From positions 1 to 43,420 of IMG/VR virus record IMGVR_UViG_3300009506_000068: a stretch of DNA of 43,420 bases, one strand, 5' to 3'. The stretch's first letter is position 1, and every line of letters begins with the position of its first letter. The translations under genes and the position numbers were made by a program. This document shows, in pieces, positions 1 through 43,420 of the stretch. The stretch comes from a virus. The notes under the pieces were generated by a model, which was not told the origin of the DNA, did not search any database, and was given only the letters and a program-made list of their open reading frames with translations.

Positions 1-75
1 CGTGCGGGGAAACCTGTCCGGCGTGCGGGGAAACCTGTCCGGCGTGAAGGGAAACCTGTCCGGCGTGAAGGGAAA
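1..75 (+). repeat. 21-bp tandem repeat at the window edge
   Basis: Three full 21-bp units (1-21, 22-42, 43-63) and a partial fourth unit (64-75) lie head to tail. They start CGTGCGGGG or CGTGAAGGG and continue AAACCTGTCCGG. Because 21 is a multiple of three, the array encodes a seven-residue repeat in the overlapping partial gene. The true copy number is unknown because the window begins exactly at a unit boundary. Confidence 0.9.
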
Positions 76-172
76 TTTAGATGATTGTGAAATCACAGAT
101 GAAGAAAGAATTAAAGGGATCAAAATAGAAGATTTAATTTTGGAGAATGAACATGCAGTGGATAACGGATAG
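2..172 (+). CDS. Partial repeat protein, 5' end missing
   Basis: The frame opening at base 2 reads four copies of a heptapeptide, G-N-L-S-G-V-R/K, followed by LDDCEITDEERIKG and a short acidic tail ending at TAG (170-172). Heptad arrays of the GNLSGV type followed by a D-D/E-C-E-I-[ST]-D-E-E-R segment occur in phage and bacterial proteins of unknown function; the regular G/N/L spacing suggests a beta-solenoid-like stalk. The start lies outside the window. Across the window ends (if circular) the frame stays open back to about 43356 but offers only TTG at 43371 without a ribosome site, so the start is unresolved. The stop overlaps the next gene by 26 bases. Confidence 0.6.
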   Translation: MRGNLSGVRGNLSGVKGNLSGVKGNLDDCEITDEERIKGIKIEDLILENEHAVDNG

Positions 173-389
173 AGTGCCACAGAATAGTGAACTTCAGATG
201 ACAATAAAAACGCATGATAGAATTCTATATGAGGGGCAATTCATAGTAACTTGTGAACGAAAACACGTGACCGTAGCCCGTTTTTTTAAATCATACAATA
301 ACGAATTCAAAGAATGGTCTAAAGGATATTGGGCCATCGATAAAAAAGTTATTGCGTGGATGGCACTACCGGAGCCTTATTCACCATGA
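147..389 (+). CDS. DUF551-like small protein
   Basis: An 80-residue protein. Its N-terminal W-I-x-D-R-x-P and C-terminal V-I-A-W-M-A-L-P-E-P segments match the ends of DUF551 phage proteins, which typically run from a W-I-S-x-x-D-R-L-P start to a W-M-P-L-P-E-P-P end. The function of that family is unknown. The start overlaps the preceding partial gene, with GGAG a few bases upstream, and the stop overlaps the next start (ATGA). This coupling suggests co-translation in an early operon. Confidence 0.65.
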   Translation: MNMQWITDRVPQNSELQMTIKTHDRILYEGQFIVTCERKHVTVARFFKSYNNEFKEWSKGYWAIDKKVIAWMALPEPYSP

Positions 390-598
390 AAAGCTTTAAA
401 ATTTATAATTCAGATGGTCTGCTCGATACAGTAATTTGTAAACACGCTGAAAACGTCGTTCGAAGTTTAATTTTGGAAATTGGATTTTTACCACTCAAAG
501 AGTTAGGTAAAAAATTAGGTGTAGAGCCGGTCCGCTTAATTAAAATATTAGACACATTAGGGCTTTGGGAAGAATACAAGCGATTGAAAAAGAGGTAA
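386..598 (+). CDS. Small putative helix-turn-helix protein
   Basis: The 70-residue reading starts at ATG 386, overlapping the previous stop as ATGA; an in-frame ATG at 356 is less likely because it lies deep inside the upstream gene. The C-terminal half (about residues 32-70, PLKELGKKLGVEPVRL then a basic tail) has the spacing of a helix-turn-helix. It could be a small DNA-binding regulator, but no family is recognised. The position among early genes fits a regulatory or host-takeover role, which is inference only. Confidence 0.55.
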   Translation: MKSFKIYNSDGLLDTVICKHAENVVRSLILEIGFLPLKELGKKLGVEPVRLIKILDTLGLWEEYKRLKKR

Positions 599-601
599 CA
601 A

Positions 602-826
602 ATGACCACTGAATTTGCAGACTTTAAAAATGATTTTATGAACGCTACCAAACACAATTTGGTTTTACAGCAAAGAATGTTGACTCTATTGAGCCACCTT
701 TACGCTGTAAAAATGGAAAATACAATCCTAGTGATGAAACTCACGATGCTTTGTCAAGACTTGGGAGTTAGTAACGAAGTAGCAAGAAAGATTTTACAAT
801 GGATAAAAGAAGCAAAGCAGTCATAG
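602..826 (+). CDS. Hypothetical small helical protein
   Basis: A 74-residue, largely helical, leucine- and methionine-rich protein with no recognised domain. It follows the previous stop by three bases, with AAGAGG upstream as a ribosome site. Its last 28 bases overlap the start of the secreted protein at 799. It is supported by tight packing in the operon rather than by any family match. Confidence 0.5.
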   Translation: MTTEFADFKNDFMNATKHNLVLQQRMLTLLSHLYAVKMENTILVMKLTMLCQDLGVSNEVARKILQWIKEAKQS

Positions 827-1233
827 TGTTTTTTGTTTTGATGGGAGTGTGCGGGATGGCGGAAACATTAACAATCAGAAACACACGCGGTCTCGTAGTG
901 TGCCGCGTGACGAATGGTGTGTTCAGAAATAATTATGGTTTTACTATTGGAAAACTGAACGACCAACGTATCGAGAACAAAGATGGTCAGTTACTCGGCA
1001 CAATCGATGATAGAGATATTATCAGGACTAAATCCGGCAGACCTAGAGGTCGTTTTACTACTTTCGTGAATGGTTATTCAGCAATCCTTTTAAACAATAA
1101 AAGGAATCTGACCGTAATTAATGATAGACTCTATGACCAAAATAATCGGTTACAATACTTTTTAGTTGATTATCGTGTTCAAGATATTAAATATCTGGCC
1201 ATTTTTGTTTTGTTTTTTAACAGGGGGTTTTGA
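799..1233 (+). CDS. Secreted beta-repeat protein
   Basis: A 144-residue protein with a classic signal peptide: basic DKRSK, a hydrophobic stretch AVIVFFVLMG, then a likely cleavage after CGMA. The mature part is built from short units of the form G-x-x-I/V-G-x-I/L-x-x-x-x-I-x-x-x-x-G, for example RGLVVCRV, YGFTIGKL, DGQLLGTI and SGRPRGRF. These suggest a small propeller- or flower-like beta-repeat fold of the kind seen in secreted bacterial proteins. The end (YLAIFVLFF) is hydrophobic and could be a short membrane anchor. Export of an early phage protein is compatible with superinfection exclusion or envelope modification, but function is unknown. Confidence 0.55.
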   Translation: MDKRSKAVIVFFVLMGVCGMAETLTIRNTRGLVVCRVTNGVFRNNYGFTIGKLNDQRIENKDGQLLGTIDDRDIIRTKSGRPRGRFTTFVNGYSAILLNNKRNLTVINDRLYDQNNRLQYFLVDYRVQDIKYLAIFVLFFNRGF

Positions 1234-1234
1234 A

Positions 1235-1576
1235 ATGTGTGAAGATAAAAAATGTTCAAATAACTGTGTAAGTTGTTCTTTTCCAATTCCTAAAGTAGTT
1301 GATGGATTGAAAATTGTTTATAGTCAAATCGATATGAAATACGTTGAAGCTTTAGAAGCTCGTATAGTCGAACTAACGAAAGAACGTGATGAGATTACAA
1401 AAAGACGCGCGGAAGCTTCGAACAAATTAGAGGAATGGAGAGTACAGGCGCAAAGATATGAAATGGTTTTGACTGAAATACACCATTTGGTAAATGAATT
1501 TTATGTTCATCGTATCTCAGAAAACAACTTCATCAAAAAAGTTAAAGATCTTTTGTCACGAGGATTTGAGGATTAA
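1235..1576 (+). CDS. Cys-rich N-terminus, coiled-coil protein
   Basis: The start is placed at ATG 1235, behind a strong purine-rich site (CAGGGGGTTTTGAA), rather than at 1166 inside the upstream gene. The 113 residues begin with a cysteine cluster (C2, C7, C11, C14), possibly metal binding. They continue with a long charged coiled coil (about residues 30-85, EALEARIVELTKERDEITKR and onward). No family is recognised. Confidence 0.55.
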   Translation: MCEDKKCSNNCVSCSFPIPKVVDGLKIVYSQIDMKYVEALEARIVELTKERDEITKRRAEASNKLEEWRVQAQRYEMVLTEIHHLVNEFYVHRISENNFIKKVKDLLSRGFED

Positions 1577-1879
1577 ATGAAAAAACCAAAACAACATTAC
1601 ATTGCTTGTTGGAAAAGTTATTTTGAACATTTAATACAAATTGGAAACGATTTGGAGAACGTTCCTTCAGCGATGCCTTTGAACGTCGGTGACATTTTGG
1701 TTTTTTATGTCTGGAATGACGCAAAAAATGTGATTATACGAACGGTTAATTGTAAAACAATCGATGATGAGTATTGTCTTCAGTGTCAAAGGCTTCATTT
1801 TCGTGCACGAGATCATAAAGGAAATGTAAAATTTAATACGCACCGAATCAAACCACTTTATTTAGGAAAAAAGAAATGA
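1577..1879 (+). CDS. Hypothetical protein
   Basis: A 100-residue, basic protein rich in aromatic residues; no domain is recognised. It follows the preceding stop directly and its stop overlaps the next start (ATGA). Pairs of cysteine around residues 62-70 (DEYCLQCQ) could bind metal, but this is weak. A beta-rich body around PLNVGDILVFYVWN suggests a small barrel. Confidence 0.5.
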   Translation: MKKPKQHYIACWKSYFEHLIQIGNDLENVPSAMPLNVGDILVFYVWNDAKNVIIRTVNCKTIDDEYCLQCQRLHFRARDHKGNVKFNTHRIKPLYLGKKK

Positions 1880-2292
1880 ACATCGATATTAAAGTTTTTG
1901 AAAGTACATTTAGAAACACATTCAATCTATTCATTCGGATGCTACAAGATGGTAGATTACTCCATAAAGAACTATTGATGCTCGCTCTACAGTTTAAACA
2001 AAATTTACCTAAACTGAAAGAAATAGAAGAGTTAGAAAGACCGGCTATCTGTTCGGCTTGTAATGGTAAAAAATTTGGTTTGGGTTTTGTGGATAAAGGG
2101 CTTGGTGTTTTTGTTCCGGAATATTTTTGTGTTGATTGTAGTAGCTCGTACATAAAAAATGAATGGCGAGCACAAGATTTACTTTATACGGTGTTCACCG
2201 ACATCGATGCTTTAGATAGTCATATTAAAGAAATAAATAAACTTTCGAGGGATGCGATTGTTTTTACTTCAGAAACAAAAGGTGAAGCATGA
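1876..2292 (+). CDS. Zinc-ribbon hypothetical protein
   Basis: A 138-residue protein with an N-terminal helical part and a central zinc ribbon: ICSAC about residue 58 and FCVDC about residue 87 give C-x2-C / C-x2-C. The C-terminal part is helical. It overlaps its neighbours by four bases on both sides and directly precedes the Cas4-like nuclease gene, so it may take part in DNA or RNA transactions; this is inference from position. Confidence 0.55.
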   Translation: MNIDIKVFESTFRNTFNLFIRMLQDGRLLHKELLMLALQFKQNLPKLKEIEELERPAICSACNGKKFGLGFVDKGLGVFVPEYFCVDCSSSYIKNEWRAQDLLYTVFTDIDALDSHIKEINKLSRDAIVFTSETKGEA

Positions 2293-3059
2293 TTCACACT
2301 TCGGCTACGCAATTAGAAAAATTCAGAAGGTGTAAACGCATCATTGGATTTGAATATGTGGAAGGAAAGAAGCCACCACCAAGCCCTAAACAGGAATTTG
2401 GTTTGGATGTACACAGTAACTTAGAAAAATGGTTATCAAAAGGAAAATCGCCAGATAAAACATACGCTGGTGAAGTTGCGGCGCAAGCAATAAAAAAGAA
2501 TTTATTACCGACACCCTCATCGGCGCTTTTGGTTGAGCATAAATTCCAATTACCAATAAACGATACGGTATTCACCGGGTTTATTGATTGCTTGGTGCCA
2601 CCACGATTTGATGAAAACCCAGAAGTTATCGACCACAAAACAACTAGTGCAACAAAATATATCAAGACACTAGAAGATCTCAAAAAAGACCCACAAGCTT
2701 TAGGATATTCAGCGTATACGGCACTTAAATACAGTTACCCGTTAATTGATATTCGATGGATTTATTACGTGGCGAGTAATCCACAAAACGGTAAACGGCA
2801 GCCTGCCGGCGTACGTGCCGTTCAATTAACTTTTAATGTGTCATCTGAAGAATTTTTAGAAGAATGGGATTTGTTCGAATATGATTTGAAAGTGATTGCT
2901 AGAATCAGAAATGAAAAAATGAAAGGTTTGGATTTACCCCCGACAGTGGGTAGTTGTTCCGCGTTCGGGGGTTGTCCATATCAAGGGATTTGTAATCTTG
3001 GACCACAAGAGGTTTTAACGGCTGCAATAGAGGCCGACAAAAGAGAAAGAGGTTTTTAA
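2289..3059 (+). CDS. Cas4/RecB-like PD-(D/E)XK nuclease
   Basis: A 256-residue nuclease of the PD-(D/E)XK superfamily. The visible motif order is a histidine in GLDVHSNLEKWL, an acidic residue in FTGFIDCLVP, the D/E-x-K core in EVIDHKTTS, and Q-x3-Y in QALGYSAY. Four cysteines match the Cas4/AddB iron-sulfur pattern: C15 near the N-terminus and C223-x5-C229-x5-C235 at the C-terminus. It probably processes DNA ends during replication or recombination, as related phage exonucleases do. It overlaps the upstream gene by ATGA and sits directly before the helicase block. A standalone single-strand exonuclease role is the best guess. Confidence 0.85.
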   Translation: MIHTSATQLEKFRRCKRIIGFEYVEGKKPPPSPKQEFGLDVHSNLEKWLSKGKSPDKTYAGEVAAQAIKKNLLPTPSSALLVEHKFQLPINDTVFTGFIDCLVPPRFDENPEVIDHKTTSATKYIKTLEDLKKDPQALGYSAYTALKYSYPLIDIRWIYYVASNPQNGKRQPAGVRAVQLTFNVSSEEFLEEWDLFEYDLKVIARIRNEKMKGLDLPPTVGSCSAFGGCPYQGICNLGPQEVLTAAIEADKRERGF

Positions 3060-3060
3060 A

Positions 3061-3771
3061 ATGGGAATTTTGGACAAAATCAAAGGTGTTATCAAAGAAA
3101 AAGAACAAGAAGAGCAAACGACTGAAAGCGGAAGCTTGAAAGAGCAACTGCAAGCACTGGGAGATAAAAAAGAGGTCAACCCACCCCCCGAGCAACCACA
3201 AAGCCTCCCATTGTTGGGACACCAAATTACTTTAACTGGTAACGAGGGTTCTCCACCAGTAACAGTGCCTGTTGAATCACCACCAGAAAAAGCAGATGAA
3301 GGGCAGGTTTGTCCCACGTGCAAAAAAACCTTCAAACGCTTAGGAAAACATGTTTGTAAAGAAGCGAAACAGCCGCCGAAAAATGAACAACCACCAGAAA
3401 CACAAACACCACCATCTCAAGAAAACGGCCAAATCGGTTTGAAAAAAGGTGAACAATTAAAAATGCATGCCACAATCCACAATTATCTTTTACTCATCGA
3501 TTGTCATCTCATCAGTCCCGAACGCGGCACGGTAGTTGATGCTCGCGACCTTTGCGCGACAGCAAAAGAAGCTGTTTGCGAAGCCAAAAATATTGAACAC
3601 TGGAAAGCTGTACCTTACGGTGAAGGTCCGGCACAGCTAGAACTTTATTTCGCGTTGTGGTTCGAGCAAAATTCTTTTTCCGGATTCATCGAAATCGATT
3701 CACGCTCGTTAGAATACCAAGCGATCATTCAAACACTCAAAAAATACGCCACTGAAATTATTAAAGGATGA
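3061..3771 (+). CDS. Proline-rich zinc-finger protein
   Basis: A 236-residue protein in three parts: an acidic/basic helical N-terminus, a proline-rich linker (about residues 40-130) carrying a C-x2-C-x9-H-x-C finger (C84, C87, H97, C99), and a folded C-terminal domain (about residues 145-236). The finger sequence CPTCKKTFKRLGKHVC resembles small C2HC fingers. No family was recognised for the C-terminal domain. It lies between the nuclease and the helicase, with its stop overlapping the helicase start, so a partner role for one of these is plausible. Confidence 0.55.
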   Translation: MGILDKIKGVIKEKEQEEQTTESGSLKEQLQALGDKKEVNPPPEQPQSLPLLGHQITLTGNEGSPPVTVPVESPPEKADEGQVCPTCKKTFKRLGKHVCKEAKQPPKNEQPPETQTPPSQENGQIGLKKGEQLKMHATIHNYLLLIDCHLISPERGTVVDARDLCATAKEAVCEAKNIEHWKAVPYGEGPAQLELYFALWFEQNSFSGFIEIDSRSLEYQAIIQTLKKYATEIIKG

Positions 3772-5468
3772 CTCTTTTAGAAAAATTGCTCGAAAAAACG
3801 GGCCAAAAATGGCTGTCACGTGATGTCGGCGAGGACGGCAAACGGCATTATATACGTGCTATTTCGGAAACTAACGAACTAAGGCGCATCTTAGCTTTAC
3901 CAATGCGCTCTTATGAATGTGCTTTGCCTGAAATTTCAAAGCTCGTAACGGCCGAATTAAAGACACCAAAAGGAATTATGAAACTTTGGCCGATACAAGC
4001 CGCTGCCCTCGCCGACATCGCTTACTGTAAAGGCGCTCTGTGCCCCATTAAGGTGGGTAGGGGAAAGACCCTTATTTCTTTACTCGCTCCGTCCGTTTTG
4101 GAAGCCGAACGCCCCCTACTGCTCGTACCTGCGAATCTTAGAGACAAAACTCTAAGCTATGACTTACCGGAATTAAAAAAACACTGGAAAATTCATGAAA
4201 ATTTAAAAGTGGTTGGTTATTCAGAAATTTCTTTAGAAAAAAACAAGGATTTGCTTTTTGAAATCAACCCTGATGTCATTATCTGTGACGAATGCCACTA
4301 TCTCAGAAATCCACGTAGTGGGCGAACACGTCGTGTAACACGTTACTTAAAAAGCTTTCCTCAAACCGCCTTCATCGGCTTATCAGGTACGGTAGCTCAA
4401 AGGTCATTCACGGATTGGGCACATCTATGTGAATGGGCTCTTCACGCCGGATCTCCCCTTCCGCGCAATTGGAATGAGCTTAATGAATGGTCACTTTATT
4501 TTGATGCTACCGTGCCTGATGAGTCCCGCCCTTTACCAGGCGCATTGCGGAAATTATGTAGTGGTTCGGAGAGTATTCAGGAGGCTTGGAAACGGCGTTT
4601 TAATTCTACCCCTGGAATAGTCGTGTCAGATGGTGAAGATGTCTCAGCGTCCCTCGTGCTTAATCTCAACACCAAACCAATAACAGATCTCAATATACAA
4701 GAAGCGCTTAACAGGCTTAGGAATCGGTGGGAGACTCCCGACGGTGACCCTATCATAAATGCTGTGGATATGCAGCGACATATTCGGACGCTGGCATTAG
4801 GATTTTACTATGTCTGGGAACCTAAACCACCAGAATCATGGTTAAGCGCTCGTCGATCGTGGAAAAAATATGTTCGTGAAGTGCTCAAACACAATCGTCG
4901 TGGACTAGACACAGAATTACAGGTTTGGAACGAGTCAAAACGTAATCCACATGAAGAATGGATACACTGGGAAGATATTAAAAATACATTCAAACCAAAT
5001 TCTATAGCAGTTTGGGTTTCTGACACACTCATCAATCAATGTTCCGAATGGCTCAGAGATAACGATGGTATCGTGTGGACACTACATATGTCATTCGGTG
5101 AACGTCTCGCCAAATGCTCTGGTTATCCTTACTTTGGAGCTGGTGACGACAGTATCAACGGCACACAACAAACAAAAATAATAGCGTCTATTAGAGCTCA
5201 TGGTGAAGGAAAGAATTTGCAACGCTATTCACGAGCGCTCGTGGCCGCTCCTCCCGGCAGTGGTAAAACTTGGGAACAACTACTTGGAAGGATGCATAGA
5301 GACGGCCAGCAAGCGGATGAGGTTGTTTACGACGTGCTTTTACACGAGCCGGAATTAGTTGATTGTTTAAAAAGAGCTTACGACGAATCGGAATACATTG
5401 AAAAAACCTACGGTAATCGGCAAAAACTGAGGTATGCCGCAATAATAGAAAACCAAAACGAAAGGTAA
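3768..5468 (+). CDS. SNF2-type DEAD/DEAH helicase
   Basis: A 566-residue superfamily 2 helicase. A Q-motif-like LWPIQAAALADI precedes the Walker A VGRGKT (K100). Walker B is DECH (residues 174-177), motif III is SGTV, and a motif VI-like GRMHRDGQQ lies near residue 507. The R-x-x-R-x-G-Q pattern is typical of SNF2 relatives. It would move along DNA using ATP during phage replication or repair. It is the first of two SNF2-like proteins in this genome, the other being fused to a methyltransferase at 8258. It starts inside the previous stop. Confidence 0.85.
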   Translation: MTLLEKLLEKTGQKWLSRDVGEDGKRHYIRAISETNELRRILALPMRSYECALPEISKLVTAELKTPKGIMKLWPIQAAALADIAYCKGALCPIKVGRGKTLISLLAPSVLEAERPLLLVPANLRDKTLSYDLPELKKHWKIHENLKVVGYSEISLEKNKDLLFEINPDVIICDECHYLRNPRSGRTRRVTRYLKSFPQTAFIGLSGTVAQRSFTDWAHLCEWALHAGSPLPRNWNELNEWSLYFDATVPDESRPLPGALRKLCSGSESIQEAWKRRFNSTPGIVVSDGEDVSASLVLNLNTKPITDLNIQEALNRLRNRWETPDGDPIINAVDMQRHIRTLALGFYYVWEPKPPESWLSARRSWKKYVREVLKHNRRGLDTELQVWNESKRNPHEEWIHWEDIKNTFKPNSIAVWVSDTLINQCSEWLRDNDGIVWTLHMSFGERLAKCSGYPYFGAGDDSINGTQQTKIIASIRAHGEGKNLQRYSRALVAAPPGSGKTWEQLLGRMHRDGQQADEVVYDVLLHEPELVDCLKRAYDESEYIEKTYGNRQKLRYAAIIENQNER

Positions 5469-5473
5469 GAGAA

Positions 5474-6013
5474 ATGGGATTATTAGACCAAATGCAACAA
5501 AATCAAGGTAAGAAAACAGAAGGTTTTCAGCAAAAATCGTTCGATCCATTCGACCAGATCGGTGGAGCAACCCCGTCCACACGTTCGAACTACCCTGAAC
5601 CAGGTATTTATCCTGTCCTGTATTGCGAACAACTCAAAGTCATCACAAGTAGGAAAGGAGATACACTTTTTGTGGCAGAATTTACTATTCTGGAATCGAA
5701 TGTAGAATCACGGCCTAAAGGGATGACTATGTCTTGGGTTCCCAGTTTTCGTTGGGACAGCACGCCGGGAAATGTTCGGGAATTTCTGGCTATCCTTACG
5801 AATTCAAAAATTGAAGAAGTCACTGCAGAAGTTTCGAGGCTCGTTACTAGCGAAACGAACCCACTACGTGGACGGTTGATTAAACTAGAAGCCACGAACA
5901 GGAAACGTGAAGGAAAAACAGACATCACCAATTTAAAATGGGTGTCTATTCCAGAGGAATATCAAGAGAAGGCTGAAGAGTTGCGTCGAATGGTTTGTGA
6001 GGTTCCTTTCTAG
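5474..6013 (+). CDS. Possible ssDNA-binding, DUF669-like protein
   Basis: A 179-residue protein placed between helicase and polymerase. After a Gln/Gly-rich N-terminus, it has PEPGIYPVLYCEQLKV, KGDTLFVAEFTILES and a VREFLA segment. This resembles DUF669-type phage proteins, often suspected to bind single-stranded DNA through an OB-like barrel. The neighbourhood and the acidic end support, but do not prove, an SSB role. The ribosome site AGGTAAGAG precedes the ATG. Confidence 0.5.
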   Translation: MGLLDQMQQNQGKKTEGFQQKSFDPFDQIGGATPSTRSNYPEPGIYPVLYCEQLKVITSRKGDTLFVAEFTILESNVESRPKGMTMSWVPSFRWDSTPGNVREFLAILTNSKIEEVTAEVSRLVTSETNPLRGRLIKLEATNRKREGKTDITNLKWVSIPEEYQEKAEELRRMVCEVPF

Positions 6014-6024
6014 GAGGTAGGTGC

Positions 6025-7902
6025 ATGCGCCCAATCATCGCGATAGATACAGAAACAGAATTAATTAAACGGGAAAACCAAGCGCCGGTTATCGTGTGTC
6101 TCTCATGGGCGAGCGCCCGAGATACAGGAATAATAACTGGAAAAGACGAAATCGAAAATTACCTCAGTATTTTGTTACGGCAAGTCCCGGATATGCAGAT
6201 CGTCGGTCATCACATCGCGTATGATTGGGCGTGTGTTTTAGCTAATTTCCCAAATCTTTGGGAACTGGTTTTTAGAGCATATGACCTAGATGGCATTCTT
6301 TGCACACAAACGCGTGAAAAACTACTTGACATAGAAATAGGCGAATTTAGAGGGCATATAGAGAATGATTCTGATAAACGAAAAAAACACGGATATTCCC
6401 TTGGTGAAATATGCGAGCGGCGTTTGGGTCGGCACTTGGATAAGGGAGAAGACGGTTGGCGCTTGCGATACGGTGAATTGTTAAACGTGCCTTTGGACCA
6501 ATGGCCACAGCGTGCGATTGATTACGCCAAGGACGACGCGCGGAATACATTTGATTTGTATATGGACCAACAAAAACGCGCATCGCGCCGCAACTATAAT
6601 CTGCCTACACAACACCTCGACACAAAAGCAGATTTCGCTTTGAAATTGATGTCCGCTTGGGGCATCGCTGTTGATGTCCCGCGCGCCAAGAAACTGCTTG
6701 AAGAAAAAGAAGCTGAAAAAGAAAACCTGGCGTTACGGCTCAGTGAGGTCGGTTTAGTCAATTATAAACCGATGCGTATTGAAAAAGATTTATTCGGAAA
6801 TGCCGAAATCATTCCCGGAGTGATGAAACGGCAATTAAAAAATATCCGTGAATTGGTAAAAAAAACACACCCTAACCCGCCGTGTACCCCGAGCGGGTTG
6901 ATTCAAACCACAGCCGAAGTTTTGGAAGATTGCAAACATCCCGATCTTACCGCCCTGGGTGAATACACAGGGTTGGAAAAAACAATATCCACATACCTAT
7001 CAAAATTGATTGTATCCCCAATTCACGCACGATTTAATACTATTGGAGCGGTCAGCAATCGAACATCGTGTAGTGATCCAAATCTACAAAATCAGCCGCG
7101 AATGCCAGGTGTACGCGAATGTTTTATTCCAAGACCTGGTTATGTGTTTTTAGCGTGTGACCAATCCACACAAGAGCTCCGAACATTGGCGCAATCGTGT
7201 TTGGATTTGTTTGGGCATTCACTGCTCGCCGAAAAATTTCAAAAAGATTTGTCTTTCGATCCGCACATGGAGTTTGCTCTGGCGCTGGCCAATGGAGATG
7301 TTATACAGGCTAAGGATCTTAGGTATCGGGCGAAGACCGCTAATTTTGGTTACGCTGGTGGCATGGGGGCAGAGAAGTTTGTAAAATACGCAAAAAATAG
7401 CGGAGTAAATTTAACGGAACAAGAAGCCGAGTTTTTGCGTGATGCTTGGCTCAAGCAATGGCCGGAAATGTCAAAGTATTTCAAGCGTGTATCGAAAATG
7501 CTGGGGAAACACGAGTTCATCACGGTAGAACATCCGCGTTCAGGGTTTCGCCGAGCTCGATGTCGTTACACGGATACTTGTAATTCGTATTTTCAGATCC
7601 TCGCCGCGCATGCGAGCAAAGAAGGGCTCTACGAAGTCGTCAAGCGCTGCTATATCGGCAGAGACTCATACCTGTATGGCTCGCGCCCTATTGCGTTTAT
7701 CCACGACGAAAACATCACCGAAACCCCCGAAGAAGCGGGGCACGAAGCGGCACAGGAAATGGGCAAGGTTATGGAAAACGCGCAAGCAAAATGGACGCCT
7801 GACATTCCACCAAAAACTGAAGCGGTCCTGATGCGTGTATGGAGCAAAAAAGCAAAACCGGTTTTCGAAAACGGAAAACTGGTTCCTTGGGAGGAAAAGT
7901 AA
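6025..7902 (+). CDS. Family A DNA polymerase with 3'-5' exonuclease
   Basis: A 625-residue replicative polymerase. The N-terminal proofreading domain has ExoI IDTET (D8, E10), ExoII GHHIAYDW (D67) and ExoIII Y167-x3-D171. The polymerase domain has motif A CDQSTQELR (D379), motif B RYRAKTANFGYAGG (K437, F441) and motif C HDE (D561). No 5'-3' exonuclease domain is present. In motif B the tyrosine expected four residues after F441 (Y766 in E. coli Pol I) is a glycine. GYAGGMG-type O-helices like this occur in phage polymerases. A strong AGGAGGT site precedes the start. It should copy the phage genome together with the flanking helicases. Confidence 0.95.
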   Translation: MRPIIAIDTETELIKRENQAPVIVCLSWASARDTGIITGKDEIENYLSILLRQVPDMQIVGHHIAYDWACVLANFPNLWELVFRAYDLDGILCTQTREKLLDIEIGEFRGHIENDSDKRKKHGYSLGEICERRLGRHLDKGEDGWRLRYGELLNVPLDQWPQRAIDYAKDDARNTFDLYMDQQKRASRRNYNLPTQHLDTKADFALKLMSAWGIAVDVPRAKKLLEEKEAEKENLALRLSEVGLVNYKPMRIEKDLFGNAEIIPGVMKRQLKNIRELVKKTHPNPPCTPSGLIQTTAEVLEDCKHPDLTALGEYTGLEKTISTYLSKLIVSPIHARFNTIGAVSNRTSCSDPNLQNQPRMPGVRECFIPRPGYVFLACDQSTQELRTLAQSCLDLFGHSLLAEKFQKDLSFDPHMEFALALANGDVIQAKDLRYRAKTANFGYAGGMGAEKFVKYAKNSGVNLTEQEAEFLRDAWLKQWPEMSKYFKRVSKMLGKHEFITVEHPRSGFRRARCRYTDTCNSYFQILAAHASKEGLYEVVKRCYIGRDSYLYGSRPIAFIHDENITETPEEAGHEAAQEMGKVMENAQAKWTPDIPPKTEAVLMRVWSKKAKPVFENGKLVPWEEK

Positions 7903-8310
7903 ATGACGTACTTTGCGAACGTATTGAACAATAAACCAATCTATTTAGCTCACCCATATTCTCACATCTCCGATACAGTACGCGAGCATCGCTATATGTC
8001 CGTCACGATGATTGCGGCGGAGCTTGTTCAAAGTGGGCTACTCGTTTATTCGCCAATCACACACTCACATCCGATGGCAAAAATGGCGAGTTTGCCTATG
8101 GATTGGGCGTTTTGGGAAAAATACGACCGAGCATTTTTGGAAATGTGCAGTGAATTATGGGTAGTTGCTGCCGACGGGTGGCAGGATTCAAAAGGGATGG
8201 CCGCAGAAATACAAATCGCGAAAGAACTAAAACTCAAAATAAGATACTGGAAAGTTTATGATGGAAACAAATTACGAGAAATTTCTGAAGAACAAGCGAC
8301 ACAACGTTGA
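7903..8310 (+). CDS. DUF1937, nucleoside deoxyribosyltransferase-like
   Basis: A 135-residue protein of the DUF1937 type. The diagnostic parts are YLAHPYSH near the N-terminus, VYSPITHSHP in the middle, LPMDWAFWEKYDRAFL, and DGWQDSKGMAAEI. The fold is related to nucleoside 2-deoxyribosyltransferases, and such phage proteins are thought to act on nucleotides or modified bases. Placement right after the polymerase supports nucleotide metabolism, but the substrate is unknown. GGAGG lies just before the ATG. Its last 53 bases overlap the helicase-methyltransferase gene. Confidence 0.8.
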   Translation: MTYFANVLNNKPIYLAHPYSHISDTVREHRYMSVTMIAAELVQSGLLVYSPITHSHPMAKMASLPMDWAFWEKYDRAFLEMCSELWVVAADGWQDSKGMAAEIQIAKELKLKIRYWKVYDGNKLREISEEQATQR

Positions 8311-10582
8311 ACCTGTAGGGTTCAACATCGAGCTCGAAGATTTGAACGATAGCTTGTTTGCTTGGCAAAAGGCTATCGTACGATGGGCGTTACACCGTGG
8401 CCGTGCGGCATTGTTTGAGGATTGCGGATTGGGTAAGAGTTTACAACAACTCGAATGGGCATCTCAAATCAACAGGATGGTTATCGGTGATGTATTGATC
8501 CTTGCGCCACTTGCGGTTGCCCAGCAAACAAAACGAGAAGCCGACAAGTTTGGAATCACCACTCCGGTAACTGTTTGTAAAAAACAAACAGACGTGCGTC
8601 CCGGAATCAATATTACAAATTACGAAAAACTACATCATTTCAACTGCAATTCTTTTAAGGGGATTGTTCTCGACGAAAGCTCAATCCTAAAATCATTTGA
8701 TGGCAAAACCAGACGACAGCTAACCGATTTCGTGAAAAGAATCCCATACCGGCTTTGTTGCACTGCGACGCCCGCACCTAACGACCTGATTGAGATCACA
8801 AATCATGCCGAATTCCTTGACATCATGAGCGGAAAGGAAATAATCGCTCTGTTTTTCAAACAAGACGGGAACACTACACATAAATGGAGACTCAAAGGTC
8901 ACGCCAAACAAGCCTTTTGGGAGTGGCTTTCCGAGTGGTCGATTGCTATCAGGAAACCGTCCGATATTGGTTACGACGATAATGGGTTTGTATTGCCCCC
9001 GCTAAAAATGCACCAGATTACAACAGATGGAAAACCAAAGGAAGGGTGGTTATTTGTCGATGAAGCGCGGACATTGAAAGAACGCCGTGATGCCCGCAGG
9101 GATTCGCTCGATGACAGAATAAAAGCATGTTCGGATCTCGTGAACAATTCGAAAGAAAAATGGATAGTGTGGTGTGATTTAAATATCGAAAGCGATGCAC
9201 TGACCAAAGCAATACCGGACGCTATCGAAATTCGCGGGAGTCATGACCAGCAATACAAAGAGGACAAATTGCTAGGGTTTATCAATGGTGATTATCGGGT
9301 ATTGGTCACCAAACCGAGCATTGCGGGACATGGAATCAACGCCCAAATATGTTGGAATATGGCATTCGTCGGACTATCCGACTCGTACGAACTAATGTAC
9401 CAGGCGACAAGGCGCTGTTGGCGATACGGACAAAAGCACGAGGTGAATTGCTATGTGATAACTGGAGAATCCGAAGGTGCGGTTGTCCGAAACATCGAAC
9501 GAAAAGAACTTCAAGCAAAAGAAATGTTCGACGAAATTATAAAAAACATGTCCGTCCACGAGCTGAACAAAAAAGCAAAGAGAACTGAAATGACATACAA
9601 AAAAGAAATAGAAAACGGTGAGGACTGGGTATTGTATCTAGGGGATAGTGTCGAAGTGGTCAAAGAAATACCAGACGACATCATAGGTTTATCTGTCTTT
9701 TCGCCGCCATTTCCGGGCATGTACGCCTATACAAATTCGGCGCGTGATATAGGCAACGTCAAATCTATCGATGAGCTTATCAATCATTTCGCTTTCCTCA
9801 TGCAAGACATGCTGCGTATCACCATGCCTGGTAGGTGTTGTGCAATCCATCTGACTCAAGAGCCTGTGTTCAAGGGCAAAGACGGGTATGTCGGTCTGCG
9901 CGATTTTCGTGGCCGAATTATTATCAAAATGGAAGATGCCGGATGGATTTATTATGGTGAAGTTACGATTGATAAAAACCCACAAGTAAAAGCCAGCCGG
10001 ACCAAAGAAAGTACTCTACTTTTCAAGACACTTTCACAAGACTCGTCGAACGTTCGGCCAGCGCTCGCCGATTATCTTTTGATTTTCAAAAAACGCGGTG
10101 ACAACACAGTGCCTATCCCTGCGGGCAGCCACGAGCGATGGAATAAAGGCGGCGGATGGATAACACCGGAAGAGTGGTGTGAGTGGGCATCCCCGGTATG
10201 GTACCGCCAAATGCCGAACGATGGGCGATTCCCTAACTACCCATCTCGGGACCAAGAAACAGACGGCATCCGGGAAACAGACGTATTGCAGGTCAGAAAG
10301 GCTAAAGAGAGCGACGATGAGAAGCACCTTTGTCCCCTACAACTAGGAGTGATCGAACGTGCAATTAAACTATGGAGTGCTCCCGGCGATGTTGTATTTT
10401 CCCCGTTCGCCGGAATCGGGTCCGAAGGATACCAAGCGCTTAGACTTGGCCGACAATTTATCGGTATCGAGTTGAAGGAATCTTACTGGAAGGTTGCTTG
10501 TGAGAATCTTAAACAAGCGATTAGAAATCAGGAAAACGAACAAGTGGATTTATTTGCCAACATCAAAGGAGAAAACCAATGA
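8258..10582 (+). CDS. SNF2 helicase fused to beta-class DNA methyltransferase
   Basis: A 774-residue two-domain protein. Residues about 30-450 are an SNF2-like helicase: Q motif FAWQ (Q37), Walker A GLGKS (K60), DESS (139-142), TAT (169-171) and motif VI QATRRCWRYGQ (from 382). Residues about 455-774 are an amino-methyltransferase. Its catalytic motif IV is SPPF (482-485) and the AdoMet-binding motif I SPFAGIGSEG follows at 715-724. The IV-before-I order is the beta class, and SPPF favours N4-cytosine or N6-adenine methylation. No endonuclease domain is seen. It may modify phage DNA to resist restriction, with the helicase scanning DNA. A second ATG directly follows the first, and GGAAAG lies upstream. 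Confidence 0.9.
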   Translation: MMETNYEKFLKNKRHNVEPVGFNIELEDLNDSLFAWQKAIVRWALHRGRAALFEDCGLGKSLQQLEWASQINRMVIGDVLILAPLAVAQQTKREADKFGITTPVTVCKKQTDVRPGINITNYEKLHHFNCNSFKGIVLDESSILKSFDGKTRRQLTDFVKRIPYRLCCTATPAPNDLIEITNHAEFLDIMSGKEIIALFFKQDGNTTHKWRLKGHAKQAFWEWLSEWSIAIRKPSDIGYDDNGFVLPPLKMHQITTDGKPKEGWLFVDEARTLKERRDARRDSLDDRIKACSDLVNNSKEKWIVWCDLNIESDALTKAIPDAIEIRGSHDQQYKEDKLLGFINGDYRVLVTKPSIAGHGINAQICWNMAFVGLSDSYELMYQATRRCWRYGQKHEVNCYVITGESEGAVVRNIERKELQAKEMFDEIIKNMSVHELNKKAKRTEMTYKKEIENGEDWVLYLGDSVEVVKEIPDDIIGLSVFSPPFPGMYAYTNSARDIGNVKSIDELINHFAFLMQDMLRITMPGRCCAIHLTQEPVFKGKDGYVGLRDFRGRIIIKMEDAGWIYYGEVTIDKNPQVKASRTKESTLLFKTLSQDSSNVRPALADYLLIFKKRGDNTVPIPAGSHERWNKGGGWITPEEWCEWASPVWYRQMPNDGRFPNYPSRDQETDGIRETDVLQVRKAKESDDEKHLCPLQLGVIERAIKLWSAPGDVVFSPFAGIGSEGYQALRLGRQFIGIELKESYWKVACENLKQAIRNQENEQVDLFANIKGENQ

Positions 10583-11220
10583 CAACAAAATTAGATTTCG
10601 TACCGAGTGATTTACTCATCGGCGCATCGAAAAACGCAAACGAACAAATTGCGGAAGTTGATGAGGTTACAGAACTAGTTAATGCTATGAGTATTAACAA
10701 CCAAACCGACCTAGAAAGCGCGGTACAAGTGGCCGCTGTTCTCATGGACGCAAATGACGAATTGGAGGATAAACGAAAAGAATGGACCGCGCCTTTAAAC
10801 GCTGTAGTATCTTCAATCAATGAAGCATTCTCACCAGTGCTCGAAAAAATATCAAGCGCAACCAAAGCCATAAAGCAAAAAATCAACAAAGCTGTAAAAG
10901 ATGCCGATGATGAAGGAAATCAATTGCTAGAACAAGTGGCCAATGCTACACCGGAGCAAAGAGAATTAATTTTAAAACGCGTTGAGGAGATCTCGTTCGA
11001 AAAAACAAAAGGACTTTCGTTCAGACACAACACATCTCCTAAAATTACCGATGAAACAAAACTTATCGATTGGGCGATTGAAAAAGGCATGCATCAATTA
11101 TTAAGTGTGAATATGAAAGCACTAAAAGGGATGCTTGGTAATTTCGAAAAAGCACCAGAAATACCTGGTGTAAAAATTTCGGAAACAAAGCAAGTTATTA
11201 TTACCAGATCGCGAGTTTAA
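10579..11220 (+). CDS. Coiled-coil replication-region protein with IPGV tail
   Basis: A 213-residue protein. The long N-terminal part (about residues 20-150) is a charged coiled coil containing DDELEDKRKEWTAPLNAVVS. The C-terminal part has GLSFRHNTSPKITDE, VNMKALKGML and EIPGVKI, a layout shared by phage proteins found near recombination and replication genes and usually of unknown function. The start overlaps the previous stop (ATGA), with AAAGGAG upstream. A role beside the polymerase and resolvase is likely, but the activity is not known. Confidence 0.6.
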   Translation: MTTKLDFVPSDLLIGASKNANEQIAEVDEVTELVNAMSINNQTDLESAVQVAAVLMDANDELEDKRKEWTAPLNAVVSSINEAFSPVLEKISSATKAIKQKINKAVKDADDEGNQLLEQVANATPEQRELILKRVEEISFEKTKGLSFRHNTSPKITDETKLIDWAIEKGMHQLLSVNMKALKGMLGNFEKAPEIPGVKISETKQVIITRSRV

Positions 11221-11222
11221 AA

Positions 11223-11687
11223 ATGAAACGATTACTCGCAATAGACCCCGGTAAAACATCAGGCTTCGCTTTGTTTGAAGATGGTCAACTGGTTTGTGCT
11301 TGGGAAGAAAAACACAAATCATTCAAAACAAATTCGGTAGCTTTGGAGTTTATTAAACGTCAAAAAAAGTATCCTACAATTTTCAGTCTAGTTATAGAAT
11401 ATCCTCAAATTTATCCCATAAAAAGTTGGAAAGGTGACCCAAACGACTTGATTTTGGTAGGTACTTATGTCGGTTTTTTTATCGGTGTATTTATTACGTA
11501 CTGGATATTATTTCTAGATCAAATAAATACTCCAAAAGCGCGTGATTGGAAAGGGCAAACACCAAAGCAGATTATGAATGAACGCACATTGGAAAAATTA
11601 TCACATGTGGAATCGGCTTGTATTAAAAAGAAATCGACACATGTACTAGATGCTATCGGCTTAGGGCTTTGGAAACTCGGTAGATGA
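11223..11687 (+). CDS. RuvC-like Holliday junction resolvase
   Basis: A 154-residue protein with an RNase H-like core: D8 in AIDPGKTSGFAL, E59 in LVIEYPQIYP, and H140/D143 in HVLDAIGLGL. This matches the acidic active site of RuvC-type resolvases, slightly shorter than bacterial RuvC. It probably cuts branched DNA intermediates before packaging. A hydrophobic stretch GTYVGFFIGVFITYWILF (about 80-97) is unusually long, but fits a buried beta strand and helix. It follows the coiled-coil gene by two bases. Confidence 0.8.
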   Translation: MKRLLAIDPGKTSGFALFEDGQLVCAWEEKHKSFKTNSVALEFIKRQKKYPTIFSLVIEYPQIYPIKSWKGDPNDLILVGTYVGFFIGVFITYWILFLDQINTPKARDWKGQTPKQIMNERTLEKLSHVESACIKKKSTHVLDAIGLGLWKLGR

Positions 11688-11974
11688 CGAGACATCCGGA
11701 CAAAGTAGGTCAATGTGAAGAGTGTTGGAGAACAACAATGTTAACTTGGTGCCGTGTTGATGAGGAAAAAGGTCATCAATACTTGTGTCGTTTTTGTTTA
11801 TTATCTGATGAAGTTTTAAAAGTGGAAGATCAAATTCAACAGCGCGGCGCGTTAGCTGACGCAGAAATTTGGAGTTACGGCAATGTCGGGAGCCAAGAAG
11901 CGAAAAAAACTAGAGCGGTATCGTCTACCCCCAGAAAGAAAAGGGATAACAAGAAAAACGACAATCGGCAGTAA
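11684..11974 (+). CDS. Small zinc-finger protein
   Basis: A 96-residue protein starting inside the resolvase stop. Two cysteine pairs, CEEC near residue 11 and CRFC near residue 35, form a probable zinc ribbon. The last third is basic and low-complexity, and it overlaps the next gene by 92 bases, so its sequence there may be constrained by the other frame. No family is recognised. Confidence 0.55.
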   Translation: MTRHPDKVGQCEECWRTTMLTWCRVDEEKGHQYLCRFCLLSDEVLKVEDQIQQRGALADAEIWSYGNVGSQEAKKTRAVSSTPRKKRDNKKNDNRQ

Positions 11975-12278
11975 AGATGTTTATTGGACACCAAACGAAT
12001 ATGATGATGGGCAATTAGGAGAAATTTTTATTAGTATTGGTAAAGAGGGTTCGCAGTTACGTGTTTATGATTGTATAGCAACAATGATCTCCATCAATTT
12101 ACAGTATGGTATACCACTCGGCATACTTATCGAAAAGATGCGAGATCAACAAATGGAACCTTCCGGAATAACAAGTGACCCGGATGTGCCAATAGCTAAA
12201 TCGGTTATGGATTATATTGGCCGAAAATTAGATCTTATGTATGATTTTAATGGCTATCGACGAAAGGGAAATAAATGA
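11883..12278 (+). CDS. Standalone NrdJ C-terminal (TSCPD-like) protein
   Basis: A 131-residue protein that looks like the tail of class II (adenosylcobalamin-dependent) ribonucleotide reductase, NrdJ. The matching parts are GEIFISIGKEGSQLRV, ISINLQYGIPL, QQMEPSGITSDPD and KSVMDYIGRKLDLMY. Only this C-terminal TSCPD-type region is present; there is no catalytic barrel with radical-site cysteines in the window. It may regulate or complement a host reductase, or bind nucleic acid. A GGAG site eight bases before the ATG supports the start despite the 92-base overlap with the preceding gene. Confidence 0.75.
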   Translation: MSGAKKRKKLERYRLPPERKGITRKTTIGSKDVYWTPNEYDDGQLGEIFISIGKEGSQLRVYDCIATMISINLQYGIPLGILIEKMRDQQMEPSGITSDPDVPIAKSVMDYIGRKLDLMYDFNGYRRKGNK

Positions 12279-12775
12279 GACAGATAATGGTAATTTTTTG
12301 TACTTTGTTTTTTATTAGTACAGTAGCATTTGCTGACGCAAAGAGTGTTGCAACGAAAGAAGTAACACAGTACATTAAGTATTGGTCAAAAAAACTTCAT
12401 CCAAGACATCGTAGACGCGCCTTACACTTTGTTAAACCAATCGTACATTGGTCACTTAATTATGGCGTTGATCCACTTCTTGTAGTTTCTACGATGGACG
12501 TGGAAAGCTCTTTCTATCCAAACGCACGTGGACCAAACGGCGAAGTGGGGTTGATGCAACTACATAGTAAAGAGTCTAAAGCACGTTTTAAAATCTGGAT
12601 ACCGGCTCAAAATATTAGAGCCGGTACTAAATGGCTAAAACGCGGCCTTGATACATGCGGCTCAGTACGTGGTGCAATTGCTTTTTATAATCCGGGTAAG
12701 TGTAATATAGTTTGGCCAGGACTTAAAAAAAGACTCCGACTATATCAAAAAGCAGTAAAGATGTTCAGGAAGTAA
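12275..12775 (+). CDS. Secreted SLT-type lytic transglycosylase (endolysin)
   Basis: A 166-residue protein with an N-terminal signal sequence (hydrophobic MVIFCTLFFISTVAFA, cleavage likely after AFA). An SLT (soluble lytic transglycosylase) domain follows. The catalytic glutamate is E77 in MDVESSF, followed by GEVGLMQL and AIAFYNPG, as in goose-type/SLT lysozymes. It should cleave the glycan backbone of peptidoglycan. The signal peptide implies Sec export, so a holin would be needed for timing rather than for passage. It opens the lysis/membrane cluster, overlapping the TSCPD-like gene by ATGA. Confidence 0.85.
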   Translation: MRQIMVIFCTLFFISTVAFADAKSVATKEVTQYIKYWSKKLHPRHRRRALHFVKPIVHWSLNYGVDPLLVVSTMDVESSFYPNARGPNGEVGLMQLHSKESKARFKIWIPAQNIRAGTKWLKRGLDTCGSVRGAIAFYNPGKCNIVWPGLKKRLRLYQKAVKMFRK

Positions 12776-12796
12776 CACCAAAGAAAGGAAATCACT

Positions 12797-13483
12797 ATGG
12801 GAAAAGTACCATTCAATGCGAGAAGAAGTGATGTTTTATGGATAGATCCCGATGAGCTCATACTTATCGTAGACAAAGAACATCCACTTTATGATCCACG
12901 CGTTAAACTACCAGTAAATGAAAATCTCGTTACAAACGTTCTGTTTCAAATGCAGGGTATTTTAGAACCGATCTTGATTGCAAAAACGGATGAAGGAAAG
13001 GCGGTTGTTGTTGATGGACGTCAACGAACAAAAGCTTTACGCGTAGCTAATGAACGCCTTAAAGAGCAAGGTGTACAACCACTTCAAATGCCTTGTATCC
13101 TCAAACGCGGTAAAGGCAATGACCTTTATTCGATGGGTGTGTCTACGAACGAACATCGCCGACAAGATACACCAAAAGAAAAAGCAAAAAAGGTTGGTGT
13201 GCTCCGAAATCAAGGTTATTCGAGTGCACATTGCGCCGAAATTTTTGGAGTATCGGTGCAAACAATCCAGCGCTGGGAAGGTTTGTTAAGCCCAAAAGAC
13301 ACCGGTGAAAAAAAAGAAGAAAAAAAGAAAAACACACGTCAACGTATGCGTTCTCGTAAAGAGGTTGTTGAACAGTTAGAAAAATTCAAAAAACTAGTGT
13401 CTAAAAATAGCGTAGAGGAGATTCAGAAAGTTAGTGGAATTTCTATGCTTGAATGGGTTTTGAAAGAAGACGAACATGACTAA
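12797..13483 (+). CDS. ParB-like nuclease-domain protein with HTH
   Basis: A 228-residue protein. The N-terminal ParB/Sulfiredoxin-like domain contains VVVDGRQRTKALR (the G-x-R-R-type box) and the STNEHRRQ segment. A helix-turn-helix follows (YSSAHCAEIFGVSVQTIQRW), then a lysine-rich linker and a short C-terminal helix. Phage ParB-like proteins may bind DNA, regulate transcription or act as nucleases. No ParA partner is seen. It lies just after the endolysin gene, with AAGGAAA upstream. Confidence 0.8.
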   Translation: MGKVPFNARRSDVLWIDPDELILIVDKEHPLYDPRVKLPVNENLVTNVLFQMQGILEPILIAKTDEGKAVVVDGRQRTKALRVANERLKEQGVQPLQMPCILKRGKGNDLYSMGVSTNEHRRQDTPKEKAKKVGVLRNQGYSSAHCAEIFGVSVQTIQRWEGLLSPKDTGEKKEEKKKNTRQRMRSRKEVVEQLEKFKKLVSKNSVEEIQKVSGISMLEWVLKEDEHD

Positions 13484-13736
13484 AGTCGAACTAATTACAA
13501 AAATCAGCCTTGCTGCGTTAGTGCTCGGGCTTGTCGCGTTAGGAACATCGCTCGGTTATTATATTGGGTCAGAAAAAAGAACTGTCAGAATTGTTGATAC
13601 TTTACGTTGTGAAATAGACAGAGAAGATGTGCGCGTATGTGAAGAAAGGCGACTTAAAAATATTCATGAACTACAAACCTGTCAAGAACACTTGTTAAAA
13701 TACCGAGTACAAAACGCTTTAGAGCTTAAACGATGA
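13476..13736 (+). CDS. Single-TM, Cys-containing coiled-coil protein
   Basis: An 86-residue protein with one N-terminal membrane segment (about residues 10-30, ISLAALVLGLVALGTSLGYY). A periplasmic helix with three cysteines follows (about 45, 55 and 69). The shape resembles an inner-membrane spanin (i-spanin, Rz-like), but it is short and other small membrane proteins look the same. It overlaps the ParB-like gene and the next gene by a few bases. Confidence 0.55.
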   Translation: MTKVELITKISLAALVLGLVALGTSLGYYIGSEKRTVRIVDTLRCEIDREDVRVCEERRLKNIHELQTCQEHLLKYRVQNALELKR

Positions 13737-13957
13737 TTATATTAGCATTAAACGACGGCTGGTGTGAAACATGCGGCCAGCTTATTTCTAAAGGTGAAAA
13801 AATACTCTGGTTGTCAGACATGGGAGCCAGACATCTAGACTGTAGGAGGTCTAACAATGGAAAAGAAATGGTACCAATCAAAAAAGTTCATCGCATTTTT
13901 GATAACAGAAACAGTGCTAGCCGGTCTAGCATCACTCGCGATGGTGGCGTTGATTAA
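13733..13957 (+). CDS. Small zinc-finger protein, overlapping
   Basis: A 74-residue protein. Its first 45 residues look like a finger: C11-x2-C14, then GEKILWLSDMGARHLDC (H-x2-C), a C-x-x-C...H-x-x-C layout found in several small phage proteins. The C-terminal part overlaps the holin-like gene by 101 bases and looks unconstrained. The gene is real mainly on the strength of the first half and the ATGA overlap with the preceding gene. Confidence 0.5.
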   Translation: MIILALNDGWCETCGQLISKGEKILWLSDMGARHLDCRRSNNGKEMVPIKKVHRIFDNRNSASRSSITRDGGVD

Positions 13958-14159
13958 GCAACCATCATTAGGCTGGCCAATGGCCACGGTATTAATCACA
14001 CTAGTTGTGTCTATTCCATCGGTAGCTATGGTATTTAACGGATACCAAGCGGCTTTGGATAAATACCTGCGTGGGATGCACCTTGAAAAACTACCGCAAA
14101 TGGTAGCAGATCCATTTTCAAATGTGCTGAAAAAGGAGCCAGAACAATGTGGGGATTAA
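13857..14159 (+). CDS. Holin-like two-TM protein
   Basis: A 100-residue protein with a basic N-terminus and two hydrophobic segments (about residues 12-33 and 42-62), a class II holin-like layout, and a charged C-terminal tail. An almost perfect AGGAGGT ribosome site seven bases before the ATG strongly supports the start, despite overlap with the upstream frame. Position between the endolysin and the spanin-like genes fits a holin that triggers lysis, but no sequence family was recognised. Confidence 0.6.
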   Translation: MEKKWYQSKKFIAFLITETVLAGLASLAMVALIKQPSLGWPMATVLITLVVSIPSVAMVFNGYQAALDKYLRGMHLEKLPQMVADPFSNVLKKEPEQCGD

Positions 14160-14620
14160 TTCAAAATCTCGGTTTTTATGCGAGCGCTACCGGTAGTTTT
14201 TTAAAACGATACTGGTCATTAATTGCCGCTGTATTATTAATTATTGGTATCGTTGTATTTGAAGTTGTTGTGCGTGGATGTTCTGAACCGGAATCATTAC
14301 CCGAAGCCACGGACTTTTCACAACAACTCATTATGGAGCAATTAGAAGCCGACCGCGTAGAAGCACAACAAAGAATCGAAGCTTTAGAACAAGAAATTCA
14401 AACCATCCACGAACGTCTTGATTATGTCGACGTGGAAATACAAAATAACGTAACAAATAGAAAGGTCACCCATGCGAAACTTAAAAAAGCCGTCAGTATT
14501 TCTGATATTGATGCTATCATGCAGTCTGAGTTTAGCAAACACGCTACCAAAACCAAATCTGATGGACACAATACCGGAATTGATAATTCCACCGAAGGGA
14601 TTAGTGCTAACCCCTATTGA
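14147..14620 (+). CDS. Inner-membrane coiled-coil (i-spanin-like) protein
   Basis: A 157-residue protein: one membrane segment (about residues 25-43, LIAAVLLIIGIVVFEVVV), then a long helical coiled coil (about residues 55-125, QLEADRVEAQQRIEALEQE), then a flexible tail. This is the layout of Rz-type inner-membrane spanins. Its last 149 bases overlap the next gene in another frame, as Rz/Rz1 genes do. The candidate outer-membrane partner is either that gene or the lipoprotein at 15537. Confidence 0.55.
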   Translation: MWGLIQNLGFYASATGSFLKRYWSLIAAVLLIIGIVVFEVVVRGCSEPESLPEATDFSQQLIMEQLEADRVEAQQRIEALEQEIQTIHERLDYVDVEIQNNVTNRKVTHAKLKKAVSISDIDAIMQSEFSKHATKTKSDGHNTGIDNSTEGISANPY

Positions 14621-15005
14621 TACGAACGGTAAACCGACACTGTTCGCACCAAAGCAGGAATACAAACTATTCACACGCGATGAATGGCTTGTTCATGCCG
14701 ACTTGGAAACAGATTATCTATCATTACGAGACCTTGGTTTACAATTTAATTTAAAATTAGAATTACATAAAAAGGAGATTTCTAAACTACAAGAAAAAAA
14801 CGAAATCTATAAGGAGGAAGTTGAAAAGGGAGACCGCGCTTTGAATCAAATGTCTAAATTGTTAGACACTGAACAAGAAGCGCGTAAAAAAGAAAGCGGA
14901 CGACAACGCAACGCAATTCTAATACTAGCCGGGACAACGCTGGTTGGAATAATTGCCGCCGCAATTTTTGGAGGTTGTTATGCAGCACAAAAAGCCAAAG
15001 ATTAG
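14472..15005 (+). CDS. Exported coiled-coil protein with C-terminal TM
   Basis: A 177-residue protein: a signal peptide (LKKPSVFLILMLSCSLSLA, SPI cleavage after SLSLA likely), a proline-rich stretch (residues 25-60), a coiled coil (about 85-145) and a C-terminal membrane segment (AILILAGTTLVGIIAAAIF). Exported N-terminus plus C-terminal anchor with a coiled coil between resembles the layout of unimolecular spanins. The MLSC sequence is only a poor lipobox. AAAGG precedes the ATG. It starts inside the upstream spanin-like gene. Confidence 0.55.
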   Translation: MRNLKKPSVFLILMLSCSLSLANTLPKPNLMDTIPELIIPPKGLVLTPIDTNGKPTLFAPKQEYKLFTRDEWLVHADLETDYLSLRDLGLQFNLKLELHKKEISKLQEKNEIYKEEVEKGDRALNQMSKLLDTEQEARKKESGRQRNAILILAGTTLVGIIAAAIFGGCYAAQKAKD

Positions 15006-15561
15006 TTCGGAACTCGTGACTATGTTTTGGGATTGGATGACCCGGCGATATGAAACAAAAGTTATCCAAAAAGATAAATCGTGGGTAATGAAAGTATGTG
15101 CATGGTTCCTCAATGCTTTTCATTTAATGGATAAAGATAGATTTTTGAATCAGTATGTTACAACGTTGAATAAACGGATTTACTGCCCATTTAAACCAGG
15201 CATTGATACCAGTTTTTCATTGGCTGGCCAAATTTATGGGTGTGTGCACGAACACCGGCACGTTACCCAGTGGAATTTTTGGTTTCCTTTTTTATATTTG
15301 TTTTCGCAAAAGAAAAGGTTAGCGTTCGAAGTACAAGGATTTATTTGCACATTGGAGATCTATTATTGGATTTTTAGAAGGACATTATCCGTGAACACCA
15401 TCATTAAAAGATTACGCGAAGACTATCATTGCACAAATAAGAAACAGTTGGCGAAAGCAAAAAGACGTTTAGAGGGCGCGAATATTATGCTAGAGCAAGG
15501 CATTTTTATTAATAACATTTCGCGCGAAGCTATCCAATGGCTAGAAAAACATACATCATAA
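14980..15561 (+). CDS. HExxH metallopeptidase-like protein
   Basis: A 193-residue protein. ATG 14980 is preferred over the TTG at 14953 because GGAGG lies five bases before it. H90-E91-x2-H94 is followed by Q and, 23 residues after H94, by E117 in AFEVQ. That is the ligand spacing of zinc gluzincin peptidases. The region around it (CVHEHRHVTQ and FLYLFSQKKRLAFEVQ) is compact and hydrophobic. No signal peptide is visible, so it acts in the cytoplasm or is released at lysis. It is set inside the lysis cluster; a cell-wall or host-protein peptidase are both possible. Confidence 0.6.
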   Translation: MQHKKPKISSELVTMFWDWMTRRYETKVIQKDKSWVMKVCAWFLNAFHLMDKDRFLNQYVTTLNKRIYCPFKPGIDTSFSLAGQIYGCVHEHRHVTQWNFWFPFLYLFSQKKRLAFEVQGFICTLEIYYWIFRRTLSVNTIIKRLREDYHCTNKKQLAKAKRRLEGANIMLEQGIFINNISREAIQWLEKHTS

Positions 15562-15923
15562 GTATTACTTTTGTTCTAGTTAGTTGTGGTTTGTTATCAC
15601 CTAAGACTATTGTTGTGAAAAAAGACGAGCATATTGATGCTCAAACAAAATCTTGTTTGTGGTTTGCTCATAAGTGCCTTGATTTGGAATATGCTATAGA
15701 AGACATGGAACTATCACAAGCCGATCTTGGGCTTATGATAGAAAACGATTTAGCATGCTGGGAAGAATGGCAGAATTCCGGATGTGCTGTTCTTCTTGAA
15801 GAATTACCCACAAAAACTAAAATAGAAATCCCAAAAGAACAAGTACGTAAAATAGAAATCCCACAAACTTTAACACCTATTAAATTACCAAAAAATCCAT
15901 ATGGAAAGGAGAAAAAGAAATGA
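15537..15923 (+). CDS. Outer-membrane lipoprotein, o-spanin candidate
   Basis: A 128-residue lipoprotein. The lipobox is L14-V15-S16-C17 at the end of a hydrophobic signal (IISITFVLVSC). The mature part holds a helical, cysteine-containing region and a C-terminal proline-rich tail with two KIEIP copies. A lipoprotein with a proline-rich region beside membrane coiled-coil genes is what an o-spanin (Rz1-like) would look like. It overlaps the HExxH gene by 25 bases and the caspase-like gene by four. Confidence 0.6.
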   Translation: MARKTYIISITFVLVSCGLLSPKTIVVKKDEHIDAQTKSCLWFAHKCLDLEYAIEDMELSQADLGLMIENDLACWEEWQNSGCAVLLEELPTKTKIEIPKEQVRKIEIPQTLTPIKLPKNPYGKEKKK

Positions 15924-16612
15924 ATATTTGTATCATCTATTCGAACACAAACACCAAAGGAAAGCACGATGCTTCGGGAGCTTTCGAACCCTACGCTGAA
16001 AAATTCCGAGTGCTCCACAAAGTACCCATCGATAATTGTACCGGCGTAAAATTCCCTGGTGTTCCTACGCCGAAAAGACGGCGCGTTGTCTATGACGCTA
16101 TTCACGCTAATGGTCGACGAGAAAAACTCGACATGCTAGCATTATTCATGCACGGCTGGCCGAGCGGGATTCAGGCGGGCGTCAATAAAAACAACCTCCC
16201 AAACTTCGTTGATCTTCTCACCCAAACCTGCAAACCCAGTGTGCGGATAGTTCTCTATGCGTGTCTGGCCGCTGAAAACGACGTTAGAGACTCCGAACGA
16301 AAAAGACTAGGCCCCGCTACTGATGGTGGATTTGCGGACACTCTACGCGACCTCATGAGCGCAGCAGGACTCACAGATGGGTGGGTAGATGCTCACAAGA
16401 CCGCAGGTAACGCCCTATGGAATCCATTCGTCGTGCGGTTCGTCTGTCAAGTACGTCCACAGCACGCCTATCCCGAGCTCTATCGTGGTGGCGCATGGCT
16501 CGTCGAACCGGGTTCACAATATTGGTCAGAGTGGTGCAAACACGATAACCTAGATCTCTGGTACCCCTTCATGACCCAAGCCCAAATTTTTCAGGAATTA
16601 GCTAATAGGTAA
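15920..16612 (+). CDS. Caspase-fold (clan CD) peptidase-like protein
   Basis: A 230-residue protein with a His-Gly / Ala-Cys dyad pattern. H78-G79 lies in LALFMHGWPSG and A114-C115 in RIVLYACLAAE, each at the end of a hydrophobic beta strand, 37 residues apart. This is the signature of caspase, metacaspase and CHAT-type clan CD peptidases. Later GGFADTLRDL and WNPFVVRF may complete the fold. Substrate and role are unknown; host-protein cleavage, wall lysis or defence evasion are possible. It is the last rightward gene and its end overlaps the convergent tail gene by 11 bases. Confidence 0.55.
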   Translation: MNICIIYSNTNTKGKHDASGAFEPYAEKFRVLHKVPIDNCTGVKFPGVPTPKRRRVVYDAIHANGRREKLDMLALFMHGWPSGIQAGVNKNNLPNFVDLLTQTCKPSVRIVLYACLAAENDVRDSERKRLGPATDGGFADTLRDLMSAAGLTDGWVDAHKTAGNALWNPFVVRFVCQVRPQHAYPELYRGGAWLVEPGSQYWSEWCKHDNLDLWYPFMTQAQIFQELANR

Positions 16613-17387
16613 TGCACCAGGTAGTAATCGAGTTCACCGGAGCGGCCTCTGTTTTCTGCATTTTTGAACTATCACCGGGACCAGTAACACCATAATAAGT
16701 CGGTGAAGCTGTAGTTACCCCACTACCACTAGATGCGGCGATGCCATCACGGTCACCGGATGAATAATCAACATTACTGGCTTCATAGAGATTGTCCGGA
16801 GAACCGCCAATTTCAAACGCGTGGTGATGGTCCGGAGCGCTCCAATCCGCAAGATTTCCAAATTCTCTGGTAGCACCATCCGGATCTACACTTCCCGCCG
16901 AATCACGACCCCTAAGGAATTGTCCGCGCAAATCCGGTAAAAGCATATAATCACCAGCCGCGTCATAAGTTCCCCCAGCATTACACCGATAGAAAGCACC
17001 ATTAGAGTGTGCACTTTGTTCCACGTTCGTTACGAGTCGTGGATACGTGGCCCTAAGGATTACTTGCCCTTCTAGCTTAAGCAGTCGCGCACCAGTCGGA
17101 ACGGTATCCGTAGGAATCCCTACAATCATTCCCGCTGGCATAAAGATGGCTTGAATAGCTTGTGCTATCTGTGAGCTCTCGATAGAGTACGAGGCCGCCG
17201 CAGCTTCCGCAGAATCGTTAGGAGTAAGGTGCGCCGCGTTGAGAATTGCTTGAAAAACACCAAACAACTCATCGACCATTTGTTTGGTGTATGGTGTACC
17301 GGTTTTATCCCCTGGTACCGTATCATTAACGGCGGCTACATCCGGATAAGTTCCGGTTGTCTGTGTAATATCCCCGAAATCTTTCAT
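16602..17387 (-). CDS. Tail fibre / tail-collar domain protein
   Basis: A 261-residue fibre protein. A helical N-terminus (about residues 1-85) is followed by GMIVGIPTDTVPTGARLLKLEG and the tail-collar core YMLLPDLRGQFLRGRD (about 150). The C-terminus is rich in histidine, serine and glycine (SAPDHHHAFEIGG) and ends WCITY, as in trimeric fibre tips with metal-binding histidines. It probably forms the receptor-binding end of a fibre. It is the last late gene and overlaps the rightward block. Confidence 0.8.
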   Translation of the reverse strand: MKDFGDITQTTGTYPDVAAVNDTVPGDKTGTPYTKQMVDELFGVFQAILNAAHLTPNDSAEAAAASYSIESSQIAQAIQAIFMPAGMIVGIPTDTVPTGARLLKLEGQVILRATYPRLVTNVEQSAHSNGAFYRCNAGGTYDAAGDYMLLPDLRGQFLRGRDSAGSVDPDGATREFGNLADWSAPDHHHAFEIGGSPDNLYEASNVDYSSGDRDGIAASSGSGVTTASPTYYGVTGPGDSSKMQKTEAAPVNSITTWCITY

Positions 17388-17872
17388 TTTACATCACCTT
17401 CAACGGCTTTTAATTTAGCCTTTTCGCCGCCTTTCTCTTCTTCATCTTCAATAAAACCTAAACGATCTAAAATACAATAAAGATTTGTACTAATTCTAAG
17501 CTCTTCTTTTTCGTGAAAATAAGATTCGGGAATTGGTTTGAAATTCAATTCTACAGTATCTTGTAAAATTTCTCGTTCTAGTTCCTGAATTTCAACCGCA
17601 TCCACTTGGGCTTGTTTATGCTTACCTTTCAGTTTTTTGATTTTATCGTTTACGACTTCTTGCTTTTCACCAGAACTTTCGGCTACTAGATGTTGTAATT
17701 CTCTGTTAAATTTTTTCACAGCTTCGGTTGGCTCCAAACGCTCACGAATTGGATCGGTAATTTTTCTAGACTTACTTAAAAGTTTAGTAAGTGGCTTTAG
17801 AAGTGTCCAATACTTCGTAGTCATCCCATCTTTCAAAGCCTTTTCCAATTCAAACACATCCATGTACTTCAT
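17384..17872 (-). CDS. Hypothetical fibre-region helical protein
   Basis: A 162-residue, highly charged helical protein with no recognised domain. It has a coiled coil at about residues 60-110. AAGGAG lies eight bases before the ATG, and the stop overlaps the downstream fibre gene (ATGA). The position between two fibre genes suggests a fibre-associated or assembly role. Confidence 0.55.
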   Translation of the reverse strand: MKYMDVFELEKALKDGMTTKYWTLLKPLTKLLSKSRKITDPIRERLEPTEAVKKFNRELQHLVAESSGEKQEVVNDKIKKLKGKHKQAQVDAVEIQELEREILQDTVELNFKPIPESYFHEKEELRISTNLYCILDRLGFIEDEEEKGGEKAKLKAVEGDVK

Positions 17873-17892
17873 CGTTTTTCTCCTTTTGGTGT

Positions 17893-18189
17893 TTATGTTT
17901 CATGCGCAATAATCTTCATTGTTAACCCGCTACGGGCCGGTAATGACGCTATTGCGGTATTAAAGCTTATTAATTTTGCTTTCCCGTCATCTACATCCGT
18001 CACGGGCAGAGTAAATTCTAAATTCACCGTGTAAATATTCTCGCCATTATTTTGATCAACAAGCTTCAACGTACTATGTCCATTATTGTTATCAACCCAT
18101 GTATTCAGCGCGGATTGAAGTTCGCCGTATTGAGTCATATTATCAAGATGAAAATTGACTTTACCCGAAACGCTGTAATTAAAAGCCAT
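17893..18189 (-). CDS. Hypothetical small beta-rich protein
   Basis: A 98-residue protein with alternating polar and hydrophobic beta segments (GKVNFHLDN, ENIYTVNLEFTLPV). No family is recognised. It lies between the large fibre and the helical protein, so it may be a structural fibre component. An AGGAGGG ribosome site precedes the ATG. Confidence 0.5.
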   Translation of the reverse strand: MAFNYSVSGKVNFHLDNMTQYGELQSALNTWVDNNNGHSTLKLVDQNNGENIYTVNLEFTLPVTDVDDGKAKLISFNTAIASLPARSGLTMKIIAHET

Positions 18190-18198
18190 TTTTCCCTC

Positions 18199-21100
18199 CT
18201 AACTCGTTTGCGTGCTGTAGTGATATTCGAAGATCACTCGCCGACTTGAACCGAGCCGATTTCTAACTCTGCAATACGCCCCATTATCAAAAACACAAAA
18301 TGTTCCATCTGTATCAGCGATGTCCCAGTATGATGAGCTACCTGGGGAATAGAACACTAAACGTGGAGCGCCGGATATTGCCCAGGCGAACCTAGCATGG
18401 CGAGCTTTGTATTCCGCGTGGTCGTCCGTCTCAACAGAGATGTCAACCCATCCCCAACTATTGGAAGGTAAATCAAAATACGCGTCATCCGTGAGTACAA
18501 CACCATCATTATATTTGAGAACCTTGTTTCCCTCAGCAATAGTTTCTAGATAATTGACCCCGTCATGCTGTAGACTAAAAGCGCTAGCTTGCGATATTAA
18601 TAAGTCATGGGATGCGGTAATATCAACATCATAAAATTCCGTATCCAAACTAAGTTGATTCGATGCGTCATATAGTAATTTAAAATAATCAGTACCAGCG
18701 GAAATATAAATTGGATATGCATCAGCCGCGCCTCCGTTTGAAATATCACAATACAAACCGTAAACAATCGACGCAGAGTTTGCATTGCCTGTAAGATAGA
18801 GATGCTTTCCATTGTTTGTTTTTGTGGTAGTAATCGCGTCGAAACTTGCTACAGCGGATGTCACCGATAGTCCGCCGAGAAAACGGCCTTTACCATTCGT
18901 GTCTATTCCGGCGACAAACAAATTATCTGAATCAACAAAGCTCGCGCAATCCGTGCTCGCGTCGTTCGAAGCTCCTTTGATTAAAAATTTCGTTGCGGTG
19001 TACGAGCCCCAAAGATCCGTGGCGATCCCGAGACGATTGGCGAAATAACCGCCGCCATCGGTATCAATATAAAAAACATTCGCCTCGTCACTATCCCGCA
19101 GAACGAGGCAGTTCGTAGACCCGTCGTTGGTTGAACCTTTGACGACCAGGCGACCGATCGCGGGAGTGCCATCCAGGTCCGTCGTGCCAATTGCGGTATT
19201 ACCGCGAAGAATCGTCGTGGTGATTGACGAGTTGCCGAGAACGACGGAGTTCGATCCGACGCCTATCGCTGACGTGCCAATGACGATTTCATTACTGGTC
19301 CCGTCCGCACTTAAACGGGTGTCATAGCCGATACAGACGAAGTCTGTGCAAGTCGTATTGTCAGCACCGCCAGAAATTTTGTACGCCGCATTTGGACCGA
19401 TGGCAACCCAGTATTGTCCTGATGTATTAGCAAAGGCAGCGTTTGTTCCAATACCTGCCCATGTGCTCGAAGTATTTGAATATCCAGCGTAGCTGCCCAT
19501 GGCTAGCCATCCAGTACCCGTAGCGTTATATCTGCCAGCGTGAGCTCCTAGCGCCAATATATTGGCACCAGTTGTGTTTGCGCGTGCCGCTTCATATCCG
19601 ACAGCAACATTATCATATCCAGTAGTGATAGAGTATGATGCAAGGTTCCCGATGCAAGTATTTCTATAGCCCTCATTACCTGCGGTATGTGCTAAAGTTC
19701 CAGCTGCCGCCGTATTAACACCAATAAATGTATTGCTATTTTGATTTAGCCACTGATCAGTATGGATCCCGCCATTCGTATCAACCCATAGCACGTTGGC
19801 CTCGTCACTATCCCGCAGAACGAGGCAATTCGTAGACCCGTCGTTGGTTGAACCTTTGACGACCAGGCGACCGATCGCGGGAGTGCCGTCGAGATCACTT
19901 GTCCCAATGGCCATATCGCCGGAAGTAGATATGATGAAATATCGATTAACATCTAAATCGTTAGACCGTGAAAACGAAAAAGAGTTATCACTAGCCCTTT
20001 GACCGATAATCCATGAATTATCAGTAGCGACGCCTCCAATTCCAAACTGAAGAGCGGATTGCCCAGATGAGGCTTCAATTACTGCACGATCAGCCCATCC
20101 GCCTGAGTATAGGTGGAATCTACCGGTCATTGCTGATGGATCTTTATTGATAGCCAAATATTTAAGATATAAATGGCCATCAGTATCAAAATACGAAACA
20201 TTCGCCTCATCACTATCTCGCAAAACGAGGCAGTTGGTTGACCCGTCGTTACTCGACCCCTTGACGACCAGTCGACCGATTGCGGGAGTGCCGTCAAAGT
20301 CTGTCGTTCCAATACCAAGCGATGAATTTCCGCTGCTCCAAAACAGTCCAGAATTCGCAAGACCAGCCGCATCGCTAACATGGTATGGGAGATACCCATC
20401 GGTGAGGTTGGATAGTTTAGCCGTTGTGGCAGAGATGGTGGCAGCGCTTACAAAATCACCGTCCGAATTCAACGTTGCAACTGTTGCCTCACCGCTATCT
20501 TTCCATACCTGCGCATACGTCGAACCATCCGCACTTGTAGCTTGAATAACTAAATTACCCTGATCACCACTTGTCGACGCTGTCCCAATTAATACGGGCG
20601 AATCCGTATCAGTTGCATTAAATACTACTTTTGTCGTTCCATCAAAATACATAGTAGCGGCATTAAAATCAATCATATTAACTTCCGCTTCTATATTTAG
20701 TGATGAGCCCACATATTTAACTACTCGAAAATAATCTGACTCGGCAGTGTCATTGACAATAAATCCATGAGCATTACCCGCATTTTGGGCCTCTACGATA
20801 AAATCGTAGCCTGAAGATAAATTCCAAGTAACCGTTCCCGCATCAATAGCAATGTTCGCCACGCCCCCATGGTTATTATAGGCATCATCAAGATCTGTTA
20901 ATCCTGCCAGATCGCCCAAAGTATTTAGCGCTTCCAGCAAAGATACCTCACCAAAATTCACCTCAAAATCATCCCAATCACTTGAAGCGCTAGATAAATC
21001 AAATGCACCAGAATATGTCGATCCGCTTTTATTCCCGTCCGAAAATACTAAACTACCCGCCGAATTAACCGCTAATGTTCCGCTCGTAATTGTTGAAATA

Positions 21101-21681
21101 GTTAAACCGGCACCAGTCACAGAAACATTAGATGCACTAGCACCATCTATAGAAAATACATTTGCGATATTTATATCCAGTGTTTGAAGCTCAGAAACAA
21201 GTGCTATTTGGTTATCCGCAATCCTATTTAATTGAAAGTAATCCGCATTATTATTAACCTGAAATCCATCTCCGGTATTTGTTGTATTTAAAAGTGAAAT
21301 TATAAAACTATAATCACCATCTAAATCAAATGTTACATCCCCCGCATCCACAATAACAGTAGGTGCACCACCTTCATTATTATAACAATCATCAAATGTG
21401 GTTTGTAATCCACTGTATTCAGCCGCTGTTAAATGATAATATTCATTTGACTGGCCACCTTGTAAACCGCTTAGTGAATTATGTGGAATAATTCCCGCCG
21501 CTTGTGTGCCTGTAAGCGCGACAATATTACCGGTTAGCCGTCCCAACAAAGTATTGGTTGCGAGCTGTAAATCTACCGGTGTTTCTGCATTATTTGCGGT
21601 GAGTACCGTGTAAGCCAATTCAAAATCAGCTTCACGAACATACCCTTCCAATCTATTATCTGGTGTTTGTTTGTATGACAT
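18199..21681 (-). CDS. Large repeat-containing tail fibre
   Basis: The 1160-residue reading starts at ATG 21681, behind GGAGGA; the longer frame from 21729 lies inside the upstream gene and lacks such a site. The N-terminal half is beta-rich with D-A/D-Y-N-N-x-G-G repeats. The middle has at least three nearly identical units of about 38 residues, each containing DLDGTPAIGRLVVKGS and NCLVLRDSDEANV. A YadA-head-like stretch of short G-x-x-A repeats (NVAVGYEAARANTTG and similar) lies between two of these units. The C-terminus carries a receptor-like beta domain. Such repeats allow length changes by recombination. It probably binds the host surface. Confidence 0.85.
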   Translation of the reverse strand: MSYKQTPDNRLEGYVREADFELAYTVLTANNAETPVDLQLATNTLLGRLTGNIVALTGTQAAGIIPHNSLSGLQGGQSNEYYHLTAAEYSGLQTTFDDCYNNEGGAPTVIVDAGDVTFDLDGDYSFIISLLNTTNTGDGFQVNNNADYFQLNRIADNQIALVSELQTLDINIANVFSIDGASASNVSVTGAGLTISTITSGTLAVNSAGSLVFSDGNKSGSTYSGAFDLSSASSDWDDFEVNFGEVSLLEALNTLGDLAGLTDLDDAYNNHGGVANIAIDAGTVTWNLSSGYDFIVEAQNAGNAHGFIVNDTAESDYFRVVKYVGSSLNIEAEVNMIDFNAATMYFDGTTKVVFNATDTDSPVLIGTASTSGDQGNLVIQATSADGSTYAQVWKDSGEATVATLNSDGDFVSAATISATTAKLSNLTDGYLPYHVSDAAGLANSGLFWSSGNSSLGIGTTDFDGTPAIGRLVVKGSSNDGSTNCLVLRDSDEANVSYFDTDGHLYLKYLAINKDPSAMTGRFHLYSGGWADRAVIEASSGQSALQFGIGGVATDNSWIIGQRASDNSFSFSRSNDLDVNRYFIISTSGDMAIGTSDLDGTPAIGRLVVKGSTNDGSTNCLVLRDSDEANVLWVDTNGGIHTDQWLNQNSNTFIGVNTAAAGTLAHTAGNEGYRNTCIGNLASYSITTGYDNVAVGYEAARANTTGANILALGAHAGRYNATGTGWLAMGSYAGYSNTSSTWAGIGTNAAFANTSGQYWVAIGPNAAYKISGGADNTTCTDFVCIGYDTRLSADGTSNEIVIGTSAIGVGSNSVVLGNSSITTTILRGNTAIGTTDLDGTPAIGRLVVKGSTNDGSTNCLVLRDSDEANVFYIDTDGGGYFANRLGIATDLWGSYTATKFLIKGASNDASTDCASFVDSDNLFVAGIDTNGKGRFLGGLSVTSAVASFDAITTTKTNNGKHLYLTGNANSASIVYGLYCDISNGGAADAYPIYISAGTDYFKLLYDASNQLSLDTEFYDVDITASHDLLISQASAFSLQHDGVNYLETIAEGNKVLKYNDGVVLTDDAYFDLPSNSWGWVDISVETDDHAEYKARHARFAWAISGAPRLVFYSPGSSSYWDIADTDGTFCVFDNGAYCRVRNRLGSSRRVIFEYHYSTQTS
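19082..20300 (-). repeat. Three long near-identical coding repeats in tail fibre
   Basis: Three copies of about 90-100 bp, at roughly 19082-19170, 19799-19888 and 20205-20294. The first two differ by one base over about 88 bp; the third is more diverged. The repeats encode DLDGTPAIGRLVVKGS and NCLVLRDSDEANV. They appear more GC-rich than the flanks. They make deletion or exchange by homologous recombination likely. Confidence 0.8.
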
Positions 21682-23303
21682 CAGACGTCCTCCGCAGCAT
21701 CCCCCGTGATATGTGTTAAGAATTTCCACGTACCAGCCGCCGAACTATTATCAATTAAGTGAATATCCATTTTTCCATCTGGCGGTAATATTTTTATATA
21801 AGACATATCATAATTAACAACACTTATTTCAGCATCAGTAAGATTAGTTAATCGGTACAAACGGCCTTCGGTGAAATTCTGTGCATCATCAAAACGCACA
21901 TATGCTTGTGTTTCGGTTCCCGTCGTTCCAATAAGTTTAATATGAACCGCAGCCTCTGATTCATAAATCCAAACCGTTCCACCTTCGGTTATTGCTTGCG
22001 TTCTATATGTCATATCGTCCTCCTCGAACGCTCCTGGTTCTCCTTCATCAGGCTCTGTGTAATCCACTAATAAAGCGCACCATGTATTCAATGGTTTTAA
22101 TTTAATAACTAATTTTCTGAAAGCTAAACGTTGTTCAATTGGAATAGTGGCTAACGTAAAATCCATTCCAGTGATTTCTAATTTATCAAAAACGGCTTGG
22201 CCATCGGCTCCAACTAACGCACCCCAAACATAAAAACGTACACCAGAAACACCATTAGTTGCTGAATATGTAAGTGTATATCCAATACTAGAACCAGCGG
22301 TTAACCCAGTAATTTTACCAGCCACATCCCATACACCATCTTTATCACAAACCATTAACACAGGTGGGTAAGTTCCAAAATCCCAAACGGTAACAGTAAC
22401 TGTAAAAGTACCTTCTACTGGAGTATCTAACAACTGCTCAACATAAGGACCATCACTAACAAGCGCTCCACCTTGTTGCACCAAAAGACCTCTAATCCCA
22501 TCCGCTTTATAGTCAAATGTTTTCGTCACATGCGCGTTGTCGTTTTCTTCCCAATGTGCAACGCCGGAATGCTCCATATTCCAATCATTAAATTTAACAT
22601 AACCCGTCCGTGCCGCTGCAATAAACCAAACATATTTAAAACGCGCTGGATTAATTGGTAATGGATAATAATAACGTTCTCGAATCATCCCACCCAACGC
22701 ACCACAAGTAGTTAAATAGTCTTCTGAATCCTCATCATCCGGATCAACACATGTAGATTCACTATCACCACACGTAGCGGTATATGAAATTCTTTGCTCG
22801 GAAATCATATCGCCATTAACAATGAGCTCAGAATCACCTTCAGCCCCTAAACCACAACGCGCTTCGGGATTCCCACAAGTCGATTCAGCATCACCACATG
22901 TTGCCAAATACCCACTTAAAAGATAATCGGCCGGATCTACTGGTGGGTCATTTTTAAAAACATAAACATCGAATCCAGCAAATCTAAGCCTTTCCTGAAG
23001 CTCAGCCGCTGAGCCCGTTTCTAATTGCGCCGCGCCTTTTATCGCTGATAAATACATGCGCCTAGCGGAATCTGAAATATTACTATCAGGTAAAACGCCG
23101 AAATCGATTTCTAAATCTGCTAACGCTTGCGTCTTTATTGGGTCACGTACTTGCTCAGCCGCTTGTGTCATCACGCGCCCAAGTTCTAAATCATCGCCTT
23201 CCGCGTCAAGATATTTATCTAAATAACCATCAGACAAAATGCGCCACAACGAACCACGTGGTAGGTTCGCATCTATCGCTCGACGCATTAAAGTCTTAGA
23301 CAT
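21681..23303 (-). CDS. Mu gp48-like (DUF2313) baseplate protein with insertions
   Basis: A 540-residue protein, starting at ATG 23303, where a GGAGG site and a TGATG overlap support this start over 23315. The N-terminal 125 residues, with LPRGSLWRILSDGYLDKYL and PDSNISDSARRMYLSAI, match the DUF2313/gp48 family that links the baseplate to fibres. It then carries a cysteine-rich repeat region (about 130-205; three copies of a TCG motif) and a jelly-roll-like domain with LIVNGDM and WNMEHSG, typical of carbohydrate-binding modules. Family members are usually near 200 residues, so this is a fused or expanded protein. Its stop overlaps the fibre start. Confidence 0.8.
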   Translation of the reverse strand: MSKTLMRRAIDANLPRGSLWRILSDGYLDKYLDAEGDDLELGRVMTQAAEQVRDPIKTQALADLEIDFGVLPDSNISDSARRMYLSAIKGAAQLETGSAAELQERLRFAGFDVYVFKNDPPVDPADYLLSGYLATCGDAESTCGNPEARCGLGAEGDSELIVNGDMISEQRISYTATCGDSESTCVDPDDEDSEDYLTTCGALGGMIRERYYYPLPINPARFKYVWFIAAARTGYVKFNDWNMEHSGVAHWEENDNAHVTKTFDYKADGIRGLLVQQGGALVSDGPYVEQLLDTPVEGTFTVTVTVWDFGTYPPVLMVCDKDGVWDVAGKITGLTAGSSIGYTLTYSATNGVSGVRFYVWGALVGADGQAVFDKLEITGMDFTLATIPIEQRLAFRKLVIKLKPLNTWCALLVDYTEPDEGEPGAFEEDDMTYRTQAITEGGTVWIYESEAAVHIKLIGTTGTETQAYVRFDDAQNFTEGRLYRLTNLTDAEISVVNYDMSYIKILPPDGKMDIHLIDNSSAAGTWKFLTHITGDAAEDV

Positions 23304-24721
23304 CAATCCTCCCAAACAACTGAACCGTATTTACCAGTTTGACCTTGTTCTAATTGATAACTTGTTACACTTTCACCATCTACTTCTAACCCAACATAAT
23401 CAGCGGTAGCACCGTAAGCCTGTAAAACATTTTGGACAATCGCCGAAATAGAAACCATCGTGGCCGTATCATTTCGATCAAATTCAAAATCCAAACCTTC
23501 CATGTAAGGAATTAAAGCATTAAAATAAGTTTCTAAATCTGTTTCGATAGCTTCTTTACAAGCATCTTCTTGAGTGGAATCCACAGCTAACGTATATACC
23601 GTAACTATGAATTCAGCATGTGAAATTGCTTCCACATAAAGCGTAGAATCAACATCGCCGAGACCAGGACGTTCAACCCCATCACTATCATAGTTAATTC
23701 CATCGCGGACATCTTCTAAAAGATCTTCATCTGGAATATAATCCGCAGATTCATCTTCGGATTCCACAAACACAGTTCTATCACCTGGTTGTGAAAGATT
23801 ATTTAAAGTAACTTCAGCACCATATGTTTCGGTAGTTAACGATTCACTAACCTGAATAATACTTGAACCTTCATCAACACTAATTACCGTATAATAGCCA
23901 TCGTTATGTGAAGTACCGGATACTTCTAACAAATCACCAATACCTAATGATCCGAATTGTGAGGAAACAAACATAGTTTCCCCAATATCTTGAATTTCAT
24001 TCGTTGTGCCATTGAACGAAATATATTCACCAGTAAAATGCCAAGCTATAGGCTTACCAGAATATACGTACGCACGCTTTACTCCGGAAACACTTTCAGC
24101 CCAATCACGATAGTCGGCAATGTTACCACCACCACTGGTTTTTCTCTGTAAATTTAAAACGCGTCTACGAAAAGACTCCAATGATTCTTCATCTTCAGCA
24201 GTAACATCTACCGTCGTGATTGTTCCTGTATCCTCTACACCAGACGTTCGTCCATTAGATGATGTAAATGTAAGTGTTTCACCAGCCGCTAAATTCGCAT
24301 CTTCACCCGCGATTTGTGCATCTACCACGAAGCTTATATATCCAGCGCTTTCAGACCCGCCAGTAGTTACATAATAATAAGCCCCCGTTGCATCAGAAGT
24401 GAGCTCAGCTCCGACAGAAACAGAATCTCCGGACCCAGCTACTACCTGTACCGTAAAACGTGCTTTTGTTGCTGGTGTAATATCCTCGCCATAATCACGA
24501 GCAATTGCTCTTAATGCCTCTTTCTTTGCAGTAGCCGCGAGTGCTTGAAGCTGAGCATAAGTTACTCGTTTGTGAAGAGCTTTAAGATTCGCCGCCATCA
24601 CGACAGAATCAACACGTAAATAAGCTCGTGCCTGTAGTGGCACAGTTTGATTAAGCCGTGTTTCGCGATTAGTTAAACAAGCATCTTGTAAATCAGCTAA
24701 TGTTGTCTCATCTATAGTCAT
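23303..24721 (-). CDS. Baseplate J / Mu gp47-like protein
   Basis: A 472-residue wedge protein of the baseplate-J family; ATG 24721 follows a GTG at 24724. Recognisable parts are the helical N-terminus, the GYISFVVDAQIAGEDANLAAG core and ESLESFRRRVLNLQRKTSGGG. About residues 225-310 contain an inserted beta-rich segment, GIGDLLEVSGTSHNDGYYTV. It attaches baseplate to the tail tip. The gene couples to gp46-like and DUF2313 neighbours by short overlaps. Confidence 0.9.
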   Translation of the reverse strand: MTIDETTLADLQDACLTNRETRLNQTVPLQARAYLRVDSVVMAANLKALHKRVTYAQLQALAATAKKEALRAIARDYGEDITPATKARFTVQVVAGSGDSVSVGAELTSDATGAYYYVTTGGSESAGYISFVVDAQIAGEDANLAAGETLTFTSSNGRTSGVEDTGTITTVDVTAEDEESLESFRRRVLNLQRKTSGGGNIADYRDWAESVSGVKRAYVYSGKPIAWHFTGEYISFNGTTNEIQDIGETMFVSSQFGSLGIGDLLEVSGTSHNDGYYTVISVDEGSSIIQVSESLTTETYGAEVTLNNLSQPGDRTVFVESEDESADYIPDEDLLEDVRDGINYDSDGVERPGLGDVDSTLYVEAISHAEFIVTVYTLAVDSTQEDACKEAIETDLETYFNALIPYMEGLDFEFDRNDTATMVSISAIVQNVLQAYGATADYVGLEVDGESVTSYQLEQGQTGKYGSVVWED

Positions 24722-25184
24722 CACTTAACCTCGCGTATGCGGGATCTGTCGCTTGTTTAACCCAATTCAACCCGTGTTTTTGTAATAACAGTGTCTCGAT
24801 TGTGCTTTTTGGTCCATGTGTTTGGATTGTTATTTCCAACATTCCCGCTAAATCAACTCCAACATCCGCTGTTATTTTTGACGCGACACCTTGATCCACG
24901 CGCCACTTTAAAGCACGAACAGCTTCTTTTTCAGCATCAATAAGATTAGAACGCGTTACCGGCTTGCTCGTATATTCGTCAAACTTAGAATCTTCTATTC
25001 TATATTTCTTATCCAAAACATAATTACCCCACCACTCAGGTAAAGTAAAAAGTGAGATTAAAACTCCGTTCTCTTCACCCGCATCCATAACCGGTTGTCC
25101 ACCACGAACCTCGATCGTAGTGCCGCCATCAACCATACAAAGACGTGGTTCGCCATCAAAACTATATCCAGAAGGTATCGTCAT
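24708..25184 (-). CDS. Mu gp46-like baseplate protein
   Basis: A 158-residue protein of the GP46 baseplate family. It has DGEPRLCMVDGG at the start, LISLFTLPEWWGNY, EAVRALKWRVDQGVA and LEITIQTHG in the middle. These fit gp46, the wedge subunit next to gp47. Its order between gp45- and gp47-like genes is the Mu order. The stop overlaps the gp47-like gene by about 14 bases. Confidence 0.85.
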   Translation of the reverse strand: MTIPSGYSFDGEPRLCMVDGGTTIEVRGGQPVMDAGEENGVLISLFTLPEWWGNYVLDKKYRIEDSKFDEYTSKPVTRSNLIDAEKEAVRALKWRVDQGVASKITADVGVDLAGMLEITIQTHGPKSTIETLLLQKHGLNWVKQATDPAYARLSDDYR

Positions 25185-25726
25185 GGTATCTTCACCGTAT
25201 TACTTTCAGCGGGATCAATACTTGCTGAAGAAGCTACACCAGCTCCAACCATTGCCGTTGTTGGCCCACCACCAGATGGGCAAGTATGAATATGCCCTAC
25301 CGGTGAAGTACCATTAATAAATGTGACCAAATTATTAAAATCCGTTTTTAGTTGATCGAACGCTGTCTTTAATCTAGAAAATGCAACAGCTGTATCACTG
25401 CCATCATTAATAACAACTGTGCCGTCCGCTTTACATTTCACAGATGAAACAATCGATTCGGCCACAATCGCCCCAAGATATTTTTCGCCATTCGCCGCGC
25501 TCGGGTCCACACTTTCCTTAAGCACAAACCCAATTTTCCAGGCAAGCCCAACATCAAAAACAAGCAACTGTGCCCCTTCAAGCGGAGCTTGATCAATACC
25601 GCCCGCTAACTGTATTGTTTGAATATCATCCGGACTAGACATCTCGCAACGAACCAACCGTACATTATTGGTTTGGTCTCGATTTGTACCAATCGAGGAC
25701 TTAATTACTGTGCCTAGCTCTGCCAT
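25181..25726 (-). CDS. Mu gp45-like baseplate spike protein
   Basis: A 181-residue protein. ATG 25726 (AELGTVIKSSIGTN) is preferred over 25780 because the longer version adds residues inside the gp44-like gene. It has the OB-fold region typical of gp45/gpV, NNVRLVRCEMSSPDDI and QLLVFDVG, a short repeating beta helix near residues 110-130, and a histidine pair (HIHTC) near the C-terminus that could bind a metal at the spike tip. It would form the membrane-piercing spike. Confidence 0.85.
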   Translation of the reverse strand: MAELGTVIKSSIGTNRDQTNNVRLVRCEMSSPDDIQTIQLAGGIDQAPLEGAQLLVFDVGLAWKIGFVLKESVDPSAANGEKYLGAIVAESIVSSVKCKADGTVVINDGSDTAVAFSRLKTAFDQLKTDFNNLVTFINGTSPVGHIHTCPSGGGPTTAMVGAGVASSASIDPAESNTVKIP

Positions 25727-26877
25727 AAACTCAACTGTTCTCCCGTATACGCTTGTGGTGGCACAAAATAAACTGTGCACCCCGTATCCGTTTCACTGTA
25801 TCTATATTCTACGCTACGAACCAAAAAATCAAATCCATCGGGAATGAACAAACTCTTTGAACGAATCCGCACAATCGTGTTTTGTTCCCAAAGATTGGTC
25901 AAAAAAGAATCCCGATACCAATTAGGCATAGGGAAAGGTATCGTGAGCGCATCCACAAGCGCTCTAGATGCCTCCCGAATACCAGCCGACTTCATGTCTG
26001 CGTCATCCGCTTCATCCGCATGTACCGACGTCCTACGAACGATTGAGATGTTAGAGTCGATAGCCGTTGCGTAGTTTCTACGTTTGGGACTCGTAGAATG
26101 TACCGTATACAACCCAAACCGTTTTCGGCCATCAAATCCAAAATCCATTTCTTTAAATGGTGGTACACCTTGATCTAAAGATGTTACAGGATTACCAGCC
26201 GCCACCTCATGAAAAACCACATTTCCATTAGCAGCGCTCGTCATCAAAACATCGCGTTGACGCGCAAGACCCAACAAATGCTCACCCACTTTTTCGGATT
26301 TATCGATAGTTACCCGCTTAAACGGCTTATCTGTAGAAGCTTGCCAATCAACCGTTAATCCAAACGTTTCAAGTTGCGTAGTTGCCCATTTCTCTAATTT
26401 TATCTTATTTGCCTCATATGGTGGTAATGCCACACTATCTAAAGCATCCGCTACCGGCGACCAGCCACTCAAGACGAGATGTTGACCAGAGTCATTAAAA
26501 AACGGGTGCACTTCATAACATCTACCTAAACACATGAGTTTACCACCAAGGTAAACACCGGCTATCGGAAAATGACCGTTAATATAACGATATGGTTTAA
26601 ATAAATTCCAACGATTTTTATTTGTTTCATCGAATGGGACAACCGCCGTCCACCCACGAGCGGCCATATCTATAGAACAAGTCAATGAGCCACTAATAAC
26701 CTCATCAATAGGCGTATGGTCTATCACCAAGCGCAATCGGTGTTTATCATCACGTTTAAATGTTTTTTCCATTACGAGCGCAGCCGCTATCTCGGTTTTC
26801 CACTGAGCTTTAAGTGTGGTTGCAGCCGCTTTCACATCCGCAGCATAAGAATATTTCTGGCGTACTTCTATCGTCAT
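25714..26877 (-). CDS. Mu gp44-like baseplate hub protein
   Basis: A 387-residue hub protein of the gp44/gpD family. The N-terminal barrel (SGSLTCSIDMAARGWTA) and GRCYEVHPFF are typical. The C-terminal barrel has SVEYRYSETDTGCTVYFVPP. It forms the trimeric hub at the end of the tail tube. Order and overlap with the gp45-like and circularization genes follow Mu. Confidence 0.85.
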   Translation of the reverse strand: MTIEVRQKYSYAADVKAAATTLKAQWKTEIAAALVMEKTFKRDDKHRLRLVIDHTPIDEVISGSLTCSIDMAARGWTAVVPFDETNKNRWNLFKPYRYINGHFPIAGVYLGGKLMCLGRCYEVHPFFNDSGQHLVLSGWSPVADALDSVALPPYEANKIKLEKWATTQLETFGLTVDWQASTDKPFKRVTIDKSEKVGEHLLGLARQRDVLMTSAANGNVVFHEVAAGNPVTSLDQGVPPFKEMDFGFDGRKRFGLYTVHSTSPKRRNYATAIDSNISIVRRTSVHADEADDADMKSAGIREASRALVDALTIPFPMPNWYRDSFLTNLWEQNTIVRIRSKSLFIPDGFDFLVRSVEYRYSETDTGCTVYFVPPQAYTGEQLSLWQS

Positions 26878-28187
26878 TTTGTTGGTATATACACACGCAT
26901 TTCGCGCCCAGCATTTAATAACAAAATATCATCCCCTTCTAACTCGTTCCATTTTATAATACTGTCAAAATAATCTTCACCATCTTCCTTAAATTCTTCA
27001 AAGCAAATTTGAATTGGTGTTTTATCACATTCCAATGTAAAAACTTTTTCTACAGCCAAATCGAAAACTTGGCTTTGTAGCATCTTCTTTGTTTGAGTAA
27101 CAAGATTTAAAAGAACAGCATAAGTTTCGGTTTGTGCATAATATTGTCTATCTGCTCGCATATCAGAAAATGATTCGGCCACGGCATCGAATGCCGTAAC
27201 TGTATTTTCAAACATTTCTGTTAAACGAGTGGCCGCATCCAATGCCTCGACACGCGTACTACGTTCACCGTATGCCATCCCATAACAAGCCGCGATTATC
27301 GCGCCTTCCATCATAGCCTGAAAAGTATTTGTTCTATTTAACTCCGCCTTACCAGTAAATGTACCATCAGGTAATGAAACACTGAGGCCATCAGAAATAT
27401 TTTCCATATTAGTCATAACAACATTAGAATCTTCGTTACCGTATGTTGTTGACATCATCATTTCAGTCAATGCTGTAGATAATGCCGAGACATTTAATTC
27501 ATCAGGATTTTCTTCAGCGGCTGTATATGTAGTTTGATAATCACTATCTGCCAAATCCCACTTATCTTTAGCAATAGCCACCAAAGAACTAGTAATAGAA
27601 ACCATCCACGAAAGGCTATTTAATACATTATAGATTACGGCCCGTGCTACCGCGATTGAACCCAATACAGAATAAGCATCGCCAAAACTCGTAATCAATG
27701 AACTAGTATCAAAAGCAGTGGCCACTACCGGCACAGCTTGTTCAGCTAATCCAGCTACAAGCGAAGTTAATTCCAAAGTAGACTCTGTTAAATCTAAAGG
27801 TTCGAACCAGGAAAGTTCAAATTCAACAATACCGGCAGAAGTGATGGGCTGTACTTTTTCAATACTACTAATTAATAAAAGTGTTTTTGTACCTTTTACT
27901 GGATGCTTAACACTCCATTCACCGACTTCTCTAATAGCATTTTTAAAAAGCTCAGCATCTAAGTCGCAATTTATTCCATTAAAAAAAATCGAAAAAACGA
28001 AATCATCCGACGCACTACCTAAATCTTTTCCGTATTGTCCAGCAACAAACGGGAAACCATCACGCTGAACACGCTTCTCAGTAGTGATTTCACCACCTAT
28101 CCACTTCGCCTCAAATTCGTGACCTTCTGGACTAGTCAAAATAATTGTAGAAGCCACACGGGACCTTGAATCTTTTATATCAACCAT
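26874..28187 (-). CDS. Mu gp43-like DNA circularization protein
   Basis: A 437-residue protein whose N-terminal part (residues 10-120, HEFEAKWIGGEITTEKRVQRD and FVAGQYGKDLGSASDDF) matches the DNA circularization N-domain (DNA_circ_N) of Mu gpN/gp43. The rest is helical and poorly conserved. In Mu-like phages it is now seen as a tail/hub assembly protein. It shares base 28187 with the tape measure gene stop. Confidence 0.85.
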   Translation of the reverse strand: MVDIKDSRSRVASTIILTSPEGHEFEAKWIGGEITTEKRVQRDGFPFVAGQYGKDLGSASDDFVFSIFFNGINCDLDAELFKNAIREVGEWSVKHPVKGTKTLLLISSIEKVQPITSAGIVEFELSWFEPLDLTESTLELTSLVAGLAEQAVPVVATAFDTSSLITSFGDAYSVLGSIAVARAVIYNVLNSLSWMVSITSSLVAIAKDKWDLADSDYQTTYTAAEENPDELNVSALSTALTEMMMSTTYGNEDSNVVMTNMENISDGLSVSLPDGTFTGKAELNRTNTFQAMMEGAIIAACYGMAYGERSTRVEALDAATRLTEMFENTVTAFDAVAESFSDMRADRQYYAQTETYAVLLNLVTQTKKMLQSQVFDLAVEKVFTLECDKTPIQICFEEFKEDGEDYFDSIIKWNELEGDDILLLNAGREMRVYIPTK

Positions 28188-30544
28188 TAGTTTGCCCCCG
28201 CTCTACTGACATCTACTTTAGGTGCCCTTGGTCCAGTTGATTTTGTCGAGGTCTTCACGCGCTCCGCACCCTCGCCAGATACTTCAATACTCACTTGAGC
28301 TACACCAGCGGACACAGCCGCTTCTCGTGTGGCTTCATTAAGTTTCTCTAACTGCTTGGCATATTCATCATAAAGACTGTTAATACTTCTTTGACGCTCC
28401 TCAAATGCGTCTAAAGCCTCCGTACCTTTTCCAATATGTCCGCCCCAAGCCTCTTCAATATTGTATTTTCTAATATCCTCGTTACGTATCTTTTCAAGCT
28501 GCTCCATATTGTTTTTGATTTTATTTTTATAATCTTCTAAGCCTTGATTTACCGGCATATCCCAAGACTCTGTTGGAAAATTAGGAGTAAACAACTGCTC
28601 AGCACCTTCTTTTATTTTTAATCCCTGTAGTGCTTTTTCTTGTTTTTTAATATCCGCCGCTTGCCGCATCATTGCTTCAACTGGACTTTCGCCGCCACCA
28701 AAAAATGTTGCAAGCGTACCAATCCCCATATCCCAAAATCCAACATTTTCCTTAAGAGCTTCTTTTTGTTTTTCAATTTGTTTTTGTGCTTCTTCCGTAG
28801 AAATTTGACCAGTACGAATCTGGTGCCCTACATTTATAATTTCAGTATCTAATTTTTCTCTATTCTTAAATGCCTTTTCAATATCAGGTTCGACCCAATT
28901 TTCACGAATAGCATCACCGATTTGTTTACCAATATATGCAGCCGCCGCTAGAGAAAAAGTAGCATTCAAAGCACCCTCAAGAGTAACCTTTGGCGACTTA
29001 ATCGTAGTAGGTAACGCTTTACCCCAATTATCATAACGTCCAGTGTATTGTGACTTTACTGGTGCTACCGGCATCCCCATTCCTGGTAAAATAGTTGAAC
29101 CACCAGCCATGGGATTAACCATCGGAATATCTGAACGTGCCGTAAACGCTTTACTCAAAGGCATGAAAAAACTACTCGCGGCGCTCATTCCGGCCATTGC
29201 TCCGCGTAATTGTCCGATCCATTTGACAGCATCTATAGCCATCATCGCGCCTTTAACAAAAACAAACGCTTTACCTAAACGGATAATATCGTCAATATGA
29301 TTGACAGCAAACGTTAAACCTTTAGCTACTTCACTCAACGCGTCGGCTATTGGATCAATATCCCATTTATCAATTGCCGTAATCATATCCTCGATACCAC
29401 CACGGCCATTTGTTAAAAACTTCTCAAATATCTGAAATCCCTTTTCCAACAACGCGTTTTGTAGGGCCATAATACGGAATGTAAGCGATTGATTAAGCTG
29501 GTCTCCCATTTTCTTTGATGCGCCCTGAGCAACATAGAGAGTTGATTCTAATTCTTTGACCGAAGATATACCCTTATTCAATAACGCCGTGACACCGGAC
29601 ACAGCACGTTCACCAAAAATATCTGTAAGTACTTGTGCTTTTTGCGCCGTTCCTAATTTAGCAAACGGTTCTTCCATTTTTGCTAAAATATCAATGACAT
29701 TATTTAAATTACCCTTTTGATCTACAATGTCACCTTTTATTGTTAATCCTAATTCTTTTATTGCCGCTTTGCCTTTCGGTCCAATACTAGTCAAACCTTT
29801 AATCATATTACGCATGACAGTGCCGGCTACCGAACCGTCAATCATTACATCCGCCAAACCACCTGCTATTGCACTGAACGTTTGTAACGATTGCCCCGCG
29901 CCAGTAAATCGGCCAGCGGCCCAGGATACCGTTTCTGATAAACCATGAACACTCGCGCGAGTGCTCGCATCAGTCTTTGCTAATACGTCAGAAATAGTCT
30001 CTAAATTTTTAGTTTGTATAGTTGCATCTTTAGAATTCATTGCGAACGCATTTAACGCACCACCAGCCGCTTCGACACCTTCGGCTAAATTCATTTTCGC
30101 CGCCGCTGCAAAATTAGCCATCGGCGCAAGTAGTTTCATCGCGTTCACTACCTCGATACCCGCACCCGCCATCTCTTCTAAAGCACCAGCCGAATCACCA
30201 GCCGTAAATTTAGTAGTACGTCCTACTTCGCGAGCTACAGCACCTAGTTCTTTAAATTTCTCCGACCCATATTCAATCCCACCAAACTTAACAGCCGCAG
30301 CATTTATTTGTGTATCGAAATCTTTATACTCATCTACTACTTCGGTCACTCCGGAATGAATAACACTTACACCACGCGTAAGCGCTTGGGCTCCCAACGT
30401 TCCAAGAAATGAGCCTTTAAAAACATCTTTAAATGTGCGTTGTGTGTGTCTAGCAAAACGATCATTACTAGCGCTCATCGCCTTAAGCGCTGGACTCACT
30501 AAATCATGCGCCTTAAAATCGGTAGTGACGAGATAATCAGCCAT
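28187..30544 (-). CDS. Tail tape measure protein
   Basis: A 785-residue tape measure of the TP901 core type. The core has DYKDFDTQINAAAVKFGG, TTKFTAGDSAGALEEMAGAG, SVHGLSETVSWAAGRF and KAQVLTDIFGERAVSGVTAL. The C-terminal half has helical coiled coil and a hydrophobic segment near residues 430-470. At about 1.5 Angstrom per residue (general rule), the tail would be close to 120 nm. It follows the chaperone frameshift gene directly. Confidence 0.95.
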   Translation of the reverse strand: MADYLVTTDFKAHDLVSPALKAMSASNDRFARHTQRTFKDVFKGSFLGTLGAQALTRGVSVIHSGVTEVVDEYKDFDTQINAAAVKFGGIEYGSEKFKELGAVAREVGRTTKFTAGDSAGALEEMAGAGIEVVNAMKLLAPMANFAAAAKMNLAEGVEAAGGALNAFAMNSKDATIQTKNLETISDVLAKTDASTRASVHGLSETVSWAAGRFTGAGQSLQTFSAIAGGLADVMIDGSVAGTVMRNMIKGLTSIGPKGKAAIKELGLTIKGDIVDQKGNLNNVIDILAKMEEPFAKLGTAQKAQVLTDIFGERAVSGVTALLNKGISSVKELESTLYVAQGASKKMGDQLNQSLTFRIMALQNALLEKGFQIFEKFLTNGRGGIEDMITAIDKWDIDPIADALSEVAKGLTFAVNHIDDIIRLGKAFVFVKGAMMAIDAVKWIGQLRGAMAGMSAASSFFMPLSKAFTARSDIPMVNPMAGGSTILPGMGMPVAPVKSQYTGRYDNWGKALPTTIKSPKVTLEGALNATFSLAAAAYIGKQIGDAIRENWVEPDIEKAFKNREKLDTEIINVGHQIRTGQISTEEAQKQIEKQKEALKENVGFWDMGIGTLATFFGGGESPVEAMMRQAADIKKQEKALQGLKIKEGAEQLFTPNFPTESWDMPVNQGLEDYKNKIKNNMEQLEKIRNEDIRKYNIEEAWGGHIGKGTEALDAFEERQRSINSLYDEYAKQLEKLNEATREAAVSAGVAQVSIEVSGEGAERVKTSTKSTGPRAPKVDVSRAGAN

Positions 30545-30545
30545 A

Positions 30546-31144
30546 TTACCGCTTCTTCAAACGCTTAATGATTTTGTTGTAATATCGTAACTCGAAAAAA
30601 GGCATGTTTCGTAACTCCGATGGTGCAACCCCGAAAAGAAATAGGTTTTCACCCCATACTTTAACAATCGGAGCTACACAATTAAAAAAAGTTGTGCGAC
30701 TTCCCCCATTCTGGTCTGGTCGCCTCCCTTAAGTTGATACAAAATACTCTCAGCAACATTCGTTGCGGCCGCCGTATATTTCAAATATTTTTGAGCAGAC
30801 GGCATTTCTTTACCACTTTCAGTGCCCATTCTCGTCTGTGAAATAATACTCACCGTGGGTGCATGATAAACTAGACATTGTGGTTCGCCGCTAACACCCT
30901 CTACATGGTGTGCTAAAAACTGTTTAACAACAATCCCCTCATTAGGGTCCGAAACAACCTCCACTAATCCGGCTTTAATCATCCGTAACCACGCACCTTT
31001 GAGTTGCTTTAGCGCCTGTGTAGTCGGATCACTTCCCGTTAAATCATCGTCTCCTGGAATGTTGTATTCGTCGGCAAACAATTCCCATTGCGCTTGTACA
31101 GCGTCATCTGGTAATTTCATTTTCTTTAGTTTTTTTTCTGACAT
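30546..31144 (-). CDS. Tail assembly chaperone, -1 frameshift fusion
   Basis: Slipping back one base on the heptamer TTTTTTA (30689-30683) lets ribosomes continue as NCVAPIVKVWGENLF to the stop TAA at 30548-30546, giving a product of about 199 residues. The extension ends with ELRNMPFFELRYYN and a basic tail. An 11-bp stem starts five bases after the heptamer. The gene order and the slip signal agree with lambda G/GT- and Mu gp41/42-type chaperones, in which the long form binds the tape measure. Confidence 0.85.
30611..30689 (-). promoter_or_regulatory. Programmed -1 frameshift signal
   Basis: Slippery heptamer T TTT TTA (minus strand, 30689-30683) in the right frame, a five-base spacer, then a stem whose arms are GTAGCTCCGAT (30677-30667) and ATCGGAGTTAC (30621-30611), all paired with one G-U wobble. 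The 45-nt loop contains GGGTG and CACC, which could pair further. The 0-frame stop lies inside the left arm. Confidence 0.85.
30674..31144 (-). CDS. Tail assembly chaperone, 0-frame product
   Basis: A 156-residue protein located between tail tube and tape measure, where Mu-like phages keep their tail assembly chaperone. The N-terminus is charged (KKLKKMKLPDDAV) and the core has ALKQLKGAWLRMIKAGLVEVV. The 0-frame stop TAG is at 30676-30674. A slippery TTTTTTA sits just before, so part of the product is read into a second frame. AAAGGAG lies six bases before the ATG. Confidence 0.8.
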   Translation of the reverse strand: MSEKKLKKMKLPDDAVQAQWELFADEYNIPGDDDLTGSDPTTQALKQLKGAWLRMIKAGLVEVVSDPNEGIVVKQFLAHHVEGVSGEPQCLVYHAPTVSIISQTRMGTESGKEMPSAQKYLKYTAAATNVAESILYQLKGGDQTRMGEVAQLFLIV

Positions 31145-31157
31145 AGTTTCTCCTTTT

Positions 31158-31181
31158 GGTGCTTTGGTGCTTTGGTGCTTT
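31158..31181 (-). repeat. Three tandem 8-bp units in chaperone leader
   Basis: The intergenic leader between tail tube and chaperone genes holds three perfect copies of AAAGCACC (minus strand), directly followed by AAAAGGAG and the ATG. The repeat fills nearly all of the 38-base gap, right beside the ribosome site. Confidence 0.85.
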
Positions 31182-31182
31182 A

Positions 31183-31560
31183 TTAAACCTTTGTGGGCTT
31201 AGTTTCCCACGATATTTCCACGGGTAATTTTCCATTTGCATGACTGTATTCACCACAAATCAAATGGCCATTGCCCATATAAGTCACAGCCCCTGCCGTA
31301 ATGAATCCCATCGGCAAAGCGATCGGTGAATCCGCTATTACCGCGATCATTTCAGCAACATCTGGTGAAACAGCCAAATCTATATTTTTAGCGCTAGGAA
31401 CTTTTTTTGTCATCTTAACCATGGGTGGTCCAGACGTCGCCATAAGTTCCTTTTCCCATTCGTTTAGAATTTGACTAATATCACAATCCGTATGTGCAAT
31501 ACACGGTGTACCACTAATGATGATTTGTCGTGGTGTTCCAACTGTATCTCTAAGAGCCAT
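31183..31560 (-). CDS. Tail tube protein (Mu gp40-like)
   Basis: A 125-residue tube protein. It follows the sheath gene, with GTPRQIIISGTPCIAHTDCD, an acidic core and GAVTYMGNGHLICGEYS; this length and position match the Mu tail tube (gpM). It polymerises around the tape measure to form the channel that DNA passes through. AAGGAG lies upstream of the ATG. Confidence 0.75.
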   Translation of the reverse strand: MALRDTVGTPRQIIISGTPCIAHTDCDISQILNEWEKELMATSGPPMVKMTKKVPSAKNIDLAVSPDVAEMIAVIADSPIALPMGFITAGAVTYMGNGHLICGEYSHANGKLPVEISWETKPTKV

Positions 31561-31572
31561 CGTTTATTCTCC

Positions 31573-33165
31573 TTATCCAGCAACAACGGCAAGGTTTACG
31601 TCAAACTGTACCGTCGCGTTTAGAATACCGCCTTCGCCACTATAAACCAGTGGTAACCGCGTGTCCCATCCCGTACCGCCAGCGCGTAATTGAATATGAT
31701 AAGCAAGATCGTCCGCAATCCGGTCTTTTGTCCATTGCGCCGAATATATCCAAGACAACCCCTCAAAATCTTCAGCAAGCGCTAATAGGTCACCTAAAAC
31801 CATCGTTTGATCTCGCGCTTTATCACGAGCAACCGCACTCGTAACCTTACCGACATCCGCAACAATCGAAAACCCTTGCCACTTCTCAGTATTAAAGCGG
31901 TCATAATGTGCTTTCAAAACATTCATCGTAATCATCACATTACGTATACTGCGATAACCATTTGAAGCCATCTGTACCGCTTCGGGATGATAAAACGTCA
32001 ACATGTTCTGAAGTTTTACAGTTCCATTTTCGACAAGAGTTGTACCTACGCCAGCTTCAACCGCTGTCTTCCTATGAGTGTATTCGTCAGTCCACTTACC
32101 CGTAGAAGCTGCAAGCGCCGCTTTGATTCCCGGCATAATGCCAACCATTGCCTTACCCACATAACCCTCGCCAGGTCGCGTGTTGGCCGTCTTAGCAATA
32201 AGCCCAGCTGCATTGGCCGCAATCGCACAAGGATGCATTGGAGACGTTGGAACAGGCACAATACCATTAGTCCTATCGAGTTCTCTTCTTGCTCCACCGA
32301 TAGTTGTCAACGCGTCCATGCCATCCGTACCATCCGCGACATCACCATAAAGCGCCACGAATGGTCTTCTGACGGTCTCAGCGTAACACCCTTCTATCTC
32401 GTCGCCTGTACCGTTATATGCACTAAGAGCGTCCATTGTGGTGTCTCCAAGTACGTCATAACAAGGCACGATGATTGTATACCCGTCTTCGTTGGATGCA
32501 TCACCCGAACCCATTACAGCAAGAACGTCCGCGATACTCGGATCATTGGCTCCACTGGCCATAGGAGTAATTGTCAATGCAAGAGTGGTTGGAGTATCCT
32601 CGCCATTTTCACCAACCGACATTGAAACATCATTACCCCAAGTGCCCTTGGATTTACACGTAACAGCCACAGTACCAGTAGTATTAACACCAGACACCGG
32701 ACAATGTGGATCTAGTGCCCAAATTGCAACAAGTTTGTCACCAAGCGTAGTTACGGTATCCGTGGTAGTAGTCCAAATCTTATAAAGCTTGCCAGCCGTA
32801 TAAAAATAAAGATACCCGTTTACCGTACCTACCGCCGTGAATTCCACCGTACCACTTGCCGCAACGCCGGTTCCACTTTCGGCTTGAGGAGCGCAATAAA
32901 CCTCCACAGCCCCCTTCATCGCATCCCAACAAGCTTTCAAAGCGTTATCTAACGGTGAACCCATACCGTAACGAGAACCGGCCTCATCTTCTCCATACAT
33001 CCGCCGTGGAGTATTCGCGGTGTAAGTTCCAGCTTTTGCCGCAAGCGCCGCGCCCACGAGAAGAATTTTTTGTTTACGGAATTCGATTGCCGCCGCAAAT
33101 GCGGTATTATCGACACCTACACCGACACCCGCCGCGTAGGAATCGGCTGTGATTATGTTTCCCAT
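31573..33165 (-). CDS. Contractile tail sheath protein (Mu gpL-like)
   Basis: A 530-residue sheath protein. IEFRKQKILLVGAA near the start, GTWGNDVSMSVGENGEDTPT in the middle, then a conserved C-terminal domain with RNVMITMNVLKAHYDRFN and AVARDKARDQTMVLGD place it in the Mu gpL sheath family. A sheath means a contractile (myovirus) tail. The tube gene follows immediately, as in Mu. Confidence 0.9.
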   Translation of the reverse strand: MGNIITADSYAAGVGVGVDNTAFAAAIEFRKQKILLVGAALAAKAGTYTANTPRRMYGEDEAGSRYGMGSPLDNALKACWDAMKGAVEVYCAPQAESGTGVAASGTVEFTAVGTVNGYLYFYTAGKLYKIWTTTTDTVTTLGDKLVAIWALDPHCPVSGVNTTGTVAVTCKSKGTWGNDVSMSVGENGEDTPTTLALTITPMASGANDPSIADVLAVMGSGDASNEDGYTIIVPCYDVLGDTTMDALSAYNGTGDEIEGCYAETVRRPFVALYGDVADGTDGMDALTTIGGARRELDRTNGIVPVPTSPMHPCAIAANAAGLIAKTANTRPGEGYVGKAMVGIMPGIKAALAASTGKWTDEYTHRKTAVEAGVGTTLVENGTVKLQNMLTFYHPEAVQMASNGYRSIRNVMITMNVLKAHYDRFNTEKWQGFSIVADVGKVTSAVARDKARDQTMVLGDLLALAEDFEGLSWIYSAQWTKDRIADDLAYHIQLRAGGTGWDTRLPLVYSGEGGILNATVQFDVNLAVVAG

Positions 33166-33171
33166 TTTTCC

Positions 33172-33822
33172 TTAACCTCCTACCTCGGACGCGGCCAAGC
33201 CTTCATCCGGTTCGGTGTCCTCATCCGTTGTTAACTCGAACGTTGTTTTTATAGCAGTTCCCGCCGTATCAAGTGCGAGACCGTCAAAGTCCTCATTCAC
33301 ACGATAATGTAAATCAAGCGTAGCATGTAATACTACAAGGTCACCATGCTCCATCGGCTTTGATTTTTTCCACTCCGGAATCCACCGATTAGCAACAATA
33401 GCGACTTCTTCATCTACACCTAAATTAATGTTTTCATTATTTGTAAGTACACCAAAAATTGTCTGAATGAACAAATTCATCTCGGTCTCGGCTGTTTTTG
33501 AAGCGTTAATAGATGCGGCCATCGCCGCCGCTCTTTCCACAGCCGTTGATTCTTCATCGTTAACCACAGATAAATCGACTTGTGCTTTCGCACTCACCAT
33601 CAAATCAATAGAAAGAATTGGGTCATGTGTAGCCGGTCCACCAAAACTACCAGACAACCGACCACTACCGGAATATACCTGAACTAATTTTCTTGTTCCT
33701 AAGATGTCATCCGCTGAAATAGACGCATTATTGTACCCAGCTACACGATAACCACCAGTTGAAGCGTAAGCCTCCAAAAGAGATTCGACACCAGCTTGCA
33801 CTAGGATAAAACCCATGGTCAT
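33172..33822 (-). CDS. Tail terminator-like protein (Mu gp37 position)
   Basis: A 216-residue protein immediately upstream of the sheath gene, the place of the Mu gp37 tail terminator. It has a beta-rich N-terminal half and an ALSIDLMVSAKAQ-like segment (read here as SIDLMVSAKAQVDLSV), and an acidic C-terminus (TTDEDTEPDEG). No firm motif; the call rests on position. ATG 33822 overlaps the previous stop by ATGA, and a second ATG lies two codons later. Confidence 0.5.
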   Translation of the reverse strand: MTMGFILVQAGVESLLEAYASTGGYRVAGYNNASISADDILGTRKLVQVYSGSGRLSGSFGGPATHDPILSIDLMVSAKAQVDLSVVNDEESTAVERAAAMAASINASKTAETEMNLFIQTIFGVLTNNENINLGVDEEVAIVANRWIPEWKKSKPMEHGDLVVLHATLDLHYRVNEDFDGLALDTAGTAIKTTFELTTDEDTEPDEGLAASEVGG

Positions 33823-34208
33823 GACTGTTCAGTCTTTCTCAAATGGAGTTTAATAATACCTAATGAACTACCATCGTGTAACGCCCTTTCTAACATACAT
33901 GTCAAAGTGGTCGCTTCGTTCGTAGGACCATCAGGTATTTTTACAATCCACTGTTCACCATTTTCCGGGACACGCCCGAGTGAGGAAATCCGTAATGTCA
34001 CATTAGGTTGATGGACAGTAATTTGACGCCCTTCTTCATCTTCATCAATTGTGTCATAGAGTACGCGCCCATAGAGTGTTTCGCCGTCGTTTTCTGAAGT
34101 GTTGTAAATAACACCATCAGGAGAAATTAAAATGACAGGCATCCCGTAATCATACGGATCTTCCAATGTCTCCAACAAATCAGCCTCTATTTCGGCGCGT
34201 AATCCCAC
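33819..34208 (-). CDS. Head-tail joining / neck protein
   Basis: A 129-residue protein with a GTG start (TAGTG overlap with the previous stop). It has a short helix, then a beta barrel: MPVILISPDGVIYNT, LYGRVLYDTIDE, VTLRISSLGRVPENGEQW. The shape resembles lambda FII- or gpZ-like joining proteins. It would connect the portal with the tail tube. Confidence 0.55.
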   Translation of the reverse strand: MGLRAEIEADLLETLEDPYDYGMPVILISPDGVIYNTSENDGETLYGRVLYDTIDEDEEGRQITVHQPNVTLRISSLGRVPENGEQWIVKIPDGPTNEATTLTCMLERALHDGSSLGIIKLHLRKTEQS

Positions 34209-34375
34209 TAATCGTTCTTCTTCTTAGATGGCGCTTTTTCTTCCGCCTTCACAACATCTTTAGGCTTCAAAACACTCTTTGTGCCATCGGCTTCAACATA
34301 CCCGACAAGGATTCTCCCACTACACCGATATTCATAAATAGGTTTTCGTTTACCCTGCTTTTTAGTACTGGGCAT
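34208..34375 (-). CDS. Short basic late protein, 55 residues
   Basis: A 55-residue, lysine-rich protein (starts MPSTKKQGKRKPIYEYRC, ends SKKKND) in the late operon. It follows the 78-residue gene stop directly (TAAATG) and ends in the GTG-start overlap. AGAAAGG lies before the ATG. Its function is unknown. Confidence 0.55.
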   Translation of the reverse strand: MPSTKKQGKRKPIYEYRCSGRILVGYVEADGTKSVLKPKDVVKAEEKAPSKKKND

Positions 34376-34612
34376 TTACTTACCTTTCTTCTTTCCAACC
34401 GGTTCAGGAGAAACGTTGAAATCAACTTTTGGAGGTGGTGTGTATGGGCGCTCTTCTTTTTTTACAGCTTTCAAAGGTTCAGCCCATCCCTTTTCCTCCA
34501 TAGCTTCAATGTCAAGATAGTCATGCTCTACCGCGTCAAAAGGTTTATCATACCGCAATACGAGACCTTTTGAACCACTTCCCGGACCTTTCCAAACATG
34601 TGTATTAGCCAT
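34376..34612 (-). CDS. Small protein after capsid gene
   Basis: A 78-residue protein starting at ATG 34612, with AAAAGGAG eight bases upstream; the 34651 start would overlap the capsid gene. It contains HVWKGPGSGSKGLVLRYDKP and a proline/lysine-rich C-terminus. In lambda-type heads a small accessory protein (gpFI) sits after the capsid gene, but similarity is not clear. Confidence 0.55.
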   Translation of the reverse strand: MANTHVWKGPGSGSKGLVLRYDKPFDAVEHDYLDIEAMEEKGWAEPLKAVKKEERPYTPPPKVDFNVSPEPVGKKKGK

Positions 34613-34626
34613 CGTTAAAACTCCTT

Positions 34627-35844
34627 TTAGGTGCTTGTTACATCCGCACAATAAACAAATGCATCAGTGTCCCTTGTAATATAGACGGGCGCAGCTTGAA
34701 CATTGATTTCATACGCCTTATTCCCTGGTGCCCTCATTACATCACAAGAAAACGCCAAAGGATTCAACACGCCAGGATTCTCTACATTTGGCGGCATTTG
34801 CGGACTCTCGGGAGAATACCCAAAAAGTTGATCCCAATCCTTAACCATTTGGTCGGTCGGATCTAGTTTTTCAGGTGGCCCAAACATCCGGTCACACATT
34901 GCCGACGTACTACCAAGGATGAATTCCTTTGCACCCATATAATAAGTTGTCGAAGCGCTACGCACGTATGTTTTTTCATACGTAAACAACGCAATTCGTC
35001 TACCCATTTTGGTTAACAATAGACAAATTGGGGTAAAACCAGAATCGATTAAACGTTGATATTTAGCATCAGGTTTAAAATTATCACCAAAATAAATTAA
35101 CGAAAAACCACTCGTACCAGCGCCACGCACACCAGCCAATGCCAGAATTTCGGTGTTTGCGGCCAAATACCCAGGAATCGAGTAACCGGCAATACAAAAA
35201 TCAGGAATTTGATTTGAATCCTGAATAACCAGTGTCGCCATTGAATCAATTGAATCCAGAATAGAGGTTCCCACCGTTGCCCAGCTTGCCGTAACAGTGA
35301 ACGTGTGATCACTATCACGTTTTGTATCAAGCTGTTCATCACTTGAACTCGTATTGTAGATAAGGTCCATCTTACCAGTTTTAATCATTTGCGCGGCGCT
35401 GTATTCCATGCCGTAGATAAAATCGTTGATAATATCTTCAGCAATCTGCTTTGCGTTTTTCTGTGCTCGTTCAAATTGAGTCAACGGCATATATGGAGAC
35501 TCGTTAAACGTACGCTTGGTTAGTTGTGCCGCAGTCACAAGACCAGTATCGTGAAGTAATGGAAAAGTACGAGCTAAACTCGTGAACTTTTCTCCGACAT
35601 GTTTCGGCTTATTCAACGCCTCGCCATAAATCCCGCGATGCACAAAGGTAGAAATACCGCGATTTCCTTTACGAACATCAAACTCCATAACCTCACTATC
35701 GAGTACAAATTTTTCACGCCCACCATTTTGTGGTCCAAAAAAGGACTGAAAACCAACTGGCACGCGATCTTGTAGCCTTTGATCGATAGGCTCTATCATC
35801 AATCGACTGAAAATTGCCGCCGCCGTTAATGTTTCAAGTGTCAT
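34627..35844 (-). CDS. Major capsid protein (lambda gpE family)
   Basis: A 405-residue capsid protein of the gpE type (Phage_cap_E). The signs are VGFQSFFGPQNGGREKFVLDSE near the N-terminus, the HDTGLVTAAQLTKR and EDIINDFIYGMEYSAAQMI helices, and MFGPPEKLDP in the C-terminal half. It forms the T-symmetric HK97-fold head. An AGGAGG site precedes the start. The head is assembled with the decoration and protease-scaffold genes upstream. Confidence 0.9.
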   Translation of the reverse strand: MTLETLTAAAIFSRLMIEPIDQRLQDRVPVGFQSFFGPQNGGREKFVLDSEVMEFDVRKGNRGISTFVHRGIYGEALNKPKHVGEKFTSLARTFPLLHDTGLVTAAQLTKRTFNESPYMPLTQFERAQKNAKQIAEDIINDFIYGMEYSAAQMIKTGKMDLIYNTSSSDEQLDTKRDSDHTFTVTASWATVGTSILDSIDSMATLVIQDSNQIPDFCIAGYSIPGYLAANTEILALAGVRGAGTSGFSLIYFGDNFKPDAKYQRLIDSGFTPICLLLTKMGRRIALFTYEKTYVRSASTTYYMGAKEFILGSTSAMCDRMFGPPEKLDPTDQMVKDWDQLFGYSPESPQMPPNVENPGVLNPLAFSCDVMRAPGNKAYEINVQAAPVYITRDTDAFVYCADVTST

Positions 35845-35856
35845 TTCAATTTCCTC

Positions 35857-37035
35857 CTAAACGTTATCAGTCGCTGATTTGGTTGTTTGTACACTGAACC
35901 CAATTTTTTGGAGATATGTCCTAATTGTCGCGGGTATCGCCGTAATTATTGAGCTGTCTAAATCAAGTGAGTTTTCCAAAACGAGTTCATCTTCGTTAAC
36001 CCAGTTTCGGTTTGGAACTACAATTTCACCCACAGTATCACCAGCAACAATAGTTGCGGCCGCAATCGACCCACCTCGATAAATACCAGCGGGAAGATGT
36101 GAACCATCAAGCCCTGTACCAGCCGTGGCTGTGCCCGTACCAGTAAGACCGTTGAGATATGATGCGCCTGAAATATCCGTACCGCTGGCACCAGCCGTCA
36201 GCACGCTAATTGCAGAATTAACACCGACCGTGGGACTTACAAACGTAAAAGCCGAACCGTCGAAATAACAAACCGCCCGACCAGCAAGCGCGGCGTTAAT
36301 GACATCAGACATCGTGGTTCCTGGCTCGTCTGAACCAGTACCTTGGGTAAGCGTCATTGTGCCACTAAGACCGTTCAAAAAACCAGACCCCGATACATCC
36401 GTACCACTAGCACCAGCCGTCAACGCCGCCAGAGTACTAAGCGAACCGGTTTTCAAACTTCGAAACCAAACCTTTGTAGCTTTGGAATCGTAAAAAGCCA
36501 AAAATCTACCAGCGGCTTTATAATTGATGGTGTCTGCCAATTCATCAAGTGCCGTGATAGAGCTCCAATCCAATCCAGTTATTGAAATATTCGTTCCATC
36601 CACCACCATTTGAAAAGCGCCATCGGTAACCGCTTGAAAACCAGCAAGGTTAGTTCCGATTGCCCCACAAACTGCAATTGCGCTTGTTGCTCCGATAGAT
36701 TTAATGTTTGAAAAATCCAAACTAGTGAGACTCAATGCGGTCTCACCATCCACTTGCAATTTAAACGCACCATCGGTAATTGCTTGCATCGTAGCGATGT
36801 CCGAACCGAACGCACCACAAACCAACTTACCAGGCGTAGCCGCTGGATCTACATCTCGAAGTGGTGTCCATTTCCCAGATGACGCAATCTGAGCCATCAA
36901 GGTCATATCCGCAAGCGCGATTGCTCGTGTCGCATCCTGAGCAATTGTGGCCCCTTCAAAGTACTTAACATCACCACCAATTAGAGGCAGATTAGAGTGG
37001 TCTGTTTCTGCTTGTGCTGAAAGCAAAGTTGCCAT
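35857..37035 (-). CDS. Head decoration protein with inserted repeat domains
   Basis: A 392-residue protein in the place of lambda gpD. N-terminal about 70 residues (EGATIAQDATRAIALADMTL, GKWTPLRDVDPAATPGKLVC) look like head decoration. Residues about 75-315 are an insertion of two pairs of beta repeats: DGAFKLQVDG / DGAFQMVVDG and LTAGASGTDVSGSGFLNGL / LTAGASGTDISGASYLNGL, resembling Ig-like or DUF3383-like segments. The C-terminal end (YRGGSIAAATIVAGDT) returns to a decoration-type fold. lambda gpD is about 110 residues, so this is a strongly enlarged version, likely to display domains on the head surface. Confidence 0.75.
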   Translation of the reverse strand: MATLLSAQAETDHSNLPLIGGDVKYFEGATIAQDATRAIALADMTLMAQIASSGKWTPLRDVDPAATPGKLVCGAFGSDIATMQAITDGAFKLQVDGETALSLTSLDFSNIKSIGATSAIAVCGAIGTNLAGFQAVTDGAFQMVVDGTNISITGLDWSSITALDELADTINYKAAGRFLAFYDSKATKVWFRSLKTGSLSTLAALTAGASGTDVSGSGFLNGLSGTMTLTQGTGSDEPGTTMSDVINAALAGRAVCYFDGSAFTFVSPTVGVNSAISVLTAGASGTDISGASYLNGLTGTGTATAGTGLDGSHLPAGIYRGGSIAAATIVAGDTVGEIVVPNRNWVNEDELVLENSLDLDSSIITAIPATIRTYLQKIGFSVQTTKSATDNV

Positions 37036-37421
37036 TATTTAACCTCTTTCTTAAAAAGACGCGCCTCAATGTCCGCTTGCGTCCTGATTTTTCCATCTTG
37101 ACTTTTTCCCTCAACAATCTGTGAAGCGGTAGCACCGGTTTTCTCTGTCGCTTTTTTAGCTTCTTCTGATTTTTCCTGTTCCGATTTCATCTCAACAACA
37201 GACATCACCGCATCAAGAGATTCAATTTTCTTTTTACCAGTAATCACTTCAGCCGCGACATTTCTCACCGATTGTGGGTATTCATTACCAGCCGCAATCA
37301 ACGCCGGCTTTTCAAGTCCTTTCAAAAACACGGCGCGATCTTCTTCGACGGCTTTTGCTACCAACGCTTTAAATTCGGCTTTCGCCGTTGCGTCAGTTTC
37401 TAAGAGCTCTGTCAAATTCAT
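37035..37421 (-). CDS. Nested scaffold protein (lambda Nu3-like)
   Basis: An in-frame internal start, ATG 37421, lies eight bases after GGAGG (37434-37430) inside the protease gene. Translation from here gives about 128 residues, identical to the C-terminus of the protease and starting MNLTELLETD. This is the layout of lambda C/Nu3, in which the separate scaffold comes from an internal start. Confidence 0.7.
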   Translation of the reverse strand: MNLTELLETDATAKAEFKALVAKAVEEDRAVFLKGLEKPALIAAGNEYPQSVRNVAAEVITGKKKIESLDAVMSVVEMKSEQEKSEEAKKATEKTGATASQIVEGKSQDGKIRTQADIEARLFKKEVK

Positions 37422-38411
37422 TTGGAAATCCTCCATTTTTATTTCGGCTTGCGCCGTTTCCTCAGCTAATTGTCTACTGAGATTTTTTTCATTGTCAAAT
37501 TCAGCTTGTGCCCGTAAACTTTTACGGCTTCGACCTTTACGCAGCCACGAACAAGCCTCCAAATCACCAGAAAAATCACGGATAAATTGAGCTCTTGTCA
37601 TTACAGCGTCAACCATTCCTTTAGCTTCCGCCCTTGACGCAATAACGATCCCGCCTTGTCCATAATTCTCTAAAACATCTTCGCGAGTAGTTCCCCTGTT
37701 CGCAGCAACATTATTAATAAACACATCCGCCAAGTCATCAACCATGCGTTGATACCCCTTTGCACCGGATTCGCTTTCCGGGTCGGCGTGTTTTTCCGGG
37801 CTTTGTGTTGATACAAACTTTCTAATTTTATCATTTTTTTCAGCTTCTATCTTGGCAACTACACCGACACTACCGACCTGTGCCGTTTGGTTTGCCACAA
37901 TCGCTTGACTGGCGCTAGGCACCCAATACATAGCACTAGCACCCATTCCTTCTATGTAAGAGACAACGGGTTTTTTACTTTCGGCAATTGCCGCCGCAAG
38001 TTCTGAAGTACCAGTAACCGCGCCACCAGGGGAATCTATCATTAAAGCAATTCTATCGATACGTTGATCAGCTTCCATCTGATAAAGGTCACTTAAAATA
38101 CCGGCACTAGTAGTTAAACGCGGCTGAGATACTGGTTGCATTCCCGCACGCGGAATCACTGGACCATCAATGTGTATAATCCCCATTGACTTATACCGCT
38201 CACCATAACGATATGTTTCACTATCTGCTTCACCGGCTTGAGCTTCTATTTCATCCTTACGTTGTTCCACAGAAATTAACGACCCGTGAAAAATGGAACG
38301 CTCTTCAAGCTGTTCTCCAACAGTAACAATCCTTAAAATAGCATCTATTGCAGGATGGGAGATGGCCCACATGTGTCGAGAAATTTCTTCAAGTATTCGT
38401 ACATAACTCAT
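37035..38411 (-). CDS. S49 head-maturation protease with scaffold tail
   Basis: A 458-residue protein of the lambda gpC type. Residues about 75-260 are a S49 (SppA/ClpP-like) peptidase: DSPGGAVTG near 126-134 and the nucleophile S159 in EGMGASAMYW. The C-terminal 130 residues are charged and helical, as a scaffold. It should cut scaffold and portal inside the prohead. It overlaps the following and preceding genes by single codons. Confidence 0.9.
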   Translation of the reverse strand: MSYVRILEEISRHMWAISHPAIDAILRIVTVGEQLEERSIFHGSLISVEQRKDEIEAQAGEADSETYRYGERYKSMGIIHIDGPVIPRAGMQPVSQPRLTTSAGILSDLYQMEADQRIDRIALMIDSPGGAVTGTSELAAAIAESKKPVVSYIEGMGASAMYWVPSASQAIVANQTAQVGSVGVVAKIEAEKNDKIRKFVSTQSPEKHADPESESGAKGYQRMVDDLADVFINNVAANRGTTREDVLENYGQGGIVIASRAEAKGMVDAVMTRAQFIRDFSGDLEACSWLRKGRSRKSLRAQAEFDNEKNLSRQLAEETAQAEIKMEDFQMNLTELLETDATAKAEFKALVAKAVEEDRAVFLKGLEKPALIAAGNEYPQSVRNVAAEVITGKKKIESLDAVMSVVEMKSEQEKSEEAKKATEKTGATASQIVEGKSQDGKIRTQADIEARLFKKEVK

Positions 38412-38722
38412 TTATCAACACTCCGTTTTTGTATTTGTTTTTCAAAGCGCTCTATCGCATGATTACCGCCCCAATACGCACCCAATCCCAAAAGGCCCAA
38501 ACCAGCCGCAAGGATGATTGGCCCTAGTTTAATAAGTAATGGTAAAAAACTACCAACATGTGGAGGTACGCTAGGCCGTTTCAAAAAAGCTTTTCGCGCA
38601 GGACACTCTTTCTCATGACCGTCAAGTTTATCATGTAGCTTACTTATCGAGGTCCTTACCTCTTTTATATCATCGCGAATATCTCTTAGACTATCACGCA
38701 GCCAATCTAATTCACCCGCCAT
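38408..38722 (-). CDS. Coiled-coil protein with C-terminal TM (XhlA-like)
   Basis: A 104-residue protein: an N-terminal coiled coil (residues 1-37, WLRDSLRDIRDDIKEVRTSI), a linker with HEKECPARK, then a membrane segment (about 60-84, LLIKLGPIILAAGLGLLGLG) and a basic tail. The layout recalls XhlA-type holin-associated proteins. Its place between portal and protease is unusual for a lysis gene. It overlaps both neighbours by a few bases. Confidence 0.55.
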   Translation of the reverse strand: MAGELDWLRDSLRDIRDDIKEVRTSISKLHDKLDGHEKECPARKAFLKRPSVPPHVGSFLPLLIKLGPIILAAGLGLLGLGAYWGGNHAIERFEKQIQKRSVDK

Positions 38723-40400
38723 TTACACCCTCCATTGCCGCTTTAGTGTTCTTGACAGCTTGTTTATTATCCACACGTTCGGCAGTATTCCACGGCGCTT
38801 TACTCGCGCCATCTAAAATCCGCTCATTTATCTGTCTGTTCCGAGCCGGATCACTACCGTTTAGTTTTTGAGCCTCAAGCTCAATGTTAGTGATGTGCGC
38901 TTCGATGCCATCCCGCGCCGCGTCAATTGATTTTTGTGGATCAATATCCGGCATAAGTGGCCCAATCCAATCAGCATTTAACCACGCCAAACGCAAAACA
39001 GGGTCTAACCAGCCTGGTGCCGAAATACGGCCGAGTGCTATTTCTTCCGCAAACCATGACTCATAAACATGACTCAAAAAATCAGATTTATGCTCGCCTC
39101 TAAGGATGAGCGCGAAACGATAAAACATCACTAACGCGCCACGACTCGCCGAATAATTTGAGTCAAAGCGCTCCATAACAACCTCATAAGGCTCATTACA
39201 TGAGGCAAAAAGAATTGCTAAAAATGCTTCTACGAACGGCGCAAAATTATCTGAGGGAGCACTATCTTGAAAACTCTTAACTTTATTGCCTGGTTTGAGA
39301 TTGAAAAATCCGATACCACCAGGTGATAATCCAACATTAACGGGTGAATAAGGTGGTACTACACTCTCATCATCCAAAGTTGTTGAACACGGGTTTTCTA
39401 TTTCGGGAAGTACTGGACCGGCACCATCTAAATTAAAAGGGTTACCGCCCGCTATCGAGGCCGCTTCGGTCTCTTGTGCCATAATAATTGAAGCTTGAAT
39501 AACCGCTTTTTGTATATGCGCTATTGAAAAATTAGTAAGTTGTGAAAACTCTTGAATAGCGTGGTGATATGGTGAAAAGCCTCGTGTCTGTCCTGCATAT
39601 TCTGGAATAAAGCCGTGCACGAACGCCCGCCGCGCACCGTCCATTGCTTGGATTGTCTTATATACATACTTACCTTTATTATCCTTTACACGCACTCGAT
39701 AAGCCGTCTCACGTCCATACTCATCACGTAAAATACCATCTAGACCCCAAGAATAACCTTGAGTATCGGTATAAGGAAAACCCTGAATTTGCGCGGGATC
39801 TATCAGATTAATAGCTAACGGATGAGGTCTTTTTTTGTCACGTAAGTAATTAAGTCGCGCAAAATATTCACCATCACGCGCCGCCCCTAATTCAGCAAGC
39901 CGTTGCATTTGGTAAAGCGTCATACTCTCATCTAAAGACGCATATTTTGAATTGGCCCAAAGATGAAAACGTTCTTTTATCTCCTTAGCTTTAGCGTCCG
40001 CTTGTTCATCGGTAAGTCCTAAAATAGAAGCCACTGGTTTCGGTTCAAGCCTTAAGCCATCACCAACAACGGCCTCTACACGGCGCGAAACCATCGCCCG
40101 CGCCGCTGGGCTTGTGTGCATCGCGTCACGCGCGTTTTTCATCGTGGTAACATGATCGATGATTGGGCTCATCCCAGAAAAAATAATTCCGTTAGGAATC
40201 TTCTCACCGTCAGATATATAACCGCCACCGCCACTATATCCACCACGCCAATATCCACTCATCGGGAACCACGCAGTAGTAGTTTGTCTTTGATTTTGCT
40301 TGAGCTCTTCTTCCACAAACGCCGGTAACGCACGCATTTGCTTTGGTTCGCTACGGGAAAACACTTTACGAATAAAACGAGTTACCGCGTTAGTTTCCAT
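38712..40400 (-). CDS. Portal protein (lambda gpB family)
   Basis: A 562-residue portal protein, marked by SGMSPIIDHVTTMKNARDAM, SPAARAMVSRRVEAVVGDG near the N-terminus and by IQKAVIQASIIMAQET in the wing region. It forms the dodecameric ring through which DNA enters and which attaches the tail. Neighbours are gpW-like and protease genes, as in lambda. Confidence 0.9.
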   Translation of the reverse strand: METNAVTRFIRKVFSRSEPKQMRALPAFVEEELKQNQRQTTTAWFPMSGYWRGGYSGGGGYISDGEKIPNGIIFSGMSPIIDHVTTMKNARDAMHTSPAARAMVSRRVEAVVGDGLRLEPKPVASILGLTDEQADAKAKEIKERFHLWANSKYASLDESMTLYQMQRLAELGAARDGEYFARLNYLRDKKRPHPLAINLIDPAQIQGFPYTDTQGYSWGLDGILRDEYGRETAYRVRVKDNKGKYVYKTIQAMDGARRAFVHGFIPEYAGQTRGFSPYHHAIQEFSQLTNFSIAHIQKAVIQASIIMAQETEAASIAGGNPFNLDGAGPVLPEIENPCSTTLDDESVVPPYSPVNVGLSPGGIGFFNLKPGNKVKSFQDSAPSDNFAPFVEAFLAILFASCNEPYEVVMERFDSNYSASRGALVMFYRFALILRGEHKSDFLSHVYESWFAEEIALGRISAPGWLDPVLRLAWLNADWIGPLMPDIDPQKSIDAARDGIEAHITNIELEAQKLNGSDPARNRQINERILDGASKAPWNTAERVDNKQAVKNTKAAMEGVNGG

Positions 40401-40663
40401 TACTTCAACCTAGATGTATAAAACCGAACGATTCCGCCGCCATAAAGTTTTTGTTCGAGGTCTTCAATATCCTGCCTTAACCACTCGATTTCCTCGCGTA
40501 AATCTTTTAGTCTAACCTTACTAGCTTGCTGGCTACCCTCACCTGATGTAAACATATAATTCTTATTTTGCTTGCTTAATAGTTCGGTGTAGGTAGTTTG
40601 CGCAATATCCAACTGTGCGCGGCTGGTGGTTAGGCGGGCCAATAATTCGGTTCGGGTAGCCAT
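40400..40663 (-). CDS. Head-tail joining protein (gpW-like)
   Basis: An 87-residue, helical protein between terminase and portal genes, as gpW is in lambda. MFTSGEGSQQASKVRLKDLREEI fits the gpW pattern of a flexible loop followed by a helix. No ribosome site precedes the ATG. A promoter with -10 only five bases upstream suggests a leaderless transcript. Confidence 0.75.
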   Translation of the reverse strand: MATRTELLARLTTSRAQLDIAQTTYTELLSKQNKNYMFTSGEGSQQASKVRLKDLREEIEWLRQDIEDLEQKLYGGGIVRFYTSRLK

Positions 40664-40668
40664 ATTTC

Positions 40669-40698
40669 AATATAGTGACGTAATTCTAGATTTGTCAA
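40669..40698 (-). promoter_or_regulatory. Sigma70-like promoter before gpW
   Basis: On the minus strand TTGACA (40698-40693) is followed by an 18-base spacer and TATATT (40674-40669). Only five bases (GAAAT) separate it from the ATG at 40663, so transcription should begin at or next to the start codon. This would give a separate late transcript for the joining, portal and capsid genes. Confidence 0.55.
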
Positions 40699-40700
40699 AT

Positions 40701-42701
40701 TCACTTAACCTTAGGTGCCTTAATCGCCCGAGCAAGCCAATCCAAAACAGTTTTAGAATTTATCCGATCTATCTCGTTTTGATTATGCCCCTTTGCCTTA
40801 GCATCTACACGAAAATTAGTAACATATTGGTCTAACAATTGATCTCGACAGCATAAATTCAAAACTCTTAAATCGAGTGCTTCGTTTGCTCGTGACCTCG
40901 GTTTTTGAAAACTAACCTCGTTAGTCGCCCGGTCAATAACCATATCTTCCGCTGTCAACTGTTTAAAATAATCTTCGTTATATTCGATAGGAAAATCACA
41001 AAAATTTGCTTGTTGTTTATCTCTGTCTGGTTTTCTCTGAATTTTAAGGTTTTGGTAAATCTGTCTTTTATAAAAAACGGTATTTGGTTCTAATAGTAAT
41101 TGTCCACCTTCCAAAGAGGCTACTCTAAATCGCTTGATTGACCGGTTCATGTCTTCATCAAAAAACTCATCCGGTTTTCTTTTTATCGTCTTCCGACCCT
41201 TTGACGCGAATATTCCATGCCACTGAGCACAAAAAGCATATACCGCAGCCGTTTGTACACCGGAGTCTACAGCCCCACGTTTAATTGTGTATATTGCGCC
41301 ATCGGACCGCTTATACTGCATTTTGGTTTCACGCCAATACTCGGCTAGCTTTTCCCAAGCCCCCGCGTTCTCGTTATCTACCGGACCTTCAAAAACCTTA
41401 TATTCAATAGACCAGCTACGATAACCGGCACCATGACCACAAACCTCCATTTCCAAACGTGCGTTTGGTCTGTCTTCTTTTTCCGAACCTAATTGCACGT
41501 CTACAGCCACTGTCAAAAAGATTACATCATTAGGCACAGTTCCCGCACGATAGTTTCCCCTAAGCTCTATAACATTTGTCCACTTAGGTCGTGTTCCCGT
41601 TTCTCGATAAGGTAACCCTAAATAAAGGTTCACAAAAGATCGCATTTTATCCGGCCGATCTTCCGCTTCTAAAAAAGCTTCAACCATTTCTTTCCAAGAA
41701 AGCATTCCAATCGGGGAATAAAGAGAACTAAGCTGTCTACTTCTTACTACTTCGGAATAGCTTTTAGATGTCGGCCTCCACTCTCCTTTAACTGAAAAAT
41801 CACGTTTATCGTTTTCATAAAAATGTTTTTCACAAAAAGGACAAACATACCAAGCATCTTTAACTAAGCCATCTTGTATTTTCCATTGAATACCTAAATT
41901 AGGATTATCATCGTGTCCATAACCATGACCCCAATCTAATATTTGAAATTCACCACAGTGTGGACAAGGGATGAAAAATCGACGCTGATCCCCTCGTTCA
42001 TATTCCGGAAAAATAACCGATTCTAAATAAGTTCCTGGTGTAGAATAATCTAAAACCTTTTTTCGGTTACCCCAAGCAAACGTTCTTGCAAAAGAAACTT
42101 TTAACCATTCACCCTCACCAGTCGTCAATAAACGAGGAGCGCCATCTATTTCATCACGTACTAAAACACGCTTTGCATCAGATCTTAATGAAGGTGCCGA
42201 CCTAGCAGAAACCATATCGATAGAACCACCAAAAAACTCTTTGGAAAAAGTTTTATCACCAGTCCTTTTCGATTGTTTCGCAGCATGCTGCGCAAAAATC
42301 TTTTTCCTTAATTTATAAGAATCAATTACCGGTTCAAAACGTTTTGTTGCCCATTTCAAAAGTAATTCTTGTGTAGCAGTAATATATAAAATCTCTGATG
42401 GGACAATACCCATCCAATAAGCAATCACGTTTTCAGCCGCAGCCGTAAAACCGAGCTGAGCTCCTTTCATAATTATTTCTCTTTGAACAGGGCTCCACGC
42501 ACTCATACTATCCATTGGTTCAACTAAATATGGAGTTATCTTATTTCGCCATGGTCCGGGAAAAGGCGTGCCTGGTGGGAGTACTCTATTTTGTTCCGCA
42601 TATTCTGAAATTTTAATTGTTGGTTTTTTTGTCCAAATAGATGAGATAATTTTATTTAATGTATTTTTACTATAACCCAATTCAGTATTTGATAGATGCA
42701 T
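40701..42701 (-). CDS. Terminase large subunit (GpA family)
   Basis: A 666-residue terminase of the lambda gpA type. The Walker A-like region is KGAQLGFT (residues 79-86, with the lysine early as in gpA). The zinc-ribbon-like pairs CPHC and CPFC follow, and the C-terminal nuclease begins VAVDVQLG. It packs DNA into the prohead using ATP. It follows the small terminase by a shared base. Confidence 0.9.
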   Translation of the reverse strand: MHLSNTELGYSKNTLNKIISSIWTKKPTIKISEYAEQNRVLPPGTPFPGPWRNKITPYLVEPMDSMSAWSPVQREIIMKGAQLGFTAAAENVIAYWMGIVPSEILYITATQELLLKWATKRFEPVIDSYKLRKKIFAQHAAKQSKRTGDKTFSKEFFGGSIDMVSARSAPSLRSDAKRVLVRDEIDGAPRLLTTGEGEWLKVSFARTFAWGNRKKVLDYSTPGTYLESVIFPEYERGDQRRFFIPCPHCGEFQILDWGHGYGHDDNPNLGIQWKIQDGLVKDAWYVCPFCEKHFYENDKRDFSVKGEWRPTSKSYSEVVRSRQLSSLYSPIGMLSWKEMVEAFLEAEDRPDKMRSFVNLYLGLPYRETGTRPKWTNVIELRGNYRAGTVPNDVIFLTVAVDVQLGSEKEDRPNARLEMEVCGHGAGYRSWSIEYKVFEGPVDNENAGAWEKLAEYWRETKMQYKRSDGAIYTIKRGAVDSGVQTAAVYAFCAQWHGIFASKGRKTIKRKPDEFFDEDMNRSIKRFRVASLEGGQLLLEPNTVFYKRQIYQNLKIQRKPDRDKQQANFCDFPIEYNEDYFKQLTAEDMVIDRATNEVSFQKPRSRANEALDLRVLNLCCRDQLLDQYVTNFRVDAKAKGHNQNEIDRINSKTVLDWLARAIKAPKVK

Positions 42702-43264
42702 TAATTTTCTTTCCGATATTTTTTAACTTCGGTCTGTAAACTTGTAATAACTACTTCCATCGAGTCGTTGATTTTATCAGCAAGTAATTTAGAAAAGGCA
42801 CGTTCATCTATGGTTTGTGCCGCTAAATAAAGCTCAGCACTGTTACGCTCATCAAACGAACGAAAATTATCGTTAAGTAATACGGATAAAATAGAAAAAG
42901 AGCGCGCGACCATTTCTACCGGGATAAGTTCTTTTAAATTTTTAGCGTTTTTTAACTCAGCTTGTTTTAGCTTAGCAGACCTAATTTGGTTTTCTAAATT
43001 TCGACCTAGTTCAACGGTATCAATTGAGAGTTCTTTGTTGTCTTTTATTCTAACTGGCCGTCCGTTACCGCCAGCGGACTTAACACTATTGTGGTGGAAC
43101 ATAATGAACTCTTGATTAACTGGGTTAGTTAAATCAATCTTCTTGTCTTCACCTAAAATCAAACGACCAGCCTTCACAGCCTTACCCACAGCTTGTCTAC
43201 TAATGTTTAATCTGTTGGCTAAGTCAGCGCGTGTGGTTTTTCCTTTGAGATCTTCAACTGTCAT
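42701..43264 (-). CDS. Terminase small subunit (Nu1-like)
   Basis: A 187-residue protein with an N-terminal helix-turn-helix (TRADLANRLNISRQAVGKAVK, residues 10-30), then a linker and a long coiled coil. It should recognise the packaging site and recruit the large subunit. Just upstream is a promoter overlapping the palindrome. No clear ribosome site is present. Confidence 0.85.
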   Translation of the reverse strand: MTVEDLKGKTTRADLANRLNISRQAVGKAVKAGRLILGEDKKIDLTNPVNQEFIMFHHNSVKSAGGNGRPVRIKDNKELSIDTVELGRNLENQIRSAKLKQAELKNAKNLKELIPVEMVARSFSILSVLLNDNFRSFDERNSAELYLAAQTIDERAFSKLLADKINDSMEVVITSLQTEVKKYRKEN

Positions 43265-43270
43265 ACCCCT

Positions 43271-43299
43271 ATTCTGTGGGCTCGTATAAAATCTGTCAA
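43271..43299 (-). promoter_or_regulatory. Promoter before small terminase
   Basis: On the minus strand TTGACA (43299-43294) is followed by 17 bases and CAGAAT (43276-43271; 4 of 6 matching). Six bases further is ATG 43264. The -35 lies inside the palindrome 43293-43310, so a bound repressor could block it. Confidence 0.45.
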
Positions 43300-43310
43300 C
43301 CAGTTGACAG
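43293..43310. promoter_or_regulatory. Palindromic operator-like site
   Basis: Perfect inverted repeat CTGTCAAC-CA-GTTGACAG with 8-bp arms around a 2-base centre. It overlaps the leftward -35 box, a typical position for a repressor or activator site. Confidence 0.65.
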
Positions 43311-43342
43311 GTTTACACGCGGTTTACATGTGGTTGACAAAC
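43310..43342 (+). repeat. Three tandem 11-bp iterons
   Basis: Head-to-tail units GGTTTACACGC (43310-43320), GGTTTACATGT (43321-43331) and GGTTGACAAAC (43332-43342), sharing GGTT-K-ACA. They abut the palindrome and overlap the candidate promoters; they could be regulator or origin sites. Confidence 0.65.
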
Positions 43343-43350
43343 TGCATAAT
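43323..43350 (+). promoter_or_regulatory. Candidate rightward promoter
   Basis: TTTACA (43323-43328; 5 of 6) with a 16-base spacer and CATAAT (43345-43350; 5 of 6). It points toward the window end and, if the genome is circular, toward the rightward genes at base 2. It lies within the iterons. Confidence 0.4.
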
Positions 43351-43377
43351 TATAAGAAATCAGTAAACTTTTGGAAA
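43349..43377 (-). promoter_or_regulatory. Candidate leftward promoter
   Basis: On the minus strand TTTCCA (43377-43372; 4 of 6) with a 17-base spacer and a perfect TATAAT (43354-43349). It would transcribe through the iterons and palindrome toward the terminase genes. Its -10 overlaps the opposed candidate promoter. Confidence 0.45.
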
Positions 43378-43420
43378 AAAGAAGGCTCAGTTTTTGTCAA
43401 CCGCGATGCACGACATACAG

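Follow-up and report, generated by a model that had tools for sequence, protein, structure and literature searches.

Phage SNF2-methyltransferase fusions with a predicted beta-clamp-binding C-terminal tail

A 774-residue protein encoded by a phage contig (the window: IMG/VR record IMGVR_UViG_3300009506_000068, positions 1 to 43,420) joins an SNF2-type motor to a beta-class DNA methyltransferase and ends in a short tail, ENEQVDLFANIKGENQ, in which the residues QVDLF (762-766) form a predicted binding motif for the bacterial sliding clamp. We lean towards the view that this protein is a translocase-methyltransferase of the phrog_16, or methylase-helicase-dyad, kind, recruited to the replication machinery by its C-terminal beta-clamp-binding peptide. 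The fusion itself is not new, since phrog_16 is a large recorded phage family, and the clamp-binding tail signature appears, from sequence, to be a previously unremarked part of it. The literature searched yielded no description of clamp-binding phage methyltransferases or of such a tail (which is no proof of novelty), and a 2024 review of beta-clamp clients mentions no methyltransferase, with 0 occurrences of "methyl" (PMC11139829). The fusion gene and its parts are these:

8258..10582, + strand: helicase-methyltransferase fusion, 774 aa, ATG start
8333..9550, + strand: SNF2-type motor domain, residues ~26-431 (Pfam SNF2-rel_dom/Helicase_C; structural match to INO80 ATPase)
8426..8440, + strand: Walker A/motif I, GLGKS, residues 57-61 (G57, G59 and K60 invariant in 31 homologues)
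8669..8683, + strand: motif II, LDESS, residues 138-142 (L138, D139, E140, S141 and S142 invariant)
9401..9433, + strand: motif VI, QATRRCWRYGQ, residues 382-392 (Q382, R386, R389 and G391 invariant, Q392 nearly so)
9623..10546, + strand: beta-class amino-methyltransferase domain, residues 456-763 (PF01555, E 2.6e-18; TTHA0409 fold)
9701..9712, + strand: methyltransferase motif IV, SPPF, residues 482-485 (S482, P484 and F485 invariant)
10043..10315, + strand: variable region between motif IV and motif X/I, residues ~596-686 (length-variable in the alignment)
10406..10429, + strand: methyltransferase motif I, FAGIGSEG, the AdoMet site, residues 717-724 (F717, G719, G721 and S722 invariant or nearly so)
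10541..10555, + strand: predicted beta-clamp-binding motif QVDLF, residues 762-766, at the start of the disordered tail

The initial annotation had read this ORF as a single polypeptide carrying both activities, and its coordinates prove exact, with Pfam, PHROG and fold in agreement. A ribosome-binding-like GGAAAG stands a few bases 5' of the ATG, and the stop codon shares a 4 nt overlap with the ATG of the next gene. Pfam places SNF2-rel_dom at residues 37-188 (E 3.7e-8), Helicase_C at 288-391 (E 2.7e-4, slightly below the cut-off) and N6_N4_Mtase at 479-747 (E 2.6e-18); the phrog_16 match covers residues 7-767, and thus both domains, with phrog_62 also matched at the motor, where a further motif, TATP, occupies residues 169-172. 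Structure prediction, proposed in the same annotation, returned a two-lobed SNF2 motor fold and a beta-class methyltransferase fold in an AlphaFold model of mean pLDDT 84.5 and pTM 0.79. The best structural neighbours of the motor are the INO80, ISWI and SNF2h ATPases (Z 30-33 over ~370 residues), the INO80 match reaching Z 33 over residues 26-431. Among the Foldseek matches listed, the methyltransferase part resembles TTHA0409 of Thermus thermophilus (TMt 0.82), an assignment drawn from Foldseek rows 43-44 together with sequence, as the structure comparison of the full model is dominated by SNF2 motors.

Motif IV precedes motif I, which is the beta-class order. The methyltransferase sequence matches CcrM, MboIIA and, around motif IV, the N4-cytosine enzyme PvuII. 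SPPF is the typical form of motif IV in N4-cytosine enzymes such as M.PvuII, so that m4C is at least as likely a product as m6A. Catalytic and AdoMet-binding residues, whose loss would have spoken against the initial reading, are in place: G57, G59, K60, D139, E140, R386, R389, S482, P484, F485 and G719 are all invariant in 31 aligned fused homologues. Residues ~596-686 have the lowest pLDDT within the methyltransferase domain and are a candidate target-recognition part.

The window virus is a myovirus, with tail sheath, baseplate, tape measure and terminase genes. The fusion lies, as originally proposed, in the replication block, together with genes for a PDDEXK exonuclease, an SF2 helicase and a family A polymerase; a DUF1937 gene and one that is weakly RuvC-like belong to the same early block:

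2289..3059, + strand: PDDEXK_1 exonuclease, recombination type (Pfam, PHROG)
3768..5468, + strand: separate SF2 helicase, phrog_62 (PHROG; Pfam SNF2 score below cut-off)
6025..7902, + strand: family A DNA polymerase with 3'-5' exonuclease domain (Pfam)
7903..8310, + strand: DUF1937/phrog_355 gene, nucleoside deoxyribosyltransferase-like, overlapping the fusion from upstream (Pfam, PHROG)
10579..11220, + strand: gene downstream of the fusion, 213 aa, with a match to phrog_10477 "exonuclease" at E 1.8e-11 (PHROG)

The gene at 3768-5468 had been called a second SNF2 helicase; it is indeed a separate SF2 helicase of phrog_62, and the narrower SNF2 label falls short of the Pfam threshold. The phrog_355 gene directly adjoins the fusion both in the window (7903-8310) and in vir525 (L002:10226-10555, there after the fusion). 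In a PADLOC search of part of the window ORFs, in which DISARM, BREX, Zorya and Dpd companions were sought, the helicase part gave weak matches to DrmD, DpdE and ZorD. Elsewhere in the window, a 230-aa ORF with no Pfam match (15920-16612) shows by eye a caspase-like HG/AC pattern (LFMHGWPSG...VLYACLAA), and the contig opens (1-75) with a 21-nt repeat in tandem, CGTGCGGGGAAACCTGTCCGG.

An SF2 motor acting with a methyltransferase that recognises its own site is also the layout of Type III (Mod/Res) and Type ISP systems, and the candidate internal recognition region of the window protein would add to the likeness. The fusion might on this account be a Type I/III/ISP-like restriction-modification enzyme in incomplete or derived form, its nuclease either lost or encoded at another place, and HNH or HTH genes do stand beside or between the two genes in some relatives. 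Those inserted HNH-like genes are sporadic, however, and no nuclease domain was found in the window protein or its conserved neighbours, unlike in the Type I, III and ISP enzymes. The original statement that no endonuclease is present holds for the fusion protein and the early-region window ORFs searched, where no restriction-type nuclease was found and the single nuclease match is the recombination-type PDDEXK_1 gene at 2289-3059. Nor does any restriction-endonuclease family recur among the commonest neighbours of the family at 204 loci. We regard a restriction-modification origin of this kind as most improbable.

The company of PolA, the PDDEXK exonuclease and the RuvC-like gene, with no DnaB found among the window ORFs searched, could instead point to a protein that is primarily a replication or recombination helicase, its methyltransferase regulating origin use or timing; many related loci likewise lack DnaB-like or primase-helicase genes in the fetched flanks. 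Against this, DnaB is found nearby at 43 related loci and a primase-helicase at 42, which argues that the family is no general replacement for them, and SNF2 motors usually translocate on duplex DNA without unwinding it (PMC5512222). A primary role as helicase is highly unlikely.

Fusions of this type had been thought to occur as scattered annotations in phages. They form instead a large family, phrog_16 (labelled "DNA helicase"), and the name "DNA methylase-helicase dyad", which covers fused and adjacent-gene forms alike, was already in use for phages and plasmids (PMC5512222). A scan of viral contigs with a single sequence found no relative, and an alignment-based search was needed; it brought at least 594 confirmed relatives from IMG/VR. 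The same fusion had been recommended as a search target in other phages, and tblastn matches 372 GenBank phage records; in 304 the match covers 80% or more of the protein. Actinophage members are already annotated as "DNA helicase/methylase", and an evolutionary study covers those of subfamily B (PMC9957025). The mycobacteriophage and Arthrobacter phage proteins so named match the window protein over its whole length, with the same domains in the same order; that study treats the subfamily-B proteins as methylases, leaves a helicase domain in them undiscussed and, in the portion considered here, describes no C-terminal motif. Both marks of the phrog_16 dyad are found in the window, namely an SNF2-type motor with intact motifs and a PF01555 methyltransferase with motifs IV and I.

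Across 288 loci the two activities are fused in 218 and split in 70, counts in which fused forms are over-represented because retrieval favours long matches. The genes of split loci mostly overlap or abut, in reversed order in a few. The fusion is not essential, because 56 of 204 representatives keep both activities as adjoining separate genes, and on a tree of these representatives the state changes between fused and split at least 26 times, 19 of the changes being forced by strongly supported branches. This co-conservation, fused or split, supports motor and methyltransferase as a functional unit. The closest relative of the window protein among the matches listed (L129, 63% identity) is itself split. 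Two subfamilies can be told apart: A, to which the window belongs, has SPPF at motif IV, whereas B has SIPF, is ~850 aa long and fused, and lacks the tail glutamine. The isoleucine in place of P483 is an unusual conserved variant, seen in subfamily B (L013-L018, L022) and in the cyanobacterial L183. A and B are swapped at one locus in related phages, as in Emma (A, split) versus Job42 (B, fused, insert-bearing) and Zucker (A, split) versus Hestia (B, fused), which suggests that they are interchangeable alleles of one function; among the actinophage loci, L005 differs from L022, and L021 from L015, in whether the A gene pair or the fused B gene occupies the site. At the L225 locus the family member is preceded by a second SNF2 helicase (L225:13-2478), which holds an HNH-bearing intein.

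After the last methyltransferase helix, the tails of the family are short and variable save for a signature, Q-x-[S/T/D]-L-F. Peptides that bind the beta clamp have the published form Q-phi-x-[L/M]-[F/L] or a hexameric variant, QLDLF being the strongest, and in the clamp clients Pol II, Pol IV, Hda and MutL a Q-phi-x-L-F sequence lies in a disordered terminus or loop (PMC11139829). The QVDLF of the window fits this motif, and the peptide bearing Q762, L765 and F766, ENEQVDLFANIK, runs into a predicted disordered region like those of the known clients; pLDDT below 50 at residues 763-774 of the AlphaFold model is as expected of a short linear motif. QxxLF occurs in the tails of 73 of 203 dereplicated members, compared with 2.2 expected in shuffled tails and 9 of 1225 (0.7%) neighbouring proteins; for the published motif (Q-phi-x-[LM][FL] or the hexamer) the counts are 44 of 203 members versus 6 of 1225 neighbouring ORFs. 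The scan patterns by which the family was fetched did not involve the tail. In pairs whose methyltransferase cores are 50-60% identical, the Q, L and F positions are 60, 77 and 64% identical, compared with 17% for the two spacer positions and 19% for the remaining tail (with a possible slight bias of the tail alignment towards Q, L and F).

The signature belongs to the methyltransferase, because none of the 56 separate helicases of split pairs carries a C-terminal QxxLF. It was also absent from other proteins of the same loci, namely DnaB (0/42), YqaJ (0/29), primase-helicases (0/40) and the clamps themselves (0/18). Nor is the motif a trait of every neighbouring methyltransferase, an idea that was considered and rejected: C5 methyltransferases next to the family have QxxLF in 0 of 39 cases. 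A relaxed form of the motif is the very C-terminus in 34 of 103 cases. Roughly one in two family members is without the canonical glutamine, among them L129 (SDDLF) and subfamily B ([MVL]P[SDTA]LF); loss of this residue weakens clamp binding, though among known clients it is important and not essential, the delta subunit being an exception (PMC11139829). A switch to a PIP-box in putatively archaeal members, where the clamp is PCNA, would have been strong support; the handful of such loci (with hosts predicted or MAG-based) has mixed tails: QTQLQTF, QASLFTF, NSKLNDF and NGSLF.

The motif is short, and its assignment to the clamp is a prediction. The LF residues might instead pack on the methyltransferase, or mediate dimerisation or binding to another protein; the motif directly follows the last methyltransferase helix, LF (74% of family tails) is commoner than the Q form (52%), and 5 of 30 chromosomal PF01555 methyltransferases share the motif. 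Against a non-clamp role stand the preference for Q-x-[ST/D]-L-F, which matches the published motif, the disorder of the tail in the model and the clustering of clamp genes with the family, and we judge such a role unlikely.

That clustering emerged from a survey of neighbouring ORFs at the 204 loci, in which unsupervised clusters were formed and the commonest then identified by Pfam. One cluster is the DNA polymerase III beta subunit with all three domains (full DNA_pol3_beta matches). A clamp gene lies near the family in 19 of 204 loci, 18 times in the flanks, always on the same strand as the family gene, and once between the two genes of a split pair. Nine of the 18 flank cases fall within 400 nt, where random placement would put 2.7 (p=0.0005); no significant crowding of this kind is seen at the 204 loci for DnaB, YqaJ, SSB or primase genes. 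The intervening clamp, the clearest case, belongs to Alteromonas phage XX1924 (L006), in which methyltransferase (5974-6975), clamp (6975-7988) and helicase (7988-9349) follow one another with 1-nt overlaps. This clamp, 337 aa long, is annotated only as hypothetical; the possibility that the ORF between the two genes is a nuclease was rejected, Pfam identifying it as a beta clamp. C5-cytosine methyltransferase genes are enriched beside the family as well: of the 37 loci having one, 15 hold it no more than 400 nt away (5.6 expected). Among the window ORFs searched there is no beta clamp gene, so that the DnaN of the host would be needed.

For the replication-recruited translocase-methyltransferase that we prefer, the following course can be proposed. 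The C-terminal tail would dock on the sliding clamp and bring the enzyme to newly replicated DNA, where the SNF2 motor, to judge by its fold and intact motifs, would use ATP to move along or remodel the duplex, and the methyltransferase would pass the methyl group of AdoMet to a base amino group, N4-cytosine at least as probably as N6-adenine. Phage copies would thus be modified while being made, and progeny would be shielded from restriction both where they arise and in the host infected next; the benefit would most likely be protection from restriction. The predicted clamp-binding tail and the clamp-gene neighbourhood lend support to the earlier suggestion that DNA is modified processively behind replication. 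The tail motif proves neither anti-restriction nor a replication-coupled role; DnaN also recruits repair factors.

Several known systems share parts of this design. DarB of phage P1 likewise couples a DNA methyltransferase to a SWI2/SNF2 ATPase; its methyltransferase is EcoKI/TaqI-like and N-terminal to the helicase, an LPD36 domain is also present, and the protein is a virion head component (PMC5512222), whereas the window fusion has a beta-class SPPF methyltransferase C-terminal to the motor and is encoded in an early replication block. In eukaryotic maintenance methylation, PCNA directs Dnmt1 to freshly made DNA (PMC9690074), a similar logic in that a sliding-clamp peptide brings the methyltransferase to new DNA; DNMT1 is not homologous, however, being a C5 enzyme without an SNF2 motor, and the bacterial clamp motif of the window is a predicted one.

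A simpler account would make the protein a plain orphan anti-restriction methyltransferase, protecting against host restriction-modification systems with a motor that adds processivity and a tail unrelated to replication. The subfamily-B genes of actinophages are patchy, often transferred and read as orphan methylases that protect phage DNA (PMC9957025), and the exchange of split A and fused B alleles at one locus in the Emma/Job42 and Zucker/Hestia pairs fits the same picture. It leaves unexplained, however, why Q, L and F are conserved amid a drifting tail and why clamp genes are adjacent, and in this plain form it is quite unlikely. The account is compatible with the clamp-recruited enzyme if the tail merely recruits.

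A similar tail is found in a second methyltransferase family. A single-domain phage DPPY methyltransferase that adjoins a family member (L188:3348-4001) was used as query, and its IMG/VR relatives (L294-L373) have a Qxx[LIM]-hydrophobic C-terminus in 63 of 78 cases, mostly as the last residues (examples are QVAMF, QERLF and QLDMF); the sample is slightly biased, as 1 of 6 search patterns touched the tail, but the majority of tails do not follow that pattern. Nor is such a tail confined to phages, since the 30 chromosomal PF01555 methyltransferases, 5 of which have the relaxed motif, come from one bacterial phylum. We put at about even the chance that many phage orphan amino-methyltransferases, from at least two families, are clamp clients that methylate genomes at the fork via the ring of the host or one of their own.

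Orphan methyltransferases are common in phages, and a clamp-docking tail may bear on how they reach every site of a fast-replicating genome. If the clamp-recruited reading is true, DNA methyltransferases would join the beta-clamp clients, from which they are absent in the 2024 review (PMC11139829), and the persistence of motor and methyltransferase together through at least 26 changes of fusion or fission would be explained. The signature could then help to single out in advance those phages whose genomes are modified as they replicate. Were the wider proposal for both families also true, prokaryotic viruses would have evolved replication-coupled methylation independently of DNMT1-PCNA.
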